NCBI GenBank assembly: GCA_026004795.1
Contig: BPJV01000001.1
Coordinates: forward strand, 1-64,000
DNA: 64,000 nucleotides
Direction: 5' to 3'
Source of the DNA: Pirellulaceae bacterium
GTDB taxonomy: Bacteria > Planctomycetota > Planctomycetia > Pirellulales > Pirellulaceae
Shown: piece after piece, positions 1 to 64,000 of the stretch
How positions within the stretch are numbered: the stretch's first letter is position 1
Layout of the letters: the number at the start of each line of letters is the position of its first letter
Notes under the pieces: generated by a model
Seen by the model: only the letters and a program-made list of their open reading frames with translations
Told to the model about the DNA's origin: nothing
Databases searched by the model: none
Position numbers and translations under genes: made by a program

Positions 1-1
1 T

Positions 2-301
2 TACGCGGAGAGGATACTCGTTGCCGCCCGCGAGCGTTTTCCAGAGCACGTGGGCATTCAGCAGGTTTTGGTTCAACTGTACCTGCAAGGAAGGCGCAAT
101 CCCGGCAAGGCGCTGCAATTAGCCCGTGAACTCGTGAGTCGGCATCCGGAAGAAGCGACCAATCACTTTCTGTTGGCTTTAACTGAAGAATGGAACGGCA
201 ATCGAATAGAAGCCATCAACCAATTACAAGCGGCCATCGAACTCGATCCATCGAAGCCACATTACATGGAGCTCTTAAATCAAATGACCACGTCGAAGTA
301 A
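2..301 (+). CDS. C-terminal part of a TPR-repeat protein (cut by window edge)
   Basis: The reading frame is open from base 2 and ends at a stop at 299-301, so the gene starts before the window. A GTG at position 50 is in frame, but nothing marks it as a real start. The visible 99 residues are helical with tetratricopeptide character: an arginine-rich helix pair near RNPGKALQLARELVSRHP and a final repeat ending in AAIELDPSKPHY. TPRs are protein-protein interaction scaffolds; no catalytic domain is visible in this tail. It is convergent with the minus-strand UnbV gene, with only two bases between their stops. The next operon also carries a TPR protein, so the three genes may belong to one functional group, but that is inference. 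Confidence 0.75.
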   Translation, partial: YAERILVAARERFPEHVGIQQVLVQLYLQGRRNPGKALQLARELVSRHPEEATNHFLLALTEEWNGNRIEAINQLQAAIELDPSKPHYMELLNQMTTSK

Positions 302-303
302 AA

Positions 304-2109
304 TCAATCCACCGTAGCGACTGACGAAGTTCCCTCGATGATGGTCAGCGAGCGATTGATGGGGGCACCTGATAGGATATCGGTCCGTCCTGATGGCCAG
401 CGCACATGGATCGCATCAACGCGTTTCGCTGCTCCCAGGCCGAAGTGAATCCATCGGCCATGGTCGCTCTGATATCCCCGGCCGCTGTGAACTTCATCCA
501 CATACTTTTCCTGCCCGACTTGTACTGTAACGCGGGCTCCCACGGCGTCACGATTGCTCGTCGAGCCAATCAGCCGGATGCGAATCCAATTGCCGAGGTG
601 GGGTGATTCGTTGCGCAGAAGTGTGGCATGGGTGTTCAGATTGAGAATCGCCACGTCGATGTCACCGTCATTATCCAGATCATCCAAGCCGCTACCGCGA
701 CTTGGCAAGGCGATGGCCAGTCCAGGGCCACTGTTACTTGATACATTGGTGAATTGCTGCCCACCATCATTTCTGAGAAGCACATTTGGCGTATTGTACG
801 ACGTTGAGGAATCGATGAGCTCGATCATGTCATCCACGTGGCCGCAGGCGATGAAGAGGTCCAAGTCCCCATCGTTCTCAAAGTCAGCGAATCCCGTGCC
901 CCAGTTCACATGGGGCAGGCAGCCGTCGCCTGCTCCCGTCTGAATCGTAACGTCCTCGAACTGTCCATGCCCGCGATTTTCGTACAGAACCGGTAACTCT
1001 CCTTGATAGGACGTCATGAAAAAGTCGAGTCTGCCATCACGGTTGTAGTCGCCGACGTCCACTCCCATGCTGGCGTTCTCCGATCCGAATCGGTTGTACG
1101 CCGTACCGGCGATCAGTGCTATCTCGGTGAATTGAGCGTTCCCGCGATTTTGAAATAGGAAGTTCGCCAACACATCGTTGCACACGAATACATCATCATC
1201 GCCATCGTCATCGATATCACTAACGATCAATCCCATCGACGTACCGGCTACAGCTGCAATTCCCGACTCGTGACTCCACGCTCGGAAAGAGCCATCGCCG
1301 TTGTTCAAGTACAAGGCATCAGGGGCTGGTTGATAATCTCTGGGGCTGGGATACCGCGGATACCCTCCCACAAACGCCACGCGATGATCCTCGTAGCGAA
1401 ATACTACGTAGTGCCCCACATAGAGGTCCAAGTCGCCGTCTCGATCGGCGTCGAAAAAGGCTGTTCCGGCGCCGACCTCGTTCCCATCTCGCAGCTCCAC
1501 GCTGCCTGCAATCTCCTCGAAGGTGCCATCTCCGTTGTTCCGATAGAAGACGTTCGGGCCGAAATTGTTGACGTAGATATCTTGATCGCCGTCGTTATCG
1601 TAATCCGCTGTGGCCACCCCTAATCCGTAACCGGAGTCTCCAACACCTGCTTCCTCCGTCACATCAATAAAACGAAAGCCACCCATGTTTCGGTACAGAG
1701 CGTTGCGCGGAGGAGGAGCAATCTCCTGCTGGTCAAGGGGCGCGCCGTTGAGGAAGTAGATATCGATCAGTCCGTCCCCGTCGTAGTCGAACAAGGCCAG
1801 TCCTGCACAAATGGTTTCCACGAGATAGCGTTTCCCGGAGCCCCCGTGCGTATGGACAAAATCGATGCCCGCCTCACGCGTAGCATCCACGAACCAAAAG
1901 TCGCTGTCGGGCGCACGCGCACCTTCGTGCTGATCCGGATTGCCGTTCGTTGGGCTGGGAGAGGATGGTAATTGCGCCGGGGGTGTGGGCGGCGATGTAG
2001 GAAACAGCGGTAAACGCTTACTCAACCAGCCACTACTGGAATTCCAGGTGAGCAAGAAAGCTGCCACCACGATAATGAGGCTCACCCCCCAAATGGACAT
2101 CCTGCTCAC
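304..2109 (-). CDS. FG-GAP/VCBS repeat protein with C-terminal ASPIC/UnbV domain (CRTAC1-like)
   Basis: 601 residues. An N-terminal hydrophobic segment (about residues 7-22) acts as signal peptide or membrane anchor, followed by a Pro/Ser-rich linker and seven or more FG-GAP/VCBS blades with calcium-binding D-x-D-x-D-G loops, for example DYDGDGLIDIYFLNG, DADRDGDLDLYVGH and DLDNDGDIDVAILN. The last 75 residues match the ASPIC/UnbV domain (NWIRIRLIGS, then GAR, then VRWPSGRTD). Such proteins are exported beta-propellers of unknown exact role and are numerous in Planctomycetes. The GTG at 2109 has a GAGGTG-like ribosome site just upstream; an ATG nine bases downstream is the alternative. It lies 19 bp behind the TPR gene on the same strand, so the two are probably co-transcribed. 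Confidence 0.9.
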   Translation of the reverse strand: MSRMSIWGVSLIIVVAAFLLTWNSSSGWLSKRLPLFPTSPPTPPAQLPSSPSPTNGNPDQHEGARAPDSDFWFVDATREAGIDFVHTHGGSGKRYLVETICAGLALFDYDGDGLIDIYFLNGAPLDQQEIAPPPRNALYRNMGGFRFIDVTEEAGVGDSGYGLGVATADYDNDGDQDIYVNNFGPNVFYRNNGDGTFEEIAGSVELRDGNEVGAGTAFFDADRDGDLDLYVGHYVVFRYEDHRVAFVGGYPRYPSPRDYQPAPDALYLNNGDGSFRAWSHESGIAAVAGTSMGLIVSDIDDDGDDDVFVCNDVLANFLFQNRGNAQFTEIALIAGTAYNRFGSENASMGVDVGDYNRDGRLDFFMTSYQGELPVLYENRGHGQFEDVTIQTGAGDGCLPHVNWGTGFADFENDGDLDLFIACGHVDDMIELIDSSTSYNTPNVLLRNDGGQQFTNVSSNSGPGLAIALPSRGSGLDDLDNDGDIDVAILNLNTHATLLRNESPHLGNWIRIRLIGSTSNRDAVGARVTVQVGQEKYVDEVHSGRGYQSDHGRWIHFGLGAAKRVDAIHVRWPSGRTDILSGAPINRSLTIIEGTSSVATVD

Positions 2110-2128
2110 GTATCACCTCTTCGAGATT

Positions 2129-3610
2129 TCATGGGGCCTGCTGCGCCAAGGATTGTTGAATCCGAGTGTAATGCGGATTGCTCGGCTCCAGACGGATCGC
2201 TTCTTTAATGGCGACCTGAGCTTGCTGGACGTTTCCTGCCTGCTGATGCGCCAACGCGAGGATGGCATAATCCTTGGCGGCTCGTGAGCAATAGACGGCT
2301 TTTTCTGCTAATTGAACCGCCTCTTGGGCATCGTTCTGCGTGGCGATATAAAGTTCTGCCAGCGCGCTATAACCAAGTGAACTTCGTGGAAACGCCATCG
2401 CCAGATTTCGAAATGCGGTTTCCGCATCTTTCAGCTTACCCCAACGCGCCAGAATTCGGCCGTAATTCTGATGATGAGCCGGATTGTCTGGTTCCAGCGA
2501 GCGTAAAAGCCACACGTATTTCAGCGCTTGAGGATAATGCTGCTGTTGATAGTAGAGATCGGAAAGCAGTTGGATAGCTTGCAAGTTCGTTGGATCGAGT
2601 TCGATAGCATGATGCAACGTCGCTTGGGCTTGATCCGTGGCGTGGATCTTCATCAGCAACCGTCCCGTCTCGGTTGCAATTTGTGAAACCACTTGTGGGG
2701 CGAGGCGCGCATCGTTGAAATCAGCCAAGTGCAATCGCTGCGCTTCCGACTCTGCTTTCTTGAGTTCCGTTAATCGTTCGCTGGCTTTTTGTGCATCTTC
2801 GAGCCGCTCCAGGCGTACGTAGGCCATGGACAATCCGTGAAAGGCGGCAGCGTGCGACGGCGCGGCGCGGACGACGGACTCGAACAGGTCAGCGGCTTGG
2901 GCTGGCTGTCCCTCATCAAGATAGACGTGTCCCAGGAGAAATCGCGCCTGAACATTATCTGGATGGTCCTGTACTAGAGCAGTGAGCTCCTGCTTCGCCT
3001 CATCCTTGCGTCCTAAGTTCACTAGGGCTTCGGCGAGCATCATCCGCACCTCGGCACTGACGACGCCGTGGGACCGTGCCGCTTGAGCCCAGTCGATGAC
3101 TTTCACGAAATCGCCTTCCTGCTTGGCCAGGCTGCACAGGCGAGCGTAGGCCGCCTCATAATCGGGCTGGAGCTCCAGGCACATTTTCCACGCCTCGATT
3201 TCCGCCACTGTATCATGGGCTAGATCCTGTAGCCTGGCTGCGGCCGCCAAAGCTTGGGGGGCAGTGGGAAAAACAGCTAACAGATCACGAACATAGCGCT
3301 GGCCCAATTCAAGCATGGCGACGTATTCCGAGGAGGCGCCTGGTGGCACGGTGATGCGACTGAGGCGGGCGATCCGCTCGCTGCGCCGCTGCGCTGCGTC
3401 CGTTTCGTCTCCAGCGGTCAGAAACGGTAACCGCCCCTGGTCTTCGAGCCACTTGCCTAGGCGATTGCCCAGAAACCCGAACACGATCGCGATGACGACC
3501 AGGATCAGCAACGGTAAAAATCGTTGCGGACGAACTTCCCGTCGACGGAGTGAAGGGAGCGAGTCCTTTCGCCCGACAGACAATTGGTCTTCCATCTGGC
3601 CCACCAGCAT
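2129..3610 (-). CDS. Membrane-anchored TPR-repeat protein
   Basis: 493 residues. A basic N-terminus (RRREVRPQRF) precedes one clear transmembrane helix (about residues 32-50), after which the protein is a long array of TPR units, such as ARFLLGHVYLDEGQPAQAAD, AYVRLERLEDAQKASERL and a terminal AIKEAIRLEPSNPHYTRI. The topology suggests a single-pass anchor carrying a TPR solenoid. It is the first gene of a two-gene minus-strand operon with the FG-GAP/UnbV gene 19 bp downstream; TPR and ASPIC/UnbV proteins often occur together in planctomycetes, so a shared complex is a reasonable inference. The final repeat resembles the tail of the TPR gene at the left edge of the window, suggesting duplicated paralogues. 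No enzymatic domain is seen. Confidence 0.85.
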   Translation of the reverse strand: MLVGQMEDQLSVGRKDSLPSLRRREVRPQRFLPLLILVVIAIVFGFLGNRLGKWLEDQGRLPFLTAGDETDAAQRRSERIARLSRITVPPGASSEYVAMLELGQRYVRDLLAVFPTAPQALAAAARLQDLAHDTVAEIEAWKMCLELQPDYEAAYARLCSLAKQEGDFVKVIDWAQAARSHGVVSAEVRMMLAEALVNLGRKDEAKQELTALVQDHPDNVQARFLLGHVYLDEGQPAQAADLFESVVRAAPSHAAAFHGLSMAYVRLERLEDAQKASERLTELKKAESEAQRLHLADFNDARLAPQVVSQIATETGRLLMKIHATDQAQATLHHAIELDPTNLQAIQLLSDLYYQQQHYPQALKYVWLLRSLEPDNPAHHQNYGRILARWGKLKDAETAFRNLAMAFPRSSLGYSALAELYIATQNDAQEAVQLAEKAVYCSRAAKDYAILALAHQQAGNVQQAQVAIKEAIRLEPSNPHYTRIQQSLAQQAP

Positions 3611-4063
3611 TTAAGGGAACACAACGGAGGTCAGGTGTGGGCATCGGCGGCTGCCTACAGGCTTGCGAACCCGATCATGCATACGCCCCCTGGGGAGGTA
3701 TTTTTCCTACAAGTCAGGACCAACAAGCGAGATCAGAGCACCGAAATGGGAGCTTCCGCCTGCTACCCCCAGGTCGGCTCGGGTGGGAACGGCTGGCGAC
3801 GCAGCACGTGTCGGCCCATGACATGCCGTCGGGATAGGCAACCCGGGACTCGGTCGAGCCCTGAACCATCTCTAGCCTACTTTCTCGGTGTTCCCATCGT
3901 CAACAACCGCCCCCTTGGCCTCGTGGTCATGTAGTCACTGGCCGGTCCGCCGACGCGCGAGCACAGGGAAGTCTGTAGAAGTAGAATTATAAGATAATGA
4001 GCTTGGGGTTGGCATATGTGGGGGGCGAGTTCGACCGCCGTCCAGCTAGCAAGAGGTTTGAGA
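3611..4063. other. Intergenic region between divergent genes; no gene seen
   Basis: About 450 bases separate the TPR gene (minus) from the amidohydrolase (plus). Overlapping short frames here have no recognisable domain or ribosome site. It presumably holds the promoters of both divergent genes, but I cannot point to convincing -35/-10 pairs. Confidence 0.5.
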
Positions 4064-5494
4064 ATGATCGCAGGTATCAACGAGTTGCAAATGGTAATCG
4101 AAACCGCGCGAGGTTCGCTGGTCGGGTGGGCGAGATGCGGGGTCGTGCTGCCGATCGGCTGGGCCGTATGGCTCACGCTCGTGGTGGCATGTCGACCTGT
4201 CCCGGCCGAACAGCCCCTGGACACCGCTGACTTAGCAGTCGGGGAGTTGGAGGTGGACAGTTGGATCGAGACGGTCATCGGCGACGTCTTGGCAGACTAT
4301 GTCCATCTCCATCAGCACCCGGAACTCTCGTTTCACGAACGAGAAACCGCCCAGTTTCTGGCCAAACGCTGGCGAACGTATGGTTATGACGTTACGGAGC
4401 AAGTAGGTGGTTGGGGAGTGGTCGGCATCATGGAAAATGGTGACGGGCCGACGGTCATGTTGCGCGCCGACATGGATGCGTTGCCGGTAAAGGAGGCAAC
4501 GGGGTTGCCGTTCGCATCCGAGAAGGTCTTCACCGGTGAAGATGGGGCAACAGTAGGAGTGATGCATGCCTGTGGGCATGACGTTCACATGGCCAATCTG
4601 CTGGGAGTGGCGAAGATATTGGCGGAGCATCGGGATCGATGGCAAGGACGGTTGATGCTGGTTGGCCAGCCTGCCGAGGAACGCGGGGCCGGGGCGCGAG
4701 CCATGCTTCAAGACGGCCTGTTCGATCGGTTCGGTAGACCAGATTTCGCCATCGCCCTGCACTGCGAATCGGAGACCGAAACCGGGAAGGTGGCGCTGAG
4801 CCCGGGGTTTTCCCTTGCCAACGTCGATTCGGTCGACATTATCGTGCGCGGTAGAGGGGGGCATGGTAGCCGTCCGGAAACGACCGTCGATCCGATCGTG
4901 CAGGCAGCCGATCTGATTCTCGACTTGCAGACGATCGTATCGCGAGAGATCAAGCCTCAAGAGCCGGCGGTGATCACGGTGGGAGCCATTCATGGGGGAA
5001 CCAAGCACAACGTCATCGGCGACGCTTGCCATCTTCAATTGACCGTGCGCAGCTACAGTGAAGAAGTCCGTCAGCAACTACTGTCGGCAATCCGTCGCAA
5101 GGCGCTGGCGGTTGCCCAAAGCCATCGTGCGCCCGCCCCCGAGATTCTCGTATCGGAAGGGACGCCCGCGCTGCGCAACGACCCCGAATTGACGGCACGC
5201 TTGACCAAGGTCTTTAGTCAGGTCCTGGGCAAGGACGCCGTATTACCGATGCCCCCGGTGATGGGGGGAGAGGATTTCAGTCGATATGGGTTGGCAGGCG
5301 TTCCCATCGTGATGTACCGACTCGGGGTCGTGGCCCCTGATCGTTTGCAGGGATATCGTCAACGGGGACTACAACCGCCATCCTTGCATTCTCCGCAATT
5401 CTATCCCGATGCGGAACCCGCCTTGCGCACCGGTATGAAAACGATGACTGCAGCCGTTCTCGATTTACTGGCGCGGCAGAGCCATCAAGACTGA
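4064..5494 (+). CDS. M20D-family amidohydrolase (N-acyl-amino-acid/hippurate hydrolase-like), probably exported
   Basis: 476 residues from ATG 4064, chosen because AAGAGG lies seven bases upstream; an in-frame ATG at 4016 would add 16 residues. The catalytic body is typical M20D: the HPELSFHE stretch, the metal site HACGHDVHM, the GQPAEE motif with the general-base glutamate, GRGGHGSRPE in the lid domain and a C-terminal GGEDFSRY metal-ligand segment. Members hydrolyse N-acyl amino acids, hippurate or similar amides using two metal ions. Unusually for this mainly cytosolic family, a long hydrophobic segment ending in LTLVVAC precedes the mature domain, which reads as a signal peptide with a lipobox-like VVAC. 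Substrate cannot be deduced. The next gene, idi, starts about 60 bp downstream. Confidence 0.88.
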   Translation: MIAGINELQMVIETARGSLVGWARCGVVLPIGWAVWLTLVVACRPVPAEQPLDTADLAVGELEVDSWIETVIGDVLADYVHLHQHPELSFHERETAQFLAKRWRTYGYDVTEQVGGWGVVGIMENGDGPTVMLRADMDALPVKEATGLPFASEKVFTGEDGATVGVMHACGHDVHMANLLGVAKILAEHRDRWQGRLMLVGQPAEERGAGARAMLQDGLFDRFGRPDFAIALHCESETETGKVALSPGFSLANVDSVDIIVRGRGGHGSRPETTVDPIVQAADLILDLQTIVSREIKPQEPAVITVGAIHGGTKHNVIGDACHLQLTVRSYSEEVRQQLLSAIRRKALAVAQSHRAPAPEILVSEGTPALRNDPELTARLTKVFSQVLGKDAVLPMPPVMGGEDFSRYGLAGVPIVMYRLGVVAPDRLQGYRQRGLQPPSLHSPQFYPDAEPALRTGMKTMTAAVLDLLARQSHQD

Positions 5495-5555
5495 GCGGAG
5501 TACTACCCAAGCTTCGTAAACGACTGGTCAATTCTGGGGAAGGAAAGATAACCAC

Positions 5556-6110
5556 GTGAATGACTCCACACCGGACCAGGGAGAGTTGATACTGGTCGAT
5601 GCGCACGACAATCCTATCGGTCGTGCCGACAAAGTCGCCGCGCACCGCAACGGTGGTCGGTTGCACCGCGCGTTTTCGGTTTTCATTTTTGACGCGCTGG
5701 ATCGGCTGTTGTTGCAACGGCGGGCGTCGAGCAAGTACCATTTCGGCGGCTTGTGGAGCAACACTTGCTGTGGACATCCCACGGGCGATCTTCCCACCAA
5801 AGTTTGCGCGGAGCGGCGGCTGCTCGAAGAGTTCGGCTTTACAACTGCTCTGACATGGGTCTGCGTGATGGAGTATCAGGCTCATGATCCGGCCAGCGGA
5901 CTTACCGAACGCGAAATGGACCATGTGTTTGTCGGTCGCTACGCGGGTGCCGTGCGTCCCGATCCGCGGGAGATCGATGCATTCCGGTGGAGTTCCTGGG
6001 AGGAGGTTCGCCGGGAGATCGCTGACAGGCCCGCTCGCTTCACCCCCTGGTTTCGCCTTCTTGTTCAACAGCACGGCGGTGAGATCGTAGCGGCGGTAAG
6101 CGAGTTGTAA
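5556..6110 (+). CDS. idi: Isopentenyl-diphosphate delta-isomerase, type I
   Basis: 184 residues with a Nudix-like fold. It interconverts isopentenyl and dimethylallyl diphosphate, feeding isoprenoid synthesis. Visible motifs are LVDAHDNPIGRADK at the start, the active-site WSNTCCGHP (catalytic Cys around residue 72), the Nudix-like helix AERRLLEEFGF, and EREMDHVFVG carrying the catalytic Glu. The length matches bacterial type I enzymes (about 180 residues). The start is GTG at 5556 behind GGGGAAGGAAAG. It follows the amidohydrolase gene on the same strand with a 61-bp gap and could be co-transcribed, though no functional link is evident. Confidence 0.95.
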   Translation: MNDSTPDQGELILVDAHDNPIGRADKVAAHRNGGRLHRAFSVFIFDALDRLLLQRRASSKYHFGGLWSNTCCGHPTGDLPTKVCAERRLLEEFGFTTALTWVCVMEYQAHDPASGLTEREMDHVFVGRYAGAVRPDPREIDAFRWSSWEEVRREIADRPARFTPWFRLLVQQHGGEIVAAVSEL

Positions 6111-6286
6111 TGGCGGCGCTTCCACGCGGCCAAAGTGAAAGGGGATTCCGCTCACGTCATGTGGTGCAGTTCCTAGTTCTTAACGAAGCGGCCGTGGAGC
6201 ACTGCCCGTCGGCACTGGATGCGAGGAGTTTTCCTGATACTTCCCCGTTCTTGAAGGCACAGCGGAGAAAGGCATGGTACCAGGCG

Positions 6287-7786
6287 TCATGGCGGCGGGG
6301 CATGCCAACCCTTGGTGCGCTCTACCGCCTGTTGCCACTGACGATACATCGACTCTCGCGACGCCGCCTCCAACACCGGTCGGAACTGCTTGTCCAATAC
6401 CCAATTTCGCGTCACCTCCTCCGTGTTGGTCCAGTAGCCCACCGCCAGGCCGGCAAGATAGGCGGCCCCCAGCGCGGTGGTCTCGGAAACCACCGGCCGC
6501 AGCACGGGAACATCGAGGATATCCGCTTGGAACTGCATGAGCGCGTCGTTGTTGCTGGCTCCGCCGTCGACCTTCAATTCTTGAACCGGGACCGCCGAAT
6601 CCCGCTGCATGGCTTCGATCAAATCGCGAGTTTGAAAAGCCATCGATTCCAGGGCGGCCCGAGCGATGTGACCGCGGGTGGTGCCGCGCGTCAACCCAAA
6701 GATTGCCCCCCGCGCATAGGGATCCCAATGGGGAGCTCCGAGTCCGACGAACGCCGGTACCAAGTAGACGCCCTCGTTGTGAGGAACCTCCGCCGCCAAG
6801 GCCTCGACATCCTCTGATTTCTCAATGATTTTCAATCCATCGCGCAGCCATTGGACGACGGCTCCGGCGACGAAAACCGCTCCTTCCAAGCAATAGGTCG
6901 TCTCCCCCCGCAGTTGCCATCCAACAGTGGTAAGCAAGTTGTTATGGGAAACGACCGGTTTGTCTCCTGTGTTGAGCAGAAGAAAGCAACCGGTCCCATA
7001 AGTGTTCTTGGCACTGCCTGGCGTGAAACAGGCTTGGCCGAACGTGGCGGCCTGTTGATCTCCGGCTGCCCCGGCAATGGGAATCCGATGCCCGAACCAC
7101 TCGGCTTCCGTCTCGCCGTAGATTTCACTGGACGATACAACCTCGGGGAGCATGGCGGCGGGGATATCCAGCATCTGCAACAACTCCTCGTCCCACTGGA
7201 GCGTGTGAATATTGAAGAGCAACGTGCGGCTGGCGTTGCTCACGTCGGTGATGTGCCGTCGACCGCCGGTAAGCCGCCAGATGAGAAAACTCTCCACGGT
7301 CCCAAAGAGGACTTCTCCCTGTCGTGCGCGCTTGCGCAAGCCATCGTTTTGATCGAGCAGGTATTTGATCTTGGTTCCGGAGAAGTAGGGATCGATCAAC
7401 AAACCTGTCTTGGCACGCACCACGTCGTTAACGCCTTGGGTCCTCAACTGCTCGCAGATCGGTGCGGTGATACGACTTTGCCATACGATGGCGTTGCCAA
7501 CCGGCCGCCCCGAGTCACGCTCCCATAGGATCGTTGTTTCTCGCTGATTCGCTATGCCTATCGCCGCCACTTGCCGCGGAGCGATCTGTGCATTTCTGAG
7601 CGCCTGGCGAGCAACGGCTAGCTGACTACTCCAGATGGCTTCTGGATCGTGCTCCACGTGTCCCGGCAAGGGCAGCAGTTGCTCGAATTCCTGTTGGGCA
7701 CTTGCCACCATGCTTCCGTCGTGGCCGAACACGATCGCTCGACTCGAGGTCGTCCCTTGGTCCAAAGCTAGAACATATCGTTGCAT
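6287..7786 (-). CDS. glpK: Glycerol kinase
   Basis: 499 residues, full length for the FGGY-kinase family. It phosphorylates glycerol with ATP to sn-glycerol 3-phosphate. Seen: phosphate-binding [14 protein letters not shown] at the N-terminus, [13 protein letters not shown] in the middle, and the C-terminal [17 protein letters not shown] followed by [17 protein letters not shown] 7786 is preferred because GGGAG sits eight bases upstream; a TTG three bases earlier is also open. It lies 50 bp downstream of glpD in the same direction, so the pair forms an operon; glpF is divergent from them. I saw no phosphotransferase-system gene or glpR-type regulator in the block. Confidence 0.97.
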
Positions 7787-7836
7787 CAAACTTACTCCCG
7801 GCCTCAGCGTTGGCTATTGGTAGGTCGCCACCGGCT

Positions 7837-9561
7837 TTAAGCTTGGTCGACTGCGGCGGAGTGGTCATCCACTACCGTGCGACCGTAACGTGTGGACAGA
7901 CGTCGTACACAGGCGTCTACTTCAGCATCGACGGCACCGGCGTCCAGAGAGCCGGCAGCCACCATGAACTCAGCAAGCTGCCGAAGCGTCGCGCGCGACA
8001 AGTCCCTGTTGTAGAGCACCATCAATCGTCGTTCAACGAGATCTTCCAATCTTTGCACCCATTCCCTGCCGATGGCATGCAGGATCACTGCCGACGGAAG
8101 TCCAGTGCCTGGAACCTCGGTGCCCCAGGACTCGTCCTTGGCCGTCGAATCAAGGATGTGTCCCACTTCCATTCCCCAGAGTTGCCAGGCCTGGTGAATC
8201 GCGCTGGCAGTCACCCCGTGGCGCTGGGTAAGCGCTGACAATTCCCTATCCAGCTCGACGGGATCGGTGGGACACCCCCGCGCCACCGGTAGAGGGCGAT
8301 CCCGCGACACGTTGGCCACTGGCCAGTTCAAGTCATGCAAGACGCGCCGTGCGGTCTCTTCCGCCAACGATCGGCAGGTGGTCAACTTGCCTCCAATGAT
8401 GGAATACGTGGGAACTACGGCCTGCCGGTGACAGTGAATAAAATGACGCCGCGTGATGGCTCCGGGGGTCGACCCATCTGCTCTGGGAAGCGGTCGAATC
8501 CCGGCGTAATGGAGCAGGATGTGGTGATGGTCGACAGCCAAGTGAGGAAAAACCTTCTGAGTGGCGTCGAGCAAGTAGGTGATCTCTTCTTCGCTGGCAA
8601 CTGCCGATTCAGGCAGCTCGTCGTAGGGCAAATCGGTTGTCCCTACCAACACCAACGGTCCGAAGGGTAACAGGAACAGGGGCCTTCCATCGGGCGCTTC
8701 CGCGTAGACGCCGTAGGGGCCTAACGCCTGACGAAGCTCTGGATGATCGAGCATGAGGTGGCTCCCCTTGGTGCCACCGATCAACCGAGAGGACTGGATC
8801 TCCAACCTCTGCAACGTCTGGTCGACCCATGCCCCAGTGGCGTTGATAATCGCTGCCGGCTCGAATTCAGCCAGGCACGTTGTATTTCTTCTCCGGTCCC
8901 ACACGGTGACATGCTTACCATCCAGCGTCGCCTCGGCATAGTTCCACAGCCGGAAATCGCTCCCACCTAAAGACGCATGTTCTTGGGCATCCTTCAACAT
9001 GCTGATCACCAAACGCTCGGCAAACCGCACCTGGGCATCGGAGTAGGCAGCCAACCAATGGTAGCGCCGGGGATCGACTGGCGGCATCCCCGCTTCTCCG
9101 GCCCGATGGATGGAATGTTTGGCCAGTCCCTGTGCTTCCAGGGTCTTGATTCCTGCGTAGTGATCGTACAGCCATAGACCGGCGCGAATCAGCCACAATC
9201 CACGGGGAGTGGGCGGGGGGCTCCAATAACGTTCCCACCCCAAAAAGCGAACGGCGGCTGATACCACCCCGCCACCACGATTGGACGTCGGAATCACCAG
9301 CCGCAGCGGTTGTACCAGCGGTCGGGCCAATCGAAGCAAGCGACCACGCTCCTCCAAAGACTCCTGCACCAGATCCAGCTCGCCATACTCCAGATACCGC
9401 AACCCACCGTGAATCAAACGACTGGAATAGGCCGTTGTGCCACCGGCGAAATCCTGTCGCTCCACCAAAGCAACAGAGTGCCCATTAAGAATCAACTCAC
9501 GTGCGATCGCCGCGCCGTTAATCCCCCCACCGAGGATGAGAATGGGCTTCGATTCCATCAT
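7837..9561 (-). CDS. glpD: Aerobic glycerol-3-phosphate dehydrogenase (FAD-dependent)
   Basis: 574 residues. It oxidises glycerol 3-phosphate to dihydroxyacetone phosphate and passes electrons to quinone at the membrane. The N-terminal FAD dinucleotide-binding motif is ILGGGINGAAIARELILNG; the family signature GGTTAYSSRLIHGGLRYLE follows; the substrate/FAD domain carries PADGRPLFLLPFGPLVLVGTTD; and the C-terminal DAO-C helical domain includes REWVQRLEDLVERRLM and LRQLAEFM. Length fits GlpD (about 500-580). The start is one of two consecutive ATGs with a weak ribosome site. It is the first gene of the glpD-glpK operon, divergent from glpF across a 249-bp region that presumably contains both promoters. 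Confidence 0.96.
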   Translation of the reverse strand: MMESKPILILGGGINGAAIARELILNGHSVALVERQDFAGGTTAYSSRLIHGGLRYLEYGELDLVQESLEERGRLLRLARPLVQPLRLVIPTSNRGGGVVSAAVRFLGWERYWSPPPTPRGLWLIRAGLWLYDHYAGIKTLEAQGLAKHSIHRAGEAGMPPVDPRRYHWLAAYSDAQVRFAERLVISMLKDAQEHASLGGSDFRLWNYAEATLDGKHVTVWDRRRNTTCLAEFEPAAIINATGAWVDQTLQRLEIQSSRLIGGTKGSHLMLDHPELRQALGPYGVYAEAPDGRPLFLLPFGPLVLVGTTDLPYDELPESAVASEEEITYLLDATQKVFPHLAVDHHHILLHYAGIRPLPRADGSTPGAITRRHFIHCHRQAVVPTYSIIGGKLTTCRSLAEETARRVLHDLNWPVANVSRDRPLPVARGCPTDPVELDRELSALTQRHGVTASAIHQAWQLWGMEVGHILDSTAKDESWGTEVPGTGLPSAVILHAIGREWVQRLEDLVERRLMVLYNRDLSRATLRQLAEFMVAAGSLDAGAVDAEVDACVRRLSTRYGRTVVDDHSAAVDQA

Positions 9562-9810
9562 GCAATCCCGTGAAAAACAGGTGCGGGTGCGTCCCCATCA
9601 TCGTCGCCCCGCACCTGGTGGCGAGTTTTGTTGGACCAGCCTGACAAGGTACGTGTCGAGCCACACGATTCTAACCTGAAGTTCTCTACAAGCAGATCGT
9701 GTTGCCAGTGGAATGGTCAGCAGAAATCGTCTATTCTCACCCTTCCATCAGCCCTGTTGATGATGAACACCGAGGCACCGACGGACCACCCGCTCCCCAG
9801 GAGATCTTCG

Positions 9811-10551
9811 ATGAGTACCTATTTGGCAGAGTTTTTAGGGACTGCAATCCTGGTTTTGCTCGGTGACGGGGTGTGTGCCAATGTGTTGCTGAAAGGCACC
9901 AAAGGAAACGGCAGCGGGTGGATGGTAATTACGGCGGGCTGGGCGGTGGCCGTGTTTATTGCAGTCGCCTGCGTGGGCGACATTAGTGGCGGCCACATCA
10001 ATCCGGCCGTTACCTTGGGATTGGCGGTCGCCGGCTCATTTCCTTGGGCTCAAGTTCCGGGATACCTCGTGGCGCAGATGGCAGGCGCATTGGTCGGGGC
10101 ATTAATCGTCTACGGCTTTCATCAACCATTTTTTGAACAGACGGACGATGCGGATGACAAGCTGGCTGTATTTTGTACCGCTCCCGCACTTCGCCGTATC
10201 CCCCACGCATTTTTTTGCGAAGTCGTGGCCACCTTCGTCTTGATTTTCGCCGTGTTGATGATGGTGCAGCCTGCTTGGGAAGCCCCTTCGGGACAACTGA
10301 TGAAGATTCAGGCCGGCTCGATTGGCGCTTTACCGGTGGCGCTGGTCGTCTTTGGAATCGGATTGTCCCTGGGTGGGACTACCGGTTATGCGATCAATCC
10401 GGCCCGTGATCTGGGGCCACGCCTGGCTCACGCGCTACTCCCGATTCCTCGCAAGCGTGACAGCGATTGGAGCTATGCCTGGGTCCCGGTAGCTGGCCCG
10501 ATGGTGGGCGCCGTGGTCGCCGCGTTGTTGTATCTGGGATTAGGAAGCTAA
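9811..10551 (+). CDS. glpF: Glycerol uptake facilitator (aquaglyceroporin, MIP family)
   Basis: 246 residues from ATG 9811, which has AGGAGA seven to ten bases upstream; the frame is open further 5' but those starts lack a ribosome site and add non-hydrophobic sequence. Six transmembrane segments and both pore half-helices are visible: GGHINPAVTLG and GYAINPARDLGPR. The Asp straight after the second NPAR is typical of glycerol-conducting members rather than strict water channels. It passes glycerol through the inner membrane down its gradient, to be trapped by GlpK. Its position divergent to glpD-glpK supports the substrate assignment. Confidence 0.95.
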   Translation: MSTYLAEFLGTAILVLLGDGVCANVLLKGTKGNGSGWMVITAGWAVAVFIAVACVGDISGGHINPAVTLGLAVAGSFPWAQVPGYLVAQMAGALVGALIVYGFHQPFFEQTDDADDKLAVFCTAPALRRIPHAFFCEVVATFVLIFAVLMMVQPAWEAPSGQLMKIQAGSIGALPVALVVFGIGLSLGGTTGYAINPARDLGPRLAHALLPIPRKRDSDWSYAWVPVAGPMVGAVVAALLYLGLGS

Positions 10552-11372
10552 CCGTCTGTGAGAAGAATCGTGGTGTGGTGTCGCTCAGCATCGACATCCA
10601 TTTCGGCTGGACGCACGCCCGCATCCGCCTCGCCGCCGGGAACACTTGGCGAGGGCATCAATGGCTGGCGGCATCTCGGCGTCATCAATGATGGTGTCAT
10701 GCGTAGCGGCCGTGGCCAGGAAGGACCTGGCAGCGCCGGTTGGCGAGGTGCCCGCGGCAGCTTTTCGATCTCAAGGGATGGCCGGTAGAAAAAAGATTTT
10801 CCCCACCTGCGGCCAGCATCAGGCAGGACCGTCCGCTTGCCCCCGCGCGCCATCCGACACCACGACGCGGGCGATGGTGGGACGGTGCCGTTCGTGCGGC
10901 GTTTACCGTCCATGCGCCACGGTTTGCTCACAATTACCGCCGATGAGAGATTTGGAGAAGAGCGACGGCGCAAAACGGAACGATTAGTGAGAACGTAGCA
11001 GATCGAATACACAACGTTCGGTTGATGGAGACGAGGTAAATCGTTACCAGAATCGCTGACCACTGCCCCAAGAAATGGTGGATAGCTCCCTCGAGGTGAG
11101 GCGGAGGAGCATCCTATCCGCGTTTATCGCTCCAGCAGGTATATCTGGACGGGCGGTAGGCAACTCTTTGGTAGCATTTCTGCGATTCGCTGAGGATTGC
11201 CGTTTAGCATAGCCGAAGATTGGTGGCGGAAGCATGAGTGGGAACTCTGCGATCGGCAATCAATCCGGGAACCGATCCGATAGCTCCAGACGGAAATCTA
11301 ACGGCCTCCTGAATTCGCTATCGCAGCCCGTCCCCAATCCTAGGCACGTGTCCAAGAAAGTGGAGACAAGAA
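10552..11372. other. Long intergenic region; no convincing gene
   Basis: About 820 bases between glpF and the cysteine-rich repeat gene. A minus-strand frame (10548-11063, 171 residues) and several short plus-strand frames are open, but their compositions (Arg/Pro/Ser rich, no hydrophobic periodicity), lack of ribosome sites and mutual overlap argue against coding. I saw no tRNA, repeat array or strong terminator here. It could carry a degraded gene or regulatory DNA. Confidence 0.4.
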
Positions 11373-11921
11373 ATGTCAGTACGAATCTTTGCGTTGATGG
11401 CAGTTGCTGCATGTATGACCTTCGTTCCGGCGGAGGCAAATGCTTTTGGTCATTTGTTCGGACATCGTCACTGCGATGACTGTGCAGCAGCTCCGAGCTG
11501 CGGTTGCGAAGTCGCTGCTCCCAGCTGTGGCTGTGAAGTTGCCGCTCCGAGCTGCGGTTGCGAAGTAGTCGATCCTTGCTGCGATCCTTGCGGCAAGCGC
11601 CCGGGCTTGTTGGCTCGGTTGCACGCTCGGCTGAAGGCTCGCCACTGCTGCGATCCTTGTGCAGCAGCCCCGAGCTGCGGTTGCGAAGTCGCTGCTCCTA
11701 GCTGCGGTTGCGAAGTTGCCGCTCCGAGCTGCGGTTGCGAAGTAGTCGATCCTTGCTGCGATCCTTGCGGCAAGCGTCCCGGCTTGTTGGCTCGGTTGCA
11801 CGCTCGGCTGAAGGCTCGCCACTGCTGCGATCCTTGTGCAGTAGCACCGAGCTGCGGTTGCGAAGTCGCTGCTCCCAGCTGCGGTTGCGAAGTTGCTGCT
11901 CCCAGCTGCGGCTGCAACTAG
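11373..11921 (+). CDS. Small secreted cysteine-rich protein of 59-residue tandem repeats
   Basis: 182 residues. A signal peptide (residues 1-24, predicted cut after PAEANA) is followed by two repeat units of 59 residues that are identical at protein level (38-96 and 97-155) and a truncated third (156-182). Each full unit holds three APSCGCEV motifs, a DPCCDPCGKRPG turn, a basic amphipathic stretch LLARLHARLKAR and HCCDPC, giving 12 cysteines; the whole protein has about 33. ATG 11373 follows GGAG by eight bases and a strong terminator lies about 55 bp downstream, so this is a single-gene transcript. I do not recognise a family function. The regular Cys-x-Cys spacing suggests disulfide cross-linking or metal binding outside the cytoplasm, which would be inference. 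Confidence 0.85.
   Translation: MSVRIFALMAVAACMTFVPAEANAFGHLFGHRHCDDCAAAPSCGCEVAAPSCGCEVAAPSCGCEVVDPCCDPCGKRPGLLARLHARLKARHCCDPCAAAPSCGCEVAAPSCGCEVAAPSCGCEVVDPCCDPCGKRPGLLARLHARLKARHCCDPCAVAPSCGCEVAAPSCGCEVAAPSCGCN
11484..11918 (+). repeat. 177-bp in-frame tandem repeat within the cysteine-rich gene
   Basis: Units 11484-11660, 11661-11837 and a partial 11838-11918. The two full units encode identical protein, with only a few silent base differences, which suggests recent unequal recombination or gene conversion. Inside each unit the 27-base APSCGCEV element is itself repeated three times. Confidence 0.9.
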
Positions 11922-11974
11922 TTAGCACAGACGACGGCCGAGGGCAGCATGCTCCGAGCCACCTTTGACGCATG

Positions 11975-12020
11975 AACAACGACATGGCTCCGTGTGCAAG
12001 CACGGAGCCATTTGTCGTTT
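11975..12020 (+). terminator. Rho-independent terminator after the cysteine-rich gene
   Basis: The arm ACGACATGGCTCCGTG pairs with CACGGAGCCATTTGTCGT across a six-base loop (TGCAAG), with a two-base bulge, and ends in a T-containing tail. It sits about 55 bp after the stop of the cysteine-rich gene and before the convergent methyltransferase gene, so it may serve both directions. Confidence 0.75.
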
Positions 12021-12056
12021 AGGTGGCAACCACATGGCGAACAAGCATGGCCCCCA

Positions 12057-12992
12057 TCAGGTTTGCTCTTCACTGGCCTGCGGGCGTAGTCGCAGCATCA
12101 TGCCGGGCAGAAAGACGTCCGGCAGCTCCTCCACCGAGCGAGGGTCGTCGAGGATCACCTCCCATCCTCGTTTCGGTCCCTCTTGCAAAATGCGACGAAT
12201 GGGCGTCGTGGCACCATACACCAGGATCAATTCTCCCTGTGGAGTCAGATAGGCGGGTGCTTCTTGGAGCAAGGCATCGAGCAACTGAAAACCAGGGTCA
12301 TACAGCGCGTAGGCAGCCGGTTCACCAACCACGCCGTCTTCCCAGGGAGGATTGGAAAAGATGAAATCGAATCGTTCGTCCGGGCCAATCACCGCGAACG
12401 GAGCGGGGTTTTCTGGAGAAACCGGCCGTATTTCCACGAGATCGGACAACCCCAGATGTTCCATGTTGTAACGTGCGTTGGCCACGGCGACGGGATTGAT
12501 GTCCGTGGCCACCACCTTCCGCGCTCCGACGCGAGCGGCGATTGCTGCGAGCAGGCCCGTGCCAGTTCCAATCTCCAGCACGGCGGCGTCATGGAATGGT
12601 TGGTCTGCGACGATCCACTGCCGCAGCGACGCGGTATCATCCGGTTCCCAGAACACCGTTTCGAACCGCGCCAGCTCGCTGCTCAGTTCGGGCACATAAT
12701 GCCACTCTCGGATGGTGAGTGTCGTAGTCGCCGCAGGGCTGGCGACCGACTGGCCCACCTCGCCCTCGGCAGTCGCCAGGTCGACGGCGACCGGATCGGT
12801 CCGGAAAACATACTGCCTCGCGCCCCTTCGTTCTGACCGTACAGGAGCCATCTTCAAGAGCGTAATTGCCAGGAGTAACGCTCCGAGTAGAAACAAGCAT
12901 AGGCCGAGCATGCTTCCCATGCTGGCGCCACGCCGACGCGCCTCGGGGGCTCCCCATCGGCAGTTTCGTTGCCACGTTTTCCGCTTGTCCAA
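12057..12992 (-). CDS. Membrane-anchored class I SAM-dependent methyltransferase
   Basis: 311 residues from a TTG at 12992 preceded by AGGAG at nine bases; the frame is open to an ATG at 13052 with no ribosome site. The N-terminus is basic, then one transmembrane helix (GLCLFLLGALLLAITLL), then a linker and a Rossmann methyltransferase: motif I VLEIGTGTGLLAAIAA, motif II TDINPVAVANARYN, and FIFSNPPWE, an NPPW motif typical of enzymes methylating planar nitrogen substrates (PrmC/N6-adenine type). The transmembrane anchor is unusual for that group. The substrate is unknown. NadC ends 30 bp or so upstream on the same strand, so co-transcription is possible but no functional link is obvious. Confidence 0.82.
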   Translation of the reverse strand: MDKRKTWQRNCRWGAPEARRRGASMGSMLGLCLFLLGALLLAITLLKMAPVRSERRGARQYVFRTDPVAVDLATAEGEVGQSVASPAATTTLTIREWHYVPELSSELARFETVFWEPDDTASLRQWIVADQPFHDAAVLEIGTGTGLLAAIAARVGARKVVATDINPVAVANARYNMEHLGLSDLVEIRPVSPENPAPFAVIGPDERFDFIFSNPPWEDGVVGEPAAYALYDPGFQLLDALLQEAPAYLTPQGELILVYGATTPIRRILQEGPKRGWEVILDDPRSVEELPDVFLPGMMLRLRPQASEEQT

Positions 12993-13082
12993 CGATGTCT
13001 TCTCCTGCCGTGGTTCGTCGATATTGGATTTCGTCCCCGCCCACCTCCCCATGGCTGGCTTCGATTTATTCGGGGGAGCAGC

Positions 13083-14033
13083 CTATTGCTGAGCACTTTT
13101 GCCGCCGGACCAATTCCAATCAAGCCCCAAATCGATGCTGCCGGCCGAATGGGTCAACGCTCCGATGCTGATTCGATCCACGCCGGTGCTGGCGACATCG
13201 CGTACGGTATCCAAATGGATGCCGCCGGACGCTTCCAACTCTACCTCGGGAGCGATTTCGTTTCGCACCTGGACGGCCTCGCGCATCATTGCTATCGACA
13301 TATTGTCCAAGAGCACGATGTCGGGTCTCGTGGGCAACACGGAACGCAACTGGTCCAAGGTATCCACTTCGATTTCGATCGGAATCTTGCCAGACTCCGG
13401 TGGTCGCCGGCGCAAGAACTCCCTCGCCTTGACAACGCATTCCGCTGGAGAAACGATGCGTTGCTGACCTGCCATACAACATGCCAGGTGATTGTCCTTG
13501 ATCAGGACGGCATCGTACAAACCAGCCCGGTGGTTTCTTCCCCCTCCGCAGCGCACCGCATATTTCTCCAGACGACGCCATCCCGGCGTCGTTTTCCGCG
13601 TATCGTAAATGCGCACCGGCAAGTCGCTCACCCTCTCCACAAACCGTCGCGTCGTACTTGCGACGCTGCACAGCCGTGACAGGAGATTCAACAGGATCCG
13701 TTCGCAGGTGAGCAAATCTCGCGCCGCCCCGGACAAACGCACCAGCTCGCTACCTATCTCGAACAGGTCTCCGTCTCGGAACAAGGGCTCCGTGGCGACG
13801 TTGGCTCCCATGACCTCCACCACCGAGGCCACCAATTCGATGCCAGCCGCCACGCCGGGCTGGCGAGCGACGATGGTTGCCGCGGCTGTCGCATCCGGAG
13901 GGATCAATGCTACGGTGGTGACATCGAGCCCGCGATCCAGGTCCTCACGCACTGCCAGGTGAATCAGTTGCGCAAGGTCATCGAGCAGCGTTTCGGAAAT
14001 ATCTTGTTGTGGAAAATCCCAGTGATCTTTCAT
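13083..14033 (-). CDS. nadC: Nicotinate-nucleotide pyrophosphorylase (carboxylating), quinolinate phosphoribosyltransferase
   Basis: 316 residues from ATG 14033; the frame is open to 14138, but upstream sequence is not family-like. It converts quinolinate and PRPP to nicotinate mononucleotide, CO2 and pyrophosphate in de novo NAD synthesis. Seen: AVREDLDRGLDVTTVALIP at the N-terminus, RKTTPGWRRLEKYAVRCGGG with the substrate-binding Arg/Lys, YDAVLIKDNHL, EIEVDTLDQL, VLLDNMS, and the phosphate-binding ASGGIHLDTVRDVASTGVD followed by ISIGALTHS. Length fits the family (about 280-300). nadA and nadB are not in the window. Confidence 0.96.
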   Translation of the reverse strand: MKDHWDFPQQDISETLLDDLAQLIHLAVREDLDRGLDVTTVALIPPDATAAATIVARQPGVAAGIELVASVVEVMGANVATEPLFRDGDLFEIGSELVRLSGAARDLLTCERILLNLLSRLCSVASTTRRFVERVSDLPVRIYDTRKTTPGWRRLEKYAVRCGGGRNHRAGLYDAVLIKDNHLACCMAGQQRIVSPAECVVKAREFLRRRPPESGKIPIEIEVDTLDQLRSVLPTRPDIVLLDNMSIAMMREAVQVRNEIAPEVELEASGGIHLDTVRDVASTGVDRISIGALTHSAGSIDLGLDWNWSGGKSAQQ

Positions 14034-14338
14034 GAACGCGCGTCCGCTCTCCTTCCTCAAATCCTTGTTATGCGCCGCCGGCATCCGTCGTTGTCGATCC
14101 CCCCGCCAACTCCCCCACTCTGGTTGGAACCACGGCACCCACCGTACCGCGACGGGAACGGTTCAGGCAGCAGGTTCAGGAAGCTCCGGCGTAGGTGGAT
14201 TCTAACGGCTTCATCGAGTACGATCGACAGGACCGTACCAGCCAATTATCGGGGCATCTATAGGGAGTCTACGGAATCGGTAACGGGTTGAGAATGCACA
14301 GGTTGAGGTAAGCGGTAGCCATGGAGCATCGAGCAAGC

Positions 14339-17300
14339 ATGCGGGATACCAGGTGGTGGCTGGGAGTTGCCTGGGCGGTATGGATGTCATGGAACGCCCT
14401 GGGGCAGGAGGTGCCCGAGGAGGATTTACGAGAGCGGTTGCCACGGATTGCGGCAGTTGAACCTGACCAGGCGCTGGCGACGTTCGAAGTGCTACCGGGC
14501 TTTACGCTCGAACTGGTGGCCGCGGAACCTTTGGTCGCCGATCCGGTCGCTTTCGCTTTCGACGCCCAAGGGCGTCTATTCGTCGTGGAGATGCGTGGAT
14601 ACAGCGAGCAGCCAGAAGAACGTCTCGGACGCATCGCTTTGCTCACCGATCGTGACGGCGATGGAGTGATGGATCATCGTCGTGACTTCGTCACCAACCT
14701 ATCGTGGCCGACGGCGATTTGGCCTTGGAAAGATGGCGTGATCGTGGCGGAGCCGCCATCGATCCGCTGGTATCGAGACACCGACGGAGATGGGGTCAGC
14801 GACTGGCAGCAGGAGTGGTTCCGGGGATTCCATCGAAGCAACGTCCAAGGCCTGGTCAACAGTTTTCGCTGGGGAATCGACTGTCGGATCCATGGAGCCA
14901 CCAGCAGTTCCGGTGCCGACGTGGAAGCCCTTGTCGCCGGGGCAGACGGTGCGGATGCTGCGTCCGTACTACACCTTGCTCGTGTCGACTTCGCTATCGA
15001 TCCGGTGCTTCAGCGAATGGAGCCGGTGGGAGGTGGCGGTCAGCATGGTTTGAGCTTCAATCGCTGGGGAGACAAATTCGTTACCAGCAACAGTGATCAC
15101 CTGCAACAGGTCTTGGATATCGAACCATGGCTGCAGCTCCACCCCAGTTCCGTGCCCCTGCCTGCGTTACGGCGGAGCATTGCCGTCGATGGTCCACAGG
15201 CAACCGTCTACCGTGCTAGTCCGGTGGAACCATGGCGTGTGGTGCGTACCCAGATGCGGGTGCAAGGAGTTGTTCCTGGTCCCGTCGAAGGCGGTGGAAC
15301 CCCGGCCGGTTACTTCACCGGAGCTACCGGCACCTGGATCGTCGACCAAGAATGGGGCTTTGGTGCCCCCGACGGCGACACGGCGTTGGTCTGCGATGTG
15401 GGGAGCAATCTGGTGCATCGAAAGCGATTGGTGGACGAGGGCCTGTGGTTTCGGGGCGAGCGCATCGACGCGGAAACGGAACTGCTGCGTTCGAATGATA
15501 TCTGGTTCCGCCCGGTGCAATTGGGGGATGGCCCCGATGGAGCCATCTACATTGCCGACATGTACCGAGAAGTGATCGAACACCCGCAGAGTTTACCCCC
15601 GGTGATCAAGAAACATTTGGACCTCACCTCGGGACGAGATCGGGGGCGTCTATGGCGGTTGAAGCGGGCGACTGCCGCACCGACCTCGGACCGATCCGGG
15701 ATTGACCACCTCAGTAGCATGGAACTGGTGCAGGAATTGACTAGCCTCAACCCTTGGCGTCGCCGCATGGCCAGTCAACTACTGATTGAGCGTCATGCTT
15801 CTGAGCATGGGCCAGTAGCGGTGCCCGCATCGATTGGCCAGGCCATCCTGGCTGTGGTCTACGACCAGCACCACCCTGCTGCCCAGGTATTGGCTCTATA
15901 CATCGGCACGCGTCTGCACCTTCTTGATGCTGGTGATGTACAACAACTTCTCTCCCATGCAGCACACCCCCGCGTGATCGAACATGGTTTGCGTGTCGCA
16001 CGATCTGCAGGCTGGCGATTCGACGATCCTGGGCTGTGGCGGAAGCTTAGCCGTTCGGACTCGCTACGCGTGCAGTTGCAATGTGCCATGGCTGCTGCCG
16101 ACCTTCCGGCACCACTGGCTACGGAGACCCTGGCCGCCATCCTGGCCCACACGTCGTCCGACCTGGTCCGGGCGATCGCTCTCGTGGCTGCAGGCCCGCA
16201 CTTGATGGAGCTCGTCGACGCCGTGACGGAGCGTCTACCGCTCGCCCAGACCCAGGCGGTATTGGTTCGCGCCATGCCGGCTTTAGTCGATGGGGCATCG
16301 GGTGAGGAGGCATGGCGAACCAAGCTCTGCCAACGACTTGCCGGCACTGCCCCTTCGCCGAGCCGGCGGATCTGGCTGGCGGCGGCCAGTCAACTCGACC
16401 CCGCGCGGCGGCAACGTCTCATAGGCTGGATGTCAGCGGCTCAGCAAGAGCAACTACGACGCATGGTGGTGGAGGAATTGGAGGCGACCCTCGCTACGAA
16501 CTCACCGACCACCGCTGCGCAGCACATTGGACTGGCTCGCCTTTTGCCGGCGGCGGACGCCGTGCGCTTCGGCGATCGCATCCTGCGCATTGATCAGCCA
16601 ACGGAAGTACAGGCCGCCTATCTCCAAACGCTAAGGAGTTTCGACGACCAAGAGATCGCGCGGCTGTTGATTTCGCGGTTGCCGCAGTTGCCCCCCGAGC
16701 TGCAGCGTCTGGCCCTGCAAACACTGACCGACCGTGCGGCTTGGAGCCGATTGCTCATCGACGCCGTCGAGAAACACCAGCTGGCCATGGCAATTGTTCC
16801 CGCGGCCATTCGGGAACGATTGCGAGCTCAAGGAGACGCCTCGTGGCAACAGCGCGTCGATAAGGTATTCGGTAGTACCGACGAGGATCGACAGAGGGTG
16901 GCAGAGAGTTACGTTCGGGTGGTCGATGCCATCCTCCAAACCGGCGATGAGGAGACACTGAAAACGGTCGGACGTCGCGTGTTTCTCCAGAACTGCGCCG
17001 CCTGTCACCGTCTTGGCGACCTGGGACACGACGTCGGTGCCAGGTTGACGCAATTAAGCGATAAAACGCCGGCACAACTGGTGGACGCCATTCTCGATCC
17101 CAACCGAGAAGTGGACCCGCGGTTTATCAGCTACACGGTGCTGACGGAAGACGAGCGCGTGCTGACGGGAATCATTCGTGAAGCCTCCAGCCATCAAATC
17201 GTATTGGTCGAGGCCGGAGGAACGCAACATACGCTTGACCGTGCCTCGATTGTTCGGCTCCACAGCAGCGGCATCTCCTTAATGCCAGTCGGGTTGGAAC

Positions 17301-17356
17301 AGCAGATTTCTGCGGAGCAATTGGCGGCGTTAATCTTGTTCTTAAGGGGGCATTGA
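14339..17356 (+). CDS. PVC-type membrane-bound dehydrogenase with HEAT-like repeats and C-terminal c-type haem domain
   Basis: 1005 residues from ATG 14339, giving a compact signal peptide ending at NALGQ; an in-frame ATG at 14321 is equally open. The N-terminal half is a beta-propeller-like dehydrogenase domain of the Pirellula/Verrucomicrobium type (start FEVLPGFTLELVAAEPLV, with DRDGDGVMD and DTDGDGVSDW loops). The middle is alpha-helical and HEAT-like, and the C-terminus carries a c-type haem site FLQNCAACHRLGDLGHDVG followed by the family's AILDPNREVDPRFISYTV block. These large periplasmic proteins are a hallmark of Planctomycetes and Verrucomicrobia and are presumed sugar or polyol oxidases feeding electrons to cytochromes; the substrate is unknown. 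The following MocA-type gene is on the same strand 213 bp on. Confidence 0.9.
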   Translation: MRDTRWWLGVAWAVWMSWNALGQEVPEEDLRERLPRIAAVEPDQALATFEVLPGFTLELVAAEPLVADPVAFAFDAQGRLFVVEMRGYSEQPEERLGRIALLTDRDGDGVMDHRRDFVTNLSWPTAIWPWKDGVIVAEPPSIRWYRDTDGDGVSDWQQEWFRGFHRSNVQGLVNSFRWGIDCRIHGATSSSGADVEALVAGADGADAASVLHLARVDFAIDPVLQRMEPVGGGGQHGLSFNRWGDKFVTSNSDHLQQVLDIEPWLQLHPSSVPLPALRRSIAVDGPQATVYRASPVEPWRVVRTQMRVQGVVPGPVEGGGTPAGYFTGATGTWIVDQEWGFGAPDGDTALVCDVGSNLVHRKRLVDEGLWFRGERIDAETELLRSNDIWFRPVQLGDGPDGAIYIADMYREVIEHPQSLPPVIKKHLDLTSGRDRGRLWRLKRATAAPTSDRSGIDHLSSMELVQELTSLNPWRRRMASQLLIERHASEHGPVAVPASIGQAILAVVYDQHHPAAQVLALYIGTRLHLLDAGDVQQLLSHAAHPRVIEHGLRVARSAGWRFDDPGLWRKLSRSDSLRVQLQCAMAAADLPAPLATETLAAILAHTSSDLVRAIALVAAGPHLMELVDAVTERLPLAQTQAVLVRAMPALVDGASGEEAWRTKLCQRLAGTAPSPSRRIWLAAASQLDPARRQRLIGWMSAAQQEQLRRMVVEELEATLATNSPTTAAQHIGLARLLPAADAVRFGDRILRIDQPTEVQAAYLQTLRSFDDQEIARLLISRLPQLPPELQRLALQTLTDRAAWSRLLIDAVEKHQLAMAIVPAAIRERLRAQGDASWQQRVDKVFGSTDEDRQRVAESYVRVVDAILQTGDEETLKTVGRRVFLQNCAACHRLGDLGHDVGARLTQLSDKTPAQLVDAILDPNREVDPRFISYTVLTEDERVLTGIIREASSHQIVLVEAGGTQHTLDRASIVRLHSSGISLMPVGLEQQISAEQLAALILFLRGH

Positions 17357-17569
17357 GTTGCAATGGGGCGCTCGATAGACCATGATGGGTAGGTTGCCGA
17401 TGGCGATCGCCCGGCAGCAGAACCAACCATCGTCGGAGGCCCGCCGGTTGCCCGCGGTCTTCGCCAGGACTTGCTGGCCTGAGACTTTGGGCACCCCAGG
17501 GAAAGGCTGGCCCCCTTTCTTCGTTGTGTCCTTCCTGATTCCTACCCTTTCCATTGAGGAGCCAACCCA

Positions 17570-18940
17570 ATGAACAAGCCGTTGCGTCGCGATTTTCTCT
17601 GGACCTCCACCGCCATCGGTGTGGCAGCCACCACCGCACACTGGACTCGCAAGATGGCTGCGGCTCAGGAAACCACGGCACGCCCCACCGTAGCCGCAAT
17701 TGGCGTGGGGGGAAGCCGCGGGCGCTACAACCGCGGTGGTGCCATTGCCCGCAATGCCGCCAAATTTGCCGACATGATCGCCGTATGCGATGTCGATGAT
17801 CGCCACACGGCGGAGTTCAACGAAGCGTTCGGGGGAAAGTTGAAGACCTATCGCGACTACCGTGATTTGCTTGCGGAAACGAAACCGGATGTCGTCACCA
17901 TCGGCACTCCCGATCACTGGCACGTGCCGATCGCCATCGCCGCACTGCAAGCGGGATGCGACGTTTATTGCGAAAAACCGCTGACCTTGACCATCGATGA
18001 AGGAAAAGAGATCTGTCGCGCGGTCAAGGAGACCGGCCGCGTCTTTCAAGTGGGGACCCAACAACGTAGTGAAAACAATCGTTTGTTCCTGAAGGCGATC
18101 GCCATGGTCAAGAGCGGGCGTCTAGGCAAGAACGTCAACGCCTACGTGGCGATTGGTGGAGCACCAACATGCGACCCAATCCCACCGGAGCCAGTACCGG
18201 AGGATCTCGATTGGAACATGTGGTTGGGACCGGCGCCCGAGGCCGACTACTCAGAGCGTCGGCGCAAGGAATTCCGGTGGTTCTTCGATTATTCAGGAGG
18301 GAAAATGACCGACTGGGGGGCCCACCATATCGACATCGCCCAGTGGGCGTTGGGCCACGATCATTCGGGCCCTGTCCGGGTGAAGGGCTCTGGGAAGTTT
18401 CCCGATACCGTTCCCAGCGATTTCGATTGGGTGGCATACTTTGCTGGCCAGGCCACCCTCCCCTCGGCGTTCAACACGGCCACTCAATTCAGCATCGACT
18501 TGCAATACGAGGATGGTTCGATCATCAGCGTGCACAACCACTACCAGCGAGAATCGGACAACGTGAATTTCGGCAACGGAATTCTATTCGAAGGGGATGC
18601 CGGTAGGATCTTCGTCAATCGCGGTAAGCTCGAAGGACGTCCGGTCGAAGCATTGACCGAGAAAGACGAGAAGGAACTGGAGGCCATCATCGTCGAGCTT
18701 TTCCGAGGCAAGAAACCCGGCAACCATATGGGGAACTTCTTCGAGTGCCGCGAGGATGGAAGTTTGCCGATTTCCGATGTCTACACCCACCATCGGACCA
18801 TGACGGCCTGCCATCTATGCAATATCGCGTTGATGACCGGCAGAGAACTGCGATGGGATCCGAAACAAGAGCGATTCGTCGGCGACGATCAAGCCAATCG
18901 CCTTCTTTCACGGCCCTCTCGACCGGGGTTTTCCGGTTGA
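17570..18940 (+). CDS. Tat-exported Gfo/Idh/MocA-family oxidoreductase
   Basis: 456 residues. A twin-arginine signal (RRDFLWTSTAIG, residues 6-17) is followed by the NAD(P)-binding domain (VAAIGVGGSRGRYN), the CDVDDRH strand end, GTPDHWHVPIAIAAL and the hallmark CEKPLTLTIDEGKEI, with the lysine that positions substrate. The C-terminal domain contains KMTDWGAHHIDIAQWAL. The ATG follows GAGGAG at nine bases. Export through Tat implies folding with a bound cofactor before crossing the membrane, and planctomycetes have many such paralogues for carbohydrate turnover. Position behind the PVC dehydrogenase suggests a shared sugar-oxidation role, which is inference. Confidence 0.92.
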   Translation: MNKPLRRDFLWTSTAIGVAATTAHWTRKMAAAQETTARPTVAAIGVGGSRGRYNRGGAIARNAAKFADMIAVCDVDDRHTAEFNEAFGGKLKTYRDYRDLLAETKPDVVTIGTPDHWHVPIAIAALQAGCDVYCEKPLTLTIDEGKEICRAVKETGRVFQVGTQQRSENNRLFLKAIAMVKSGRLGKNVNAYVAIGGAPTCDPIPPEPVPEDLDWNMWLGPAPEADYSERRRKEFRWFFDYSGGKMTDWGAHHIDIAQWALGHDHSGPVRVKGSGKFPDTVPSDFDWVAYFAGQATLPSAFNTATQFSIDLQYEDGSIISVHNHYQRESDNVNFGNGILFEGDAGRIFVNRGKLEGRPVEALTEKDEKELEAIIVELFRGKKPGNHMGNFFECREDGSLPISDVYTHHRTMTACHLCNIALMTGRELRWDPKQERFVGDDQANRLLSRPSRPGFSG

Positions 18941-19674
18941 TCCGTAGTCCTTCGGGATAAGTGCTGGCCATCCAGGAAAGTTGCCGGAGCCTCGTCACCG
19001 GCGACCTTACCAGCAGCCCGGCTGTCGCAACGATCTGGGAACGTATGGCACGGTAGTTTTTGCTTCCAGGCCATGCCCTTGAATCACTCAAGGGTCGGCC
19101 ATGGAAGGTGGACGAACGATAACCGCTACTAGGCGGCCCCCTACCCGAATTGGTAGGTATGCCGTCGAAGCGCCCTAGTCCCAACGACTTGCGATTGCTG
19201 CCGAGGTGCTCTGTTTGCCGCCCGCCGCGGACCTGATGCTCCTGCCACCGCGCATTGCCGGGGAGAGGCACGGTGTCCTGCGGCAGTGGCAACCGCGCGG
19301 CTTCGGCCATCTGCAACGGTTGTTCGATGCCCCTACTTGACGTCCGAAAGGGGAATTTCTTTGCTTTACAAGCAACCTGCGAGGTCCAATTGGGGTGGCA
19401 GGATCACACTGCCGTTCCTTATTCACCGTGTTCGTTGCCTATAGCCCCCAAAAAAAATGCCGTTCCGTACCCGAACCTTGGTAAAGCGGTGGAACTAATC
19501 CTTCTTGGCAATCATCTCAAATCCAGCGATCCATCCTACGAAATCTCGATAATCTGAGACGGGTTATTCGACTTCGGGTTGAATATTGGAAAGTGAGTCG
19601 TTTAAGGTGAGGCATCCAGCGGTGGGGACTTGCTGGGCCGCAGGAGGTTGGTTTTCGGCGCGCGATGAAATGCT
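18941..19674. other. Intergenic region with a small hairpin; no gene
   Basis: About 730 bases. A perfect 7-bp stem (CCCTTGA / TCAAGGG, loop ATCAC, 19076-19094) sits about 135 bp after the MocA-type gene but has no following T-run, so it is only a weak terminator candidate. Short frames on both strands show no recognisable protein. The region upstream of 19675 presumably holds the promoter of the anti-sigma-like gene. Confidence 0.4.
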
Positions 19675-20994
19675 ATGAGATACGAAGAACAGCATCTTCA
19701 GGAGCTCATTTCCGCCCACATCGACGGTCAATTGTCTGAAGATGGTGAGCGGGAGTTGGAAGCTCTGGTGGCCAACGATCCCCTAGTAGGGGAACGAATC
19801 GACAGGCTCAAGCAACAAAGGCAGTTGTTGCAGCGCGCGTTTCAACAGGCCCTCGAGGACCGCCAACGAGATCGGCAGGTTGCCAGTGGCGCCTTCACGG
19901 AGCGTATTCTGGCGGAAATCGCCAGGCGGCATGCATCTCCAGTTGATTTGGAGGCGTCCACGGCGGGATCACCACCATGCCATGTTGGGGACCGGGAGCA
20001 GAAGGTGGGGGCGACCAGCCGAATTCGTTCCGATGGATGGAACGAGTGGCGTCTGGCGATGGCGGCCGTAGGAATCGCTGCCATCATTCTCGTCGCCTTA
20101 GGGCTGACGCTGCGCGGCCTGCTCGAATCCCACGAAACAGTTGCTCCGTTAGCTGGACGGGGGAGCTCCGCCACGATCGATCGCCCCGCACCGGAGCTGG
20201 CCACGCAGAATCGCCCCCTGCCGCGCGAGACATCACCCTCGCCTGACGCCTCGATCGCGCTGGCGGAGGTGAGCGCCGAAGAATCGTCGCCAACCGTGAC
20301 GGAAGAGGCGACGCCAGCCACGCCGCTCCCTACGCTGCGGCCGTCGACCCCGAACGGCGATAGCGCAGCACGTTATGTGAGCGAGCTCGATTTCAGCCAG
20401 AGTTTTGTTTTCGTGGTCGACGTCGAGGTATCTGAAGATGCGCTGCAAAACAACCTGTTGCAACAACTGTTGCAGCAGGCTGGGATCGAAGTCAAGGAAT
20501 CAATTCGGTCGACGCCGTCGGTTCTGGCTGCCTTAGCGGAAACGCGGATGATCGTCGCGCCGCCTTCGCCTGCTGCGGCAGCAAGTCACTCTGCCGACGA
20601 TTCCGCTGCGGAAATCTATTTTATTCGCGCCGATCTTGGACAGATTGGTCCGGTGCTGGACCGAATCTACTTCGATCGTCAACACTTTCCGCAAGTGTCA
20701 TTTGATCTAGCCATCGATAGTCCCAGCACGAATCTGTTACGCACGATTGCCCGCCAGACCGGCGACCGATTTGCAGTCACAGAGCGTTTCGCTGCTCCCC
20801 TTACCGTTCCCGAAGATAGCGGACAGTCCTCCTTGCGGCTCCCCAAACCAGCGCGTTATGTCTCCTCGGCACGCCGCTCTACTGGTTTTTCCAGCTCCCA
20901 GATGCAAGCTTTAGTTCGCGGTGATGACCTGAGCAATGTATTGTTGATCGTGCGCGCGGCTCAAACGTCTTCAATTGCTGCGGACAACGATTAA
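19675..20994 (+). CDS. Single-pass membrane protein with anti-sigma-factor-like N-terminus
   Basis: 439 residues. The N-terminal 70 residues (LQELISAHIDGQLSEDGERE then a helix rich in Glu/Gln/Arg) resemble the cytoplasmic sigma-binding part of RseA/putative zinc-finger anti-sigma proteins, but the usual His-x3-Cys-x2-Cys zinc motif is absent. A transmembrane helix (WRLAMAAVGIAAIILVALG, about 124-142) is followed by a Pro/Ser/Thr-rich linker and a C-terminal extracytoplasmic domain. ATG 19675 is the first start after an in-frame stop at 19666. Planctomycete anti-sigma genes usually follow an ECF sigma gene, but none precedes it here, so the partner must be elsewhere if the assignment is right. 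Confidence 0.65.
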   Translation: MRYEEQHLQELISAHIDGQLSEDGERELEALVANDPLVGERIDRLKQQRQLLQRAFQQALEDRQRDRQVASGAFTERILAEIARRHASPVDLEASTAGSPPCHVGDREQKVGATSRIRSDGWNEWRLAMAAVGIAAIILVALGLTLRGLLESHETVAPLAGRGSSATIDRPAPELATQNRPLPRETSPSPDASIALAEVSAEESSPTVTEEATPATPLPTLRPSTPNGDSAARYVSELDFSQSFVFVVDVEVSEDALQNNLLQQLLQQAGIEVKESIRSTPSVLAALAETRMIVAPPSPAAAASHSADDSAAEIYFIRADLGQIGPVLDRIYFDRQHFPQVSFDLAIDSPSTNLLRTIARQTGDRFAVTERFAAPLTVPEDSGQSSLRLPKPARYVSSARRSTGFSSSQMQALVRGDDLSNVLLIVRAAQTSSIAADND

Positions 20995-21012
20995 CCTGCC
21001 GGGCGGTAACGG

Positions 21013-21387
21013 TCAATCGTCGAGCGAATCTCCCGTCGCATACTCCTTGAGGATCTCCAGGTCCACGAATTCCAAAACGGAGATATGAGTTGCCCGCAGG
21101 TTGACTAGAGGAGCAACGCCCGCCTCGTAGGCTTCTTTCCACCGCAGGACGCACAGGCACCAGCGGTCTCCTTCCTTCAATCCCGGAAAACCATATTCGG
21201 GAATGGGAGTGGACAAGTCATTGCCGCGGCTCTTGGAAAACCGTAGGAAGTCCTCAGTAACCTCGGCGCACACCGTATGCAATCCCAAGTCGTCTGCACC
21301 TGTGTTGCAGCATCCATCTCGATAAAAACCTGTGAGAGGATCGGTACTACAGACCTCCAGGTCGGTCCCTAAAACATTTTTGGCCAT
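21013..21387 (-). CDS. DUF2237 family protein
   Basis: 124 residues from ATG 21387, which has GGGAG seven bases upstream; a TTG two codons earlier is also open. The conserved family pattern is clear: AKNVLGTDLEVCSTDPLTGF, RDGCCNTGADDLGLHTVCAE, FLRFSKSRGNDLSTPIP, GLKEGDRWCLCVLRWKEA and a C-terminal LRATHISVLEFV. The length matches this small bacterial family, whose function is not established; conserved cysteines and acidic residues could bind a ligand. It is convergent with the anti-sigma-like gene (18 bp between stops) and divergent from the M48-like gene. Confidence 0.9.
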   Translation of the reverse strand: MAKNVLGTDLEVCSTDPLTGFYRDGCCNTGADDLGLHTVCAEVTEDFLRFSKSRGNDLSTPIPEYGFPGLKEGDRWCLCVLRWKEAYEAGVAPLVNLRATHISVLEFVDLEILKEYATGDSLDD

Positions 21388-21490
21388 GCGCAATCTCCCT
21401 TGAACAGCAGGCTTAAGTACCCGTTATATTAGTGATTGCGGCAAATCGCCGCAGACCAGGAGCATCCGAGTATATCGGGGGAGAGGAACC

Positions 21491-22303
21491 ATGGGGACCG
21501 GATCTCGACGATGGTTCGCCACAGGTTTGAGCAGCATCGCGGGCATGGCGGCGTGTCCACACCTCGGCCGGGCGCAGCCTGATCCCGAAGACGCCTCACA
21601 GCTTGAACAATGGTTGGCTACCCCCGCCGAGATTCTGGCGAAGATTGAGGTTGCCGAGGAGGAGGTGGAAGCCATCAGTCGGCGACTGGTGGAGTGCCTA
21701 CTGGAGTTCCACCACCTCACCGAGTCGAATCTCATCTATCGTGGGGAACGGATGACCTACCTGCGCATGATCGTTTCTCGGTTAGCCACGCTGCTCACCT
21801 CCTCCCCGTATTATCAGTTCATTCGCTTGCGAGGCATCGATATCGCTGAACCGTTGGTGTGCGCTTTTCCAAATGGCGTATTGCTTGTAAGTTTCGGACT
21901 GATCGATGCCTCGGCAAGTCAAAACGCTCTGGCCGGAGTGTTGGCCCACGAACTGGCACACTTGGAGGCCGGTGACTTATTGAACATCCCCCGCGCGTTG
22001 GTCCATCACGGCGTGGATTACCACTGCTTGCCACGCACCGCCTGGCTAGAGATCCTGCACCGTCCGTTCACGGCGCAACAAGAGGTTGCCGCAGATTCCC
22101 GTGTGCGGGAATGGTTGGTGCGCAGTGGATGGTCGAGCAGCGAATATGCTCAATATCTCAATCGACGTGAGGAGGAGCATGCCTTTGCGGTCCGTTGGTT
22201 TCGCCATCATACGGTGCCTGGGTTATTCTGGTACGAAGGCAAACATCGGATCGACGCACGACGTCTCGAGACCCTGACGCAGCGGATCGCACGCTCGCCC
22301 TAA
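21491..22303 (+). CDS. Exported M48-like zinc metalloprotease
   Basis: 270 residues. The zinc site is clear: GVLAHELAHLEAGD (HExxH, His153/Glu154/His157) and a downstream QQEVAADSRV carrying the third ligand Glu198, the ExxxD arrangement of family M48. The N-terminus has SRRWFATGLSSIAGMAAC, which reads as a twin-arginine-like signal ending in a lipobox-like cysteine, so the protein is probably exported and perhaps lipid-anchored. A helical region precedes the protease domain. Unlike HtpX it lacks several transmembrane helices, so it is closer to periplasmic BepA/LoiP-like quality-control proteases, though a short version. GGGGAGAGG precedes the ATG. Divergent from the DUF2237 gene. Confidence 0.82.
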   Translation: MGTGSRRWFATGLSSIAGMAACPHLGRAQPDPEDASQLEQWLATPAEILAKIEVAEEEVEAISRRLVECLLEFHHLTESNLIYRGERMTYLRMIVSRLATLLTSSPYYQFIRLRGIDIAEPLVCAFPNGVLLVSFGLIDASASQNALAGVLAHELAHLEAGDLLNIPRALVHHGVDYHCLPRTAWLEILHRPFTAQQEVAADSRVREWLVRSGWSSSEYAQYLNRREEEHAFAVRWFRHHTVPGLFWYEGKHRIDARRLETLTQRIARSP

Positions 22304-22522
22304 GCTCCTCGAGGTGGCGTGTCCGCGATGGTAGAAGGGCGAGGCCGCCGGGTGTTTATGGTGCATTTCGCCAGCGGGGTTCAGCCGGTTGACGCTATGG
22401 ATCACCAACCTTGCGTACCATGTTTGTGTTCCCTGATGTGCACCGACCGGTACTGCTATCGCCACGGCGGCAGAGCGCCTCGCTTACCAGCTGCCAATGC
22501 GCAGCAAGGGCCCTGCAGCCCA

Positions 22523-25243
22523 TCATGCGGTCAACGGGGGAATGATTTGCAACTGATCAAGCGCCGAGAGGTTTTGCTGAATCCTGGCGATGGTGGTTTC
22601 CATGTTGTAGAATTCGAGGAGCAACCTCTCACGCTGCTTGTCTAAGCGAGTTTGCAAGGTTTCGATGCGTGCAGAATTGGCATCGATCTGGGCGCTGAGA
22701 GTATTGGACCGCTGGAGCAAGCTCCCCCCTTCAACTCCGGCCAACGAATCGGCGACGGCCCGTGCTCGGGCGCTGAAGCCGAAGTCCTCCGCCGTGAAGA
22801 ACTCCTTGACAGCATCGGGATCGGCATTGTACTGCGCCGTGAACTTGTCCTCGTCGAACTCCAATCGCCCTTGATCATTCAGCCGAATTCCCAGTTGAAC
22901 CAGGGACCGTATGGGCCCGGCGCCGGGGAATGTTCCGGTGATCAGACGGGAGAAGACGCTGTCCACGCGCAAGGCACTCCCTTTTCCGAACAGGATGCCC
23001 ACCTGGTTGGTGGTGGCATCGTAAATCGTCAAGTCTTCGTATTTGTCGCGCAGCTTGTTGTATTGTTCGACGAACTTGTCAATGCGATCGACGATCGTTG
23101 CATCGGATTTGGAGACGGTGATGGCGACCGGGGTGGTGCTGGTACCGCTCACGCTGACATCCAGACCGGACACAACATTGGTAAACTGATTGGAAGAGGA
23201 AGTGACCAACACCCCTCCGGTTTCCGCCGTCGCCCCGAACGCCAGGAGAGCATCACGACCGGCGGCCGTCTCGGAGAAACCGATGATCGGCCCTCCGTCG
23301 ATGGCCAGACGCCCGGCTTGCCCCCCTGCAGCACTGTTGATCAGCACGCGTACGCCAGATCCGGCCTGCAGCAGATTGGCTTGGACTGGTGAGTTGGTGA
23401 GCCCGTTGAGTTCATCGACCAGATCTTCCAGCGTCGTCGTCGAAGACGTGCTGATGCGAATCGTGCGGGAACCGTCGATCCCTGAAGCAGAATTTCCTCC
23501 ATCGGTCACCGCAGTGGCCGTCCCGGCGATCCCCAATTCTGCAGCCGCGACACCACCTTGGACATCCTCAATGCGCAGGGCACCGGCCCCCCCCGCGGTG
23601 TCCACGATCAGGATCCCATCTCCCGTGTCATTGATTTTGGCTTCGATCCCCAAACCCAATCCATTGAGGATATCGACGACGTCGCCGATCGTCTGGGGGG
23701 CTTTGGCCGACAGATTGACCGAAGCGGCCACACCATTGGAGGCAGTTATCTTGATCGTCCCCAGCGTGACTCCTCGCCCCTGGTTGTAGTCGCTCAGCAG
23801 CGTGTTGCGTGTCACGAACTGGAGGTTCAAACTTCCACTGTCGATGGCATCGTTGGCCGTTGAGGCAGCGATTTGCAGGCGAGTCGCCGTATTGCTGCCG
23901 TCGGCATCAGCCACGATCAGGTTGGAAGCAGAATCGCCGGTCGTATCTACCAGCTCGATCCCGGTGCGGATGCGATTGAGCCGCGCCTGGACGCGAACCG
24001 ATGCCGCGTTGATCTGGTCGATCACCTGCCCAATCGTCTCGGCCGTAGATAAATCGACGGTGTCGGAAGCACCACTGCGATCGGTGATGGTTATCGTTCC
24101 CAAAGACTCGATCCCCAATCCCCCATCCAGGCCCGACAGCAGAACATCGTTCATGCCCGCCAACAGCCGATCTCCACGAATTATTCCGCCGGCCGCTGCG
24201 TTATCGAGCCCCAACTGGTTGGCCAAGTCGCCCGTGGGACTGGTGATGGCAAAGGACGAGCCGCCCGTTGTCAGATCCTCGATCTCTATCCGCAGGCCAT
24301 CGGCAGCAATCCGGGCGGAGACCTTACCATTGCTGGCCTCTTCGATCGCCTCGAGTACCTGCCCCAAGGAAGCATCGTTCGAGGTGAAATCGAGTGACAC
24401 GTTGAAGTTCGTTCCATCGCGAAGTTGGAACGCCAACGCATCGCCGGTTGGGGGAATGTCCAAGCCGCGCCCGTCGCGAATTTGCCGCAGGGCCGTAGCG
24501 GTACTGAGTTGGTAAATATTGGCCCCTGCGGCGGAGTCGGCCGCCACCGAGATGCCCGCCAGCCCCAAGTCGGCAGCCGTCGTCCCCCCTCCAACCTCCG
24601 TCACCTGCAGATTGCTGGAGGTCGCGCCGCTGGTGTCGACCAGGCGGATGCGCGTACCGTCGATCTCCGCCGTCACGCGCACTTGATCGGCCGCGTTGAT
24701 CGCATCGACGACGTCTTGGACGTTCTGCGCGAAACGCAGGTCGATGGCTTGGCTGGCGCCACTACGATCCTGGATGCGAATAAGACCTCGGGAAACTCCT
24801 GCGCCTCCATTGAGTTGCTCCAGGTCCACGGAGCGATCCAAAAAGCCTCCCGTATGGATTTTGATCTCTCCGGAAGTAAGCTTTTGTTGCGCGGACGCGA
24901 AGGTAGAGCTGGCCAACTGCTGCGTCTGCGCCATCCGCACGGGCGTGAAGTTGTACGTCCCCGGTACCGGACTTCCGTTCCGCGTGGCGCTAATCAGCGA
25001 CGGATTGCTGCTGGCGACCTGTACCGAATCGAACAGCGACTTGGCCCCCAATTGGTCGGTGGTCAACTGTACCCCGACGACGAGCGTCATCAGTTCGGTA
25101 ACTGCAACCCGTTCCTTATCCAGCAGTTCATTGCGGCTCTCCAGACGCTTCTTGGGGATGGAATTCAACTCCATCAACTGATTGACGGTATCTTCGATGT
25201 TGATACCGGTGATCAGCCCGACGTTCGACTGAATTCGTCCCAT
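22523..25243 (-). CDS. fliD: Flagellar hook-associated protein 2 (filament cap), enlarged
   Basis: 906 residues, about twice the common size. The N-terminal FliD domain (SNVGLITGINIEDTVNQLME then an IPKKRLESRN helix) and the C-terminal domain (DATIVDRIDKFVEQYNKLRD, GPIRSLVQLGIRL, LERQ-type coiled end NLSALDQLQI) are typical. Between them (about residues 150-650) I count five copies of the flagellin/hook IN-type repeat, each starting near a G-x-I-x-I strand and containing a D-V-V-D-x-I-N-x helix and an L-V-D-T-x-G turn, for example TIGQVIDQINAASVRVQARL and TIGDVVDILNGLGLGIEAKI. FliD caps the growing filament and folds flagellin. It lies downstream of fliC on the same strand, but a terminator lies between them. 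Confidence 0.93.
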   Translation of the reverse strand: MGRIQSNVGLITGINIEDTVNQLMELNSIPKKRLESRNELLDKERVAVTELMTLVVGVQLTTDQLGAKSLFDSVQVASSNPSLISATRNGSPVPGTYNFTPVRMAQTQQLASSTFASAQQKLTSGEIKIHTGGFLDRSVDLEQLNGGAGVSRGLIRIQDRSGASQAIDLRFAQNVQDVVDAINAADQVRVTAEIDGTRIRLVDTSGATSSNLQVTEVGGGTTAADLGLAGISVAADSAAGANIYQLSTATALRQIRDGRGLDIPPTGDALAFQLRDGTNFNVSLDFTSNDASLGQVLEAIEEASNGKVSARIAADGLRIEIEDLTTGGSSFAITSPTGDLANQLGLDNAAAGGIIRGDRLLAGMNDVLLSGLDGGLGIESLGTITITDRSGASDTVDLSTAETIGQVIDQINAASVRVQARLNRIRTGIELVDTTGDSASNLIVADADGSNTATRLQIAASTANDAIDSGSLNLQFVTRNTLLSDYNQGRGVTLGTIKITASNGVAASVNLSAKAPQTIGDVVDILNGLGLGIEAKINDTGDGILIVDTAGGAGALRIEDVQGGVAAAELGIAGTATAVTDGGNSASGIDGSRTIRISTSSTTTLEDLVDELNGLTNSPVQANLLQAGSGVRVLINSAAGGQAGRLAIDGGPIIGFSETAAGRDALLAFGATAETGGVLVTSSSNQFTNVVSGLDVSVSGTSTTPVAITVSKSDATIVDRIDKFVEQYNKLRDKYEDLTIYDATTNQVGILFGKGSALRVDSVFSRLITGTFPGAGPIRSLVQLGIRLNDQGRLEFDEDKFTAQYNADPDAVKEFFTAEDFGFSARARAVADSLAGVEGGSLLQRSNTLSAQIDANSARIETLQTRLDKQRERLLLEFYNMETTIARIQQNLSALDQLQIIPPLTA

Positions 25244-25574
25244 AGTCGTCGTTCACCCATTCTTGAACCACCGCAGATACTTCCGACCAGGTGGATTCGA
25301 TGCCCAAGGAGGCCACGGCCACTGACCAGTTCCTCTCGATCCGCCGCTGGACGCCGCTGTGGCAGCATCCACTAGGAACTATTTCGGCATTTCCCTCGCA
25401 CGCGGTCCATGCCACGTGACCGAGAATTGGAACCGCAGCTCGACCTGGGCATGTCCTACGAAGGCACGCAATGGAAGTATAGCTTGCAAAAACCAACGAG
25501 CCGCGGAGGGAAGTGTCCCGACGCGGCTCGTCACGAAACTGCTCGTCCGAAGAGGCTCAGTCGTCTGGCGGTGT
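25244..25574. other. fliC-fliD intergenic region
   Basis: About 330 bases on the minus-strand path from fliC to fliD. The fliC-proximal side holds the terminator described separately; the rest should contain the fliD promoter, but I see no confident sigma-28 or sigma-54 element. Confidence 0.5.
25486..25530 (-). terminator. Rho-independent terminator of fliC
   Basis: A perfect 9-bp inverted repeat, CGAGCCGCG (25497-25505) and CGCGGCTCG (25522-25530), starts about 45 bp after the fliC stop. Inside the loop GGGA/TCCC can pair further. On the minus strand the stem is followed by TTGGTTTTTG. It separates fliC from fliD transcriptionally. Confidence 0.75.
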
Positions 25575-27599
25575 TTATCGCAACAGTGATAGCACGTTCT
25601 GTGGATTCTGATTCGCAATCGCCAAGACCGAGGTACCGGATTGCACGAGAATCTGAGCGCGGGTCAACCGAGCCGATTCGGCCGCGAAATCAGCGTCGCG
25701 AATCGAGCTCTCCGCCTCGGTCAGATTGACCACAGTATCATTCAACGACACGAGGTTGCTTTCCAGCGTGGTCGACTGAAACGCCCCCAAGCGACCTCGC
25801 AGGCTGGAAACCTTATTGATCACCTCCTCGATGATCCTGCCCGCTTTGGTGATATCGCGGTCCAATGCCGCGCTTTGCCCACTGCCGAGTTCGTACAGGC
25901 GGCCGGATTTGCCTCCCAGTTTACCAGTCGTCAGAGCTCCAATACCTAGACGGGCTTGCTGGTTGCTCACCACGTCGCCACCCAATTGAAACAGCGCGCC
26001 ACCTCCGGTGATATTGAAACTGAAGTTGGTCGACGAACCATCTTCCACCGTGATCGATAGATCAAGGGTCGAGGTATTGATGCTCAGTGTATTGGCATCT
26101 CCGTTGGCCGTCACTCCGTTGACGCTGGCCACGATGTCGCTGCCCGTACTGCGCGTTCCACTCAAATTCGATTCAAATGTACCGGAATTTCCTTCGGAGA
26201 TGATGTCAATGTTGACTAAGGCCTTCGATCCATAGTCGGAACTATTGAATACCAGGTCGCCACTGCTTACCGTCGCCGAGACGTTGGTGGCATCGGATAC
26301 CAAATTGATCGCATCGCGAATCTGATTGATTGATGCCCCCGCTTCGAACGTAAAGGTATCCGACCCGTTATTACCACTCAATTGGAACACCAGAGAGTCC
26401 CGCAGCGTTTGTCCGCCCGAGGTGCCCGTACTCAGGTCACTTGGCAGGTCACCCGCGTCGTAGGAGACGTTGGCACCACCAGTGGCGGAAAACAGTGCCG
26501 TTCCCGTTTGCCCATCGATCGTGTGACTGCTAATCGCTGTCGCGATCGCCGTAGAGGTCTGTGTGGCAGCCGAGTTGATCGTTACCGTGAGCACTTTGGT
26601 CGTCGTGTCGAAGTCAGCCGCATTCGCCGCTCCCGACACGAAACGCACGGTGACGTTATTGTAGTCCGCTCCGGCATTGGCCGCGGTAATGGTCAGACCG
26701 GCAACCCCGCTGTTGATCGTAGGGTCGGCGATCGAACCAGTTGCCGTACCGGCACCGGCAGCACCGGTAGCCACGAATCCATCGATGGCATCGATGGCCG
26801 ACTGAATGGTCAAGGCGTTCTCGTTACTGTTCGTCAGGTCGGCTCGAATCGTAAGTACCCCAGAAGTTTCATCGTACGAGGCTTCACCTCCCCCCGCACT
26901 AGCATCGTCGGTGATGACCACGTCGGTCAGCGCGGTAGGCGCCGTGACGTTGATCGTTTGACCTCCTACACTCAACGAAAACGTATCCACGCTATGAACG
27001 GCTTGCGCCTGTGCCGCGCTGGTGAAGGCAGCGCTATCGACAGTCAACGAAGCTTTCTCGGCGGCCGCGGTAATATTGACATCGACGGTCACGCTCCCCG
27101 TGGCGCCCAGGTTGGCTTGCTGGATTTGGGCATCGCGAACGGAGGATACGGAACTGATCGTGCTGACGAAGTCCAGTGAACCGTCCAGGATTTTACGCCC
27201 TTGGAACGTCGTCGTCTGAGCGATACGATTGATTGCCTCCAACGAGCTGTCGATCTGCAGTTGGTTAGCCGCGATCTCATCCTCACTCAGCGCGCCATTG
27301 TTGGCCGCTTCCACTACCAGTCCACGGATGTCGTTCAACAGGTTGCTTACCTGCCCCAACGCGCTGTCGGCCGTGGCGATGATCTGATTAGCTCGTTCCG
27401 TGTTCGAAATGGCCTTGTTGATTCCGATGATGTCGCTGCGCAAGGCTTCGCTGGCGATCAAGCCCGCCGGATCGTCCTTGCCGGTGTTGATTCGCAACCC
27501 GGTACTTAGACGCGTCAGTGAGGTTTCCAAATCAAGATTGTTCCGTCGCAGACGGCTCTGTGCTACAAGCGAGCTAACGTTGGTGTTGATCCGTGTCAT
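25575..27599 (-). CDS. fliC: Flagellin
   Basis: 674 residues. The N-terminal D0/D1 domain is canonical (MTRINTNVSSLVAQSRLRRN, RLSTGLRINTGKDDPAGLIA, TTFQGRKILDGSL), as is the C-terminal one (SLNDTVVNLTEAESSIRDAD and a terminal SVLAIANQNPQNVLSLLR). The roughly 440-residue centre is a Thr/Ser/Ala/Gly-rich surface-exposed D2/D3 region, larger than in many enteric flagellins. Flagellin polymerises into the filament. Its ATG has GGGAG 11 bases upstream. csrA lies 570 bp upstream on the same strand and fliD follows; a GDP-mannose/glycosyltransferase block starts 1.4 kb away, which might relate to filament or surface glycosylation (inference). Confidence 0.96.
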   Translation of the reverse strand: MTRINTNVSSLVAQSRLRRNNLDLETSLTRLSTGLRINTGKDDPAGLIASEALRSDIIGINKAISNTERANQIIATADSALGQVSNLLNDIRGLVVEAANNGALSEDEIAANQLQIDSSLEAINRIAQTTTFQGRKILDGSLDFVSTISSVSSVRDAQIQQANLGATGSVTVDVNITAAAEKASLTVDSAAFTSAAQAQAVHSVDTFSLSVGGQTINVTAPTALTDVVITDDASAGGGEASYDETSGVLTIRADLTNSNENALTIQSAIDAIDGFVATGAAGAGTATGSIADPTINSGVAGLTITAANAGADYNNVTVRFVSGAANAADFDTTTKVLTVTINSAATQTSTAIATAISSHTIDGQTGTALFSATGGANVSYDAGDLPSDLSTGTSGGQTLRDSLVFQLSGNNGSDTFTFEAGASINQIRDAINLVSDATNVSATVSSGDLVFNSSDYGSKALVNIDIISEGNSGTFESNLSGTRSTGSDIVASVNGVTANGDANTLSINTSTLDLSITVEDGSSTNFSFNITGGGALFQLGGDVVSNQQARLGIGALTTGKLGGKSGRLYELGSGQSAALDRDITKAGRIIEEVINKVSSLRGRLGAFQSTTLESNLVSLNDTVVNLTEAESSIRDADFAAESARLTRAQILVQSGTSVLAIANQNPQNVLSLLR

Positions 27600-28171
27600 G
27601 TCAATTTACTCCCAAGGATCGGGTCGTGAACGTGAAACGCATTACAAGGCCACGGTCGCACTCTCGGCACTTCGTTAACCAGGGCGAACCACATCGAGCC
27701 CCGGTGACCGAATGCGCTGGCTTGTCTGCTTCTGGGCCTTGGCGGCTTCGCGACCCGATTCAAAATCCAACCAGTTATGCGGTGGATCGCATCGGAATCG
27801 CACTGGGCAAGAGCATGCGAAGCTCGGTCTTCTGAAACATGCTCGTGTAAACGTAGATCGAAAAAATGAGTCCCGCTGTTGATTCTCAGCCGGGTTTCCC
27901 GAGAATTTTGTTGTCCCCCCCCCTCACCAAGTCGGCACTCCCGACAAAACCATTACATCTCCCCTAGATGGACGCGATCGCCTTGCTGCAGATGCCTGGG
28001 GGATGGCGATGAAGAGAGGCAGGTGCACGGCTGATCGCCTTCGTCATTGGCGACAGAAAGCTCTTCGCCTGCGCTGCCAGCTGAAATGACACACATCCGC
28101 GTCATCGACAGCCTGACGGCGTGTCCATGCGCGGATGCTTTCGTCTCAGGGAGTACTTCATGACCGGAGAG
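27600..28171. other. csrA-fliC intergenic region with a C9 tract
   Basis: About 570 bases. Notable are a run of nine C (27915-27923), roughly 315 bases upstream of the fliC start, and an inverted repeat CATCCGCG/CGCGGATG (28094-28137) just downstream of csrA, which may form a weak terminator. No sigma-28 or sigma-54 flagellar promoter is obvious, and no gene is seen. Confidence 0.45.
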
Positions 28172-28393
28172 TCAAGAACGGTTGTTCAGCGAGCGCGTGT
28201 CGCTGGGCTGAACATGGCTCGCTTTTTGATTCTCCCGCTTGATCGCTTCGTACACCTCTTGGCGATGTACGGGAATACTCTGTGGAGCCTCAATTCCAAG
28301 CCGTACTTTGTCGCCACGGATGTCGACGACGGTGATGACCACATCGTCTCCGATCATGATGCTCTCGTCTCGATGTCGCGACAGCACCAACAT
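28172..28393 (-). CDS. csrA: Carbon storage regulator / translational repressor CsrA
   Basis: 73 residues, essentially canonical: MLVLSRHRDESIMIGDDVVI, then VVDIRGDKVRLGIEAPQSI and PVHRQEVYEAIKRENQ, including the RNA-contacting N-terminal LVLSR strand and the R-x-E-V-Y segment. A 20-residue polar tail follows. CsrA dimers bind GGA-containing loops in mRNA leaders and often repress flagellin translation, countered by FliW in other bacteria; no fliW is in the window. The ATG is preceded by GAAGGAG. It lies directly upstream of fliC on the same strand, a common flagellar context. Confidence 0.96.
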   Translation of the reverse strand: MLVLSRHRDESIMIGDDVVITVVDIRGDKVRLGIEAPQSIPVHRQEVYEAIKRENQKASHVQPSDTRSLNNRS

Positions 28394-29026
28394 TGACTTC
28401 GCTCCTTCTACGGGCCTAAATAGCAGTCTCGATCCAGTTTTCCAATCCTTCAGTTAGCGGGGGGAGCCAGCAGGTAGACAATCCGGCACAATACCGCACG
28501 CCCTTATCAAGTGCGGATGCACGCAGCATCACCGCCGACGCATGAGACTATCGACCCCTCATCAAACTTACACCAACCCTTCTGTCCGTTTTCCTATTGC
28601 ATGGCTGGTGCTAGCTGTGCATAGCTAGCATTGTTATGCCGATTGTGCTCAACAGAAGGCAGCAGCCCAGCGGGATCGAACGCCATCGCTGTGCAGCCCG
28701 ACCTACGCGCTCCGGGGACCGATTCCACCAGCCAACACCGCAGATTTCCATTCCTTCCATGGGCTGCCCCCAGCCTCTGAGCAAGGCCTCAGATTATTGG
28801 CATGCTTCAAGAAAAATCGGTCTAGACATGAGGCAACGGTTTTTGTGTTAATCCAAGGCTGGATAGCGGCTGGTATCGTCCTCGATGCCCTCGATAGGAA
28901 CTGCTGGGAGTGTTGACCTGCCTGAGGTCCTGCCCCCGGTACCTGGGAGGACTCTCCTCAACGCGATGATCCGCCCGGCAAGCGCACGGACCGCAACATC
29001 GGATCCCCACAAGGATGTGTAGTTAA
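28394..29026. other. Intergenic region between csrA and gmd; no gene
   Basis: About 630 bases separating the divergent csrA and GDP-mannose dehydratase genes. A short perfect repeat GCTAGC around 28611-28630 is visible. Short frames on both strands have no recognisable product and I found no RNA gene. Confidence 0.45.
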
Positions 29027-30019
29027 ATGAAGCGAGCAATCATCACCGGAGTTAGCGGGCAGGATGGCAGCTACCTCGCGGAACTTCTATTGTCGCATGA
29101 CTATGAAGTCCATGGGATCGTCAGGAAACAGCACTATCCGTCACGCCCATGGTTCGACAACCTAGTACGTCAGGCCAAACTTGCAGGTCAACGATTATTC
29201 TTGCATCAGATTACCCTTCACGACACGACGGCATTGCAACGTTTGCTATCGCAGGTCTGTCCCCACGAGGTTTATCACCTGGCAGGCCAAAGCCACGTAG
29301 GGTTAAGTTTCGATATCCCCGAATCGACGTGCGATTTTACGGGCATGGGAACCTTGCGGCTCTTGGAAATCGTTCGTTCCTGCAGTCCCCCCCCGCGGTT
29401 TCTTCACGCCAGTAGCAGTGAGATTTTCGGCATCCCCGCGCAGGTGCCGCAAGATGAAACGACACCGCACCATCCGGTCTCGCCCTATGGAGCCGCCAAA
29501 TCGCTGGCCACCAATTTGGTACGCATCTACCGGGAATCCTACGGGCTATTCGCATGCAATGCCATCTGCTTCAACCATGAATCGCCGCGCCGAGGCACCT
29601 CGTTCGTGACGCGAAAGATCACTCAGGCTGCGGCCAGAATCAAACTGGGCTTGGAGTCCGAACTGGCTCTCGGCGATCTGGACGCTCAACGCGACTGGGG
29701 GTACGCCCCGGATTTCGTAAGCGGCTTTCATCGCCTGCTCCAACATCACGAACCGATGGATTGCATCTTCGCCACCGGCCAACTGCACCGCGTGCAAGAC
29801 TGGCTAGACATCGCTTTTAACCATCTTGACCTGGACTGGAGGAACTACGTCGTTTTTGACCCTCGGTTCGCTCGCAAGGCGGAGCCGACGTTGCTCGTTG
29901 GTCGCCCCACCCGGGCCCAGCAGGTGCTGCACTGGACCCCATCGCTCTCTTTTGACGCGATGGTGATCCGCATGGTCGAGCACGATTTGCAATGGCAACG
30001 GATGCGCCGAGCTGCCTAG
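29027..30019 (+). CDS. gmd: GDP-mannose 4,6-dehydratase
   Basis: 330 residues of the extended short-chain dehydrogenase family. It converts GDP-mannose to GDP-4-keto-6-deoxymannose, the precursor of fucose, rhamnose-D or perosamine units in surface glycans. Seen: the NAD(P)-binding GVSGQDGSYLAELLLSHDYE, the family VYHLAGQSHVGLSFDIPEST, the catalytic SPYGAAKSLA (Tyr/Lys), FNHESPRRGTSFVTRKIT, typical of Gmd, and LGDLDAQRDWGYAPDFV. Length fits. Codons for SCSPPPR contain a run of eight C (29387-29394). It opens a plus-strand glycan block with the two glycosyltransferases downstream. Confidence 0.93.
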   Translation: MKRAIITGVSGQDGSYLAELLLSHDYEVHGIVRKQHYPSRPWFDNLVRQAKLAGQRLFLHQITLHDTTALQRLLSQVCPHEVYHLAGQSHVGLSFDIPESTCDFTGMGTLRLLEIVRSCSPPPRFLHASSSEIFGIPAQVPQDETTPHHPVSPYGAAKSLATNLVRIYRESYGLFACNAICFNHESPRRGTSFVTRKITQAAARIKLGLESELALGDLDAQRDWGYAPDFVSGFHRLLQHHEPMDCIFATGQLHRVQDWLDIAFNHLDLDWRNYVVFDPRFARKAEPTLLVGRPTRAQQVLHWTPSLSFDAMVIRMVEHDLQWQRMRRAA

Positions 30020-30397
30020 CGGCACCCGGTCACACAAAAAACCGCTCCACAAAACACTGCCTTCTTCAAGCACAGACGCAACTAGGCATGGCCAATCGCG
30101 CGAAGCTGCACGCATCTCGCCCTAGGAACAAACGTCCCTAAGTTGCGGTCACGCCAGTGTCGCTCCCCGAACACACGAGATCGGCGGCAGGAGAACGCCC
30201 CTTCGACGCTGATGCCATGGTTTTCCATGTGCTGCCCTGACACGTCCTGGAGAGTCTTTTTATTCCCCGATTTGTCAGTCCACTGGACGTCCGCCGAACA
30301 TAGCATTCTTCGGTTGACAGACATCTCTGCTGCCATGTATAAGCCTCAAACGTTCAATAATCAAAATGCAATTTGAACGCCTTTAGGAGAAACATCT
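30020..30397. other. Intergenic region between gmd and the first glycosyltransferase
   Basis: About 380 bases. It becomes AT-richer toward the glycosyltransferase start and ends in TTAGGAGAAACATCT before GTG 30398, a good ribosome site. No gene or RNA is apparent. Confidence 0.45.
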
Positions 30398-31541
30398 GTG
30401 CACGCTGCCAACGAACGTTCCATCGTTATTAGCCAACTTCCGCTGAACGTAGTTGGTGGAGGGGAGTTGTATACCATACGCAGCTTTAAACAGCTAATTA
30501 AAACTCAGCCTCGTTCCGAACTCTGGTACGCCGCCGGCCCGCAACCATCACTCGCGCCACATGCTCATCGGTTGACCCAAAAGTACGTGAGGGCTGAAAT
30601 CGACGGGCTAGCCCCCAAGAGCAAAGAATGTTGCTCGCTGGTACAGCTCCTTTCTCGTGTGGCGACTTTCGACAACGTAATCATCCATCAGTACCTAAGC
30701 TGTGCCACGACCATTGATTGGATCGCCGCCGCAGCACCAGACCAGAAAGTCGTGCTGACCACCCTTGGGCACGAAGAATTCGAACCAGTTTTCCGCCGCG
30801 TCTTCGAACCAGCTCAGAACATTTTGATCGCCGAGATTTCAGAATTCGCGCGGCAGCGCTCCGAACTTCGCGGCTTCGCTGCAAGAGGCGTAGCAGCTGG
30901 GATCTACCAATCCGACATCCGAGATGGTGAGGAGATTGACCACAGGCCCGCTTCCCGGCCGTACCGCGCGGTCTCGGTCGGCAGACTGTTGCCTCATAAA
31001 GGATTCGAGGTCACCATCAACGCCCTGCCCGATCATTGGCGTCTAGACATTGTTGGCCCCCCCCTCGGGAGATTCGGTTTACGAACATTACTTGAATGAT
31101 TTACTAAGAAACAAAAACAATGTTACTGTGCACGGATTTCAGCCAGAGGAAACCCGTCAAAACCTGGTAGCCGCCGCCGACGTATTGATCGCATCGTCCT
31201 GCCATCGACTGTACAACGACAAAAGAATTGAGCAGGCAGAGCTTTTCGGATTAGTGCTGTTGGAAGCGGTGGCATCGGGAACCCTGGTGGTAGCATCCGA
31301 CATACCATCCTTTCGCGAGGTGATGACCACCCTGGAGCTCAGCGACTTCCTCTATGAAGAACGGAACGCACAACAATTACGTCAACTGCTGGAATGGATG
31401 GAACGCATGCCGTCCGGAGAACGGTCCGAGCGGTTGACAAACGCCCAGCAACGGCTTCGTGAGCATTATCTGTGGGACGACTATTGGTCACGAATTTTCG
31501 CCCATGCTGCTCCCTCTGTGAAACTCAGGTTGGTCGCCTAA
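30398..31541 (+). pseudogene. GT4-type glycosyltransferase interrupted by a frameshift in a C8 tract
   Basis: Read in one frame from GTG 30398 (AGGAG seven bases upstream) the protein runs to WRLDIVGPPLG and then hits a stop at 31099. The adjacent frame continues from the same point with SGDSVYEHYLNDLLRNKN through ELFGLVLLEAVASGTLVVAS (the E-x7-E donor-site motif of GT4 enzymes) to a stop at 31541. The switch happens in eight consecutive C (31057-31064); seven C would give an unbroken reading, ..IVGPPSGDSVYE.., of about 380 residues, normal for GT4. So it is an otherwise intact gene with one extra C. This could be real inactivation, phase variation by slippage, or an assembly error. Role: transfer of a sugar to a surface glycan, acceptor unknown. 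Confidence 0.85.
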
Positions 31542-31598
31542 GCTCTCGTCGAGCATCCGTGCATGATGTTTCTTGTTACTCGTAGGGAATGAATTCGG

Positions 31599-32987
31599 AT
31601 GAAGATTGCCATCATCAGCAATATCTTTTCTCCCCATGTAATTGGGGGATACGAGTTGGGATGTTTGCATCTCGCCCGCGCGGCATCTTCAGCGGGCCAT
31701 CAAATACGTGTATTGACCTCACGGGCTATCGGGCGATTGCAGAAACGTGAGCCAGCCACAGATCTAGACGTTAAAGGCATCTTCGCCCCTGTCTATGCCT
31801 ACGAAAGCATTCTCAGCGGAGTGAATGCCGATTGTCCCCCCGCTGCGATGGGTGGTATTCTCCCGTCGAATGTCATCGCGTTGCAGCACGAGCTGGAAGT
31901 CTTCCGCCCAGATGCCATTTGGATCTTCAATCCCATGGCGTTGGGGCCCGTCGGCATTTACGAAACCGCCGTGGCGAGCGGTATTCCGACCGTGGCCCAC
32001 CTGATGGATCATTTCGACAATTCGGTGGCAGACCACCAAACCGGATTCAACGTCCTTGCGCGGTGGATTCGCGCCAAAGAAAAAATGGGGGCGATTGCAT
32101 GTTCGCGGAAAACACTGGAAAAAAATCAGATCCACGGTAATTTCGGCCGGTCGATAATAATTCCCAATGGCGTTACGTTCGACCGGGTTGCACCACCGGT
32201 TTCCGTTTCTTCCGGGGAGCCGCTCCGATTTGTATATTTCGGGCAGATTGAAAATCATAAGGGCTTGCTGCAGTTGGTCGACGCCTTTGCCATGCTGCGG
32301 GAACGTCAGCTGCCCCAGCGGGTCGAATTGCATCTGATCGGATCCGGTTCGGAAGGTTTTCGTGAAGAGTTGAATCGTGCGATTCGGCGCCAGCATCTTG
32401 AATCCGCTGTGTACCAGCATGGATTTGTATCACCGACAGAACTACCTGAACGGTTGAATTCTATGCACGCGGCGGTCTTCCCATTGCGCCCTGACGAACC
32501 ATTCGCGTATGTCGTCATCGAGTCGCTGCGAGCAGGCTTGCCGACTATCGTCAGCCGTGATGCCGGTGTCGCGGAGTTTATCCCGCAGGACTATCCCCTG
32601 TTATTGCATGACCGAAATAGCCCCAAGGAGCTGGCTCGACTCATGGAGCGAGTTCTTCTCGAACAACAGCCTGTTGCGGAGTGGACATCGAGATTGCAGA
32701 CGCTATTCCAAGACATCTGCGATTTAGAACGGAGTTGCCTGCCGAAATGTATCGAGTTCTTGCGTGCCCAAGAGAACTTTCCTCAGCGAAGTTTTTCTGA
32801 GGCGGTGAACGATCTTCTGGCTTCTTGGCAAACATCAGTACATCTGCAATCGGTGATTCATCAACCGCCGCCCAAGGTGCCCGTTGGCAAGAGAATTGAG
32901 CGTTGGGTTCGCCGCAAGATGCCTCATCACACCCGCATGTTCCTAAAGCGGCAGCTGCTACGATTTACCCCACGCAGGGCCGCCTAG
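31599..32987 (+). CDS. GT4-family glycosyltransferase
   Basis: 462 residues. The N-terminal GT-B domain opens MKIAIISNIFSPHVIGGYEL, with the glycine-rich acceptor loop. The C-terminal half has IIIPNGVTFD, RFVYFGQIENHKGL and the donor-binding EPFAYVVIESLRAGLPTIVS (E-x7-E). The last 80 residues are basic and helical (GKRIERWVRRKMPHHTRMF) and could associate with the membrane face. It probably adds a sugar to an exopolysaccharide, lipopolysaccharide or glycoprotein. It follows the frameshifted glycosyltransferase by 57 bp, so both belong to the same block as gmd. Confidence 0.92.
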   Translation: MKIAIISNIFSPHVIGGYELGCLHLARAASSAGHQIRVLTSRAIGRLQKREPATDLDVKGIFAPVYAYESILSGVNADCPPAAMGGILPSNVIALQHELEVFRPDAIWIFNPMALGPVGIYETAVASGIPTVAHLMDHFDNSVADHQTGFNVLARWIRAKEKMGAIACSRKTLEKNQIHGNFGRSIIIPNGVTFDRVAPPVSVSSGEPLRFVYFGQIENHKGLLQLVDAFAMLRERQLPQRVELHLIGSGSEGFREELNRAIRRQHLESAVYQHGFVSPTELPERLNSMHAAVFPLRPDEPFAYVVIESLRAGLPTIVSRDAGVAEFIPQDYPLLLHDRNSPKELARLMERVLLEQQPVAEWTSRLQTLFQDICDLERSCLPKCIEFLRAQENFPQRSFSEAVNDLLASWQTSVHLQSVIHQPPPKVPVGKRIERWVRRKMPHHTRMFLKRQLLRFTPRRAA

Positions 32988-33224
32988 GCTGTTCTTCCAC
33001 GTCAGGTTAGTGACAGCATTGGTTCCGAAAGCTGGCAACATGGAGCTCCCCTGGGCCTCAAACGCCTACAGGGACTATAGGACAGGCGGGAAGGCGTGGT
33101 GGTACCGGGGCGGCAGCGGATGCAACGGTTCGCCACCGCACCTAAAGAAATCACTACAGCAAAGACCAGCCGCACCGGCATTGGCAAGAGTACCACACTT
33201 TTAACCACGAATCGCACGGACCGC

Positions 33225-36200
33225 TCATGCCGAGGATAGTTGAGAAAGGACGGAGCGAAGGTAGGGAGCAGTGCGGGATTGAGGGACGGTTGCCAGGTAT
33301 TCAGGAGTACCAGCGGCAACGATTCGCCCGCCCTCTTCCGCGGCGCCGGGGCCGAGGTCGATGAGGTGATCGGCAGCGGCCATGAGGTGAACATTGTGCT
33401 CCACGACTAACAGGGAATGCCCTCGCTGCAGCAGACTATCGAAGCAACTCAGTAGACGCACAATGTCGTGCGGATGCAGGCCGGTCGTCGGTTCATCCAA
33501 GAGGAACAGAGTCTTTTTAGAAGATGCTGTGGCGAGGAAGCCCGCCAGTTTCAGCCGTTGAGCCTCACCCGCGCTGAGCGTTGTCGCCGACTGGCCCAGC
33601 GGAAGGTAACCGAGCCCCACGTCGATCAGCACCTGTAGCCGCTGCTGCACCTTCGACTCGCCGCGGAAAAAGTCTTTGGCCTCTTCCGCGCTCATTTCCA
33701 GAACGTCGGCGATAGTCTGTCCGCGATACTTGACCTGCAAAACATCACTTCGATAACGCGTGCCACCACAAGTGGGACACGTCATGACGATATCGGCCAA
33801 AAACTGCATGTCGATCTGGAGCACGCCGTCTCCCCGGCAGTGATCGCATCGGCCCAGTTCGCTGTTGAAACTGAAATGACCGGCAGTCCAGTTTCTCGAT
33901 TTGGCTTCCCAGGTCGAGGCGAAGACTTGTCGAATGGGATCGAAGGCCTTCACGTAGGAAACAGGATTGCTCCGCGGCGACCGACTCACCGGGCTTTGAT
34001 CGACTAGAATACACTCCTTGATCAGCCCCACACCGGTCAATTTATCGAACGGAAGTGGTCTCTCTTGGGCATCGCTCAGTCGATTGGCCAGTGCCGGATA
34101 TAACGTATCCTGCACCAGCGTGCTCTTGCCACTACCACTAACTCCCGTGACGACACACAACACGCCGAGGGGAATTTGGACGGTGAGATGCTGCAGGTTG
34201 TGCCCCCGGCAACCACTGATCTCCAAATATCCCTCAGGGGAACGTCGCTGAGCGGGGATAGGAACCGCACGACGGCCAGTGAGGAATTGCGCCGTCAAAC
34301 ACGATGACTTCAGAAACTGCGATTGCGACCCGGCAAAGACGATTTCTCCTCCGGCGCGACCAGCACTGGGGCCTACCTCGATGACCGTGTCGGCCGATCG
34401 CACCATATCCTCCTCGTGCTCCACCACCAACACCGTATTACCTCGTCGGGCCAGCTCCTTGACGCATTCCACCAGCTGCTGAACATCCGCCGGGTGCAGC
34501 CCCACCGACGGCTCGTCCAGTACATAGAGGAGATGGCAGAGATTCGAACCAAGCGCTGCGGTCAACGCCGTTCTTTGGGCTTCTCCCCCACTGAGTGTGC
34601 GCAATGGACGAGACAACTGCAGGTACCCCAACCCTACTCGTTGCAAGTATCGCAGTCGGCTCAACAACTGCTCCACCGCCGTATGCGTGGCTGCTAACTG
34701 GCGCGGGGTAAGTTGCAATTGTTCAATGATCTCGATCAGCCGCTCGATCTTTTGATCACACAATTGCGCAAGGCTATATCCTCCCAAGCGGAACGACAAA
34801 GCGATGGGGTTCAGTCTCGCTCCTTGACAAGCGGAACACTGCCGGTAGCTCCGCCATCGTGACAGGAACACGCGGACATGCATTTTGTATTTCTTGCTTT
34901 CCAGGTAGCGGAAAAACCCGTCCAAGCCAGAAAAACCTGTGCCCGCATCTCCATGAAACAGAATCGCTTTCTCTCGATCGGTTAGTTGTTCAAAGGGGAC
35001 GTCCACACGAATTCCCAGCTCATCGGCGACGTCGAGTAATTCCAGCAGCCAAGGTTCGTAAGCGGGGGAATTCCAACAGGCGATCGCTCCTGCGGCCAGC
35101 GACCGTTGCTTGTCCGGAACGATCAAGTCCAGGTCCCACTCGACCGTGTCGCCAAATCCTTCGCATTGCGGGCATGCGCCGAGAGCATGATTGAAACTGA
35201 ATAGAGGAGGATGAGGATCCGGATAGTCGATGCCACAGGGCAAACACCGCTGAACCGTGGAGAAGCGACAGATGGACCATGGCATTTCGTCGATCGACAT
35301 TGCTTCCACCCAAGGGCCTGCTTCCTGACGAGAAGCCTCCGACGAGTCCGCGGCGCTATCCGCGTCCCCGCGTGGGGAACGCGCTACCACGTCCGCAGGT
35401 TGATCGACGAATACGGCGATTTCATCCGCGCGTTCGAACGCAGTTTCGATGCTGTCCATCAACCGACTGGAGTCCGCTCCTCCCCGCAAGCGATCGACGA
35501 CGCACCACGCCATACCTGCTTCCGGAAAACATCGAACGAGCCGATCACGATCGTCGGACAATTGAACGGTATGCTCGCCGGCAACGAAACGCACAAATCC
35601 ATCGGATTGCAAATCGGAAAGCACGCTTGCCCGTTCCCCGGCATCTTCCCAATGAATGGGAAACGCGAGCATCATACGCCAACTGGGTGAACCACTGCCA
35701 ATCCACTTCGCCACCTCTTCGGTCGTCCAACGATGGACGGGGCGTTGGCATTGATGGCAGATCAGATACGACGCGTGGGACATTAACACGCGCAGGTAAT
35801 CGAGCACGTCGCTGGCCGTCCCCACGGTACTGCGATTGCCGCGCACCGATCTTACTCGCGTTACCGCCAATGAAGGAGGCAAGCCCTCTATCCCATCGAA
35901 ATCTGGTTTGGTAATGCGTTCGAGAAACTGCCGCGTGTAGGCCGAGAAACTCTCGATATAGCGTCGTTGCCCTTCGGCATAGAGGGTATCGAGAGCCAAC
36001 GATGTCTTGCCCGAGCCACTGACGCCGCAAATGGCGACTAGCGCCCCGCGGGGAATATCGACGTCGACGCCCTTGAGGTTATGGACCCGCACGCCACGGG
36101 CACGGATGCATCCCGCGGTGGGAGAGACGACCAGCTGCCCCCCTCCCCCACCTCGTTTCGCCGCATTCAAGATTCCTTTGCTCCAGCGCGGAAAGGCCAT
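33225..36200 (-). CDS. UvrA-family excinuclease ABC subunit A (paralogue)
   Basis: 991 residues with the double-ABC architecture of UvrA. First Walker A ICGVSGSGKTSLALDTLYAE, then a UvrB-binding-like insert (SVLSDLQSDGFVRF to DSIETAFERADEIAV), FSFNHALGACPQCEGFGD, first signature LRTLSGGEAQR with YVLDEPSVGLHPAD, second Walker A TGVSGSGKSTLVQDTLYPAL, and the zinc finger CDHCRGDG...MTCPTCGG. The second signature is LSAGEAQR rather than the usual LSGGEAQR, followed by LFLLDEPTTGLHPHD. UvrA recognises DNA damage in nucleotide excision repair. The divergent signature suggests a second UvrA-like gene rather than the housekeeping copy, which is inference; no uvrB is nearby. Confidence 0.88.
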   Translation of the reverse strand: MAFPRWSKGILNAAKRGGGGGQLVVSPTAGCIRARGVRVHNLKGVDVDIPRGALVAICGVSGSGKTSLALDTLYAEGQRRYIESFSAYTRQFLERITKPDFDGIEGLPPSLAVTRVRSVRGNRSTVGTASDVLDYLRVLMSHASYLICHQCQRPVHRWTTEEVAKWIGSGSPSWRMMLAFPIHWEDAGERASVLSDLQSDGFVRFVAGEHTVQLSDDRDRLVRCFPEAGMAWCVVDRLRGGADSSRLMDSIETAFERADEIAVFVDQPADVVARSPRGDADSAADSSEASRQEAGPWVEAMSIDEMPWSICRFSTVQRCLPCGIDYPDPHPPLFSFNHALGACPQCEGFGDTVEWDLDLIVPDKQRSLAAGAIACWNSPAYEPWLLELLDVADELGIRVDVPFEQLTDREKAILFHGDAGTGFSGLDGFFRYLESKKYKMHVRVFLSRWRSYRQCSACQGARLNPIALSFRLGGYSLAQLCDQKIERLIEIIEQLQLTPRQLAATHTAVEQLLSRLRYLQRVGLGYLQLSRPLRTLSGGEAQRTALTAALGSNLCHLLYVLDEPSVGLHPADVQQLVECVKELARRGNTVLVVEHEEDMVRSADTVIEVGPSAGRAGGEIVFAGSQSQFLKSSCLTAQFLTGRRAVPIPAQRRSPEGYLEISGCRGHNLQHLTVQIPLGVLCVVTGVSGSGKSTLVQDTLYPALANRLSDAQERPLPFDKLTGVGLIKECILVDQSPVSRSPRSNPVSYVKAFDPIRQVFASTWEAKSRNWTAGHFSFNSELGRCDHCRGDGVLQIDMQFLADIVMTCPTCGGTRYRSDVLQVKYRGQTIADVLEMSAEEAKDFFRGESKVQQRLQVLIDVGLGYLPLGQSATTLSAGEAQRLKLAGFLATASSKKTLFLLDEPTTGLHPHDIVRLLSCFDSLLQRGHSLLVVEHNVHLMAAADHLIDLGPGAAEEGGRIVAAGTPEYLATVPQSRTAPYLRSVLSQLSSA

Positions 36201-36250
36201 CGCTGCGGAGGCAGTCGAACCATACCGTGGGACATTGCCCGTCTCCCAGC

Positions 36251-37255
36251 TTAAACTTCCTTGGCGTCGATCCAGCTCATCAACTTGCGCAGGCGCCGGC
36301 CGACTACTTCGATCTGATGGCTACGATCACGGCGTCGACGCGCCTTGAAAGCTGGTGCTCCCGCCTTGTTTTCAAGAATCCATTCGCGAGCAAACTGACC
36401 GTCCTGGATTTCCTTAAGTATTCGCCGCATCTCCTGCCGCGTTTGCTCGGTGATCACTCGAGGGCCGCGCGTATAGTCGCCGTATTCGGCCGTGTTGCTG
36501 ACGCTATACCGCATGTAGCTCAGTCCACCTTCGTAGAACAGATCGACAATCAACTTCAATTCGTGCATGCACTCGAAATAAGCCATTTCCGGTTGGTAAC
36601 CGGCATCGACCAACGTCTCAAAGGCAGCCTTCACCAATTCGCTGACTCCGCCGCAAAGTACGACTTGCTCACCAAATAGATCCGTCTCGGTTTCCTCGGC
36701 AAAGGTCGTCTCGATCACTCCCCCACGCGTTCCCCCAATCGCCTTGGCATAGGCAAGTCCGACTTGACGGGTACTTTCCGCTGCTCCCTCACCCAACGCG
36801 ATCAAACAAGGGACACCTCCCCCTTTCACGTATTCGCTGCGCACCAAGTGCCCGGGTCCCTTGGGAGCTACCAACAAGGTATCCACCCCCTTCGGCGGCT
36901 CAACCAGCCCAAAGTGAATGTTGAATCCATGGGAGCACATCAAGATGTTTCCCGGACGCAAATGAGGCCTAACCTGAGCGCGGTAAACATCTGCTTGCAC
37001 TTCGTCGGGCAACAAAATGTTCACGATATCAGCCGCCTTGACCGCCTCTTCGATCGACTTCGGTTCGAAATTATGGCTGACTGCCAGATCATAATTCGCA
37101 CTTCCCTCGCGTTGACCGATGATCACGTTGCAGCCGCTATCGCGAAGATTCTGCGCCTGAGCATGCCCCTGTGAACCGTAACCTAGAATGGCAATCGTCT
37201 TGTCTTTAAGGCACGACAGATCGGCGTCGTTGTCGTAGTAGATTTTTGCAGCCAT
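36251..37255 (-). CDS. ilvC: Ketol-acid reductoisomerase (NADP+)
   Basis: 334 residues, class I (short) length. It converts acetolactate or acetohydroxybutyrate to the dihydroxy acids of valine and isoleucine synthesis with NADPH and Mg2+. Seen: [20 protein letters not shown] (dinucleotide fold), [26 protein letters not shown], and the C-terminal knotted domain with [34 protein letters not shown], carrying the metal-binding Asp/Glu. It lies 290 bp downstream of ilvH on the same strand, the usual branched-chain order; ilvB is not visible. Confidence 0.97.
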
Positions 37256-37545
37256 TGTTTTTCCAGTTCCTTTTCGTCATTGGTAAATTGAGGAGTACCG
37301 TATCCGTTGGAAATCCATTGGGCCCCATCGCCCCAGTGTCTTCAGGAACAACTTCTGTCAGTAGTTGTCTACACGTCGAGCACGCTTCAGCCGCAGCGCA
37401 CGGCATCGCTCGTTGAGTACCGTCGTGAGGCCATTCGCCTTGAACACCAGCTGAGGATGTCCGATATTACCCCGTGATTCAGAAACCCGAGAATCCGCCC
37501 GTCCAATCCGTGGTCCCCCACCCGTCAATGGGTAGCAGCTCGCCA

Positions 37546-38082
37546 TCAAGCAGAGGCGGATTGGGTTTCCGGCGCCTCAGCCGGCGGTGCCTTGCTGGAG
37601 CCATTACCGCTGCGCACTAGTGCAATTCGCCCTGTCCGCACCAATTGAGTAATGCCGTAGGGACGTACTCGGTCGATAAATGCTTCAATCTTATTCTCTT
37701 GGCCGGAAATCTCGATCATCAGCTCGGTTTCCCCCACGTCGACGATCTTCCCTCGAAAGATGTCGACCAACTCCTTGATCTCGCTGCGTTGCGATCCCGC
37801 TTCAGCACGCACTCGCACCAGCATCAGGTCGCGCTCAACGTAATCCTGCGAACTGATGTCCTCTACCTCCACGACGGTAACGAGCTTCTCGAGTTGCTTT
37901 CGCACCTGGTCCAAGATCTTGTCGTCGCCCATTACCACGAACGTCATGCGGGACAATTCAGGATTTTCCGTTTCCCCTACCGCCAACGAATCGATGTTGT
38001 AACCACGCGAAGCGAGCATCCCGGCGATGTGCGAAAGCACGCCAGGAACGTTCTGAACCAGAGCAGACAAGACATGCCGCAT
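37546..38082 (-). CDS. ilvH: Acetolactate synthase small (regulatory) subunit
   Basis: 178 residues. It begins MRHVLSALVQNVPGVLSHIAGM, the ACT domain that binds valine, with the characteristic ASRGYNIDSLAVGETENPELSRMTFVV, and continues with the IlvH C-terminal domain (IFRGKIVDVGETELMIEISG, KIEAFIDRVRPYGITQLVRTG). It stabilises the catalytic subunit and gives feedback inhibition. A Ser/Ala/Pro-rich tail ends the protein. It is followed by ilvC on the same strand. The large subunit ilvB usually neighbours it but is not present here. Confidence 0.95.
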   Translation of the reverse strand: MRHVLSALVQNVPGVLSHIAGMLASRGYNIDSLAVGETENPELSRMTFVVMGDDKILDQVRKQLEKLVTVVEVEDISSQDYVERDLMLVRVRAEAGSQRSEIKELVDIFRGKIVDVGETELMIEISGQENKIEAFIDRVRPYGITQLVRTGRIALVRSGNGSSKAPPAEAPETQSASA

Positions 38083-38606
38083 TACGCTGTTCCCTAAAAT
38101 TGCCTTCTAATTACTAGTCGTAACCATTTGTCGGGCCCTCCACCCCCATGCAAAACACGAAGAGAGCATCTTACTTTCCACCATCCGACTGAACAAGGAC
38201 TCACGTCCGCCCATTCGACCAAGAGGAAATCGGTTTCGGCCAGCGTGCCACCCTCCCCATGCCGCTGCCCCCCCAAATATTTGGTGCCACCCATCCTCCA
38301 ACTATTAAATATTGAGTGCCATCCATAATTTGACTGTGCCATTCAGAGCCCCAACCAATGAATTCCAGCTTTGTGCTGCCCCGTGGATGGCTGGGCTTTG
38401 TAGATGGGGGTGATTCAAGGCCAGGGCAACAACAGCTCACGGCCTTTCCGTCCAGCAGCAGGCTGGTTGGTGAGCCAGCGGCCTGCAGTGAGATCGGTAC
38501 AATCTAGCAAGCAAAGAAACCTATCCGCATTTCGCTCCTTGGTGAGCCGGGGCGGCTCGCCGCGCGATTTGGGGGAAGGGCGAAGGGATTAACTGGGCAG
38601 TTGCGC
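38083..38606. other. Intergenic region between ilvH and the RAYT gene, with a repeat cluster
   Basis: About 520 bases. The ilvH-proximal part should hold the ilvH promoter. I looked for a T-box or attenuator-type leader and saw none. The centre (38244-38344) contains inverted copies of the GGGTGGCAC repeat, described separately. The remainder up to the RAYT stop shows no gene. Confidence 0.5.
38244..38344 (-). repeat. REP-like repeat cluster (left side of RAYT gene)
   Basis: On the minus strand these read GGGTGGCACG (38253-38244), GGGTGGCACC (38292-38283), GGATGGCACT (38324-38315) and GAATGGCACAG (38344-38334), spaced 39, 32 and about 20 bases apart. The first two match the GGGTGGCACC core found on the plus strand right of the RAYT gene; the last two are degenerate. 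GGTG-N-CACC is a short imperfect palindrome. Confidence 0.7.
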
Positions 38607-39845
38607 TCAGGTCGGCGGGGAGGAAAAACACTGATCGGCCAGCCGCTGGCCTCGAGCCCAGCGGCGACCAGTCCGCTCGGCATGCCGACTCATGCTCTCG
38701 GAGCGACCGGCACACGTGCTGCGGCCGAAGTAGCGACCAAAGTTCCACACCACGTCGCACCACAACCCAGCGTCTATCCCCAGCTTCGCCAACACCCCCT
38801 GCACACCAGCAGGCGGCTTGCCAGACGCTTCCCCGCTGTTGACCGCCGACTCGGCTGACTTGGTCGAATCGGCCGACTGGCGGCCATGGCCACTGAGCGG
38901 GCTCTTCTGCGCGGCAACCCACTCCAACAGCTTACGGTACTCCTCCCAGGAGAGCATCAAAAACCCCTTGTCGCTGGCTCGCACACCGCCACGGTGCACT
39001 TGCGGGTCAGCCGCCGAAATGCTCGCATCGGCCGACAACGGCGCTAACCAACCGTCGCGGGCAATACGCTGGCCGGTCGGATTGCGTCGCTGACGCTGCT
39101 TCCTCTGCTTGATCTGCGCCGAGGTGTGCGTGCGGAGAATCTCCCCCGCCTGCTCGGTAGGGATCGATCGGATCGGATAAGCGGCCGAGGCTATCGTCTG
39201 GCCCTGCTGCGCTTGGATCCGATCGTAGGCCGAAGTGAAGGGGGCCTGGGAGGGCTGGCTGGCCATGGCAGCACGCACAGGGTTGAGGTCCACGTACATC
39301 GCGCAGGCCAATAGACCGGCTTCGTCGGTCAGCCGCTGCGCCTTGAATCGCCCCTCCCAAAATCGTCCGGTGACGTTGTCCTGGCGATTGGCCATGCGGG
39401 CGATCGGCTCGCACAGGGCACGCATCAGCCAGGAGATGTCCGACAGTCGCCGACGCACGGTGTCCAGCCGCTGTGGATCGGCCAGCAGGGCCGCCACGTC
39501 GCTGTCGGTCGGCTCTCCCAGATGCTCTTCCAAGCGGTGCCCGGGGAATAGCCGTAGCCACCGGATGGCCACCTCCCGGTCGCTCCACTGAGCGACGACG
39601 TCGGGGCGGGTGCGGAGGATGACGTGCAAGTGGTTGGACATGATGGCATAGGTGAGTACGTCGATGCCGAAGACCGAGGCGAGGGCCTCGAGGCGGCGTC
39701 GGATCCACTCGCGGCGGTAGCTGTAGTCTTGGCCGGAGAGGGGATCGACCCCAGCGAGAAAGGCACGGCGGACACAGCGTTGGACACAGTGGACGATGGC
39801 GATTTCGCCGGGAGTCCACTGTTCGGCACGTTTGGGTCTTCCCAT
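38607..39845 (-). CDS. REP-associated tyrosine transposase (RAYT/TnpA_REP, Y1-type)
   Basis: 412 residues from ATG 39845, with CAGGAG seven bases upstream; the frame runs open to 39971 without a ribosome site. The core is a Y1/HUH single-strand transposase: the metal site MSNHLHVILRT (His-x-His), an N-terminal MGRPKRAEQW start, a RLEALASVFGIDVLTYAIM strand-helix unit and ALCEPIARMANRQDNVTGRFWEGRF, then CAMYVDLNPVRAAM, the conserved block near the catalytic Tyr. A C-terminal extension of about 150 residues is Ser/Ala-rich. RAYTs process REP sequences as single-stranded DNA and lack IS200-type ends. Inverted REP-like repeats flank this gene on both sides. Confidence 0.88.
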   Translation of the reverse strand: MGRPKRAEQWTPGEIAIVHCVQRCVRRAFLAGVDPLSGQDYSYRREWIRRRLEALASVFGIDVLTYAIMSNHLHVILRTRPDVVAQWSDREVAIRWLRLFPGHRLEEHLGEPTDSDVAALLADPQRLDTVRRRLSDISWLMRALCEPIARMANRQDNVTGRFWEGRFKAQRLTDEAGLLACAMYVDLNPVRAAMASQPSQAPFTSAYDRIQAQQGQTIASAAYPIRSIPTEQAGEILRTHTSAQIKQRKQRQRRNPTGQRIARDGWLAPLSADASISAADPQVHRGGVRASDKGFLMLSWEEYRKLLEWVAAQKSPLSGHGRQSADSTKSAESAVNSGEASGKPPAGVQGVLAKLGIDAGLWCDVVWNFGRYFGRSTCAGRSESMSRHAERTGRRWARGQRLADQCFSSPPT

Positions 39846-40032
39846 GGGGCAACTCCTGGGGGAGGAGACGAAACAGGGCAGCAAATACCGTTGGGAGGAT
39901 TCCCTGCCACGGCAGGGCACCTCGACCGACGCAGGGCCACCAGGCCAATGGGCACAAGGCACACCGCCCAAGCGGCGGCAAGCAGGCAGACACCATTAGA
40001 GCAGATCGGCCGACCGATGGCAAGAAAAAAAT

Positions 40033-40108
40033 GGGTGGCACCGTTTGTTGTTTGTGGTTATAGAAAGGTGGGTGGCACCGTTTGTGCCGTTTGTGGTTTT
40101 GTGGGTGG
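40033..40108 (+). repeat. REP-like repeat array, part 1 (units A, B and start of C)
   Basis: Core GGGTGGCACCG at 40033-40043 (A) and 40070-40080 (B), 37 bases apart, each followed by a TTTGT...TTTGTGGTT spacer; unit C begins GGGTGG at 40103-40108 and is broken there by the IS element. Orientation is opposite to the cluster left of the RAYT gene. Confidence 0.85.
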
Positions 40109-41772
40109 CACGAATGGCACAGTCGTTGTTTGTTTGCTGCTGTCAGCGCAGAATCTGACTGTTGGCAGCCCGGACTTTTTTGTTAAAACTTTGGGCTGCA
40201 CATGCGAAAAAACTGGTATTGTCATGAAATCCTTCCTGGTTTCATGATGTTGAGACCCTTCCTGGTGTCTGCCTCGCAGTTGAGACCGGGGAGGGTCTTT
40301 CTCATGGCCTCTATACCATTTTGTCCGCCTAAACGCAGCTTCGATTTTGGGAAGACACTGGGTGCCTTTTTCGCTCAGCCGGGATTGCCGTTTTCGAAGA
40401 TCCTCACCGCCGAGCTGATTGAGAGCATCTTCCGTAAACACGGAGGAATGTTCGGACGGGTCTACACCACCTCGATCGTGCTCTGGGCCTTTATGAGTCA
40501 GGTACTTCGTGACGGCAAGGAGGCGGCTTGCCAATCGGCCGTCAGCCGAATTGCCAGCTATTTGCAATGGACCGGTCAGGGCAAGATCAATCCGGACACA
40601 CGGGATTATTGCCGCGCACGAGCGAAACTCAGTTCCGTAGCACTCCGCGAACTGGCCGGTACGATTGCCTCGCAGTGCCAGCAGCAAGTCGATCCGAAGC
40701 ATCTGTTCCGGGGCCGACACGCCAAGCTGGTCGATGGTGCCACGTTCATGATGGCCGACACGGCCGCCAACCAGGCCGCGTATCCCCAAAATCCGGCGCA
40801 GCAACCGGGAATTGGTTTTCCCATCGCCCGATTCGTCACCGTCATTTCGTTGGCCACCGCTTGCGTCATCGATGCGGCCATGACGAAGTACAAGGGCAAG
40901 CAGACCGGAGAGACCGCATTGCTGAGGCAGTTGCTGCATTGCTTTTCACCGGGTGATATTGCCGTGGCAGACCGATTCTATGGCAACTATTGGATGATCG
41001 CGTTGCTGATCCGGTGTGGAGCTGATGTCTGCTTCCGAAAGCATCAAAAACGGCACACCGACTTTCGCGTTGGCCGGCGACTGGGCAAGAACGACCATCT
41101 GGTCACGTGGCGTCGTCCGTCGCGTCCCCCGTGGATGGACCAGCGATTGTATGAGAGCATGCCCGAAGCGATCACTCTTCGTGAGATTCGCTACATGGTG
41201 GTCGCCGCCGGAAGAAAGCAGCAACCGTTTGTGATCGTGACGACGCTGATCACCGACGAAGGCGAACAAGAATTCGGTGTGGAGGATCTCGCCGAGCTAT
41301 TCAGTTTTCGCTGGAACGCCGAATTGGACTTGCGATCGATCAAGACGCATCTGAATCTGCACCATCTTCGGTGCAAGAGCCCAGCGATGGTGCATCGCGA
41401 ATTCTGGACGACCATCATCGCCTACAATGCGATCCGCATAACGGCCGCTCGCAGTGCCGAACTTGCCGGTGTTTGCCCACGACAGATCAGTTTTGTTACC
41501 ACTTGCCAATACGTGCTGGCCGCTTGGGATGTGATCGCTAGCGGCTCCTTACCTCCAGCGGCATTGCAAGCCTATTGCATGGCTCAACTGAAGCAGATTG
41601 CCCAGTGTTTGGTGGGAAACCGTCCGGGCCGTTTCGAGCCACGCGTCCGCAAGAAACGGGCCAGCAATTACAACTTGATGATGCAACCTAGCCACATGCT
41701 CAAATCCAAGCTCGCCCGAGGCGACAACTCCTTTGAAACCAAATAGTTGTAACTACGACTGTGCCATTCGTG
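40109..41772 (+). mobile_element. IS4-family insertion sequence with 18-bp terminal inverted repeats
   Basis: The ends are CACGAATGGCACAGTCGT (40109-40126) and its exact reverse complement ACGACTGTGCCATTCGTG (41755-41772). The element is 1664 bp and carries one transposase gene on the plus strand. It is flanked by a direct repeat GGTGG (40104-40108 and 41773-41777), a 5-bp target-site duplication. Removing the element and one GGTGG restores GTGGGTGGCACCGAAATG, a complete unit of the surrounding repeat, which is strong internal evidence for these boundaries. Transposase and both ends are intact, so the element may be active. Confidence 0.9.
40304..41746 (+). CDS. IS4-family DDE transposase
   Basis: 480 residues from ATG 40304, preceded by GGGGAGGG; the frame is open to 40202 but without a ribosome site. 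DDE catalytic residues are visible: Asp in KLVDGATFMMADT, Asp in GDIAVADRFYGNYW, and Glu in FSFRWNAELDLRSIKTHL, where the IS4 signature Y-x2-R-x3-E-x6-K appears as F-x2-R-x3-E-x6-K. The N-terminal part (ELIESIFRKHGGM and SQVLRDGKEAACQSAVSRI) is typical of this IS4 subgroup. It occupies almost the whole element between the inverted repeats, with no sign of truncation. Confidence 0.93.
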   Translation: MASIPFCPPKRSFDFGKTLGAFFAQPGLPFSKILTAELIESIFRKHGGMFGRVYTTSIVLWAFMSQVLRDGKEAACQSAVSRIASYLQWTGQGKINPDTRDYCRARAKLSSVALRELAGTIASQCQQQVDPKHLFRGRHAKLVDGATFMMADTAANQAAYPQNPAQQPGIGFPIARFVTVISLATACVIDAAMTKYKGKQTGETALLRQLLHCFSPGDIAVADRFYGNYWMIALLIRCGADVCFRKHQKRHTDFRVGRRLGKNDHLVTWRRPSRPPWMDQRLYESMPEAITLREIRYMVVAAGRKQQPFVIVTTLITDEGEQEFGVEDLAELFSFRWNAELDLRSIKTHLNLHHLRCKSPAMVHREFWTTIIAYNAIRITAARSAELAGVCPRQISFVTTCQYVLAAWDVIASGSLPPAALQAYCMAQLKQIAQCLVGNRPGRFEPRVRKKRASNYNLMMQPSHMLKSKLARGDNSFETK

Positions 41773-41854
41773 GGTGGCACCGAAATGAGCCGTTATCGCA
41801 AGAGAAAGATGGGTGGCACCGAAATGGATGGCAAGAGAAAGGTGGGTGGCACCG
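41773..41854 (+). repeat. REP-like repeat array, part 2 (rest of unit C, units D and E)
   Basis: GGTGGCACCG at 41773-41782 (rest of C after the IS), GGGTGGCACCG at 41811-41821 (D) and 41844-41854 (E). Spacers here contain AAATG and GCAAGAGAAAG, a second spacer subtype distinct from units A and B. With the IS removed, the five cores lie 37, 33, 39 and 33 bases apart. Confidence 0.85.
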
Positions 41855-41896
41855 AAATACGCCGAAATATGCTGCGAGTGGGGCGGATGGGGGAGG

Positions 41897-42886
41897 TTAA
41901 TGTCCGGTACAGTGGCGGCGACGCTGCAGCCAGTCCCATGCATCTTGCAGGGTTTCGTTAAGGTCACGGTTACGGTATTGGAGGTGTTGGTGGGCCTTCT
42001 GTGAGCTGTAGAAGTGCTTTAGATTTCCCATGGCGATCATGGCACCATTGACGTCGCCTTCTTGAATGGGAAGCAGGCGATTGGTGAGATCGATGATTTT
42101 TCCGATGGCTGAAACTGCTGGTCCGAGACGGAACACGGGAGCACGGCGGCCTGCTACGTGCAACATCCGCTTCCACAGTTCTTGGTAGGTTAAGTTTTCT
42201 CCTGCCAGAATAAAGTTCTCCCCGGATTGTCCATGATCGATGGCGTTCGCCACAGCATGAGCAACGTCACGGGCATCGCAAACGCTGCATCCGCCGCGAG
42301 GGGCTGCAACCACGGGTAATCGGCTTACTTCCAGTAGCATCCGACCGCTGGAGGGTTTCCAATCGTAGGGGCCGAGCATGAAGCCGGGGTGAACGATGAC
42401 GGCATCGAGATTCCGCGCTGCGATGAACTCCCGCACTACGAACTCAGCCTCTTGTTTGGAAATGACATAAGAACACGGGACTTTCTCGACGCCGCCGCTG
42501 CCTGTCTCATCGATCGGCCGACCACCGGTCGTTGCCGCCGGAAGTGTATCGACGGTGGAAACATGGACCATTCGCACTTGGTGGGCCAGGCAAGCTTCGG
42601 CTAACCGGCGGGTCCCCCCCACGTTGACTTCACGCGACCGCTCCAATTGGTGCCAGCCGATATGAATTAAGGCTGCGCAATGAACCGCAGCGCGACACCC
42701 CTCGAGTGCACGTATTAATCCATGAGTGTTACTAAGATCGCCTTCGACGATCTCGACAGGAAGTCCGGTGAAGCACTCGCGCGACGCTTCAGGACGGCAA
42801 AGGACGCGCACTGCTTCACCGCGTCGGCATAGCTCGCGCACAACACAGTTGCCGAGGAAGCCAGTCGCACCGGTTACGAAGATCAC
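41897..42886 (-). CDS. Extended SDR NAD-dependent sugar epimerase/dehydratase
   Basis: 329 residues from GTG 42886, placed by GGAGG upstream and by the family start VIFVTGATGFLGNCVVRELC; the frame is open to 43153, but that would overlap the kinase gene. Extended SDR features: TGxTGFLG nucleotide motif, AVHCAALIHIGW, VSTVDTLPAA, the catalytic CSYVISKQEAE (Tyr/Lys) and PGFMLGPYDWK. It resembles dihydroflavonol-4-reductase/hopanoid-associated or heptosyl epimerase-type proteins, so a nucleotide sugar or isoprenoid-linked substrate is possible; the exact one is not determinable. It lies 131 bp downstream of the APH-like kinase on the same strand. Confidence 0.87.
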   Translation of the reverse strand: MIFVTGATGFLGNCVVRELCRRGEAVRVLCRPEASRECFTGLPVEIVEGDLSNTHGLIRALEGCRAAVHCAALIHIGWHQLERSREVNVGGTRRLAEACLAHQVRMVHVSTVDTLPAATTGGRPIDETGSGGVEKVPCSYVISKQEAEFVVREFIAARNLDAVIVHPGFMLGPYDWKPSSGRMLLEVSRLPVVAAPRGGCSVCDARDVAHAVANAIDHGQSGENFILAGENLTYQELWKRMLHVAGRRAPVFRLGPAVSAIGKIIDLTNRLLPIQEGDVNGAMIAMGNLKHFYSSQKAHQHLQYRNRDLNETLQDAWDWLQRRRHCTGH

Positions 42887-43017
42887 CTTTCCTTTCCTCC
42901 CTAACCCAAGGTGTCGCTGCGGATCTGGTGATGAGCATGCCAAGCAGCGATATCGCGTCGAAAAGCGTTGATGTTGTCCCCGATCTTTCGCTCCCCTACA
43001 AGCCCCTGGCAAGGTTG

Positions 43018-44076
43018 CTAGGCCACTGACGGCAGGATTGGCAAGCGTGCCAACTGTCGTCTCCATCGCTCGAGGAGCGTGGGCAAGGGCTGGGAAAACT
43101 GCCGTCCTTCCACTACCAGCCACTGGCACCACTGCCAAGCCGACAACAGACAACTGACCGCATCGATGGCCTGCAACCGGCGACGATCAATTTGCAGTTC
43201 TGCTGTCGATTCGTAAACAGCGAGAGCCACCTCCCAGTGGTTGCCGAAGGGTTCCATGGTGCTCAGTAGCCGTACGAGGTCCATCAGCGGCTCATCGATT
43301 CCACTGGCGCCGAAGTCGATGATGCCGGTCACGCGTTTGTCGATGAAAAGAACGTGTTCAGAATGGAGGTCACGGATCACGAAATGCTGCTCAACGGGTA
43401 CCGTGGCGATTCGATTCAATTCCTGCAGCAGTTCTGGTCCGCAACGGCGTGTGTGCTCCATTGTCTGCCGCCACAACTGTCGAATCGTAGAGGAGGCAGG
43501 TGCGTATTCAGGAACCAAGTACCAAGGATCGTGACAGTCAGCGGACAACTCTTCCAGCTTCCTGGCGAGCAATTGCAGGCGGCGTTGAACACCGGGACTG
43601 GGCAGCGGAATACGATGGGTTTGGCGACGCCACAGTCGGTGGAGGGTTCCCAGCCGCAGGCACACGTCCTGCAGGCGGTCTACATCGGGGTGTTCCAAGT
43701 AATCTGCGCGGCCCGGCATCCACTCGGTCAACTCCCAAAACCGTCCAGCGGCGGCCACCCAAGGCGTGGAATCGGCGCGACGCACCATGTAAGCTGGAAC
43801 CACATCGACACCTGCCACTCTGGCCGTGGAAATGGCCGAGTACACTTGACGTAGTTTCTCTTCCGAAGTGCCAACGGGCCAGCCGCGCAAGCAAAAGTCA
43901 CCGCACGCCGCCCGGCAGCGGATCACGATCGCACCGGACAGCCCTGACCTGGCCAGCTCAAGGGGCTCGGCCCCAAGCCACTGGAGCAGTTCCTCGCGTA
44001 CAATGGGAGGGATGTCAGGTAGGTTCGTCACCATGGAGCCCTCTTGCGTGCGGACCATCTGTTGGTTCTGAAGCAA
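43018..44076 (-). CDS. APH/ChoK-like phosphotransferase with atypical catalytic loop
   Basis: 352 residues with the aminoglycoside phosphotransferase fold. The C-lobe has HFVIRDLHSEHVLF followed by KRVTGIIDFGASGIDEP. In canonical members the loop reads HGDLHxxN; here the His before the Asp is Ile and the Asn is His (D-x4-H), as in some lipid A/Kdo-type kinases, while the catalytic Asp and the IDFG metal Asp are retained. The N-lobe is shortened, with IVIRCRAACGDFCLRGWP as the Lys-lacking nucleotide strand. It probably phosphorylates a small metabolite, lipid or sugar. It precedes the SDR gene on the same strand, so both may act in one glycan or lipid pathway (inference). Confidence 0.78.
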   Translation of the reverse strand: MLQNQQMVRTQEGSMVTNLPDIPPIVREELLQWLGAEPLELARSGLSGAIVIRCRAACGDFCLRGWPVGTSEEKLRQVYSAISTARVAGVDVVPAYMVRRADSTPWVAAAGRFWELTEWMPGRADYLEHPDVDRLQDVCLRLGTLHRLWRRQTHRIPLPSPGVQRRLQLLARKLEELSADCHDPWYLVPEYAPASSTIRQLWRQTMEHTRRCGPELLQELNRIATVPVEQHFVIRDLHSEHVLFIDKRVTGIIDFGASGIDEPLMDLVRLLSTMEPFGNHWEVALAVYESTAELQIDRRRLQAIDAVSCLLSAWQWCQWLVVEGRQFSQPLPTLLERWRRQLARLPILPSVA

Positions 44077-44173
44077 CCACGGTGGGCCACCGCGGGATGG
44101 GATTGGGAAACCTCGCTACCACCGTGGCAGCAGCAATACGGTGGCGGCAAGAACAATATAGAGACTGCACATT

Positions 44174-45607
44174 ATGCAAACGACTCGAAAACGATGGAAA
44201 GGGTTGTCGTACTTGTGCGGAGTACTGGCAGGGATGCTCACGCTGCCCCCATGTGTTGCCAAACAGGCCAACATCCTCCTCATTTGTGTGGATGACCTGC
44301 GGCCAGAGCTGGGGTGCTACGGAGTCGAATACCTGCGGTCGCCTCACATCGATAATCTGGCTGCTGAAGGCCTGCGATTTGAGCATCACTACGTTCAAGC
44401 ACCGACCTGCGGAGCATCACGTTACGCGCTACTGACAGGTTGTTACGGAGGTGCTGACAACATGGCCTTGTTTGACCGTGCGCGGAGACTTCGCGATGGA
44501 CAACCGGTGCCTCCAAGCATGCCTTCTTGGTTTCGCTTTCATGGTTATACAACCGTATCGGTGGGAAAGGTCTCGCATCATCCTGGGGGCTGGGGAGGAC
44601 CGGATTGGAACGATTTGAGCCAACCGGAAATGCCCGATAGCTGGGACCGGCAGCTGCTTCCGGCCGGACCTTGGCAGCATCCACGCGGTTGGATGCACGG
44701 CTTGGCCAATGGAGAGATTCGTGGCGATGCGCGCCTCATGGACGTTTTTCAGGCCGTCGACGGTCCGGACACCATCTATCCCGATGGCATCAGTATCGAA
44801 GAAGCGTTGCGGCAGATAGAAATGCTTAGTGGCCATTCCCGTCCCTTCTTTCTGGCTGTGGGAATTCTCCGCCCCCATCTCCCATTCGGCGCTCCGGCGC
44901 GATATATCGAGCCATATCGCGAGATCGATCTCCCTCCCATTGCTCATCCTGAGCGCCCAACCTGGAGAACGACATGGCATGGTTCCGGTGAGTTCATGAA
45001 GTACAACCGGTGGGGAAGAGATCCGAATGCCGATGACCAATTCGCTGACGAAGTGCGTCGCCATTACGCTGCCTGTGTGTCGTACGCAGATGCCCAAGTC
45101 GGGAAACTCATCTCGCGTCTCCGTGAGCTTGGACAATGGGAAAACACCATCGTTGTTTTGTGGGGGGATCACGGCTGGCATCTCGGCGAACATGCGGTGT
45201 GGGGCAAACATACGCTGTTTGAAGAATCCCTCCGCTCTCCGCTTATCGTCTGCTCTCCCGGACTCCGAAGCCAAGGACGGACGGTGGCCGAAGTCGTCGA
45301 GTCGGTGGATATCTTTCCCACCCTTTGTGAACTGGCAGGCTTGCCAATCCCTGCGGAAGTGGATGGTGCGTCGCTGGTACCGATCTTCCACGACCTCTCG
45401 GTCCCTGACGATCAGGCGATCAGCTATTTCCGCAAGGCCCGGAGTGTGCGAGATGCGAGGTTCCGCCTTATCGAACACGATGATGGCTACATTGAGTTGT
45501 ACGATCATCAGTCGGCAGCGGGAGAAACACGTAATGTGGCAGCGGAGTATCCCGACGATGTGCAGCGTCTACGTGAAGTGCTCCGTAAGAAGCTCGGGAA
45601 GGGGTAG
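44174..45607 (+). CDS. Sulfatase (iduronate-2-sulfatase-like, arylsulfatase A family)
   Basis: 477 residues. A signal peptide (residues 1-29, hydrophobic [18 protein letters not shown]) is followed by the sulfatase catalytic domain: metal ligands [11 protein letters not shown], the formylglycine site [14 protein letters not shown] (Cys79, C-x-A-S-R, matured by FGE) and [26 protein letters not shown] with the C-terminal Asp-His metal pair. It hydrolyses sulfate esters, probably of sulfated polysaccharides, in the periplasm or cell surface. Planctomycetes have many sulfatases, consistent with degrading marine or freshwater polysaccharides. The ATG lacks a strong ribosome site. It is divergent from the kinase gene and convergent with the possible RNA locus. 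Confidence 0.94.
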
Positions 45608-46180
45608 CATGTTGCCGCCAGATATGTCCGTTAACGCTAGGGACGCCGAAGAGGAAGTGCCTATGGCGAGGCGTGGCCATTGAACGGCTAGATTCCCATT
45701 TATGATCAAAAAAAAGCGGCCTACACTCGCAATGTATTGCCCACGAGGTTGCCCCACCCTCGTGGATTGCGAAGTGTAGACCGCCGTTAGGATCGCCGCA
45801 CGACGCCCGATCCGTGCGAACGATCCCCTTGCTCGGAAGCTAAAGAATAGCAGCCGTAACGAAATCCAATGTTGAAAAACCTTTGATCCACATGTTTCCA
45901 GGTCCGTCACGTCAGCCAGGGGCTGAGGAGAGGGTTCGCCAAGCGGCACCGCCCCCTTGCGGTTCGTGCTCTCCAGGCTTTCCGATGCATCACCCTGCCG
46001 TACCGGACTTACTGGATCCACTGGTAGAAACGCACCATGGTAGGCGCGCCAAAGGGGTGCACTGCCAAACAAATCAGGAGGCAGTGGTCTGAAATCCATG
46101 GGCCGTATTGTCAGGATACCGCATCGGCCATGCAACTGTGCAACAAAGCTTGTTCATTTATTGTCCATCGAGGATGGAAT
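45608..46180. other. Intergenic region containing the structured minus-strand RNA candidate
   Basis: About 570 bases between the convergent sulfatase (plus) and response regulator (minus) genes. The left part is the hairpin-rich segment described separately; the right part (45830-46180) shows only non-coding-looking short frames, with no clear promoter. Confidence 0.5.
45708..45840 (-). ncRNA. Candidate structured small RNA or long terminator ending in U8
   Basis: Read on the minus strand. First, a stem GGATCG / CGATCC enclosing CGCACG / CGTGCG (45790-45826). Then a long stem (45716-45784): GCGG / CCGC, CTACACT / AGTGTAG, CGCAAT / ATTGCG and, beyond a 7-base one-sided bulge, CCACGAGG / CCTCGTGG around a 9-base loop. 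It ends in eight consecutive U (45715-45708). The nearest upstream minus-strand gene ends at 46181, about 360 bases away, so a simple read-through terminator is possible but distant. Two well-formed hairpins with an ideal U-tract fit an independent small RNA. It does not match tmRNA, RNase P or SRP by eye, and its 5' end is not defined. Confidence 0.5.
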
Positions 46181-47233
46181 TCAAGAATCATACTCCCCAA
46201 GTGCGGGAGAATCCGAACGCGGGATTTCCCTATCTGCGTCGTGAGCTCCCGCGGTAACAGCCAAGCGCACTAGTTCTGCCACGCTCCGAACACGAAGCTT
46301 CCTCATTAGACTGGAACGATGTTTCTCCACGGTTTTTTCACTGATATCAAGTCGGCGGGCTATCGTCTTGTTGGGAAGACCGTCAAGAATCCCCTTGAGC
46401 ACGTCGTGTTCTCGGGGAGAGAGCATATCGATTTGAGCCTTGGCGACTGCCCGTATCTCCGCGGCCTCGCGTTCTTGACGCCTGCGGGTGATGTCTTCCA
46501 CCAGGCCATCGAGTCGCGTACTGCCATCTTCGGAAACTACCCGCCGCAGAGCCAAGCGATACCAACGCTGGTGACCTAGACGATCCTCATGAGGAAACTC
46601 GAGTTCCTCGGTGCCGTGCGACTGCTGAACTCGGGCCAAGAATTCGTGCCACATGCTAGCGGAAGGCAACAGTTCGGCGATGCGGTGGGGCGGCACGTGG
46701 GAAGGGTGGTCGCTGCCGAGCAGTTCGAGCATGACGCGATTAGCGTCGATCAGCATGCCATTGGCGGCGAGGGAGAAGACTCCGACACGGATGCTCGATA
46801 GGATCGATTGCAGTTGCGAAGCGAGTCGTTCGGCACGTCGGCGAACTCCTGCATGTTCCAGCGAGGCCTTAACGGCGGCTTGCAATCGCACCAGATGACG
46901 AACATTCTTGATGATGTAGTCATCCAGTCCGTGTTTCATCGCCTCCACGGCAATCTCCTCGCTCCCGGTGCCGGTGAACATGATCACCGGTACATGGGGC
47001 ATCAGTCGCTTTACGGCTTGAAGTACTTTGATGCCATCACTCCATTTCAAGTGATAGTCCGTGACGACCAGATCAAAGCACCCTTGGCTCAAGTAATGAT
47101 CGAAGTCGCGCTGTTCGACCGCCTCCAACAGGGTCAAATTCGAGAAGGCTCTCTCCAACTCGCGTTTAACCAACCCGCGATCATGAGGATTGTCATCGAC
47201 GAGCAGAATCGTAATCGAATCGGACGTGGACAT
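46181..47233 (-). CDS. Response regulator: REC + PAS + LuxR-type HTH
   Basis: 350 residues. Receiver domain (residues about 8-125): ITILLVDDNPHDRGLVKREL, phosphoacceptor Asp in LVVTDYHLKWSDGI, MFTGTGSEE and the KN end. A PAS-like domain follows (LQSILSSIRVGVFSLAANG to RLALRRVVSEDGSTRLDG), and a GerE/LuxR helix-turn-helix closes it (LSPREHDVLKGILDG, TIARRLDISEKTVEKHRSSL). It is a DNA-binding transcription regulator whose activity depends on phosphorylation and perhaps a PAS ligand. It lies downstream of the REC-only protein and kinase on the same strand with a 150-bp gap; a shared signalling path is likely. Confidence 0.92.
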   Translation of the reverse strand: MSTSDSITILLVDDNPHDRGLVKRELERAFSNLTLLEAVEQRDFDHYLSQGCFDLVVTDYHLKWSDGIKVLQAVKRLMPHVPVIMFTGTGSEEIAVEAMKHGLDDYIIKNVRHLVRLQAAVKASLEHAGVRRRAERLASQLQSILSSIRVGVFSLAANGMLIDANRVMLELLGSDHPSHVPPHRIAELLPSASMWHEFLARVQQSHGTEELEFPHEDRLGHQRWYRLALRRVVSEDGSTRLDGLVEDITRRRQEREAAEIRAVAKAQIDMLSPREHDVLKGILDGLPNKTIARRLDISEKTVEKHRSSLMRKLRVRSVAELVRLAVTAGAHDADREIPRSDSPALGEYDS

Positions 47234-47383
47234 GATATGGCTTTCACGAGGGCGTCACCGAACCAAATGCAGCACCATGCAGCACCTTCCCTAGCCTATA
47301 GATGCGAAGACATTCCCGGAGAAATGCTTCAGCGAGCGCTTCCTGCCGTTCTCTGTGTCATCGCAGCATGCAACGATGTACGA

Positions 47384-47833
47384 CTATTCCATCACGGGGG
47401 AGGTGTTGAAACAGAGCCAGTACAGCTCCAGGCTTCGCAGCATCTCGACCAATTGGTCATTCCCCACGGGTTTTACAAGATAGGAGTTCGCTCCCAAATC
47501 GTAGGCTCGGTTGATATCGTTCGTTTCGCTTGACGATGTCAGTACCACAACGGGCAGGCGGCGGTAGACTTCGTGAGCACGCAACCAACGGAGAACCTCA
47601 AAGCCATCTTTGCGCGGTAGTTTGAGGTCCAATAACAATAATTCGGGAACTGGATGCGCGCTGCGGTCTTCATAAGGAGGGTTACCGGCAAAATAATCGA
47701 TGGCCGACTCTCCATCCTGAACGAATCGTAGCGGATTGACAATACGGGCTTTGCGAAAAGCTCGTTCGATCAGCTTTGCATCGTAGGGATCATCCTCCAC
47801 CACTAGCAGCAGACATTGTCGGGCGTTCTGCAT
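47384..47833 (-). CDS. Single-domain response regulator (Rcp1-like REC protein)
   Basis: 149 residues, one receiver domain: LLVVEDDPYDAKLIERAFRK with the acidic pocket, phosphoacceptor Asp in LLLLDLKLPRKDGFEVLRW, VVVLTSSSETND and the conserved Lys in NSYLVKPVGN. The LLxLP-x-K-DG pattern with a long insert after helix 2 is typical of Rcp1-type phytochrome-associated regulators. It has no output domain, so it acts as a phosphate shuttle or by protein contact. Its start (47833) lies 44 bases inside the end of the histidine kinase gene, in another frame, which implies translational coupling and partnership with that kinase. Confidence 0.92.
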   Translation of the reverse strand: MQNARQCLLLVVEDDPYDAKLIERAFRKARIVNPLRFVQDGESAIDYFAGNPPYEDRSAHPVPELLLLDLKLPRKDGFEVLRWLRAHEVYRRLPVVVLTSSSETNDINRAYDLGANSYLVKPVGNDQLVEMLRSLELYWLCFNTSPVME

Positions 47834-50063
47834 GGGTTTCTGCTTTCTCTAGCTGAATCCAAAAAAGGCTACCCTCTCCGGGAGTCGACTCCAGTCCGTA
47901 GGCAATGCCCAATCGTTGGCAGACGCGCGCTACGATGGCAAGTCCGATTCCTGTGCCCGGGTAGCTTTCAATACCGTGCAACCGCTCGAAGATGCGGAAG
48001 ATTACTTGTTGGTAATCCTGAGGGATCCCGATACCATTGTCGCGCACTGCTACGCGGATCTTGGTATCGTCTTCTTGGACCTCTAATACTACATGAGGAC
48101 GCTTGCTGGGATCAACGAATTTTATCGCATTGGAAAGAAGATTGGTAAGGACTTGTGTCAGCATCCGTCGGTGGCTGTACACGGTGGGCAAACTGTCAGG
48201 GATCACCACTTGGGCGCGGCGCTCTTTGATCTCACCTTCCAAGTTTCTGAGCGCATCATGAACGACGTCCTGCAAATCGACGTGGGTAAGCCGCAAATCG
48301 GTCCTGCTCAATCGACTGTATGCCAATAAGTCGCGAATCAGCTCATCCATCCGTCGGGCGGACGCGACGATGTGTTCGATGTATTCGTGCCCATGCTCAT
48401 CGAGTTGCGGGCCGTAGTCCTCTTGAAGGGCGATGGCGAACCCCTCCATGGCGCGCAACGGCGCTCTCAGGTCGTGTGACACCGTATGGGCGAATGCTTC
48501 CAGTTCGGCATTGCTCTCTCGCAGTTCGCGAGTGCGTGCGGCGATGACGTGCTCCAGATGAAGGTTCATATCGTGAAGCTGTTGCTGACTCTTGCGCAAC
48601 GCCTCGATCGCTTCGTGGCGGACGGTGGCATCGACGCCACAAACCAACACCGCCGGTCGACCTTGGAAATCGATTCGGCACATGGACACGTCGCACCATC
48701 GTTGGTCTCTGTCGGGATGGCGAATAGGGAATTCCATACGCTGCGTGGATCCTTCGGCCAGGCAACGCTCCACACATTCCATCAACTTCTGGCGATCATC
48801 CTCGCTTGCCATATGAAATGGTGGCAGTCGATAGAGTTGTTCCTCGGGCTGACCGGCCAGTTCGCGCAACCCACGGTTGGCATATACCCGTTTTCCCTCC
48901 TGCACGATACCGATGTAGGCGGGAGCGTTTTCGGTGAGCATCCGAAACTTCTGTTCACTTTCCCGCAACGCACGCTCGGAAGCCGCTTGTTGCGTGACAT
49001 CTCGCGTCACCGCCAAGTGACCGACCACACGTCCGTGGTCATCGAAGACGGGCGCAGCGTGCGTTTCCAAGCACAAATGTTCGCCACGCAGATTGTCAAT
49101 CTCATACCGCATCATCCCGCTTTCGCCCCGCAGCACGCGTTGATGCAGTTCCTGGAACGGCCGGTGATATTCCGGTGCCAAAAGATCGAAGACGGACTTT
49201 CCGACGACGTCTTCCGAGGAATCGGTACCCGTCATCCGCAACCCGGCCTGGTTCATATCCACAATCTCCCCTGACGGAGAAATAAGCTTGATGCACTCCG
49301 GACTGGACGACAGGATGGTCCGGAGTCGCGATTCGGACGCTTGATAAGCGTGGAGAAGGGCGGCTAATTGTTCACGGCGTTTGGCTTCCCGCCGATGGAT
49401 CCTGCCTAATACCAAAGGACTGATCCCCAGCCCAATCACCGCCATTCCTAAAATCCAAGGATAGGTTGCATTCCAGAAGTAAACATCGATGACCCGAGCA
49501 GGTATATGAATGGCGATAAGGCCATCGAAGAGCGGTGAGTAATGGTAGCCGATCACCTGGCGCTCCCCCTCCACGTTGCGATTGAAGCCACACCAGTCTT
49601 GTTGGTCGGCTAGCAACTGCCCGATCGTATGAGGCCCGACGTCAATGTCGCCAACCGCAGCACCGATCCGGTGGGGGTTCTTCGAATGGTTCACGATCGT
49701 TCCCGATCGATCGATGAGGCAGAGGTACATTTCGGGGCGGACCTTGACCATCCGCTGCCAGTATTCCATTATCCGCGATCGCACCACCTCTGGTGGTTGA
49801 TGGGAATTTTCCTTTTCGGTAATCACCATCGACTCTAAGGATCTAGCAACTGCCAGATTGTGATTGGCGAGGCCATAATACAGCGCCCGCAGGCTGGCCC
49901 AATAGGCGACAACGCCCACGGCGAGCACCAAAGCCAGAATTAGCGTGGTGTTTACCAGCACGGAGTGCCAGGCGTTGTGTTGCGTCGCCTCGATGGAAGG
50001 GGAAGGTGCCTTCAGCGTGAATGGTCGATCTTGCAGTTCACCCGGGCCAGTCGGTTTTGACAT
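47790..50063 (-). CDS. Membrane-bound PAS sensor histidine kinase
   Basis: 757 residues from ATG 50063, which has GGAGG 11 bases upstream; the frame opens further but lacks a better start. Two transmembrane helices (TLILALVLAVGVVAYWASL and WILGMAVIGLGISPLVL) enclose a roughly 140-residue extracytoplasmic sensor. Then two PAS domains (ILSSSPECIKLISPSGEIVD and FRMLTENAPAYIGIVQEGK), HisKA with the phospho-His in FAHTVSHDLRAPLRAMEGFA, and an HATPase domain: VLTNLLSNAIKFVD, VRDNGIGIPQDYQ, GTGIGLAIV. The architecture resembles the phytochrome-like kinases partnering Rcp1 proteins, but there is no GAF/PHY. The overlapping receiver gene is the probable target. Confidence 0.94.
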   Translation of the reverse strand: MSKPTGPGELQDRPFTLKAPSPSIEATQHNAWHSVLVNTTLILALVLAVGVVAYWASLRALYYGLANHNLAVARSLESMVITEKENSHQPPEVVRSRIMEYWQRMVKVRPEMYLCLIDRSGTIVNHSKNPHRIGAAVGDIDVGPHTIGQLLADQQDWCGFNRNVEGERQVIGYHYSPLFDGLIAIHIPARVIDVYFWNATYPWILGMAVIGLGISPLVLGRIHRREAKRREQLAALLHAYQASESRLRTILSSSPECIKLISPSGEIVDMNQAGLRMTGTDSSEDVVGKSVFDLLAPEYHRPFQELHQRVLRGESGMMRYEIDNLRGEHLCLETHAAPVFDDHGRVVGHLAVTRDVTQQAASERALRESEQKFRMLTENAPAYIGIVQEGKRVYANRGLRELAGQPEEQLYRLPPFHMASEDDRQKLMECVERCLAEGSTQRMEFPIRHPDRDQRWCDVSMCRIDFQGRPAVLVCGVDATVRHEAIEALRKSQQQLHDMNLHLEHVIAARTRELRESNAELEAFAHTVSHDLRAPLRAMEGFAIALQEDYGPQLDEHGHEYIEHIVASARRMDELIRDLLAYSRLSRTDLRLTHVDLQDVVHDALRNLEGEIKERRAQVVIPDSLPTVYSHRRMLTQVLTNLLSNAIKFVDPSKRPHVVLEVQEDDTKIRVAVRDNGIGIPQDYQQVIFRIFERLHGIESYPGTGIGLAIVARVCQRLGIAYGLESTPGEGSLFWIQLEKAETHAERPTMSAASGGG

Positions 50064-50081
50064 GGTGCGCACTGCCTCCAA

Positions 50082-50541
50082 TAGTCCTTTCGATTATCGA
50101 TACCGGGTGAATTCACCCGGACCAACGATGATGAACGCTTCCTACGCGCCGGCCATTCTACACTGGCAGCCACTCTCGCGCGGGGATGTTAACAAGATTC
50201 ACCGGAATGCCAGCACGGCCAGGCGAGTGCCATCCAGCCCCAACCTGCCGACAGGTTCTTACCACCGACTTGTCACAGTGATCAGCTACGGCAGCGCCGC
50301 GCACCGACCTCGCTTGGGGGCTCCTTTATGGCGGCGAGGAGGAGCAGGGCGTCTTCCGAATGAACCGTATTCTTGGATTCTTGGGAAGAATCGATTCGAC
50401 AAGAACCGGTGGGCGGTTCGTCGGTGCGGAATGGGGATTTCTCCCCACCACCGCGCCAATCGCATCTTAAGTTTCCCAAGGACAGGGCTACCTCGTGATG
50501 CCTTGATACGCCCGGGGAAAAACTAGTGAGAAGAAGCGCCC
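50082..50541. other. Intergenic region upstream of the oxygenase gene; no gene
   Basis: About 460 bases between the divergent kinase (minus) and oxygenase (plus) genes. Short frames (50282-50554 minus, 49945-50526 plus) have no recognisable composition, and the latter overlaps the kinase 5' end. The region should contain both promoters, but I see no confident match. Confidence 0.4.
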
Positions 50542-51522
50542 ATGCATCATTCATTACTGCAAGATTGGACCAACGATGACTTCCTGATGCTGGAACGTGG
50601 AGTCATCTCGGCTCATCACGGCCTTCTGGAAACTGGTCTGTTCACCGATGACCATCTGATTCGCATTTTGGACAACCATCCCGATTCGGAGTTGACGTTG
50701 TCGACGATGGGAGATGATGCCACGAAGTTTGAGTGGTATGAGGGGGAGCGCGGTGGTGTTGGTGGCAGCGACCTGTTGCGTCTGGTGCAGCAAGGCAAGC
50801 TGTGGCTCAACGTGCGTCGCGTGTTGGATTTCCACCCTGAACTGCGTGAGGTCGTCGATGCCATGTACGACGAGATGGAAGCTCGCTGCCCAGGATTCAA
50901 GGCAGAGGATCGGTCGGCCAACTTATTGATTTCCTCCAACCGAGCCATGGTGCCTTATCACGTGGACATGCCTGTGAATATGCTGTGGCATCTACGCGGG
51001 CGCAAACGTGTATGGGTCTATCCGCATTTCGATTTCCGCTTCGTTTCCCAAGTTGTACTGGAGAAAGTGTGTGCTGGCGAGTTATCGGAAGACGTGCCCT
51101 TTGACCCGGCATTCGACCGGTACGCGCTGGTGTTCGATGTTGAACCAGGGCAGTTGTTGACCTGGCCTCAATTGACACCCCATCGAGTGCAGAATCTGGA
51201 GGGGTTGTGCGTCTCCTTGTCGACCGAGCACAAAAATCCACGCGCCAAGCGACGGATCAATGTCCACGAGGCGAACCATTGGTTGCGCAAGCACTTCGGC
51301 AGGTTCTGCAAGTCCACCGACGTCGATGGCTGGAAGGCACATGCCAAGCAAGCTTTGATGCGGAGCGTGCGAATAGCACGACGCCTGCTGCGGGGCAAGC
51401 CCAAGGAGCAATTCGTGTACGCCAAGACGTTTCGTATCGACTTGAACGCCCCCAATGGCATCGTCTTCATCGCCGATGCCAAACCGGTAATCCCGGAGGA
51501 GTTGCAACGTGTCCCGAGATAA
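50542..51522 (+). CDS. Cupin-like/JmjC-type Fe(II)/2-oxoglutarate-dependent oxygenase
   Basis: 326 residues. The jelly-roll core has VPYHVDMPVNMLWHLRGRKR (metal ligands His140 and Asp142), WVYPHFDFRF, and the distal DVEPGQLLTWPQLTPHRVQN (His214), giving the H-x-D...H facial triad of JmjC/cupin_8-type oxygenases. N-terminal 85 and C-terminal 90 residues are outside the core; the C-terminus is basic. Members hydroxylate proteins or small molecules with O2 and 2-oxoglutarate. The gene ends with a 14-base overlap with the next gene, whose ribosome site GGAGGAG lies inside this gene, so both are co-translated and probably act on one pathway. Substrate unknown. Confidence 0.82.
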   Translation: MHHSLLQDWTNDDFLMLERGVISAHHGLLETGLFTDDHLIRILDNHPDSELTLSTMGDDATKFEWYEGERGGVGGSDLLRLVQQGKLWLNVRRVLDFHPELREVVDAMYDEMEARCPGFKAEDRSANLLISSNRAMVPYHVDMPVNMLWHLRGRKRVWVYPHFDFRFVSQVVLEKVCAGELSEDVPFDPAFDRYALVFDVEPGQLLTWPQLTPHRVQNLEGLCVSLSTEHKNPRAKRRINVHEANHWLRKHFGRFCKSTDVDGWKAHAKQALMRSVRIARRLLRGKPKEQFVYAKTFRIDLNAPNGIVFIADAKPVIPEELQRVPR

Positions 51523-52609
51523 TGGCCCGATCTACACCTTTCAGGTAGTTGACGATTGCCCGATCGATTCGCCTTTGTATCGTCGATGGTGTCAGCTGGC
51601 GGTCGAGCCCCATCAGCATCCAGGATGGCTGCTTGCATGGTGGCAACACATGGCCCGCTCAAGAGACGAACTGCAGCTGGTGTTGCTGACCGGCGGTGAT
51701 GGTGAGGTTCTGGGCATCGCACCGCTGTACAGCCGCGGGGGCGCTGTCCGACTGTTGGGGGATGGCGAGGTGTGCACCGACCATAGTGAATTGGTCGTCG
51801 GGCAGGTTGATGAGTCCCTCGTGCAGGCAACCGCACGTTGGCTGGCGGAGCAGTGTCACGCCGGGAGGTGGTCGAGATTGGATTTCGATTATGTCGATGC
51901 CGATGGTCCAACAGCACATGCCATCGCCGCGCTGGACGAGGTGGCGGCCGGGCATTGTTTCATCGAGCCGGCGGTGGCGTCTTGCTACATTGAGCTTCCC
52001 GACTCATGGGACGCGTATTTGAAGATGCTTTCCAAGAACCATCGAAAGCATTGTCGCCGCGGGAAAAAACGCTATGTCGACAACGGGCACGTCGATGTGC
52101 TGTCGACATCCACCGGGTGGCATCCGGAGGTAGCGTTCGAGGTCTTTGTCGCACTGCATACCGAACGCCGCGACAACGTTGATCGCAGCCTGTTCCACAA
52201 TCAGTGCTTCGAAGCCTTCCTGCGCCAGGCGTTTCTCGCCTTGGTCGCGATCGAGCGTGCCGAAATCCGGGCCTTGCGTCTAGATGGGCAGTACTTGGCG
52301 GCCGAGTTCCTGTTGCTGGGACCGACCACCGCATACGCGTACCAATCCGGTCTGTCCCATGCGGGGGTGGAAATCTACGCCGGTTCGTTGTCTCAAGTGG
52401 TAATGATCGAGGATTTGATTTGTCGTGGATTTCACCGCCTCGACTTGATGCGGGGCACGGAAGAATACAAGTATCACTGGGCCTGCCAAGAACGACCCGC
52501 GGTCCGTTGTCAGTGGCGGCCGGCAACCGTCCCCGGTCTGCTGGCCCATTCTACCGCCGCGCTGTGGAGCTACTCGAAGGGCCTGTTGCGCAGTTGGACG
52601 GCGACTTGA
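51509..52609 (+). CDS. BioF2/CelD-like GNAT-fold acyltransferase
   Basis: 366 residues. An N-terminal half with HPGWLLAWWQHMARSRDELQ and VLGIAPLYSRGGAVRLLGDG, and a C-terminal half with SKNHRKHCRRGKKRY, a FVALHTERRDN helix, EIRALRLDGQYLAAEFLLL and a final HRLDLMRGTEEYKYHWA are the pattern of the double-GNAT CelD/BcsL-type family (FemAB-related), often found in exopolysaccharide loci. Such proteins transfer acyl or aminoacyl groups to sugars or peptides. The GTG start at 51509 lies inside the preceding oxygenase gene behind GGAGGAG, which explains the 14-base overlap. Downstream is the convergent tatD. Confidence 0.85.
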   Translation: MSRDNGPIYTFQVVDDCPIDSPLYRRWCQLAVEPHQHPGWLLAWWQHMARSRDELQLVLLTGGDGEVLGIAPLYSRGGAVRLLGDGEVCTDHSELVVGQVDESLVQATARWLAEQCHAGRWSRLDFDYVDADGPTAHAIAALDEVAAGHCFIEPAVASCYIELPDSWDAYLKMLSKNHRKHCRRGKKRYVDNGHVDVLSTSTGWHPEVAFEVFVALHTERRDNVDRSLFHNQCFEAFLRQAFLALVAIERAEIRALRLDGQYLAAEFLLLGPTTAYAYQSGLSHAGVEIYAGSLSQVVMIEDLICRGFHRLDLMRGTEEYKYHWACQERPAVRCQWRPATVPGLLAHSTAALWSYSKGLLRSWTAT

Positions 52610-52648
52610 ATGCGGCGATTCAAAATCCGGCGCGTGCCCGCAACTCCG

Positions 52649-53515
52649 CTAACTGGGCGGCCACGAGCCGAATAGAGCTTCAGCATTGTGGGTTGTCCGT
52701 GCTGCCATCTCCTCGATCGACAGCCCGTGGATGTCGGCCAAACAGGCGAGCGTGTGCACGACCAGCGCTGGATGGTTGGGGCGTTGGCCACGCAGCGGGT
52801 GGGGGGTGAGGTAGGGGGCATCCGTTTCCACCAACACGCGATCCAATGGTACCTGTCGAGCCACCTCACGCAATGTCGCGGCGTTTTTGAACGTCAGCAT
52901 GCCGGCGAAGCCGATGTACAACCCCAACTCGAGGCAACCGGCGGCCACTTCCCACGGTCCCGTGTAGGAATGCATGACGCCATACAAGCGATCACCCGCC
53001 GCCGCGCTGGCCAGCACCTCCAACGTCTCTTCGGCGCAATCCCGCGTGTGGATCACCAGAGGCAGGCCGGTGCGGGAACTTAAATCGATATGCCGTCGGA
53101 ACGACTCTACCTGAATGTCCCACGGGCAGTCATCCCAGTAGCGATCCAGCCCAGTCTCCCCCACCGCTACCACACCGGCCGAGCCAGTCAGACGCTCAAT
53201 GGTATCCCAGTCACTGTCGGTCGCCCGACAGCAGTCATTGGGGTGAATCCCGACCGCCGCACGAACCATGGCGTATCGCTGGGCGAGTTGCACACAGTGG
53301 AGAGAGGTGGTGGCGTCGATCCCCACACTGAGGATGCCCCGCACTCCGGCCCGGCGTGCCGCGTCGAGCACGTCCTCCAACCGCTCGGGCAACGGATCGG
53401 AAGTCAAATGAGCGTGCGTATCGATGACTCCGGTTGGCACCTGGATTTTCGGTTCCGCCAATGAACAGGGGGAGCGCTGTGGATGATCCTGCGCTCTGGA
53501 AGTCGATTCCGCCAC
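52649..53515 (-). CDS. tatD: TatD-family metal-dependent hydrolase
   Basis: 288 residues. TIM-barrel amidohydrolase with VIDTHAHLTSDPLPERLEDV (first metal site), GIHPNDC, VGETGLDRYWDDCP with the conserved Glu, LVIHTRDCAEETLEVLASA, MHSYTGPWEVA, and LVETDAPYLTPHPLRGQRPN. TatD proteins are divalent-metal nucleases/hydrolases involved in DNA turnover and quality control; despite the name they are not required for Tat export. The GTG start at 53515 gives about 25 extra residues before the family start, so an internal start is possible. It is convergent with the GNAT gene (39 bp between stops). Confidence 0.95.
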   Translation of the reverse strand: MAESTSRAQDHPQRSPCSLAEPKIQVPTGVIDTHAHLTSDPLPERLEDVLDAARRAGVRGILSVGIDATTSLHCVQLAQRYAMVRAAVGIHPNDCCRATDSDWDTIERLTGSAGVVAVGETGLDRYWDDCPWDIQVESFRRHIDLSSRTGLPLVIHTRDCAEETLEVLASAAAGDRLYGVMHSYTGPWEVAAGCLELGLYIGFAGMLTFKNAATLREVARQVPLDRVLVETDAPYLTPHPLRGQRPNHPALVVHTLACLADIHGLSIEEMAARTTHNAEALFGSWPPS

Positions 53516-53740
53516 GGTTGACCCTTCGACAAGGATAGGAGGGATTCGTTGGTGTCCGTATTGACCCGCAAGGGATGATACACCATGGACCTCGACCGCG
53601 GCCAGGCAGTCCCGGAGAGAGGGCCTCGTGCTCCTGCCGACCGTCGTTTCCTCCGGTGGCAGCAGGGGAAATCATCTTATAATGTACCGATTGACCGCAT
53701 GTGGCGAGCATAACATCGATCCGATCGCCAGGGAGTACCT

Positions 53741-54808
53741 GTGGAAGCGAATCCTATTGAACATCGACAGCCATTGGACGACACGCGGGCTCTGGAGCAG
53801 CTTAGTCAGCAAGTCGAGGGCATTGCCCATGAGTTGTCCAAAACGATCGTGGGCCAGGAGGAAGTGATCGAGCAATTGTTGATTGCGTTGTTGGCCGGGG
53901 GGCATGTGCTCTTGGTAGGCGCTCCGGGCTTGGCCAAGACGTTGCTGGTCTCCAGCCTGGCCCGATCGCTGGACCTGAGTTTTCATCGCATCCAGTTCAC
54001 CCCGGATCTCATGCCTGCCGACATCACGGGAACGGAGGTGTTGCAAGAGGATCGGGCGACCGGGGCCAGAGAATTTCGCTTCATTCCCGGACCGGTGTTT
54101 GCCAATGTGGTGTTAGCCGACGAGATCAATCGGACCCCGCCCAAAACCCAAGCGGCCTTGTTGGAAGCCATGCAGGAGCGCCAGGTCACGGCTGCCGGAC
54201 GGCGGCATGAATTGCCGAGCCCCTTTTTTGTATTGGCGACCCAGAATCCGATCGAGCAGGAAGGGACCTATCCCTTGCCCGAGGCGCAACTGGACCGCTT
54301 CATGTTCAATGTCCTGGTGGATTATCCTCAGCAGCACGAGGAGGTCGAGATCGTGTTGCGCACCACCAGCGACCAACAGCATCAGCCGCAGCCCACCGTT
54401 TCGGGAGCGGAACTGTTGCAGCTTGCCGGCGTCGTGCGGCGTATCGCCATCACTCCCGCCTTGGCCCTGACGGCAACCCAATTGGCACGTTTGACGCGTC
54501 CGACCGATGCGGCGGCCGACGGCATGGTCCGCGATTACGTCCGGTGGGGAGCGGGGCCGCGGGCTAGCCAGTACATCGTGCTCGGAGCCAAAGCACGCGC
54601 GGCCATGCATGGCAGCCCGGTCGTGCGTCGCGAAGACATCGAGGCCGTCGCTCCTCCCGTTCTTCGCCATCGCATGCGATTGAATTTCCAGGCCGAGGCG
54701 GCGGGTGTCACCGTGGAACAGGTCATCCAGCAAATCATTGAAAACGTGGACCGTTCTTTGGAATCCGGGCCTACCAGTGAGCAACTTGCCAAAGTATTAC
54801 GATCCTGA
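53741..54808 (+). CDS. MoxR-family AAA+ ATPase
   Basis: 355 residues. Walker A LLVGAPGLAKTLLVSSLARS, ITGTEVLQEDRA, Walker B ANVVLADEINRTPPKTQAALLEAM, EMQERQVTAAGR, sensor 1 FVLATQNPIEQEGTYPLPEA and QLDRFMFNVLVDYP, then a winged-helix-like C-terminus. MoxR ATPases act as chaperones activating VWA-protein complexes. It opens a four-gene plus-strand operon (moxR, DUF58, BatA-type, VWA-type) with overlapping genes. The GTG at 53741 follows AGGGA. Divergent from tatD. Confidence 0.95.
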   Translation: MEANPIEHRQPLDDTRALEQLSQQVEGIAHELSKTIVGQEEVIEQLLIALLAGGHVLLVGAPGLAKTLLVSSLARSLDLSFHRIQFTPDLMPADITGTEVLQEDRATGAREFRFIPGPVFANVVLADEINRTPPKTQAALLEAMQERQVTAAGRRHELPSPFFVLATQNPIEQEGTYPLPEAQLDRFMFNVLVDYPQQHEEVEIVLRTTSDQQHQPQPTVSGAELLQLAGVVRRIAITPALALTATQLARLTRPTDAAADGMVRDYVRWGAGPRASQYIVLGAKARAAMHGSPVVRREDIEAVAPPVLRHRMRLNFQAEAAGVTVEQVIQQIIENVDRSLESGPTSEQLAKVLRS

Positions 54809-55685
54809 GACCTTGGCTCGCATCCAGCCGTTGGCCTTGCGTGCCCGCATGCTGGTCGAAGGGGTGATGGCCGGTTTGCATCACAGTTCACTGCGCGGAC
54901 AATCGATCGAGTTCGCCCAGCACCGGGAGTACGTTGCCGGGGATGATCTCCGCCAAGTCGACTGGAAGGTCTTTGCCAAGAGCGATCGTTTCTACGTCAA
55001 GCAGTACGAAGACGAGACGAACCTCATCTGCTTTCCCCTGGTGGATATCAGCGAGAGCATGGACTTTCGGGGCGACAATGCCCCGCTGACCAAACTAGAG
55101 TATGCGCAACTGATCGCCTGTGCGATCGCCTTCGTGGTGACCAGCCAGCAGGACAGCAGCGGTTTAATCACCTTCGACCATCGAGTCAGAACCTGGTTAC
55201 CACCATCCAGCGGTACCGACATCATGGATGACCTGGTACGCGTGTTCGAAACGACGGTGGCGGAGGGACCGACCGATTTGAACAATTCTCTGCTGGAAGT
55301 ATTGCAGGGGCTGCGCCGTTCGTCGCTGTTGGTGCTGGTCACCGATGGGTTGAGCGGTGATGAGCAATGGATCGAGGCGTTGAAAATGGTACGCCTTGCC
55401 GGACATGACTTGATCGTGATCCAAGTGCTGGATCAGGACGAAATCACGTTTCCGTTCGACATGCGGACGCGGTTCGTGGGCTTGGAGGGAACGCCCACGG
55501 TGGAGACCGATCCGGCGCTCATCGCCGCCGCTTACCGACGAGCGATGGCCGAGGAACTGCAGCGCTTGGAACGGGCCTGTTCTCAAGCGGGGGCAGACTA
55601 TTTTCGAGCAACGACGAACCAGTCGTTGGCCGTGTTCCTGCCTAACCTACTGGCCACACGGCTGGTACGTGGCAAACGGAGGTGA
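54777..55685 (+). CDS. DUF58 domain protein (BatA/CoxE-partner type, VWA-like)
   Basis: 302 residues from GTG 54777, giving VSNLPKYYDPETLARIQPLA as the natural start; the frame is open to 54705, but that part lies wholly inside moxR. The family core is clear: HREYVAGDDLRQVDWKVFAK, SDRFYVKQYEDETN and the VWA-like LVDISESMDFRG with a MIDAS-type D-x-S-x-S, then ALKMVRLAGHDLIVIQVLD. It overlaps the end of moxR by 32 bases and the next gene by four (GTGA), indicating translational coupling. DUF58 proteins work with MoxR ATPases and BatA-type VWA proteins in cell-envelope functions not precisely known. Confidence 0.93.
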   Translation: MSNLPKYYDPETLARIQPLALRARMLVEGVMAGLHHSSLRGQSIEFAQHREYVAGDDLRQVDWKVFAKSDRFYVKQYEDETNLICFPLVDISESMDFRGDNAPLTKLEYAQLIACAIAFVVTSQQDSSGLITFDHRVRTWLPPSSGTDIMDDLVRVFETTVAEGPTDLNNSLLEVLQGLRRSSLLVLVTDGLSGDEQWIEALKMVRLAGHDLIVIQVLDQDEITFPFDMRTRFVGLEGTPTVETDPALIAAAYRRAMAEELQRLERACSQAGADYFRATTNQSLAVFLPNLLATRLVRGKRR

Positions 55686-57829
55686 TGGAGGTGGAGGTAT
55701 TGGCCGGGCTAAGTTTCGGAAGCGCATGGATGCTCGCCTGGGGCGTGGCGGCCACCATTCCTTTGATTCTCCACCTCCTCCATCGCCGCCGCCAGCATAC
55801 GGTGCGTTGGGCGGCCATGCATCTGTTGATGCGCGTCCTGGAGAAAGAATCGCGACGCATCCGTCTGGAGCAATGGTTGATGCTGTTGTTGCGGATGGCC
55901 ATACTGGCGGTGCTGGCGGTGGCTGTCGCACGCCCTAGTTGGCTGGCGGCCGATGGCCGTACTTTCGGTACCTCTCGTCCTCCCGTGCTGTGGATCTTGG
56001 CCATCGATGGCTCCTATTCGATGCAACAAAGCGTATCGCAGGGAGGCACCGTATTCACCGCGGCCTTAGCGGCCGTGGAGGATCTGATCAACCGAGCGCC
56101 CGAGGGGGATGCGTTTACCGTGTTGATGCTTTCCCAGCCGAGTCGAGCCGTGGTGGGAGAGCCGACCTTCGATCGTACCAGCGTACTGGCTCAAGTCGAA
56201 CAATTGCGCCCCTTGGATCATGGCGCCGACATGGCCAGCGCGATGGCCATCATGCAACGTGTCATCGAGGAAGCGGAGCAGCGCAGTTACCTGCCGCGCC
56301 AGGTACGCATCATGATCTATTCCGACATGGGAGAGGATACATGGCAGCCCGTGGTGGGAGGGGCCGGCAATACCGCTTGGCGGCGGCTGACGCAGGAGGC
56401 CCAGGTATCGGTCGTTCCCATCGTCCCCGATGACCGCCCCAATTATGGGGTTGCTGACCTCCGGCTCTCCACGCTGCGCCCCACCGTGGGACAGTCACTC
56501 GATGTCGATGTAGTTGTCGAGAATTTCAGCGCTCTTCCTAAACAGGGGCTGCCGGTGCAATTGCAAGTCGATGAGCGTTCCGTGGCCTCGCGCCGAATCG
56601 ACCTGTCCCCGTTAGGGCGGGCCAACGTGCATTTCGAACTGCCCATGAAATCGCCCGGACACCTGGTCGTCTCTGCCATCGTCGGCGACGATAGCTTGCC
56701 CGCCGACAATGATCGTTACGTGTCGATCGAGGTGGAATCGGTGCGCCGCGTACTGATCGTGGAAAGGCAATCCGCTAGTGGAAGGTTGCTTCAATTGGGG
56801 CTCGATCCGCAGCCGGAACCTGAAAGTCGATGGAGGATTCAACGCCAGACGGTGGTCGAGGTGCAAACCGAGCAATGGAGCAACTGGGACGTCGTCGTGC
56901 TCGACGATGGCGTGCTCCTCAATGAAGCGCTTCACCAACGGCTTTACGAATTCGTGCGGCGCGGAGGAAGTCTCGTAGCCATGTTCGGCCCCCACACGGA
57001 CCCTGAATCCTGGAATCGCCTGGAGCAGCAGCGATCGCTTCTCGGCTTCCAACTGCTTGGCCCGGGAGAGGAAAGGGATTGGCAGATCGATCCTTTGGAT
57101 TATCGCAGCCCGGTCGTGTCTCCCTTCGCCGGTTATCCTCTGGCCGGCCTGATTACGACGCCCTTGTTTCGACTGTGGCGCATCGATCGCCGGCCGGACG
57201 TGGTCGTCGATGTGGGGACGAATTATGACGCCCCTCTCGTGGTACATCGTCGTTTAGGCCGGGGAGCAATCCTGAGTTGGCTATCGGCGCCTCAAGCGGG
57301 AGCCGACGACAGGGGCGAAGTATGGAATGCCATCGCTGCTTGGCCAAGCTTTGTCCCGCTGCTGCAACAGTCTGTCCAAGCGCTAATGGACCTGGGAGTG
57401 GCGTCGTTGAATGGCACGGTAGGAGAGCCTTTGGAAGGGGGGGCGGTCGACAGTTCGGCACCCACGGTGCGGCTGATCACTCCCGCCGGTGGCGAGCATC
57501 TCTTGACCATGGCTTCCTCGCCCAGCGGAGAAGGGCATTGGCGTTTCGAGGAAACAGACTGGCATGGCATTTACCGCGCCCATTACCCCGACGGTACGAC
57601 GATTCCCTACAGTGTCAACCTTCATGTGGACCAGAGCCGCCAGCGGCGCGTGGCACCGGAGGAGCTTCCTCAGTCAGCGGCGGCCGACGATGCCAGGGAA
57701 CACGAAACGATGGCTGCCGGGCAAGTCGGTGTGCAACCTGCATTGGCCCGCTGGCTGTTGTTCGTGCTGGCGGGACTGCTGGTGGCTGAAAGCCTTCTCG
57801 GAGCCACGGTGGGGAGGCGCCTGCAATGA
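55685..57829 (+). CDS. Large BatA-type VWA membrane protein
   Basis: 714 residues. An N-terminal BatA-like domain with two membrane helices (SAWMLAWGVAATIPLILHLL and WLMLLLRMAILAVLAVAVA) is followed by a VWA domain with MIDAS motif ILAIDGSYSMQQS, Ig-like and beta-rich regions, a conserved EQWSNWDVVVLDDGVLLNEA segment of the GATase-like kind and a C-terminal transmembrane helix (WLLFVLAGLLVAESLLGATV). It overlaps DUF58 by bases GTGA and the following VWA gene by ATGA. This form, with a C-terminal anchor, is common in planctomycetes. Probable partner of the MoxR ATPase in envelope stress or complex assembly; the exact role is unknown. Confidence 0.9.
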   Translation: MEVEVLAGLSFGSAWMLAWGVAATIPLILHLLHRRRQHTVRWAAMHLLMRVLEKESRRIRLEQWLMLLLRMAILAVLAVAVARPSWLAADGRTFGTSRPPVLWILAIDGSYSMQQSVSQGGTVFTAALAAVEDLINRAPEGDAFTVLMLSQPSRAVVGEPTFDRTSVLAQVEQLRPLDHGADMASAMAIMQRVIEEAEQRSYLPRQVRIMIYSDMGEDTWQPVVGGAGNTAWRRLTQEAQVSVVPIVPDDRPNYGVADLRLSTLRPTVGQSLDVDVVVENFSALPKQGLPVQLQVDERSVASRRIDLSPLGRANVHFELPMKSPGHLVVSAIVGDDSLPADNDRYVSIEVESVRRVLIVERQSASGRLLQLGLDPQPEPESRWRIQRQTVVEVQTEQWSNWDVVVLDDGVLLNEALHQRLYEFVRRGGSLVAMFGPHTDPESWNRLEQQRSLLGFQLLGPGEERDWQIDPLDYRSPVVSPFAGYPLAGLITTPLFRLWRIDRRPDVVVDVGTNYDAPLVVHRRLGRGAILSWLSAPQAGADDRGEVWNAIAAWPSFVPLLQQSVQALMDLGVASLNGTVGEPLEGGAVDSSAPTVRLITPAGGEHLLTMASSPSGEGHWRFEETDWHGIYRAHYPDGTTIPYSVNLHVDQSRQRRVAPEELPQSAAADDAREHETMAAGQVGVQPALARWLLFVLAGLLVAESLLGATVGRRLQ

Positions 57830-60120
57830 ATCAGTCGCCCCCCTCTTCTCCGTTGATGATCGAGCAAGCCATCCAAGCGAGCTGGTCGCTGCCGTTGTGG
57901 GTGTGTGTGTTGTACCTTGTGGCGGCCGCTTTGCTGGCCATCGCGGTGTATCGACGGAATTACCATCGTCTCGGTCGAGCAAGCCTGGTGGCCTTGGTCG
58001 CATTGCGCACCACCGTGCTCGGCATCGTCTTGTGGATGCTGTTCGGTTGGATGCAGCAGCAATACCGGACCCAGCCTCCTGAATTGGTGCTCCTGTTCGA
58101 TCGATCAGGAAGTATGGCCACCGCCGATGTGGCCGTTGATGGCGAGTCGGCCGAGCGTCTGCGCACGAGATTGCAGTGGGCCGTGGAGCAGGTGACGGAA
58201 CTATCGGCGCAGCAGCGCCGCCGGTTGGCTGAACGCCATCGCGTACGCGTTTACTCGCTGGCCGAGACCGTCGAGCCGCTGGGAGAGGGAATCGCTCCAC
58301 CGAAGCTACAGCGTTTGGTGGCCGATGGCGGCCAAAGCCGTCTGGGCGAGGGCTTGATTCAAGTCGTGGGGCAGCAGGCGGGAAGGGGAACCGCTGCGAT
58401 CGTGTTTTTCAGTGATGGGATCAACACGCAGGGGAGAGGGCTCGTCGATGCTGGGCGTGTGGCCCGGCGCGCGGCAATACCAGTACATGCCGTGCTGACT
58501 GGTCGTGCCCTCGCCGTTCCCGACCTGGCGATAGCCGACGTGCTGCATGACCCTCACGTGTTCCTGGGCGATCGAGTGATCGTAGAGGTCCTGGTAACGG
58601 GAAACCACGTGGCAGCGGACGATGTGGAGGTGTCCCTGCACCATAGCGACGGGCACGTGGTCGATCGCCAGGTAGTGCGTTGGGCACCCGGGCAGACGCA
58701 GGAGCGTGTCCGGTTGGTGTTTGTTCCCGAGCAACCGGGAGAGATCTCGCTGCGCGTCCAAGTGGCTGCGGCACCTGAGGAATTCGCCACCGAGAACAAT
58801 GTGCAGGAGACGGTCATTCGGGTGCAAGATCGTACGATTCGTGTCCTGCTGGTCGCCGAGAACCCGAGCTACGAATACCGATTCTTGAAGAACCTGTTGG
58901 AACGGGTTCAGGGGACGGGCCCCGACGCCTTGAACGTTTTTCGTCCCCAAACCATTCTCCAGCGCGCCGACGCTCAGTATGTGGCCCAAGATCCTGTCGC
59001 CAGACGCTTGGTGCCCAGCGATGCCGCCTCGATCGACCAGGTGGATGTATTCATCTTCATGGATTGCGACCCCACCCTGATCAGCCGCCGGGCGCAAGAA
59101 TTGATTCGCGACGCGGTGATCGAGGATGGAGCCGGATGTATCTTTGTCAGCTCCGATCCCAAGTTCTGGGGACAATTGCAGGGATGGCCCTTGGGAGAGC
59201 TGCTCCCTGTCGGCCCCGTGGATAACCTGCCACTGGCCGCTCCCTACCTTCCCTATCGCGTCGTTCCCACCCCCATCGGTCTGTCCACGATGCCCATGCA
59301 GTTGGAGACCTCCGATGAAGACTCGATGACCGTCTGGCAGCAATTGCCTCCCTTGTACGCGCGCAGTTCGCTCGGTCCTCTACGCCCCGCGGCACAGGTA
59401 CTCGCCACCGCGGACGTAGACCAGCGTCCGCTGCTCGTGGCGCAATTCGGCGGTGCCGGTCGTATCGCCTTGCAGGCTACCGATGAGACCTATCGATGGG
59501 CTACCTTTCGAGGAAACGATTTGTATTACCAGCGCTATTGGGGACAGATGTTGCGCTGGTTGGGCCGGGGGAAACTGGTTCCATCCTACCAGGTTTCTCG
59601 CCTGCTCATCGAGCCGAAAGTGGCGTCGTTTCACCAGCCAGTACGCGTCGAATTGCACATCGGTAACGAAGTTGACGAGGAGGCACTACCGCAGCAGGTG
59701 ACCGTCACCATCGAGGGACCGGAGCAGCGAACGGTCGGGTTGGATCGCCAACCGGGGCATCGTCGTACCTATGCCACCGTGGTCGAGGATTTGGTCCCCG
59801 GAACGTATCGGCTGACCGTTACCCAGCCGCTGTCGATGGACACGTTGACGCAATCGCTGGAGGTGACCGCACCTCCTGGGGAAACCGCCCAACTGGTACC
59901 TGATGCCGCTGCCATGCGTCAGTTGGCCGAACAGACCCGGGGACGCTTTTACTCCCTCGAGGATGCCCGCAGGCTGTGGCAGGAGCTGCCGACGGGGCGT
60001 CCCGCCCGCATCGGCAACTTGCCGCCTCGCCCCCTGTGGAATCACCCTTTGGTCGTGTCGATATTCGTTCTCGCCATTACCGCAGAATGGTTGTTGCGTC
60101 GTCGTTATCGCTTGCCGTAA
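57826..60120 (+). CDS. Large VWA-domain membrane protein (second of pair)
   Basis: 764 residues. Two N-terminal membrane helices (VCVLYLVAAALLAIAVY and LVALRTTVLGIVLWMLFGWM), a VWA domain with MIDAS LLFDRSGSMATADVA and DAGRVARRAAIPVHAVL, beta-rich middle sections (LRVQVAAAPEEFATENNVQE is a CARDB/Ig-like edge), a glutamine-amidotransferase-like segment with VDVFIFMDCDPTLISRRAQE, and a C-terminal anchor (HPLVVSIFVLAITAEWLL). It shares the overall design with its upstream neighbour and begins with a 4-base ATGA overlap, so the two probably form a membrane heterodimer controlled by the MoxR ATPase (inference). Downstream sequence up to 60615 shows no further operon gene. Confidence 0.9.
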   Translation: MNQSPPSSPLMIEQAIQASWSLPLWVCVLYLVAAALLAIAVYRRNYHRLGRASLVALVALRTTVLGIVLWMLFGWMQQQYRTQPPELVLLFDRSGSMATADVAVDGESAERLRTRLQWAVEQVTELSAQQRRRLAERHRVRVYSLAETVEPLGEGIAPPKLQRLVADGGQSRLGEGLIQVVGQQAGRGTAAIVFFSDGINTQGRGLVDAGRVARRAAIPVHAVLTGRALAVPDLAIADVLHDPHVFLGDRVIVEVLVTGNHVAADDVEVSLHHSDGHVVDRQVVRWAPGQTQERVRLVFVPEQPGEISLRVQVAAAPEEFATENNVQETVIRVQDRTIRVLLVAENPSYEYRFLKNLLERVQGTGPDALNVFRPQTILQRADAQYVAQDPVARRLVPSDAASIDQVDVFIFMDCDPTLISRRAQELIRDAVIEDGAGCIFVSSDPKFWGQLQGWPLGELLPVGPVDNLPLAAPYLPYRVVPTPIGLSTMPMQLETSDEDSMTVWQQLPPLYARSSLGPLRPAAQVLATADVDQRPLLVAQFGGAGRIALQATDETYRWATFRGNDLYYQRYWGQMLRWLGRGKLVPSYQVSRLLIEPKVASFHQPVRVELHIGNEVDEEALPQQVTVTIEGPEQRTVGLDRQPGHRRTYATVVEDLVPGTYRLTVTQPLSMDTLTQSLEVTAPPGETAQLVPDAAAMRQLAEQTRGRFYSLEDARRLWQELPTGRPARIGNLPPRPLWNHPLVVSIFVLAITAEWLLRRRYRLP

Positions 60121-60615
60121 TCGTCGTCGCATGACGATTTCCATCGGTTTCTTGAAGCAGCAGCGCGTGCGCCGCAAGGACCGAATTCGCCGACGCTGGT
60201 GCAGCAAACCGCGAAGCGGGTGAAGAGCGACCGTACGCGAAAAGGTCATCGACGGACCGATGGATTCGTGTCAGGCAACTGCCGCAACGTCCATCGGACC
60301 GGCGGTGACCACCAAGAGCCAATCGCCGTGCGTAGCGATGGTCGATGCAGTCGTACCACCATGAAGCGAAGAAGGACCCCTAGCGTTCTCTGGTGCTCGT
60401 CCATGTCCTCGGCGAGGCACCGCAGTTGGCCAGCGTCGTCGCGACCGGACGGGCTGAGCCCCAACGGGTGTCCTTACGACGACAGGAAAAGCGACGCCAC
60501 GGCCCACCGTTGCCTCAGCCGCCCCAGGCCAACAACAAGCACAGGCGTCACCAGCACCAATGGCCGGCGACGCCTGCGGGAGACATGGCGGAACCTTGAG
60601 TTTCACGGATGCCGA
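60121..60615. other. Intergenic region between the VWA operon and nrdJ; no gene
   Basis: About 500 bases between convergent genes. Several frames are open on both strands, but all are Arg/Pro-rich, overlap one another and lack ribosome sites. No strong terminator hairpin with a T-run is seen. Confidence 0.4.
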
Positions 60616-63513
60616 TTAGCCGCAACCTTCGGAACTGCCGCATTGATGGCACAGGTAGCAGTTCCCATTGCGGACGGTGATGGCACCACAATTGCCACAG
60701 ATGGGGGCGTCGGTTTGAAACATCGCGAACTGCGCGTTGCGATCACCTGGTTGAACGGCCGTTGACGAACGTGCGGTATTCTCTCCCGCCGGGACGCCGA
60801 GCGCGCGAACCGGTTCGCTGGACGCACCGTTGCCATCGGCGCGAGTGGCAACCGACGACACAAGGGCCTTGGCCACTTGCTCCTGATCACTGCTGACCTG
60901 ATCATTGAGGAACGTGAGCCCGAGCCACCGAAAGATGTAATCGACGATACTCTTGGCTTCTCGAATCTCGGGGTTCGTGGTGCCGCCCATTGGTTCAAAG
61001 CGCGTGTGGCTGAACTTGTGCACCAGTACTTCGAGGGGCACTCCATACTGCAGCGACATGGAAACGGCCGTTCCAAAGGCGTCCATCAGACCTCCCACCG
61101 TCGATCCCTCCTTGGCCATGGTGATGAACAACTCGCCAGGCCGTCCGTCGGGGTATAGTCCCACGTTCAAGTAGCCTTCGTGACCTGCAATATTGAACTT
61201 GTGGGTAATCGACTGTCGCGTGTCGGGCAATCGTTCGCGTCGCGGCTTGTAGATTACCTTCGGCTCGCTGCTTGTCTCGCTGCTGCCTTGCTTCGTGTTG
61301 AGCGGTTGGCTTTGCTTGGAACCGTCGCGGTAGATGGCGATGGCCTTCAACCCTAATTCCCAGCCCCAGTAATAAGCATCGGCGATATCTTGTGGCGTCG
61401 TATCGCTGGGCATATTCACCGTCTTACTGATCGCTCCGGACAGGAAGGGCTGAGCAGCGGCCATCATCCGCACATGCGCTCGCCAACCGATACTGCGCGT
61501 CCCCTTGGCCGCCTTGAAAGCGCAATCGAAGACCGGCAAATGCTCTTCCTTCAAGAAGGGAGCCCCTTCGATCGTATCGTTTTCGTCAATGAACTTGACA
61601 ATGGCATCAATCTGATCAGGGGTGTAGCCCAGTGTTCGTAACCCGAGCGATACCGATCGATTGACAATCTTCAGACTGCCTCCCCCGGCCAGATGCTTGT
61701 ACTTGACCAGCGCGATGTCCGGTTCGATCCCGGTAGTATCGCAATCCATCATGAAGCTGATCGTGCCGGTGGGGGCGAGCACCGTTGCTTGGGCATTGCG
61801 GTAACCATACTTTTCCCCCAACTCGATCACCTTGTCCCACAACTCTCGCGCCGCTTCTTTCAAGTAGGCCGGCCCACTGTCATCGATCTGGTCGACCGCC
61901 TCGCGGTGCATCCGCATCACCCGCTGCATGGGTTCAGCATTTTCCTCGTAGGCCTCGAACGGGCCGACCACGGCCGCCATCTCGGCGCTGGTGAGGTTGG
62001 CCGCCCCGTGCAACAAGGCGGTGATCGAACCACACATGCTCCGCGCCGCATCCGAGTCATACGGCAAGCCGGCGGTCATGATCAGACTTCCCAAGTTCGA
62101 ATAGCCCAACCCCAGGGGACGGAATAGATGGCTGTTCATCGCGATGCGGTCGGTCGGGTAACTGGCGTGATCGACCAAGATCTCTTGGGCAACGAAGAAG
62201 ATCCGGCATGCGGCAATGAACCGTTGCACATCGAAGGTCCCGTCCGGCTGGCGGAACTTCATCAAATTGATGCTCGCCAAATTGCACGCCGTATTGTCAA
62301 GGAACATGTACTCCGAGCAGGGATTGCTGGCGTTGATACGCCCGGAATTGGGGCAAGTGTGCCACCGATTGATGGTGGTGTCGTACTGCACTCCCGGGTC
62401 GCCGCAGTGCCAGGCGCATTCGGCCATCTTGTTCAACAGCTCACGGGCGTCGTACTCGGGCGGCTCGCCGGTCGCCTTGTTGCTCACCCATTGGGTCTTC
62501 CACGACTTGCCATCGCGAACCGCTTCCATGAACTCGTCGGTGACGCGGACCGACAAGTTGGCGTTTTGGAAGAAGACGGAGGAGTACGCTTCGCCGTTGA
62601 AATTCGACTCATAACCCTCGCGAATCAGCGCATGGGCCTTCTGCTCTTCCTTCCATTTGCACTGGATGAACTCCATGATGTCCGGGTGCGTTACTTTCAG
62701 CGATTGCATCTTTGCTGCGCGCCGAGTCTTGCCCCCACTCTTGATCACCCCGGCGATCGAATCGTACACCCGCATGAACGACAACGGACCCGACGGTGTG
62801 CCGCCACCGGAAAGTTTTTCTCGGGAGCTGCGGATGGTCGACAAGTCGGTGCCGGTTCCACTGCCGAACTTGAAGAGCATGGCCTCGCTGGTAGCCAACC
62901 GCATGATGTCTTCCATGTTGTCATCGACGCTTTGAATGAAACACGCCGATGCCTGAGGAAATTCGTAGGGATTCTCCGGTTGCTCGACCTGACGCGTTTC
63001 CGCGTTGTAGTGCCATGTGCAACGATCACCACGAACGCCGTACTGGTGGTACAACCCGACGTTGAACCATACCGGCGAATTGAATGCACCGTGCTGATGC
63101 AAGCAAAGCCAGGACAGTTCCCTGTAAAACTGCTCCCCATCCTCGGCCGAATCGAAGTAACCGTCCGCCATACCCCAATCGGCGATGGTTCGGGTTACGC
63201 GATGGATCAACTGGCGAACGCTCCGCTCCCGCTGCTCGGTACCCGGTTCTCCATAAAAGTACTTGCTAACGACGACATTGGTCGCCAACTGGCTCCACGT
63301 CGCCGGGATCTCGCAGTCTTCCTGAGAGAAAAGAACCTTGCCACCGTCACCCTCAATCTTCGCGGTGCGCAGCTCCCACTGCACGGTATCAAAGGGATCG
63401 ACGTCGGCAGGGCAAAATTGACTGGCAATCTTCAGACCAGCTCCTCGGCCCGCACGCCTTTGCCCCTGCTGCTCTGCTACCTGCATCCCAGCGCCTACTT
63501 CCACCGTGGCCAT
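60616..63513 (-). CDS. nrdJ: Vitamin B12-dependent (class II) ribonucleoside-diphosphate reductase
   Basis: 965 residues from ATG 63513, with AAAGGAG eight bases upstream; the frame is open nine codons further. It reduces ribonucleotides to deoxyribonucleotides using adenosylcobalamin, independent of oxygen. Seen: KFGSGTGTDLSTIRSSREKL, GGGTPSGPLSFMRVYDSIAG, NPCSEYMFLDNTACNLASIN with an active-site Cys, VLAPTGTISFMMDCDTTGIE, and the C-terminal domain with MDAFGTAVSMSLQYGVPLE. It ends in a zinc-ribbon CGNCGAITVRNGNCYLCHQC, the C-terminal cysteine pair that regenerates the enzyme. Length and order fit NrdJ of planctomycetes and other bacteria. The upstream region carries a sigma-70-type promoter and a NrdR-box-like site. 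Confidence 0.97.
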   Translation of the reverse strand: MATVEVGAGMQVAEQQGQRRAGRGAGLKIASQFCPADVDPFDTVQWELRTAKIEGDGGKVLFSQEDCEIPATWSQLATNVVVSKYFYGEPGTEQRERSVRQLIHRVTRTIADWGMADGYFDSAEDGEQFYRELSWLCLHQHGAFNSPVWFNVGLYHQYGVRGDRCTWHYNAETRQVEQPENPYEFPQASACFIQSVDDNMEDIMRLATSEAMLFKFGSGTGTDLSTIRSSREKLSGGGTPSGPLSFMRVYDSIAGVIKSGGKTRRAAKMQSLKVTHPDIMEFIQCKWKEEQKAHALIREGYESNFNGEAYSSVFFQNANLSVRVTDEFMEAVRDGKSWKTQWVSNKATGEPPEYDARELLNKMAECAWHCGDPGVQYDTTINRWHTCPNSGRINASNPCSEYMFLDNTACNLASINLMKFRQPDGTFDVQRFIAACRIFFVAQEILVDHASYPTDRIAMNSHLFRPLGLGYSNLGSLIMTAGLPYDSDAARSMCGSITALLHGAANLTSAEMAAVVGPFEAYEENAEPMQRVMRMHREAVDQIDDSGPAYLKEAARELWDKVIELGEKYGYRNAQATVLAPTGTISFMMDCDTTGIEPDIALVKYKHLAGGGSLKIVNRSVSLGLRTLGYTPDQIDAIVKFIDENDTIEGAPFLKEEHLPVFDCAFKAAKGTRSIGWRAHVRMMAAAQPFLSGAISKTVNMPSDTTPQDIADAYYWGWELGLKAIAIYRDGSKQSQPLNTKQGSSETSSEPKVIYKPRRERLPDTRQSITHKFNIAGHEGYLNVGLYPDGRPGELFITMAKEGSTVGGLMDAFGTAVSMSLQYGVPLEVLVHKFSHTRFEPMGGTTNPEIREAKSIVDYIFRWLGLTFLNDQVSSDQEQVAKALVSSVATRADGNGASSEPVRALGVPAGENTARSSTAVQPGDRNAQFAMFQTDAPICGNCGAITVRNGNCYLCHQCGSSEGCG

Positions 63514-63724
63514 AAATCCAACTCCTTTTTCCTTCTTCACCCCGAAACGAAAACAAGCAATTCCAATTCAGTTCCATGTGCCGCGGCCCGAGGAAAGCAA
63601 TGCCATCGAGCACCCGCGTCCGCACTCTGTAGAAAAGTTTCACCCCCCCTTGGCGAGGGGGTAGCGTGGCCCGCTCAGCGAGTGGTCATCCACTACCAGT
63701 AGTATACAGCCGCGCTGTGGACCA

Positions 63725-63734
63725 CAATATATAG
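63725..63734 (-). promoter_or_regulatory. NrdR-box-like site in the nrdJ promoter region
   Basis: The plus strand reads CCACAATATATAGATC; its ten-base core CAATATATAG matches the central consensus of NrdR boxes (C-w-A-t-A-T-a-T-w-G). It lies about 5-14 bases past the predicted transcription start of nrdJ, a position suited to repression. NrdR boxes usually come as two sites about three helical turns apart; I find no good second site, and the outer bases match only partly. Confidence 0.5.
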
Positions 63735-63745
63735 ATCATGGCAGC

Positions 63746-63773
63746 AGTTTAGAGTCTCATTCGATGATGTCAA
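63746..63773 (-). promoter_or_regulatory. Predicted sigma-70-type promoter of nrdJ
   Basis: On the minus strand, TTGACA (63773-63768), a 16-base spacer, and TAAACT (63751-63746). The -35 box is a perfect match and the -10 is four of six. The implied start near 63739 leaves a leader of about 225 bases before the nrdJ ATG, containing the NrdR-like site and a GC hairpin. Confidence 0.55.
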
Positions 63774-64000
63774 ATTCTGTCCACTAAACTTGCGTCCGCC
63801 AATGACTTCGGAAATCGCCACACCGTTTCCGAATTGACGCCCGCACGCGGATTGCGCGACCCAAGTTCTTTCGCCCCATTCGCTTGGGAATTTCCTTCAT
63901 CGCCCCGTTACGTTGTAGCAACGAGGCGCAAAGGCCCAGAAATTTTTATCGCTTTTCCGGCGCAGGAAACAGCAACCCTTTGGACCGGAGAAGATGCGCA

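What the first reader, a model, noticed from the sequence alone, without database searches (positions are those of the whole stretch)
38244..41854. Probable planctomycete REPtron: a RAYT gene between inverted GGGTGGCACCG repeat clusters
A Y1/HUH transposase of RAYT type (38607-39845, minus) is flanked by short intergenic repeats. On the right, five copies of GGGTGGCACCG on the plus strand are spaced 33-39 bases; on the left, two clear and two degenerate copies appear on the minus strand. A RAYT gene bracketed by inverted REPs is the known REPtron layout of enterobacteria and pseudomonads. The core differs from the familiar REP with a GTAG/GGAG foot, and the units carry two spacer subtypes, so this would be a distinct REP family.
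Basis: partly seen in the sequence, partly recalled or inferred. Interest (0 to 1): 0.78.

Follow-up and report, generated by a model that had tools for sequence, protein, structure and literature searches.

The report
Jumping RAYT-type element, not fixed REPtron
In this planctomycete a gene of the supposedly "tamed" RAYT transposase type sits in a small mobile element present in nine near-identical places, and the short repeats around it are the element's own ends, reiterated into small arrays and partly used as a landing site by a second, unrelated insertion sequence.

Summary
The repeats are real, but they belong to a mobile element. TGGGTGGCAC occurs 126 times in the genome against 12 for the reversed control; 5 of 115 copies examined lie in coding-like ORFs. 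The RAYT-type gene occurs at nine places at 97-100% protein identity, in a discrete ~1.87-kb element. Eight of eight copies with a left end begin at GTGCCACCCA; the right end carries TGGGTGGCAC exactly in 4 of 9 copies and a 1-2-mismatch form in 3. Relatives with at least 50% identity have the left-end motif in 22 of 28 distinct loci, more distant ones in 0 of 12; other clades have other ends. So it is a multicopy, IS-like TIRtron rather than a classical REPtron; no GTAG-footed REP hairpin was seen. Array neighbours share DNA beyond the core, so arrays look like tandem duplications of the element-end/flank junction. New is evidence for mobility in a transposase class said to show none (PMC6006769, passages). 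Single-strand chemistry is inferred.

The parts
38607..39845 (-). RAYT-type Y1/HUH transposase gene, 412 aa
   Evidence: H72 and H74 invariant, Y184 and N188-P189 nearly invariant over 32 sequences; Pfam Y1_Tnp at E up to 1 in 30 of 32 members, for the window protein 15.4 bits against a cut-off of 23; NCBIfam NF047646 partial, 39.1 bits against a cut-off of 80
39846..40043 (-). left end (5' side of the gene) of the mobile element; terminus GTGCCACCCA, read on the - strand at 40032-40041
   Evidence: start of homology in 8 of 8 own-genome copies that have a left end
38370..38606 (-). right arm of the element, with a break in homology at 38467/38468 (internal deletion relative to other copies); beyond 38370 this copy is degenerate
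38244..38346 (-). degenerate repeat cluster at and beyond the right end: GTGCCACCC 38245-38253, GGTGCCACCCA 38283-38293, GTGCCATCC 38316-38324, GTGCCATTC 38336-38344
40032..40111 (+). first part of the right-hand array: TGGGTGGCAC at 40032, 40069, 40102 (the first is the element's own left end)
40101..40111 (+). left target-site duplication of the IS4-family element, GTGGGTGGCAC (one repeat core)
40112..41769 (+). IS4-family insertion sequence, 1,658 bp, inserted in a repeat core; terminal inverted repeat begins GAATGGCACAGTCGT
   Evidence: (I2)
40202..41746 (+). IS4-family DDE transposase ORF, 514 aa (the true start may lie downstream)
   Evidence: NCBIfam NF033592 187.9 bits against a cut-off of 115; Pfam DDE_Tnp_1 39.7 bits against 23
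41770..41780 (+). right target-site duplication, GTGGGTGGCAC
41770..41863 (+). rest of the right-hand array: TGGGTGGCAC at 41771, 41810, 41843

Best explanation
The locus is one copy of a mobile element that moves with its own RAYT-type (class 2) Y1 transposase: an IS-like 'TIRtron'. Shown: the gene and its flanks form a discrete ~1.87-kb unit repeated in the genome; the left terminus is GTGCCACCCA (in relatives the fuller GGTGCCACCCACC) and the right terminus lies at TGGGTGGCAC or a close variant (GGTGGGTGGCACC in several relatives), so the 'repeats' are the element's inverted ends; extra end copies stand in short tandem arrays whose units include DNA beyond the core; end-like repeats also lie dispersed without a full gene beside them; an IS4-family element has landed in the core. 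Inferred: the transposase recognises the end as single strand, cuts it with its tyrosine and joins it elsewhere; repeated cutting and rejoining, or slippage, at the end/flank junction reiterates it into REP-like arrays; stray end pairs move as non-autonomous copies.
For: Nine places at 97-100% protein identity, the ninth matched only at residues 68-412 and with one stop. Left end at the same base in 8 of 8 copies that have it, mostly unrelated flanks outside. Copies within other genomes also share a bounded stretch: G037 95.6-98.1% over ~1.36-1.38 kb (overlapping stretches left aside), G023 99.3% over 1,537 bp; in G045, G019 and G009 copies are 80-96% alike. Left-end motif within 160 nt of the start codon in 23 of 30 loci at >=50% identity against 0 of 12 below; two pairs of loci are the same DNA, without them 22 of 28 against 0 of 12, Fisher p 3.3e-6. 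Upstream copies in the opposite orientation in 1 of 44 loci (L184). End motifs change with the clade: AGGGACAGAG/CTCTGTCCCT (G037), GGGGCCATCCA/TGGGTGGCCCC (G019), AGGGACAGGC/GGGTGGCCCT (G045). Core 126 against 12, 5 of 115 in coding-like ORFs against 67% of 2,000 random window positions. Array neighbours share 12 nt beyond the core at 72% (own, 25 pairs) and 81% (G038, 27 pairs) against 34% and 51% for random site pairs. Thirteen of 14 congeners searched have ilvC-ilvH, none with a listed hit to the element beside it.
Against: The right end is less uniform: exact core in 4 of 9 own copies (C7, C5_193, C3_288, C4_11), 1-2 mismatches in 3 (C1_294, C9_100, C5_191), absent in C3_699 and degenerate in the window copy; two G023 copies have no GGTGGCAC right end, and in G045 the two ends are not inverted copies of each other. 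Two G073 copies share only 549 nt at 69.6%. No base-exact empty site was obtained and no movement was observed. Of 20 genomes with a close RAYT 11 have the motif at 3 times the control or more, so 9 do not (G011, G075, G037, G086 and G087 among them), while 11 of 53 with a weaker match and 4 of 27 without one do. Nearly half of the own copies (54 of 115) lie in duplicated cassette leaders, so 126 overstates independent events. The coding measure is crude (one of five training genes scores under its threshold). The structure model failed (mean pLDDT 45.5), so the HUH fold rests on motifs and weak profile hits.
Confidence: 0.8

Rival explanations
1. Classical REPtron: a fixed, domesticated RAYT gene that disperses non-autonomous REPs in trans and does not itself move.
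For: Inverted repeat clusters on both sides of the gene; dispersed, mostly intergenic repeat; 29 of 33 G038 loci shown have no RAYT match (but 18 of the 33 have under 500 nt of DNA beyond the motif on one side); RAYT-type motifs; G096 has 27 copies around one gene.
Against: Nine near-identical copies of the gene with a common left end; multicopy, bounded copies in other genomes; no REP-type hairpin seen.
Confidence: 0.1
2. The repeat is chiefly a by-product of other duplicated DNA (polymorphic-toxin/Rhs-like cassette arrays and IS4 copies), and its link with the RAYT gene is incidental.
For: 54 of 115 sites fall in three clusters of cassette leaders (38, 12 and 4 members); of four cassette ORFs tested one has an Rhs-associated core and one an intein-type C-terminal region.
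Against: The motif marks RAYT element ends in other genomes, and three cassette ORFs found 1 hit among 134 non-own loci; G038 has 131 copies, with other surroundings where looked at.
Confidence: 0.05
3. The RAYT elements are passive passengers: copies spread by homologous recombination between repeats or by the IS4-family transposase, not by their own transposase.
For: C1_294 and C4_11 have similar right-hand surroundings; nested copies at C4; the IS4 element lies in the repeat.
Against: Most other flanks in the own genome are unrelated; G009 and G023 have multicopy RAYT elements and no IS4 match at E<=1e-60, G037 has one.
Confidence: 0.05

Closest known systems
TIRtron / TIRYT (TIR-associated tyrosine transposases; PMC3733652, passages read)
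   Same: RAYT-like gene flanked by terminal inverted repeats rather than hairpin REPs; the repeats can form dispersed families, in dimers or clusters. The paper also says that R. baltica (a planctomycete, recalled) has a plethora of tyrosine transposase genes and corresponding flanking repeats.
   Different: Here near-identical multicopy elements with a defined left end, arrays of up to 18 units on one side (G096) and clade-specific end motifs; the published GGGGWSAS motif is not matched exactly (GGTGGCAC agrees at 6 of 8 positions, by eye).
REPtron / RAYT with REPs (PMC2817692, PMC3116915, PMC8266576: search listing and abstract starts; PMC6006769: passages and section 22)
   Same: HUH and Y---NP signature; gene between inverted repeats; dispersed repeat; a few inverted repeat pairs that resemble REPINs.
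   Different: Gene multicopy at 97-100% identity; no GTAG/GGAG-footed hairpin seen; repeats are the termini of the element.
Subclass 2.3 of class 2 Y1 proteins (PMC6006769, section 22)
   Same: [quoted passage not shown] the authors infer recent and active spreading there; no REP-like flanks.
   Different: The paper reports that those copies lack high intragenomic conservation; here copies are 97-100% alike and ends are defined. Membership in 2.3 was not tested.
IS200/IS605 family (class 1 Y1 transposases)
   Same: Discrete element, many near-identical copies, Y1 transposase; a short 5-bp-stem hairpin lies inside the left end here.
   Different: Class 2 signature Y---NP instead of the class 1 Y----Q (signatures from PMC6006769 passages); short inverted repeats at the very ends.
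IS elements that target REPs, e.g. ISRm22 of the IS4 family, nine copies in S. meliloti REPs (PMC1525189, passages read)
   Same: IS4-family element in repeat cores, 4 of 4 full copies here.
   Different: The target is a transposon-end repeat; relatives' copies in G019 sit in other targets.

Membership tests
REPtron (RAYT + REP) | Y1/HUH transposase with class 2 signature Y---NP | tested here: met
   H72, H74 invariant, Y184 and N188-P189 nearly invariant over 32 sequences, one of them masked at the Y motif; NCBIfam NF047646 below its cut-off
REPtron (RAYT + REP) | gene bracketed by inverted repeats of a dispersed intergenic family | tested here: met
REPtron (RAYT + REP) | repeat is a hairpin with a GTAG/GGAG-type tetranucleotide foot | tested here: not met
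   three end sequences and one two-unit stretch folded: z 0.16, 0.29, 0.58 and -1.87; no such foot beside the core by eye. A 5-bp-stem hairpin lies inside the left end, away from the core
REPtron (RAYT + REP) | gene not mobile, copies within a genome few and diverged | tested here: not met
   nine places, 97-100% identical
TIRtron / TIRYT | RAYT-like gene flanked by terminal inverted repeats that may form a dispersed family | tested here: met
   the right end varies between copies
TIRtron / TIRYT | GGGGWSAS motif in the inverted repeat (shared by some, not all, TIRtrons) | tested here: not met
   GGTGGCAC differs at two of eight positions; compared by eye
TIRtron / TIRYT | protein belongs to subclass 2.1 or a TIRYT group | not tested
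   no reference sequences of the subclasses were at hand
IS200/IS605 | class 1 Y----Q signature | tested here: not met
   motif is YVDLNP
IS200/IS605 | discrete element in many near-identical copies | tested here: met
IS200/IS605 | single-strand circle, no target duplication | tested here: inconclusive
   no direct repeat by eye at C7_136 and C1_294; the intermediate cannot be tested here
IS4 family (second element) | DDE transposase above the curated cut-off, terminal inverted repeats, target duplication | tested here: met
   187.9 bits against 115; 11-bp duplication at 3 of 4 full copies, 10 of 11 at the fourth

The most novel reading that the evidence does not exclude
The same transposase recombines other DNA bounded by its end sequence: the leaders of displaced Rhs/polymorphic-toxin-like cassettes in this genome begin with the identical GTGCCACCCA, so a RAYT-type enzyme may have cut, duplicated or moved such cassettes and helped to build their arrays.
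Probability: 0.06. Interest if true: 0.85.

Novelty: new variant of a known kind. Interest (0 to 1): 0.5.

Why it matters
RAYTs are thought to descend from IS200/IS605-type transposases by domestication. [quoted passage not shown] A class 2 family with near-identical copies, a defined left end and clade-specific end motifs would be a living intermediate. Because the ends change with the transposase clade while end copies pile up at the junctions, it offers a natural series for asking how REP-like arrays arise.

Tried and rejected
Using GGGTGGCACCG as probe: too specific, 28 against 16; replaced by TGGGTGGCAC. A fold of the RAYT protein from 8 sequences gave mean pLDDT 45.5 and was not used; no fold search was made. 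A profile search of solved structures found nothing at E up to 10. A profile search of the own genome for further RAYT families found only the nine known places and one match at E 1.04, so no RAYT family of their own was found for the cassette leaders. Nested copies at C4 gave no clean insertion point. The 7.4-kb window region in 15 genomes of the genus gave no base-exact empty site: no epimerase hit lies beside ilvH there (up to 20 candidates a genome were scored). Integron attC sites were considered for the same-orientation arrays and dropped: no GTTRRRY box was seen by eye (motif recalled). Extra end copies within 80 nt outside the ends (up to 2 mismatches): 15 of 46 left ends and 16 of 38 right ends, with 26 hits for two control patterns together, so enriched but noisy; one search is the better test. 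A paper search for the motif letters gave 20 papers whose listed titles are all on other subjects (listing only). TIRYT/TIRtron gave two papers. RAYT with planctomycet gave 50 papers, 15 listed; passages of two of those were read.

Rows dropped and limits: the table holds 115 of the 126 own-genome copies, those inside the stretches fetched. One search used 42 of the 44 loci (L128 and L133 have almost no upstream DNA); L129 and L167 have under 160 nt upstream, and several loci there hold only part of the gene. One search found that L122 and L173, and L125 and L171, are the same DNA, and gives the counts without L173 and L171. One search shows 33 of the 50 loci fetched for G038; L327 and L358 are the same place, and 18 of the 33 have under 500 nt beyond the motif on one side, so a gene just off the contig cannot be excluded. 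Of 8 loci of IS4 relatives looked at, ends were found in 5 and an 11-bp duplication in 3 (G045 once, G019 twice).
Full report
What is in the window. The gene at 38607-39845 (-) encodes a 412-aa protein with the HLH and Y---NP motifs of class 2 Y1 transposases, conserved over 32 relatives (one row is masked at the Y motif). Profile support is weak but consistent: Pfam Y1_Tnp in 30 of 32 members at E up to 1 (best 3.6e-4), NCBIfam 'REP-associated tyrosine transposase' at 39.1 bits, under its cut-off of 80. To its right, on +, stand five exact GGGTGGCACCG, split 2 + 3 by a complete IS4-family element of 1,658 bp at 40112-41769, whose transposase scores 187.9 bits against a cut-off of 115. Its inverted ends begin GAATGGCACAGTCGT. 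It lies in a repeat core: GTGGGTGGCAC stands directly on both sides (40101-40111 and 41770-41780).

The repeat in the genome. The genome has 5.59 Mb in 17 contigs. The 10-mer TGGGTGGCAC is: 126 against 12. Pairs GTGGCAC-N12-42-GTGGCAC number 28 against 7. I examined 115 of the 126 copies; they form 85 clusters, 23 of them with more than one copy, and 5 copies lie in coding-like ORFs where 67% of 2,000 random window positions do (a crude codon score, under whose threshold one of five training genes falls). Adjacent copies on opposite strands within 2.5 kb stand in the order GTGCCACCCA then TGGGTGGCAC in 9 of 9 cases, the order of the element's ends; seven of the nine bracket a RAYT copy, not always with that copy's own right end.

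The gene is mobile. A search with the protein finds nine places at 97-100% identity, eight over the full length. Aligned with their surroundings, eight of eight copies that keep a left end begin at GTGCCACCCA, preceded by mostly unrelated sequence. The right end, followed by TCAAGTTT or TTAAGTTT, carries TGGGTGGCAC exactly in four of nine copies and a form with 1-2 mismatches in three; it is absent in C3_699 and degenerate in the window copy. The full unit is ~1.87 kb. The window copy has a break in homology at 38467/38468. In 13 of 14 congeners ilvC and ilvH are adjacent as in the window, and no listed hit to the element lies beside them (many assemblies are fragmented, G100 is a single contig).

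Relatives. In 100 genomes of the family, the own included, 73 have a match to the protein, up to 43 places in one genome. Copies within G037 (95.6-98.1% over ~1.36-1.38 kb) and G023 (99.3% over 1,537 bp) are near-identical and bounded; in G045, G019 and G009 copies are 80-96% alike; two in G073 share only 549 nt at 69.6%. Among 44 loci of relatives, GTGCCACC lies within 160 nt upstream of the start codon in 23 of 30 usable loci at 50% identity or more and in 0 of 12 below; without duplicated loci 22 of 28 against 0 of 12, Fisher p 3.3e-6. L184, one of the 12, has the motif further out and in arrays. Distant clades have other ends: AGGGACAGAG/CTCTGTCCCT in G037, GGGGCCATCCA/TGGGTGGCCCC in G019, AGGGACAGGC/GGGTGGCCCT in G045, the last pair not inverted copies of each other. 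Thus the end tends to go with the transposase. Across the 100 genomes the motif excess is larger with a close relative of the gene: median log2 of motif over control 1.86 (20 genomes at E<=1e-100, own included), 0.70 (53 with weaker matches), 0.21 (27 without); Mann-Whitney p 3.5e-4 for close against the rest without the own genome. It is not a rule: a three-fold excess holds in 11 of 20, 11 of 53 and 4 of 27.

Arrays. In the own genome 25 neighbouring pairs of array copies, 16-68 nt apart, share 12 nt beyond the core (one base skipped) at 72%, against 34% for random pairs of sites; in G038, 27 pairs, 81% against 51%. The repeated unit thus contains DNA beyond the element's end. At the G096 locus one gene has 9 copies on its left and 18 on its right. 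In G038, of 33 loci shown, 4 have a match to the RAYT protein, all partial; but 18 of the 33 have under 500 nt beyond the motif on one side, so the gene may lie off the contig in some. Some loci are inverted pairs 39-264 nt apart, start to start (L349, L350, L352); the own genome has two such, 179 and 641 nt apart (C1:213589-213768, C9:68345-68986), whose interiors have only short, weak matches to the RAYT element beyond the ends. They look like non-autonomous copies or REPIN-like pairs.

Structure of the repeat. Single-strand folding gives no REP hairpin at the core: the end sequences fold no better than shuffles (z 0.16, 0.29, 0.58); two array units together reach -1.87. A 5-bp-stem hairpin lies inside the left end, about 30 nt from the terminus, in that same fold. 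The core GGTGGCACC is an odd palindrome, so opposite or neighbouring copies can pair.

The second element. All four full copies of the IS4-family element (C1, C2, C5, C10) sit in TGGGTGGCAC: three with an exact 11-bp duplication, the fourth with 10 of 11. A relative in G045 has the duplication GGGCCACCCAC, one letter from the core; two in G019 have unrelated 11-bp duplications. IS4-family insertion into REPs has a precedent, ISRm22 (PMC1525189, passages).

Other carriers. Three clusters of sites (38, 12 and 4 members) are leaders of what look like displaced Rhs/polymorphic-toxin-like cassettes: of four cassette ORFs tested, one has an Rhs-associated core (75.5 bits against 32.5) and one an intein-type C-terminal region (18.8 against 15.6), two had no hit, and none had a Pfam hit. 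Since three such ORFs found 1 hit in 134 non-own loci, duplication of a cassette that had received the repeat is likelier than mobilisation by the RAYT.

Verdict. A new variant of a known kind: an IS-like TIRtron with a class 2 transposase. It works like an insertion sequence; I do not file it as a classical REPtron, because the hairpin and the few-and-diverged gene copies were tested and not met. Whether the enzyme acts on single strands, as its relatives do, is inferred from the family and not tested. The nearest published hint of spreading is subclass 2.3, whose copies are reported as diverged (PMC6006769, section 22).

Noticed in passing
L063, L196, L197, L208, L212, L214, L220, L223, L225 (own genome): Arrays, mostly in one orientation, of Rhs/polymorphic-toxin-like cassettes whose leaders begin with GTGCCACCCA, the same letters as the RAYT element's left end.
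   Followed up: partly
L302 (G096:C147:36500-44500): One RAYT gene with 9 inverted copies on its left and 18 on its right, spaced mostly 23-63 nt: the largest such array seen.
   Followed up: partly
L055 (G000:C3:287665-288335): Two truncated 5' pieces of the IS4 element, each beside two repeat units, next to a RAYT copy; by eye one breakpoint there and one at C9:103390 lie at a GAGAAAG stretch that both the IS4 element and the repeat unit hold.
   Followed up: partly
window 38332-38344: 13 nt identical to the IS4 element's terminal inverted repeat on the left side of the RAYT copy, with no IS4 element annotated there.
   Followed up: no
L213 (G000:C4:10727-13252): A full RAYT element nested in a copy that keeps only stretches of its two ends.
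   Followed up: partly
left ends of relatives, e.g. L288, L290 (G009): A TTGACA...TACAAT/TATAAT-like promoter directly inside the left end, so the end probably carries the transposase promoter; read by eye.
   Followed up: no
G018, G053, G069: Genomes without a RAYT match but with more motif than control (18/3, 34/11, 29/8): remnants, or a RAYT too distant for the search.
   Followed up: no
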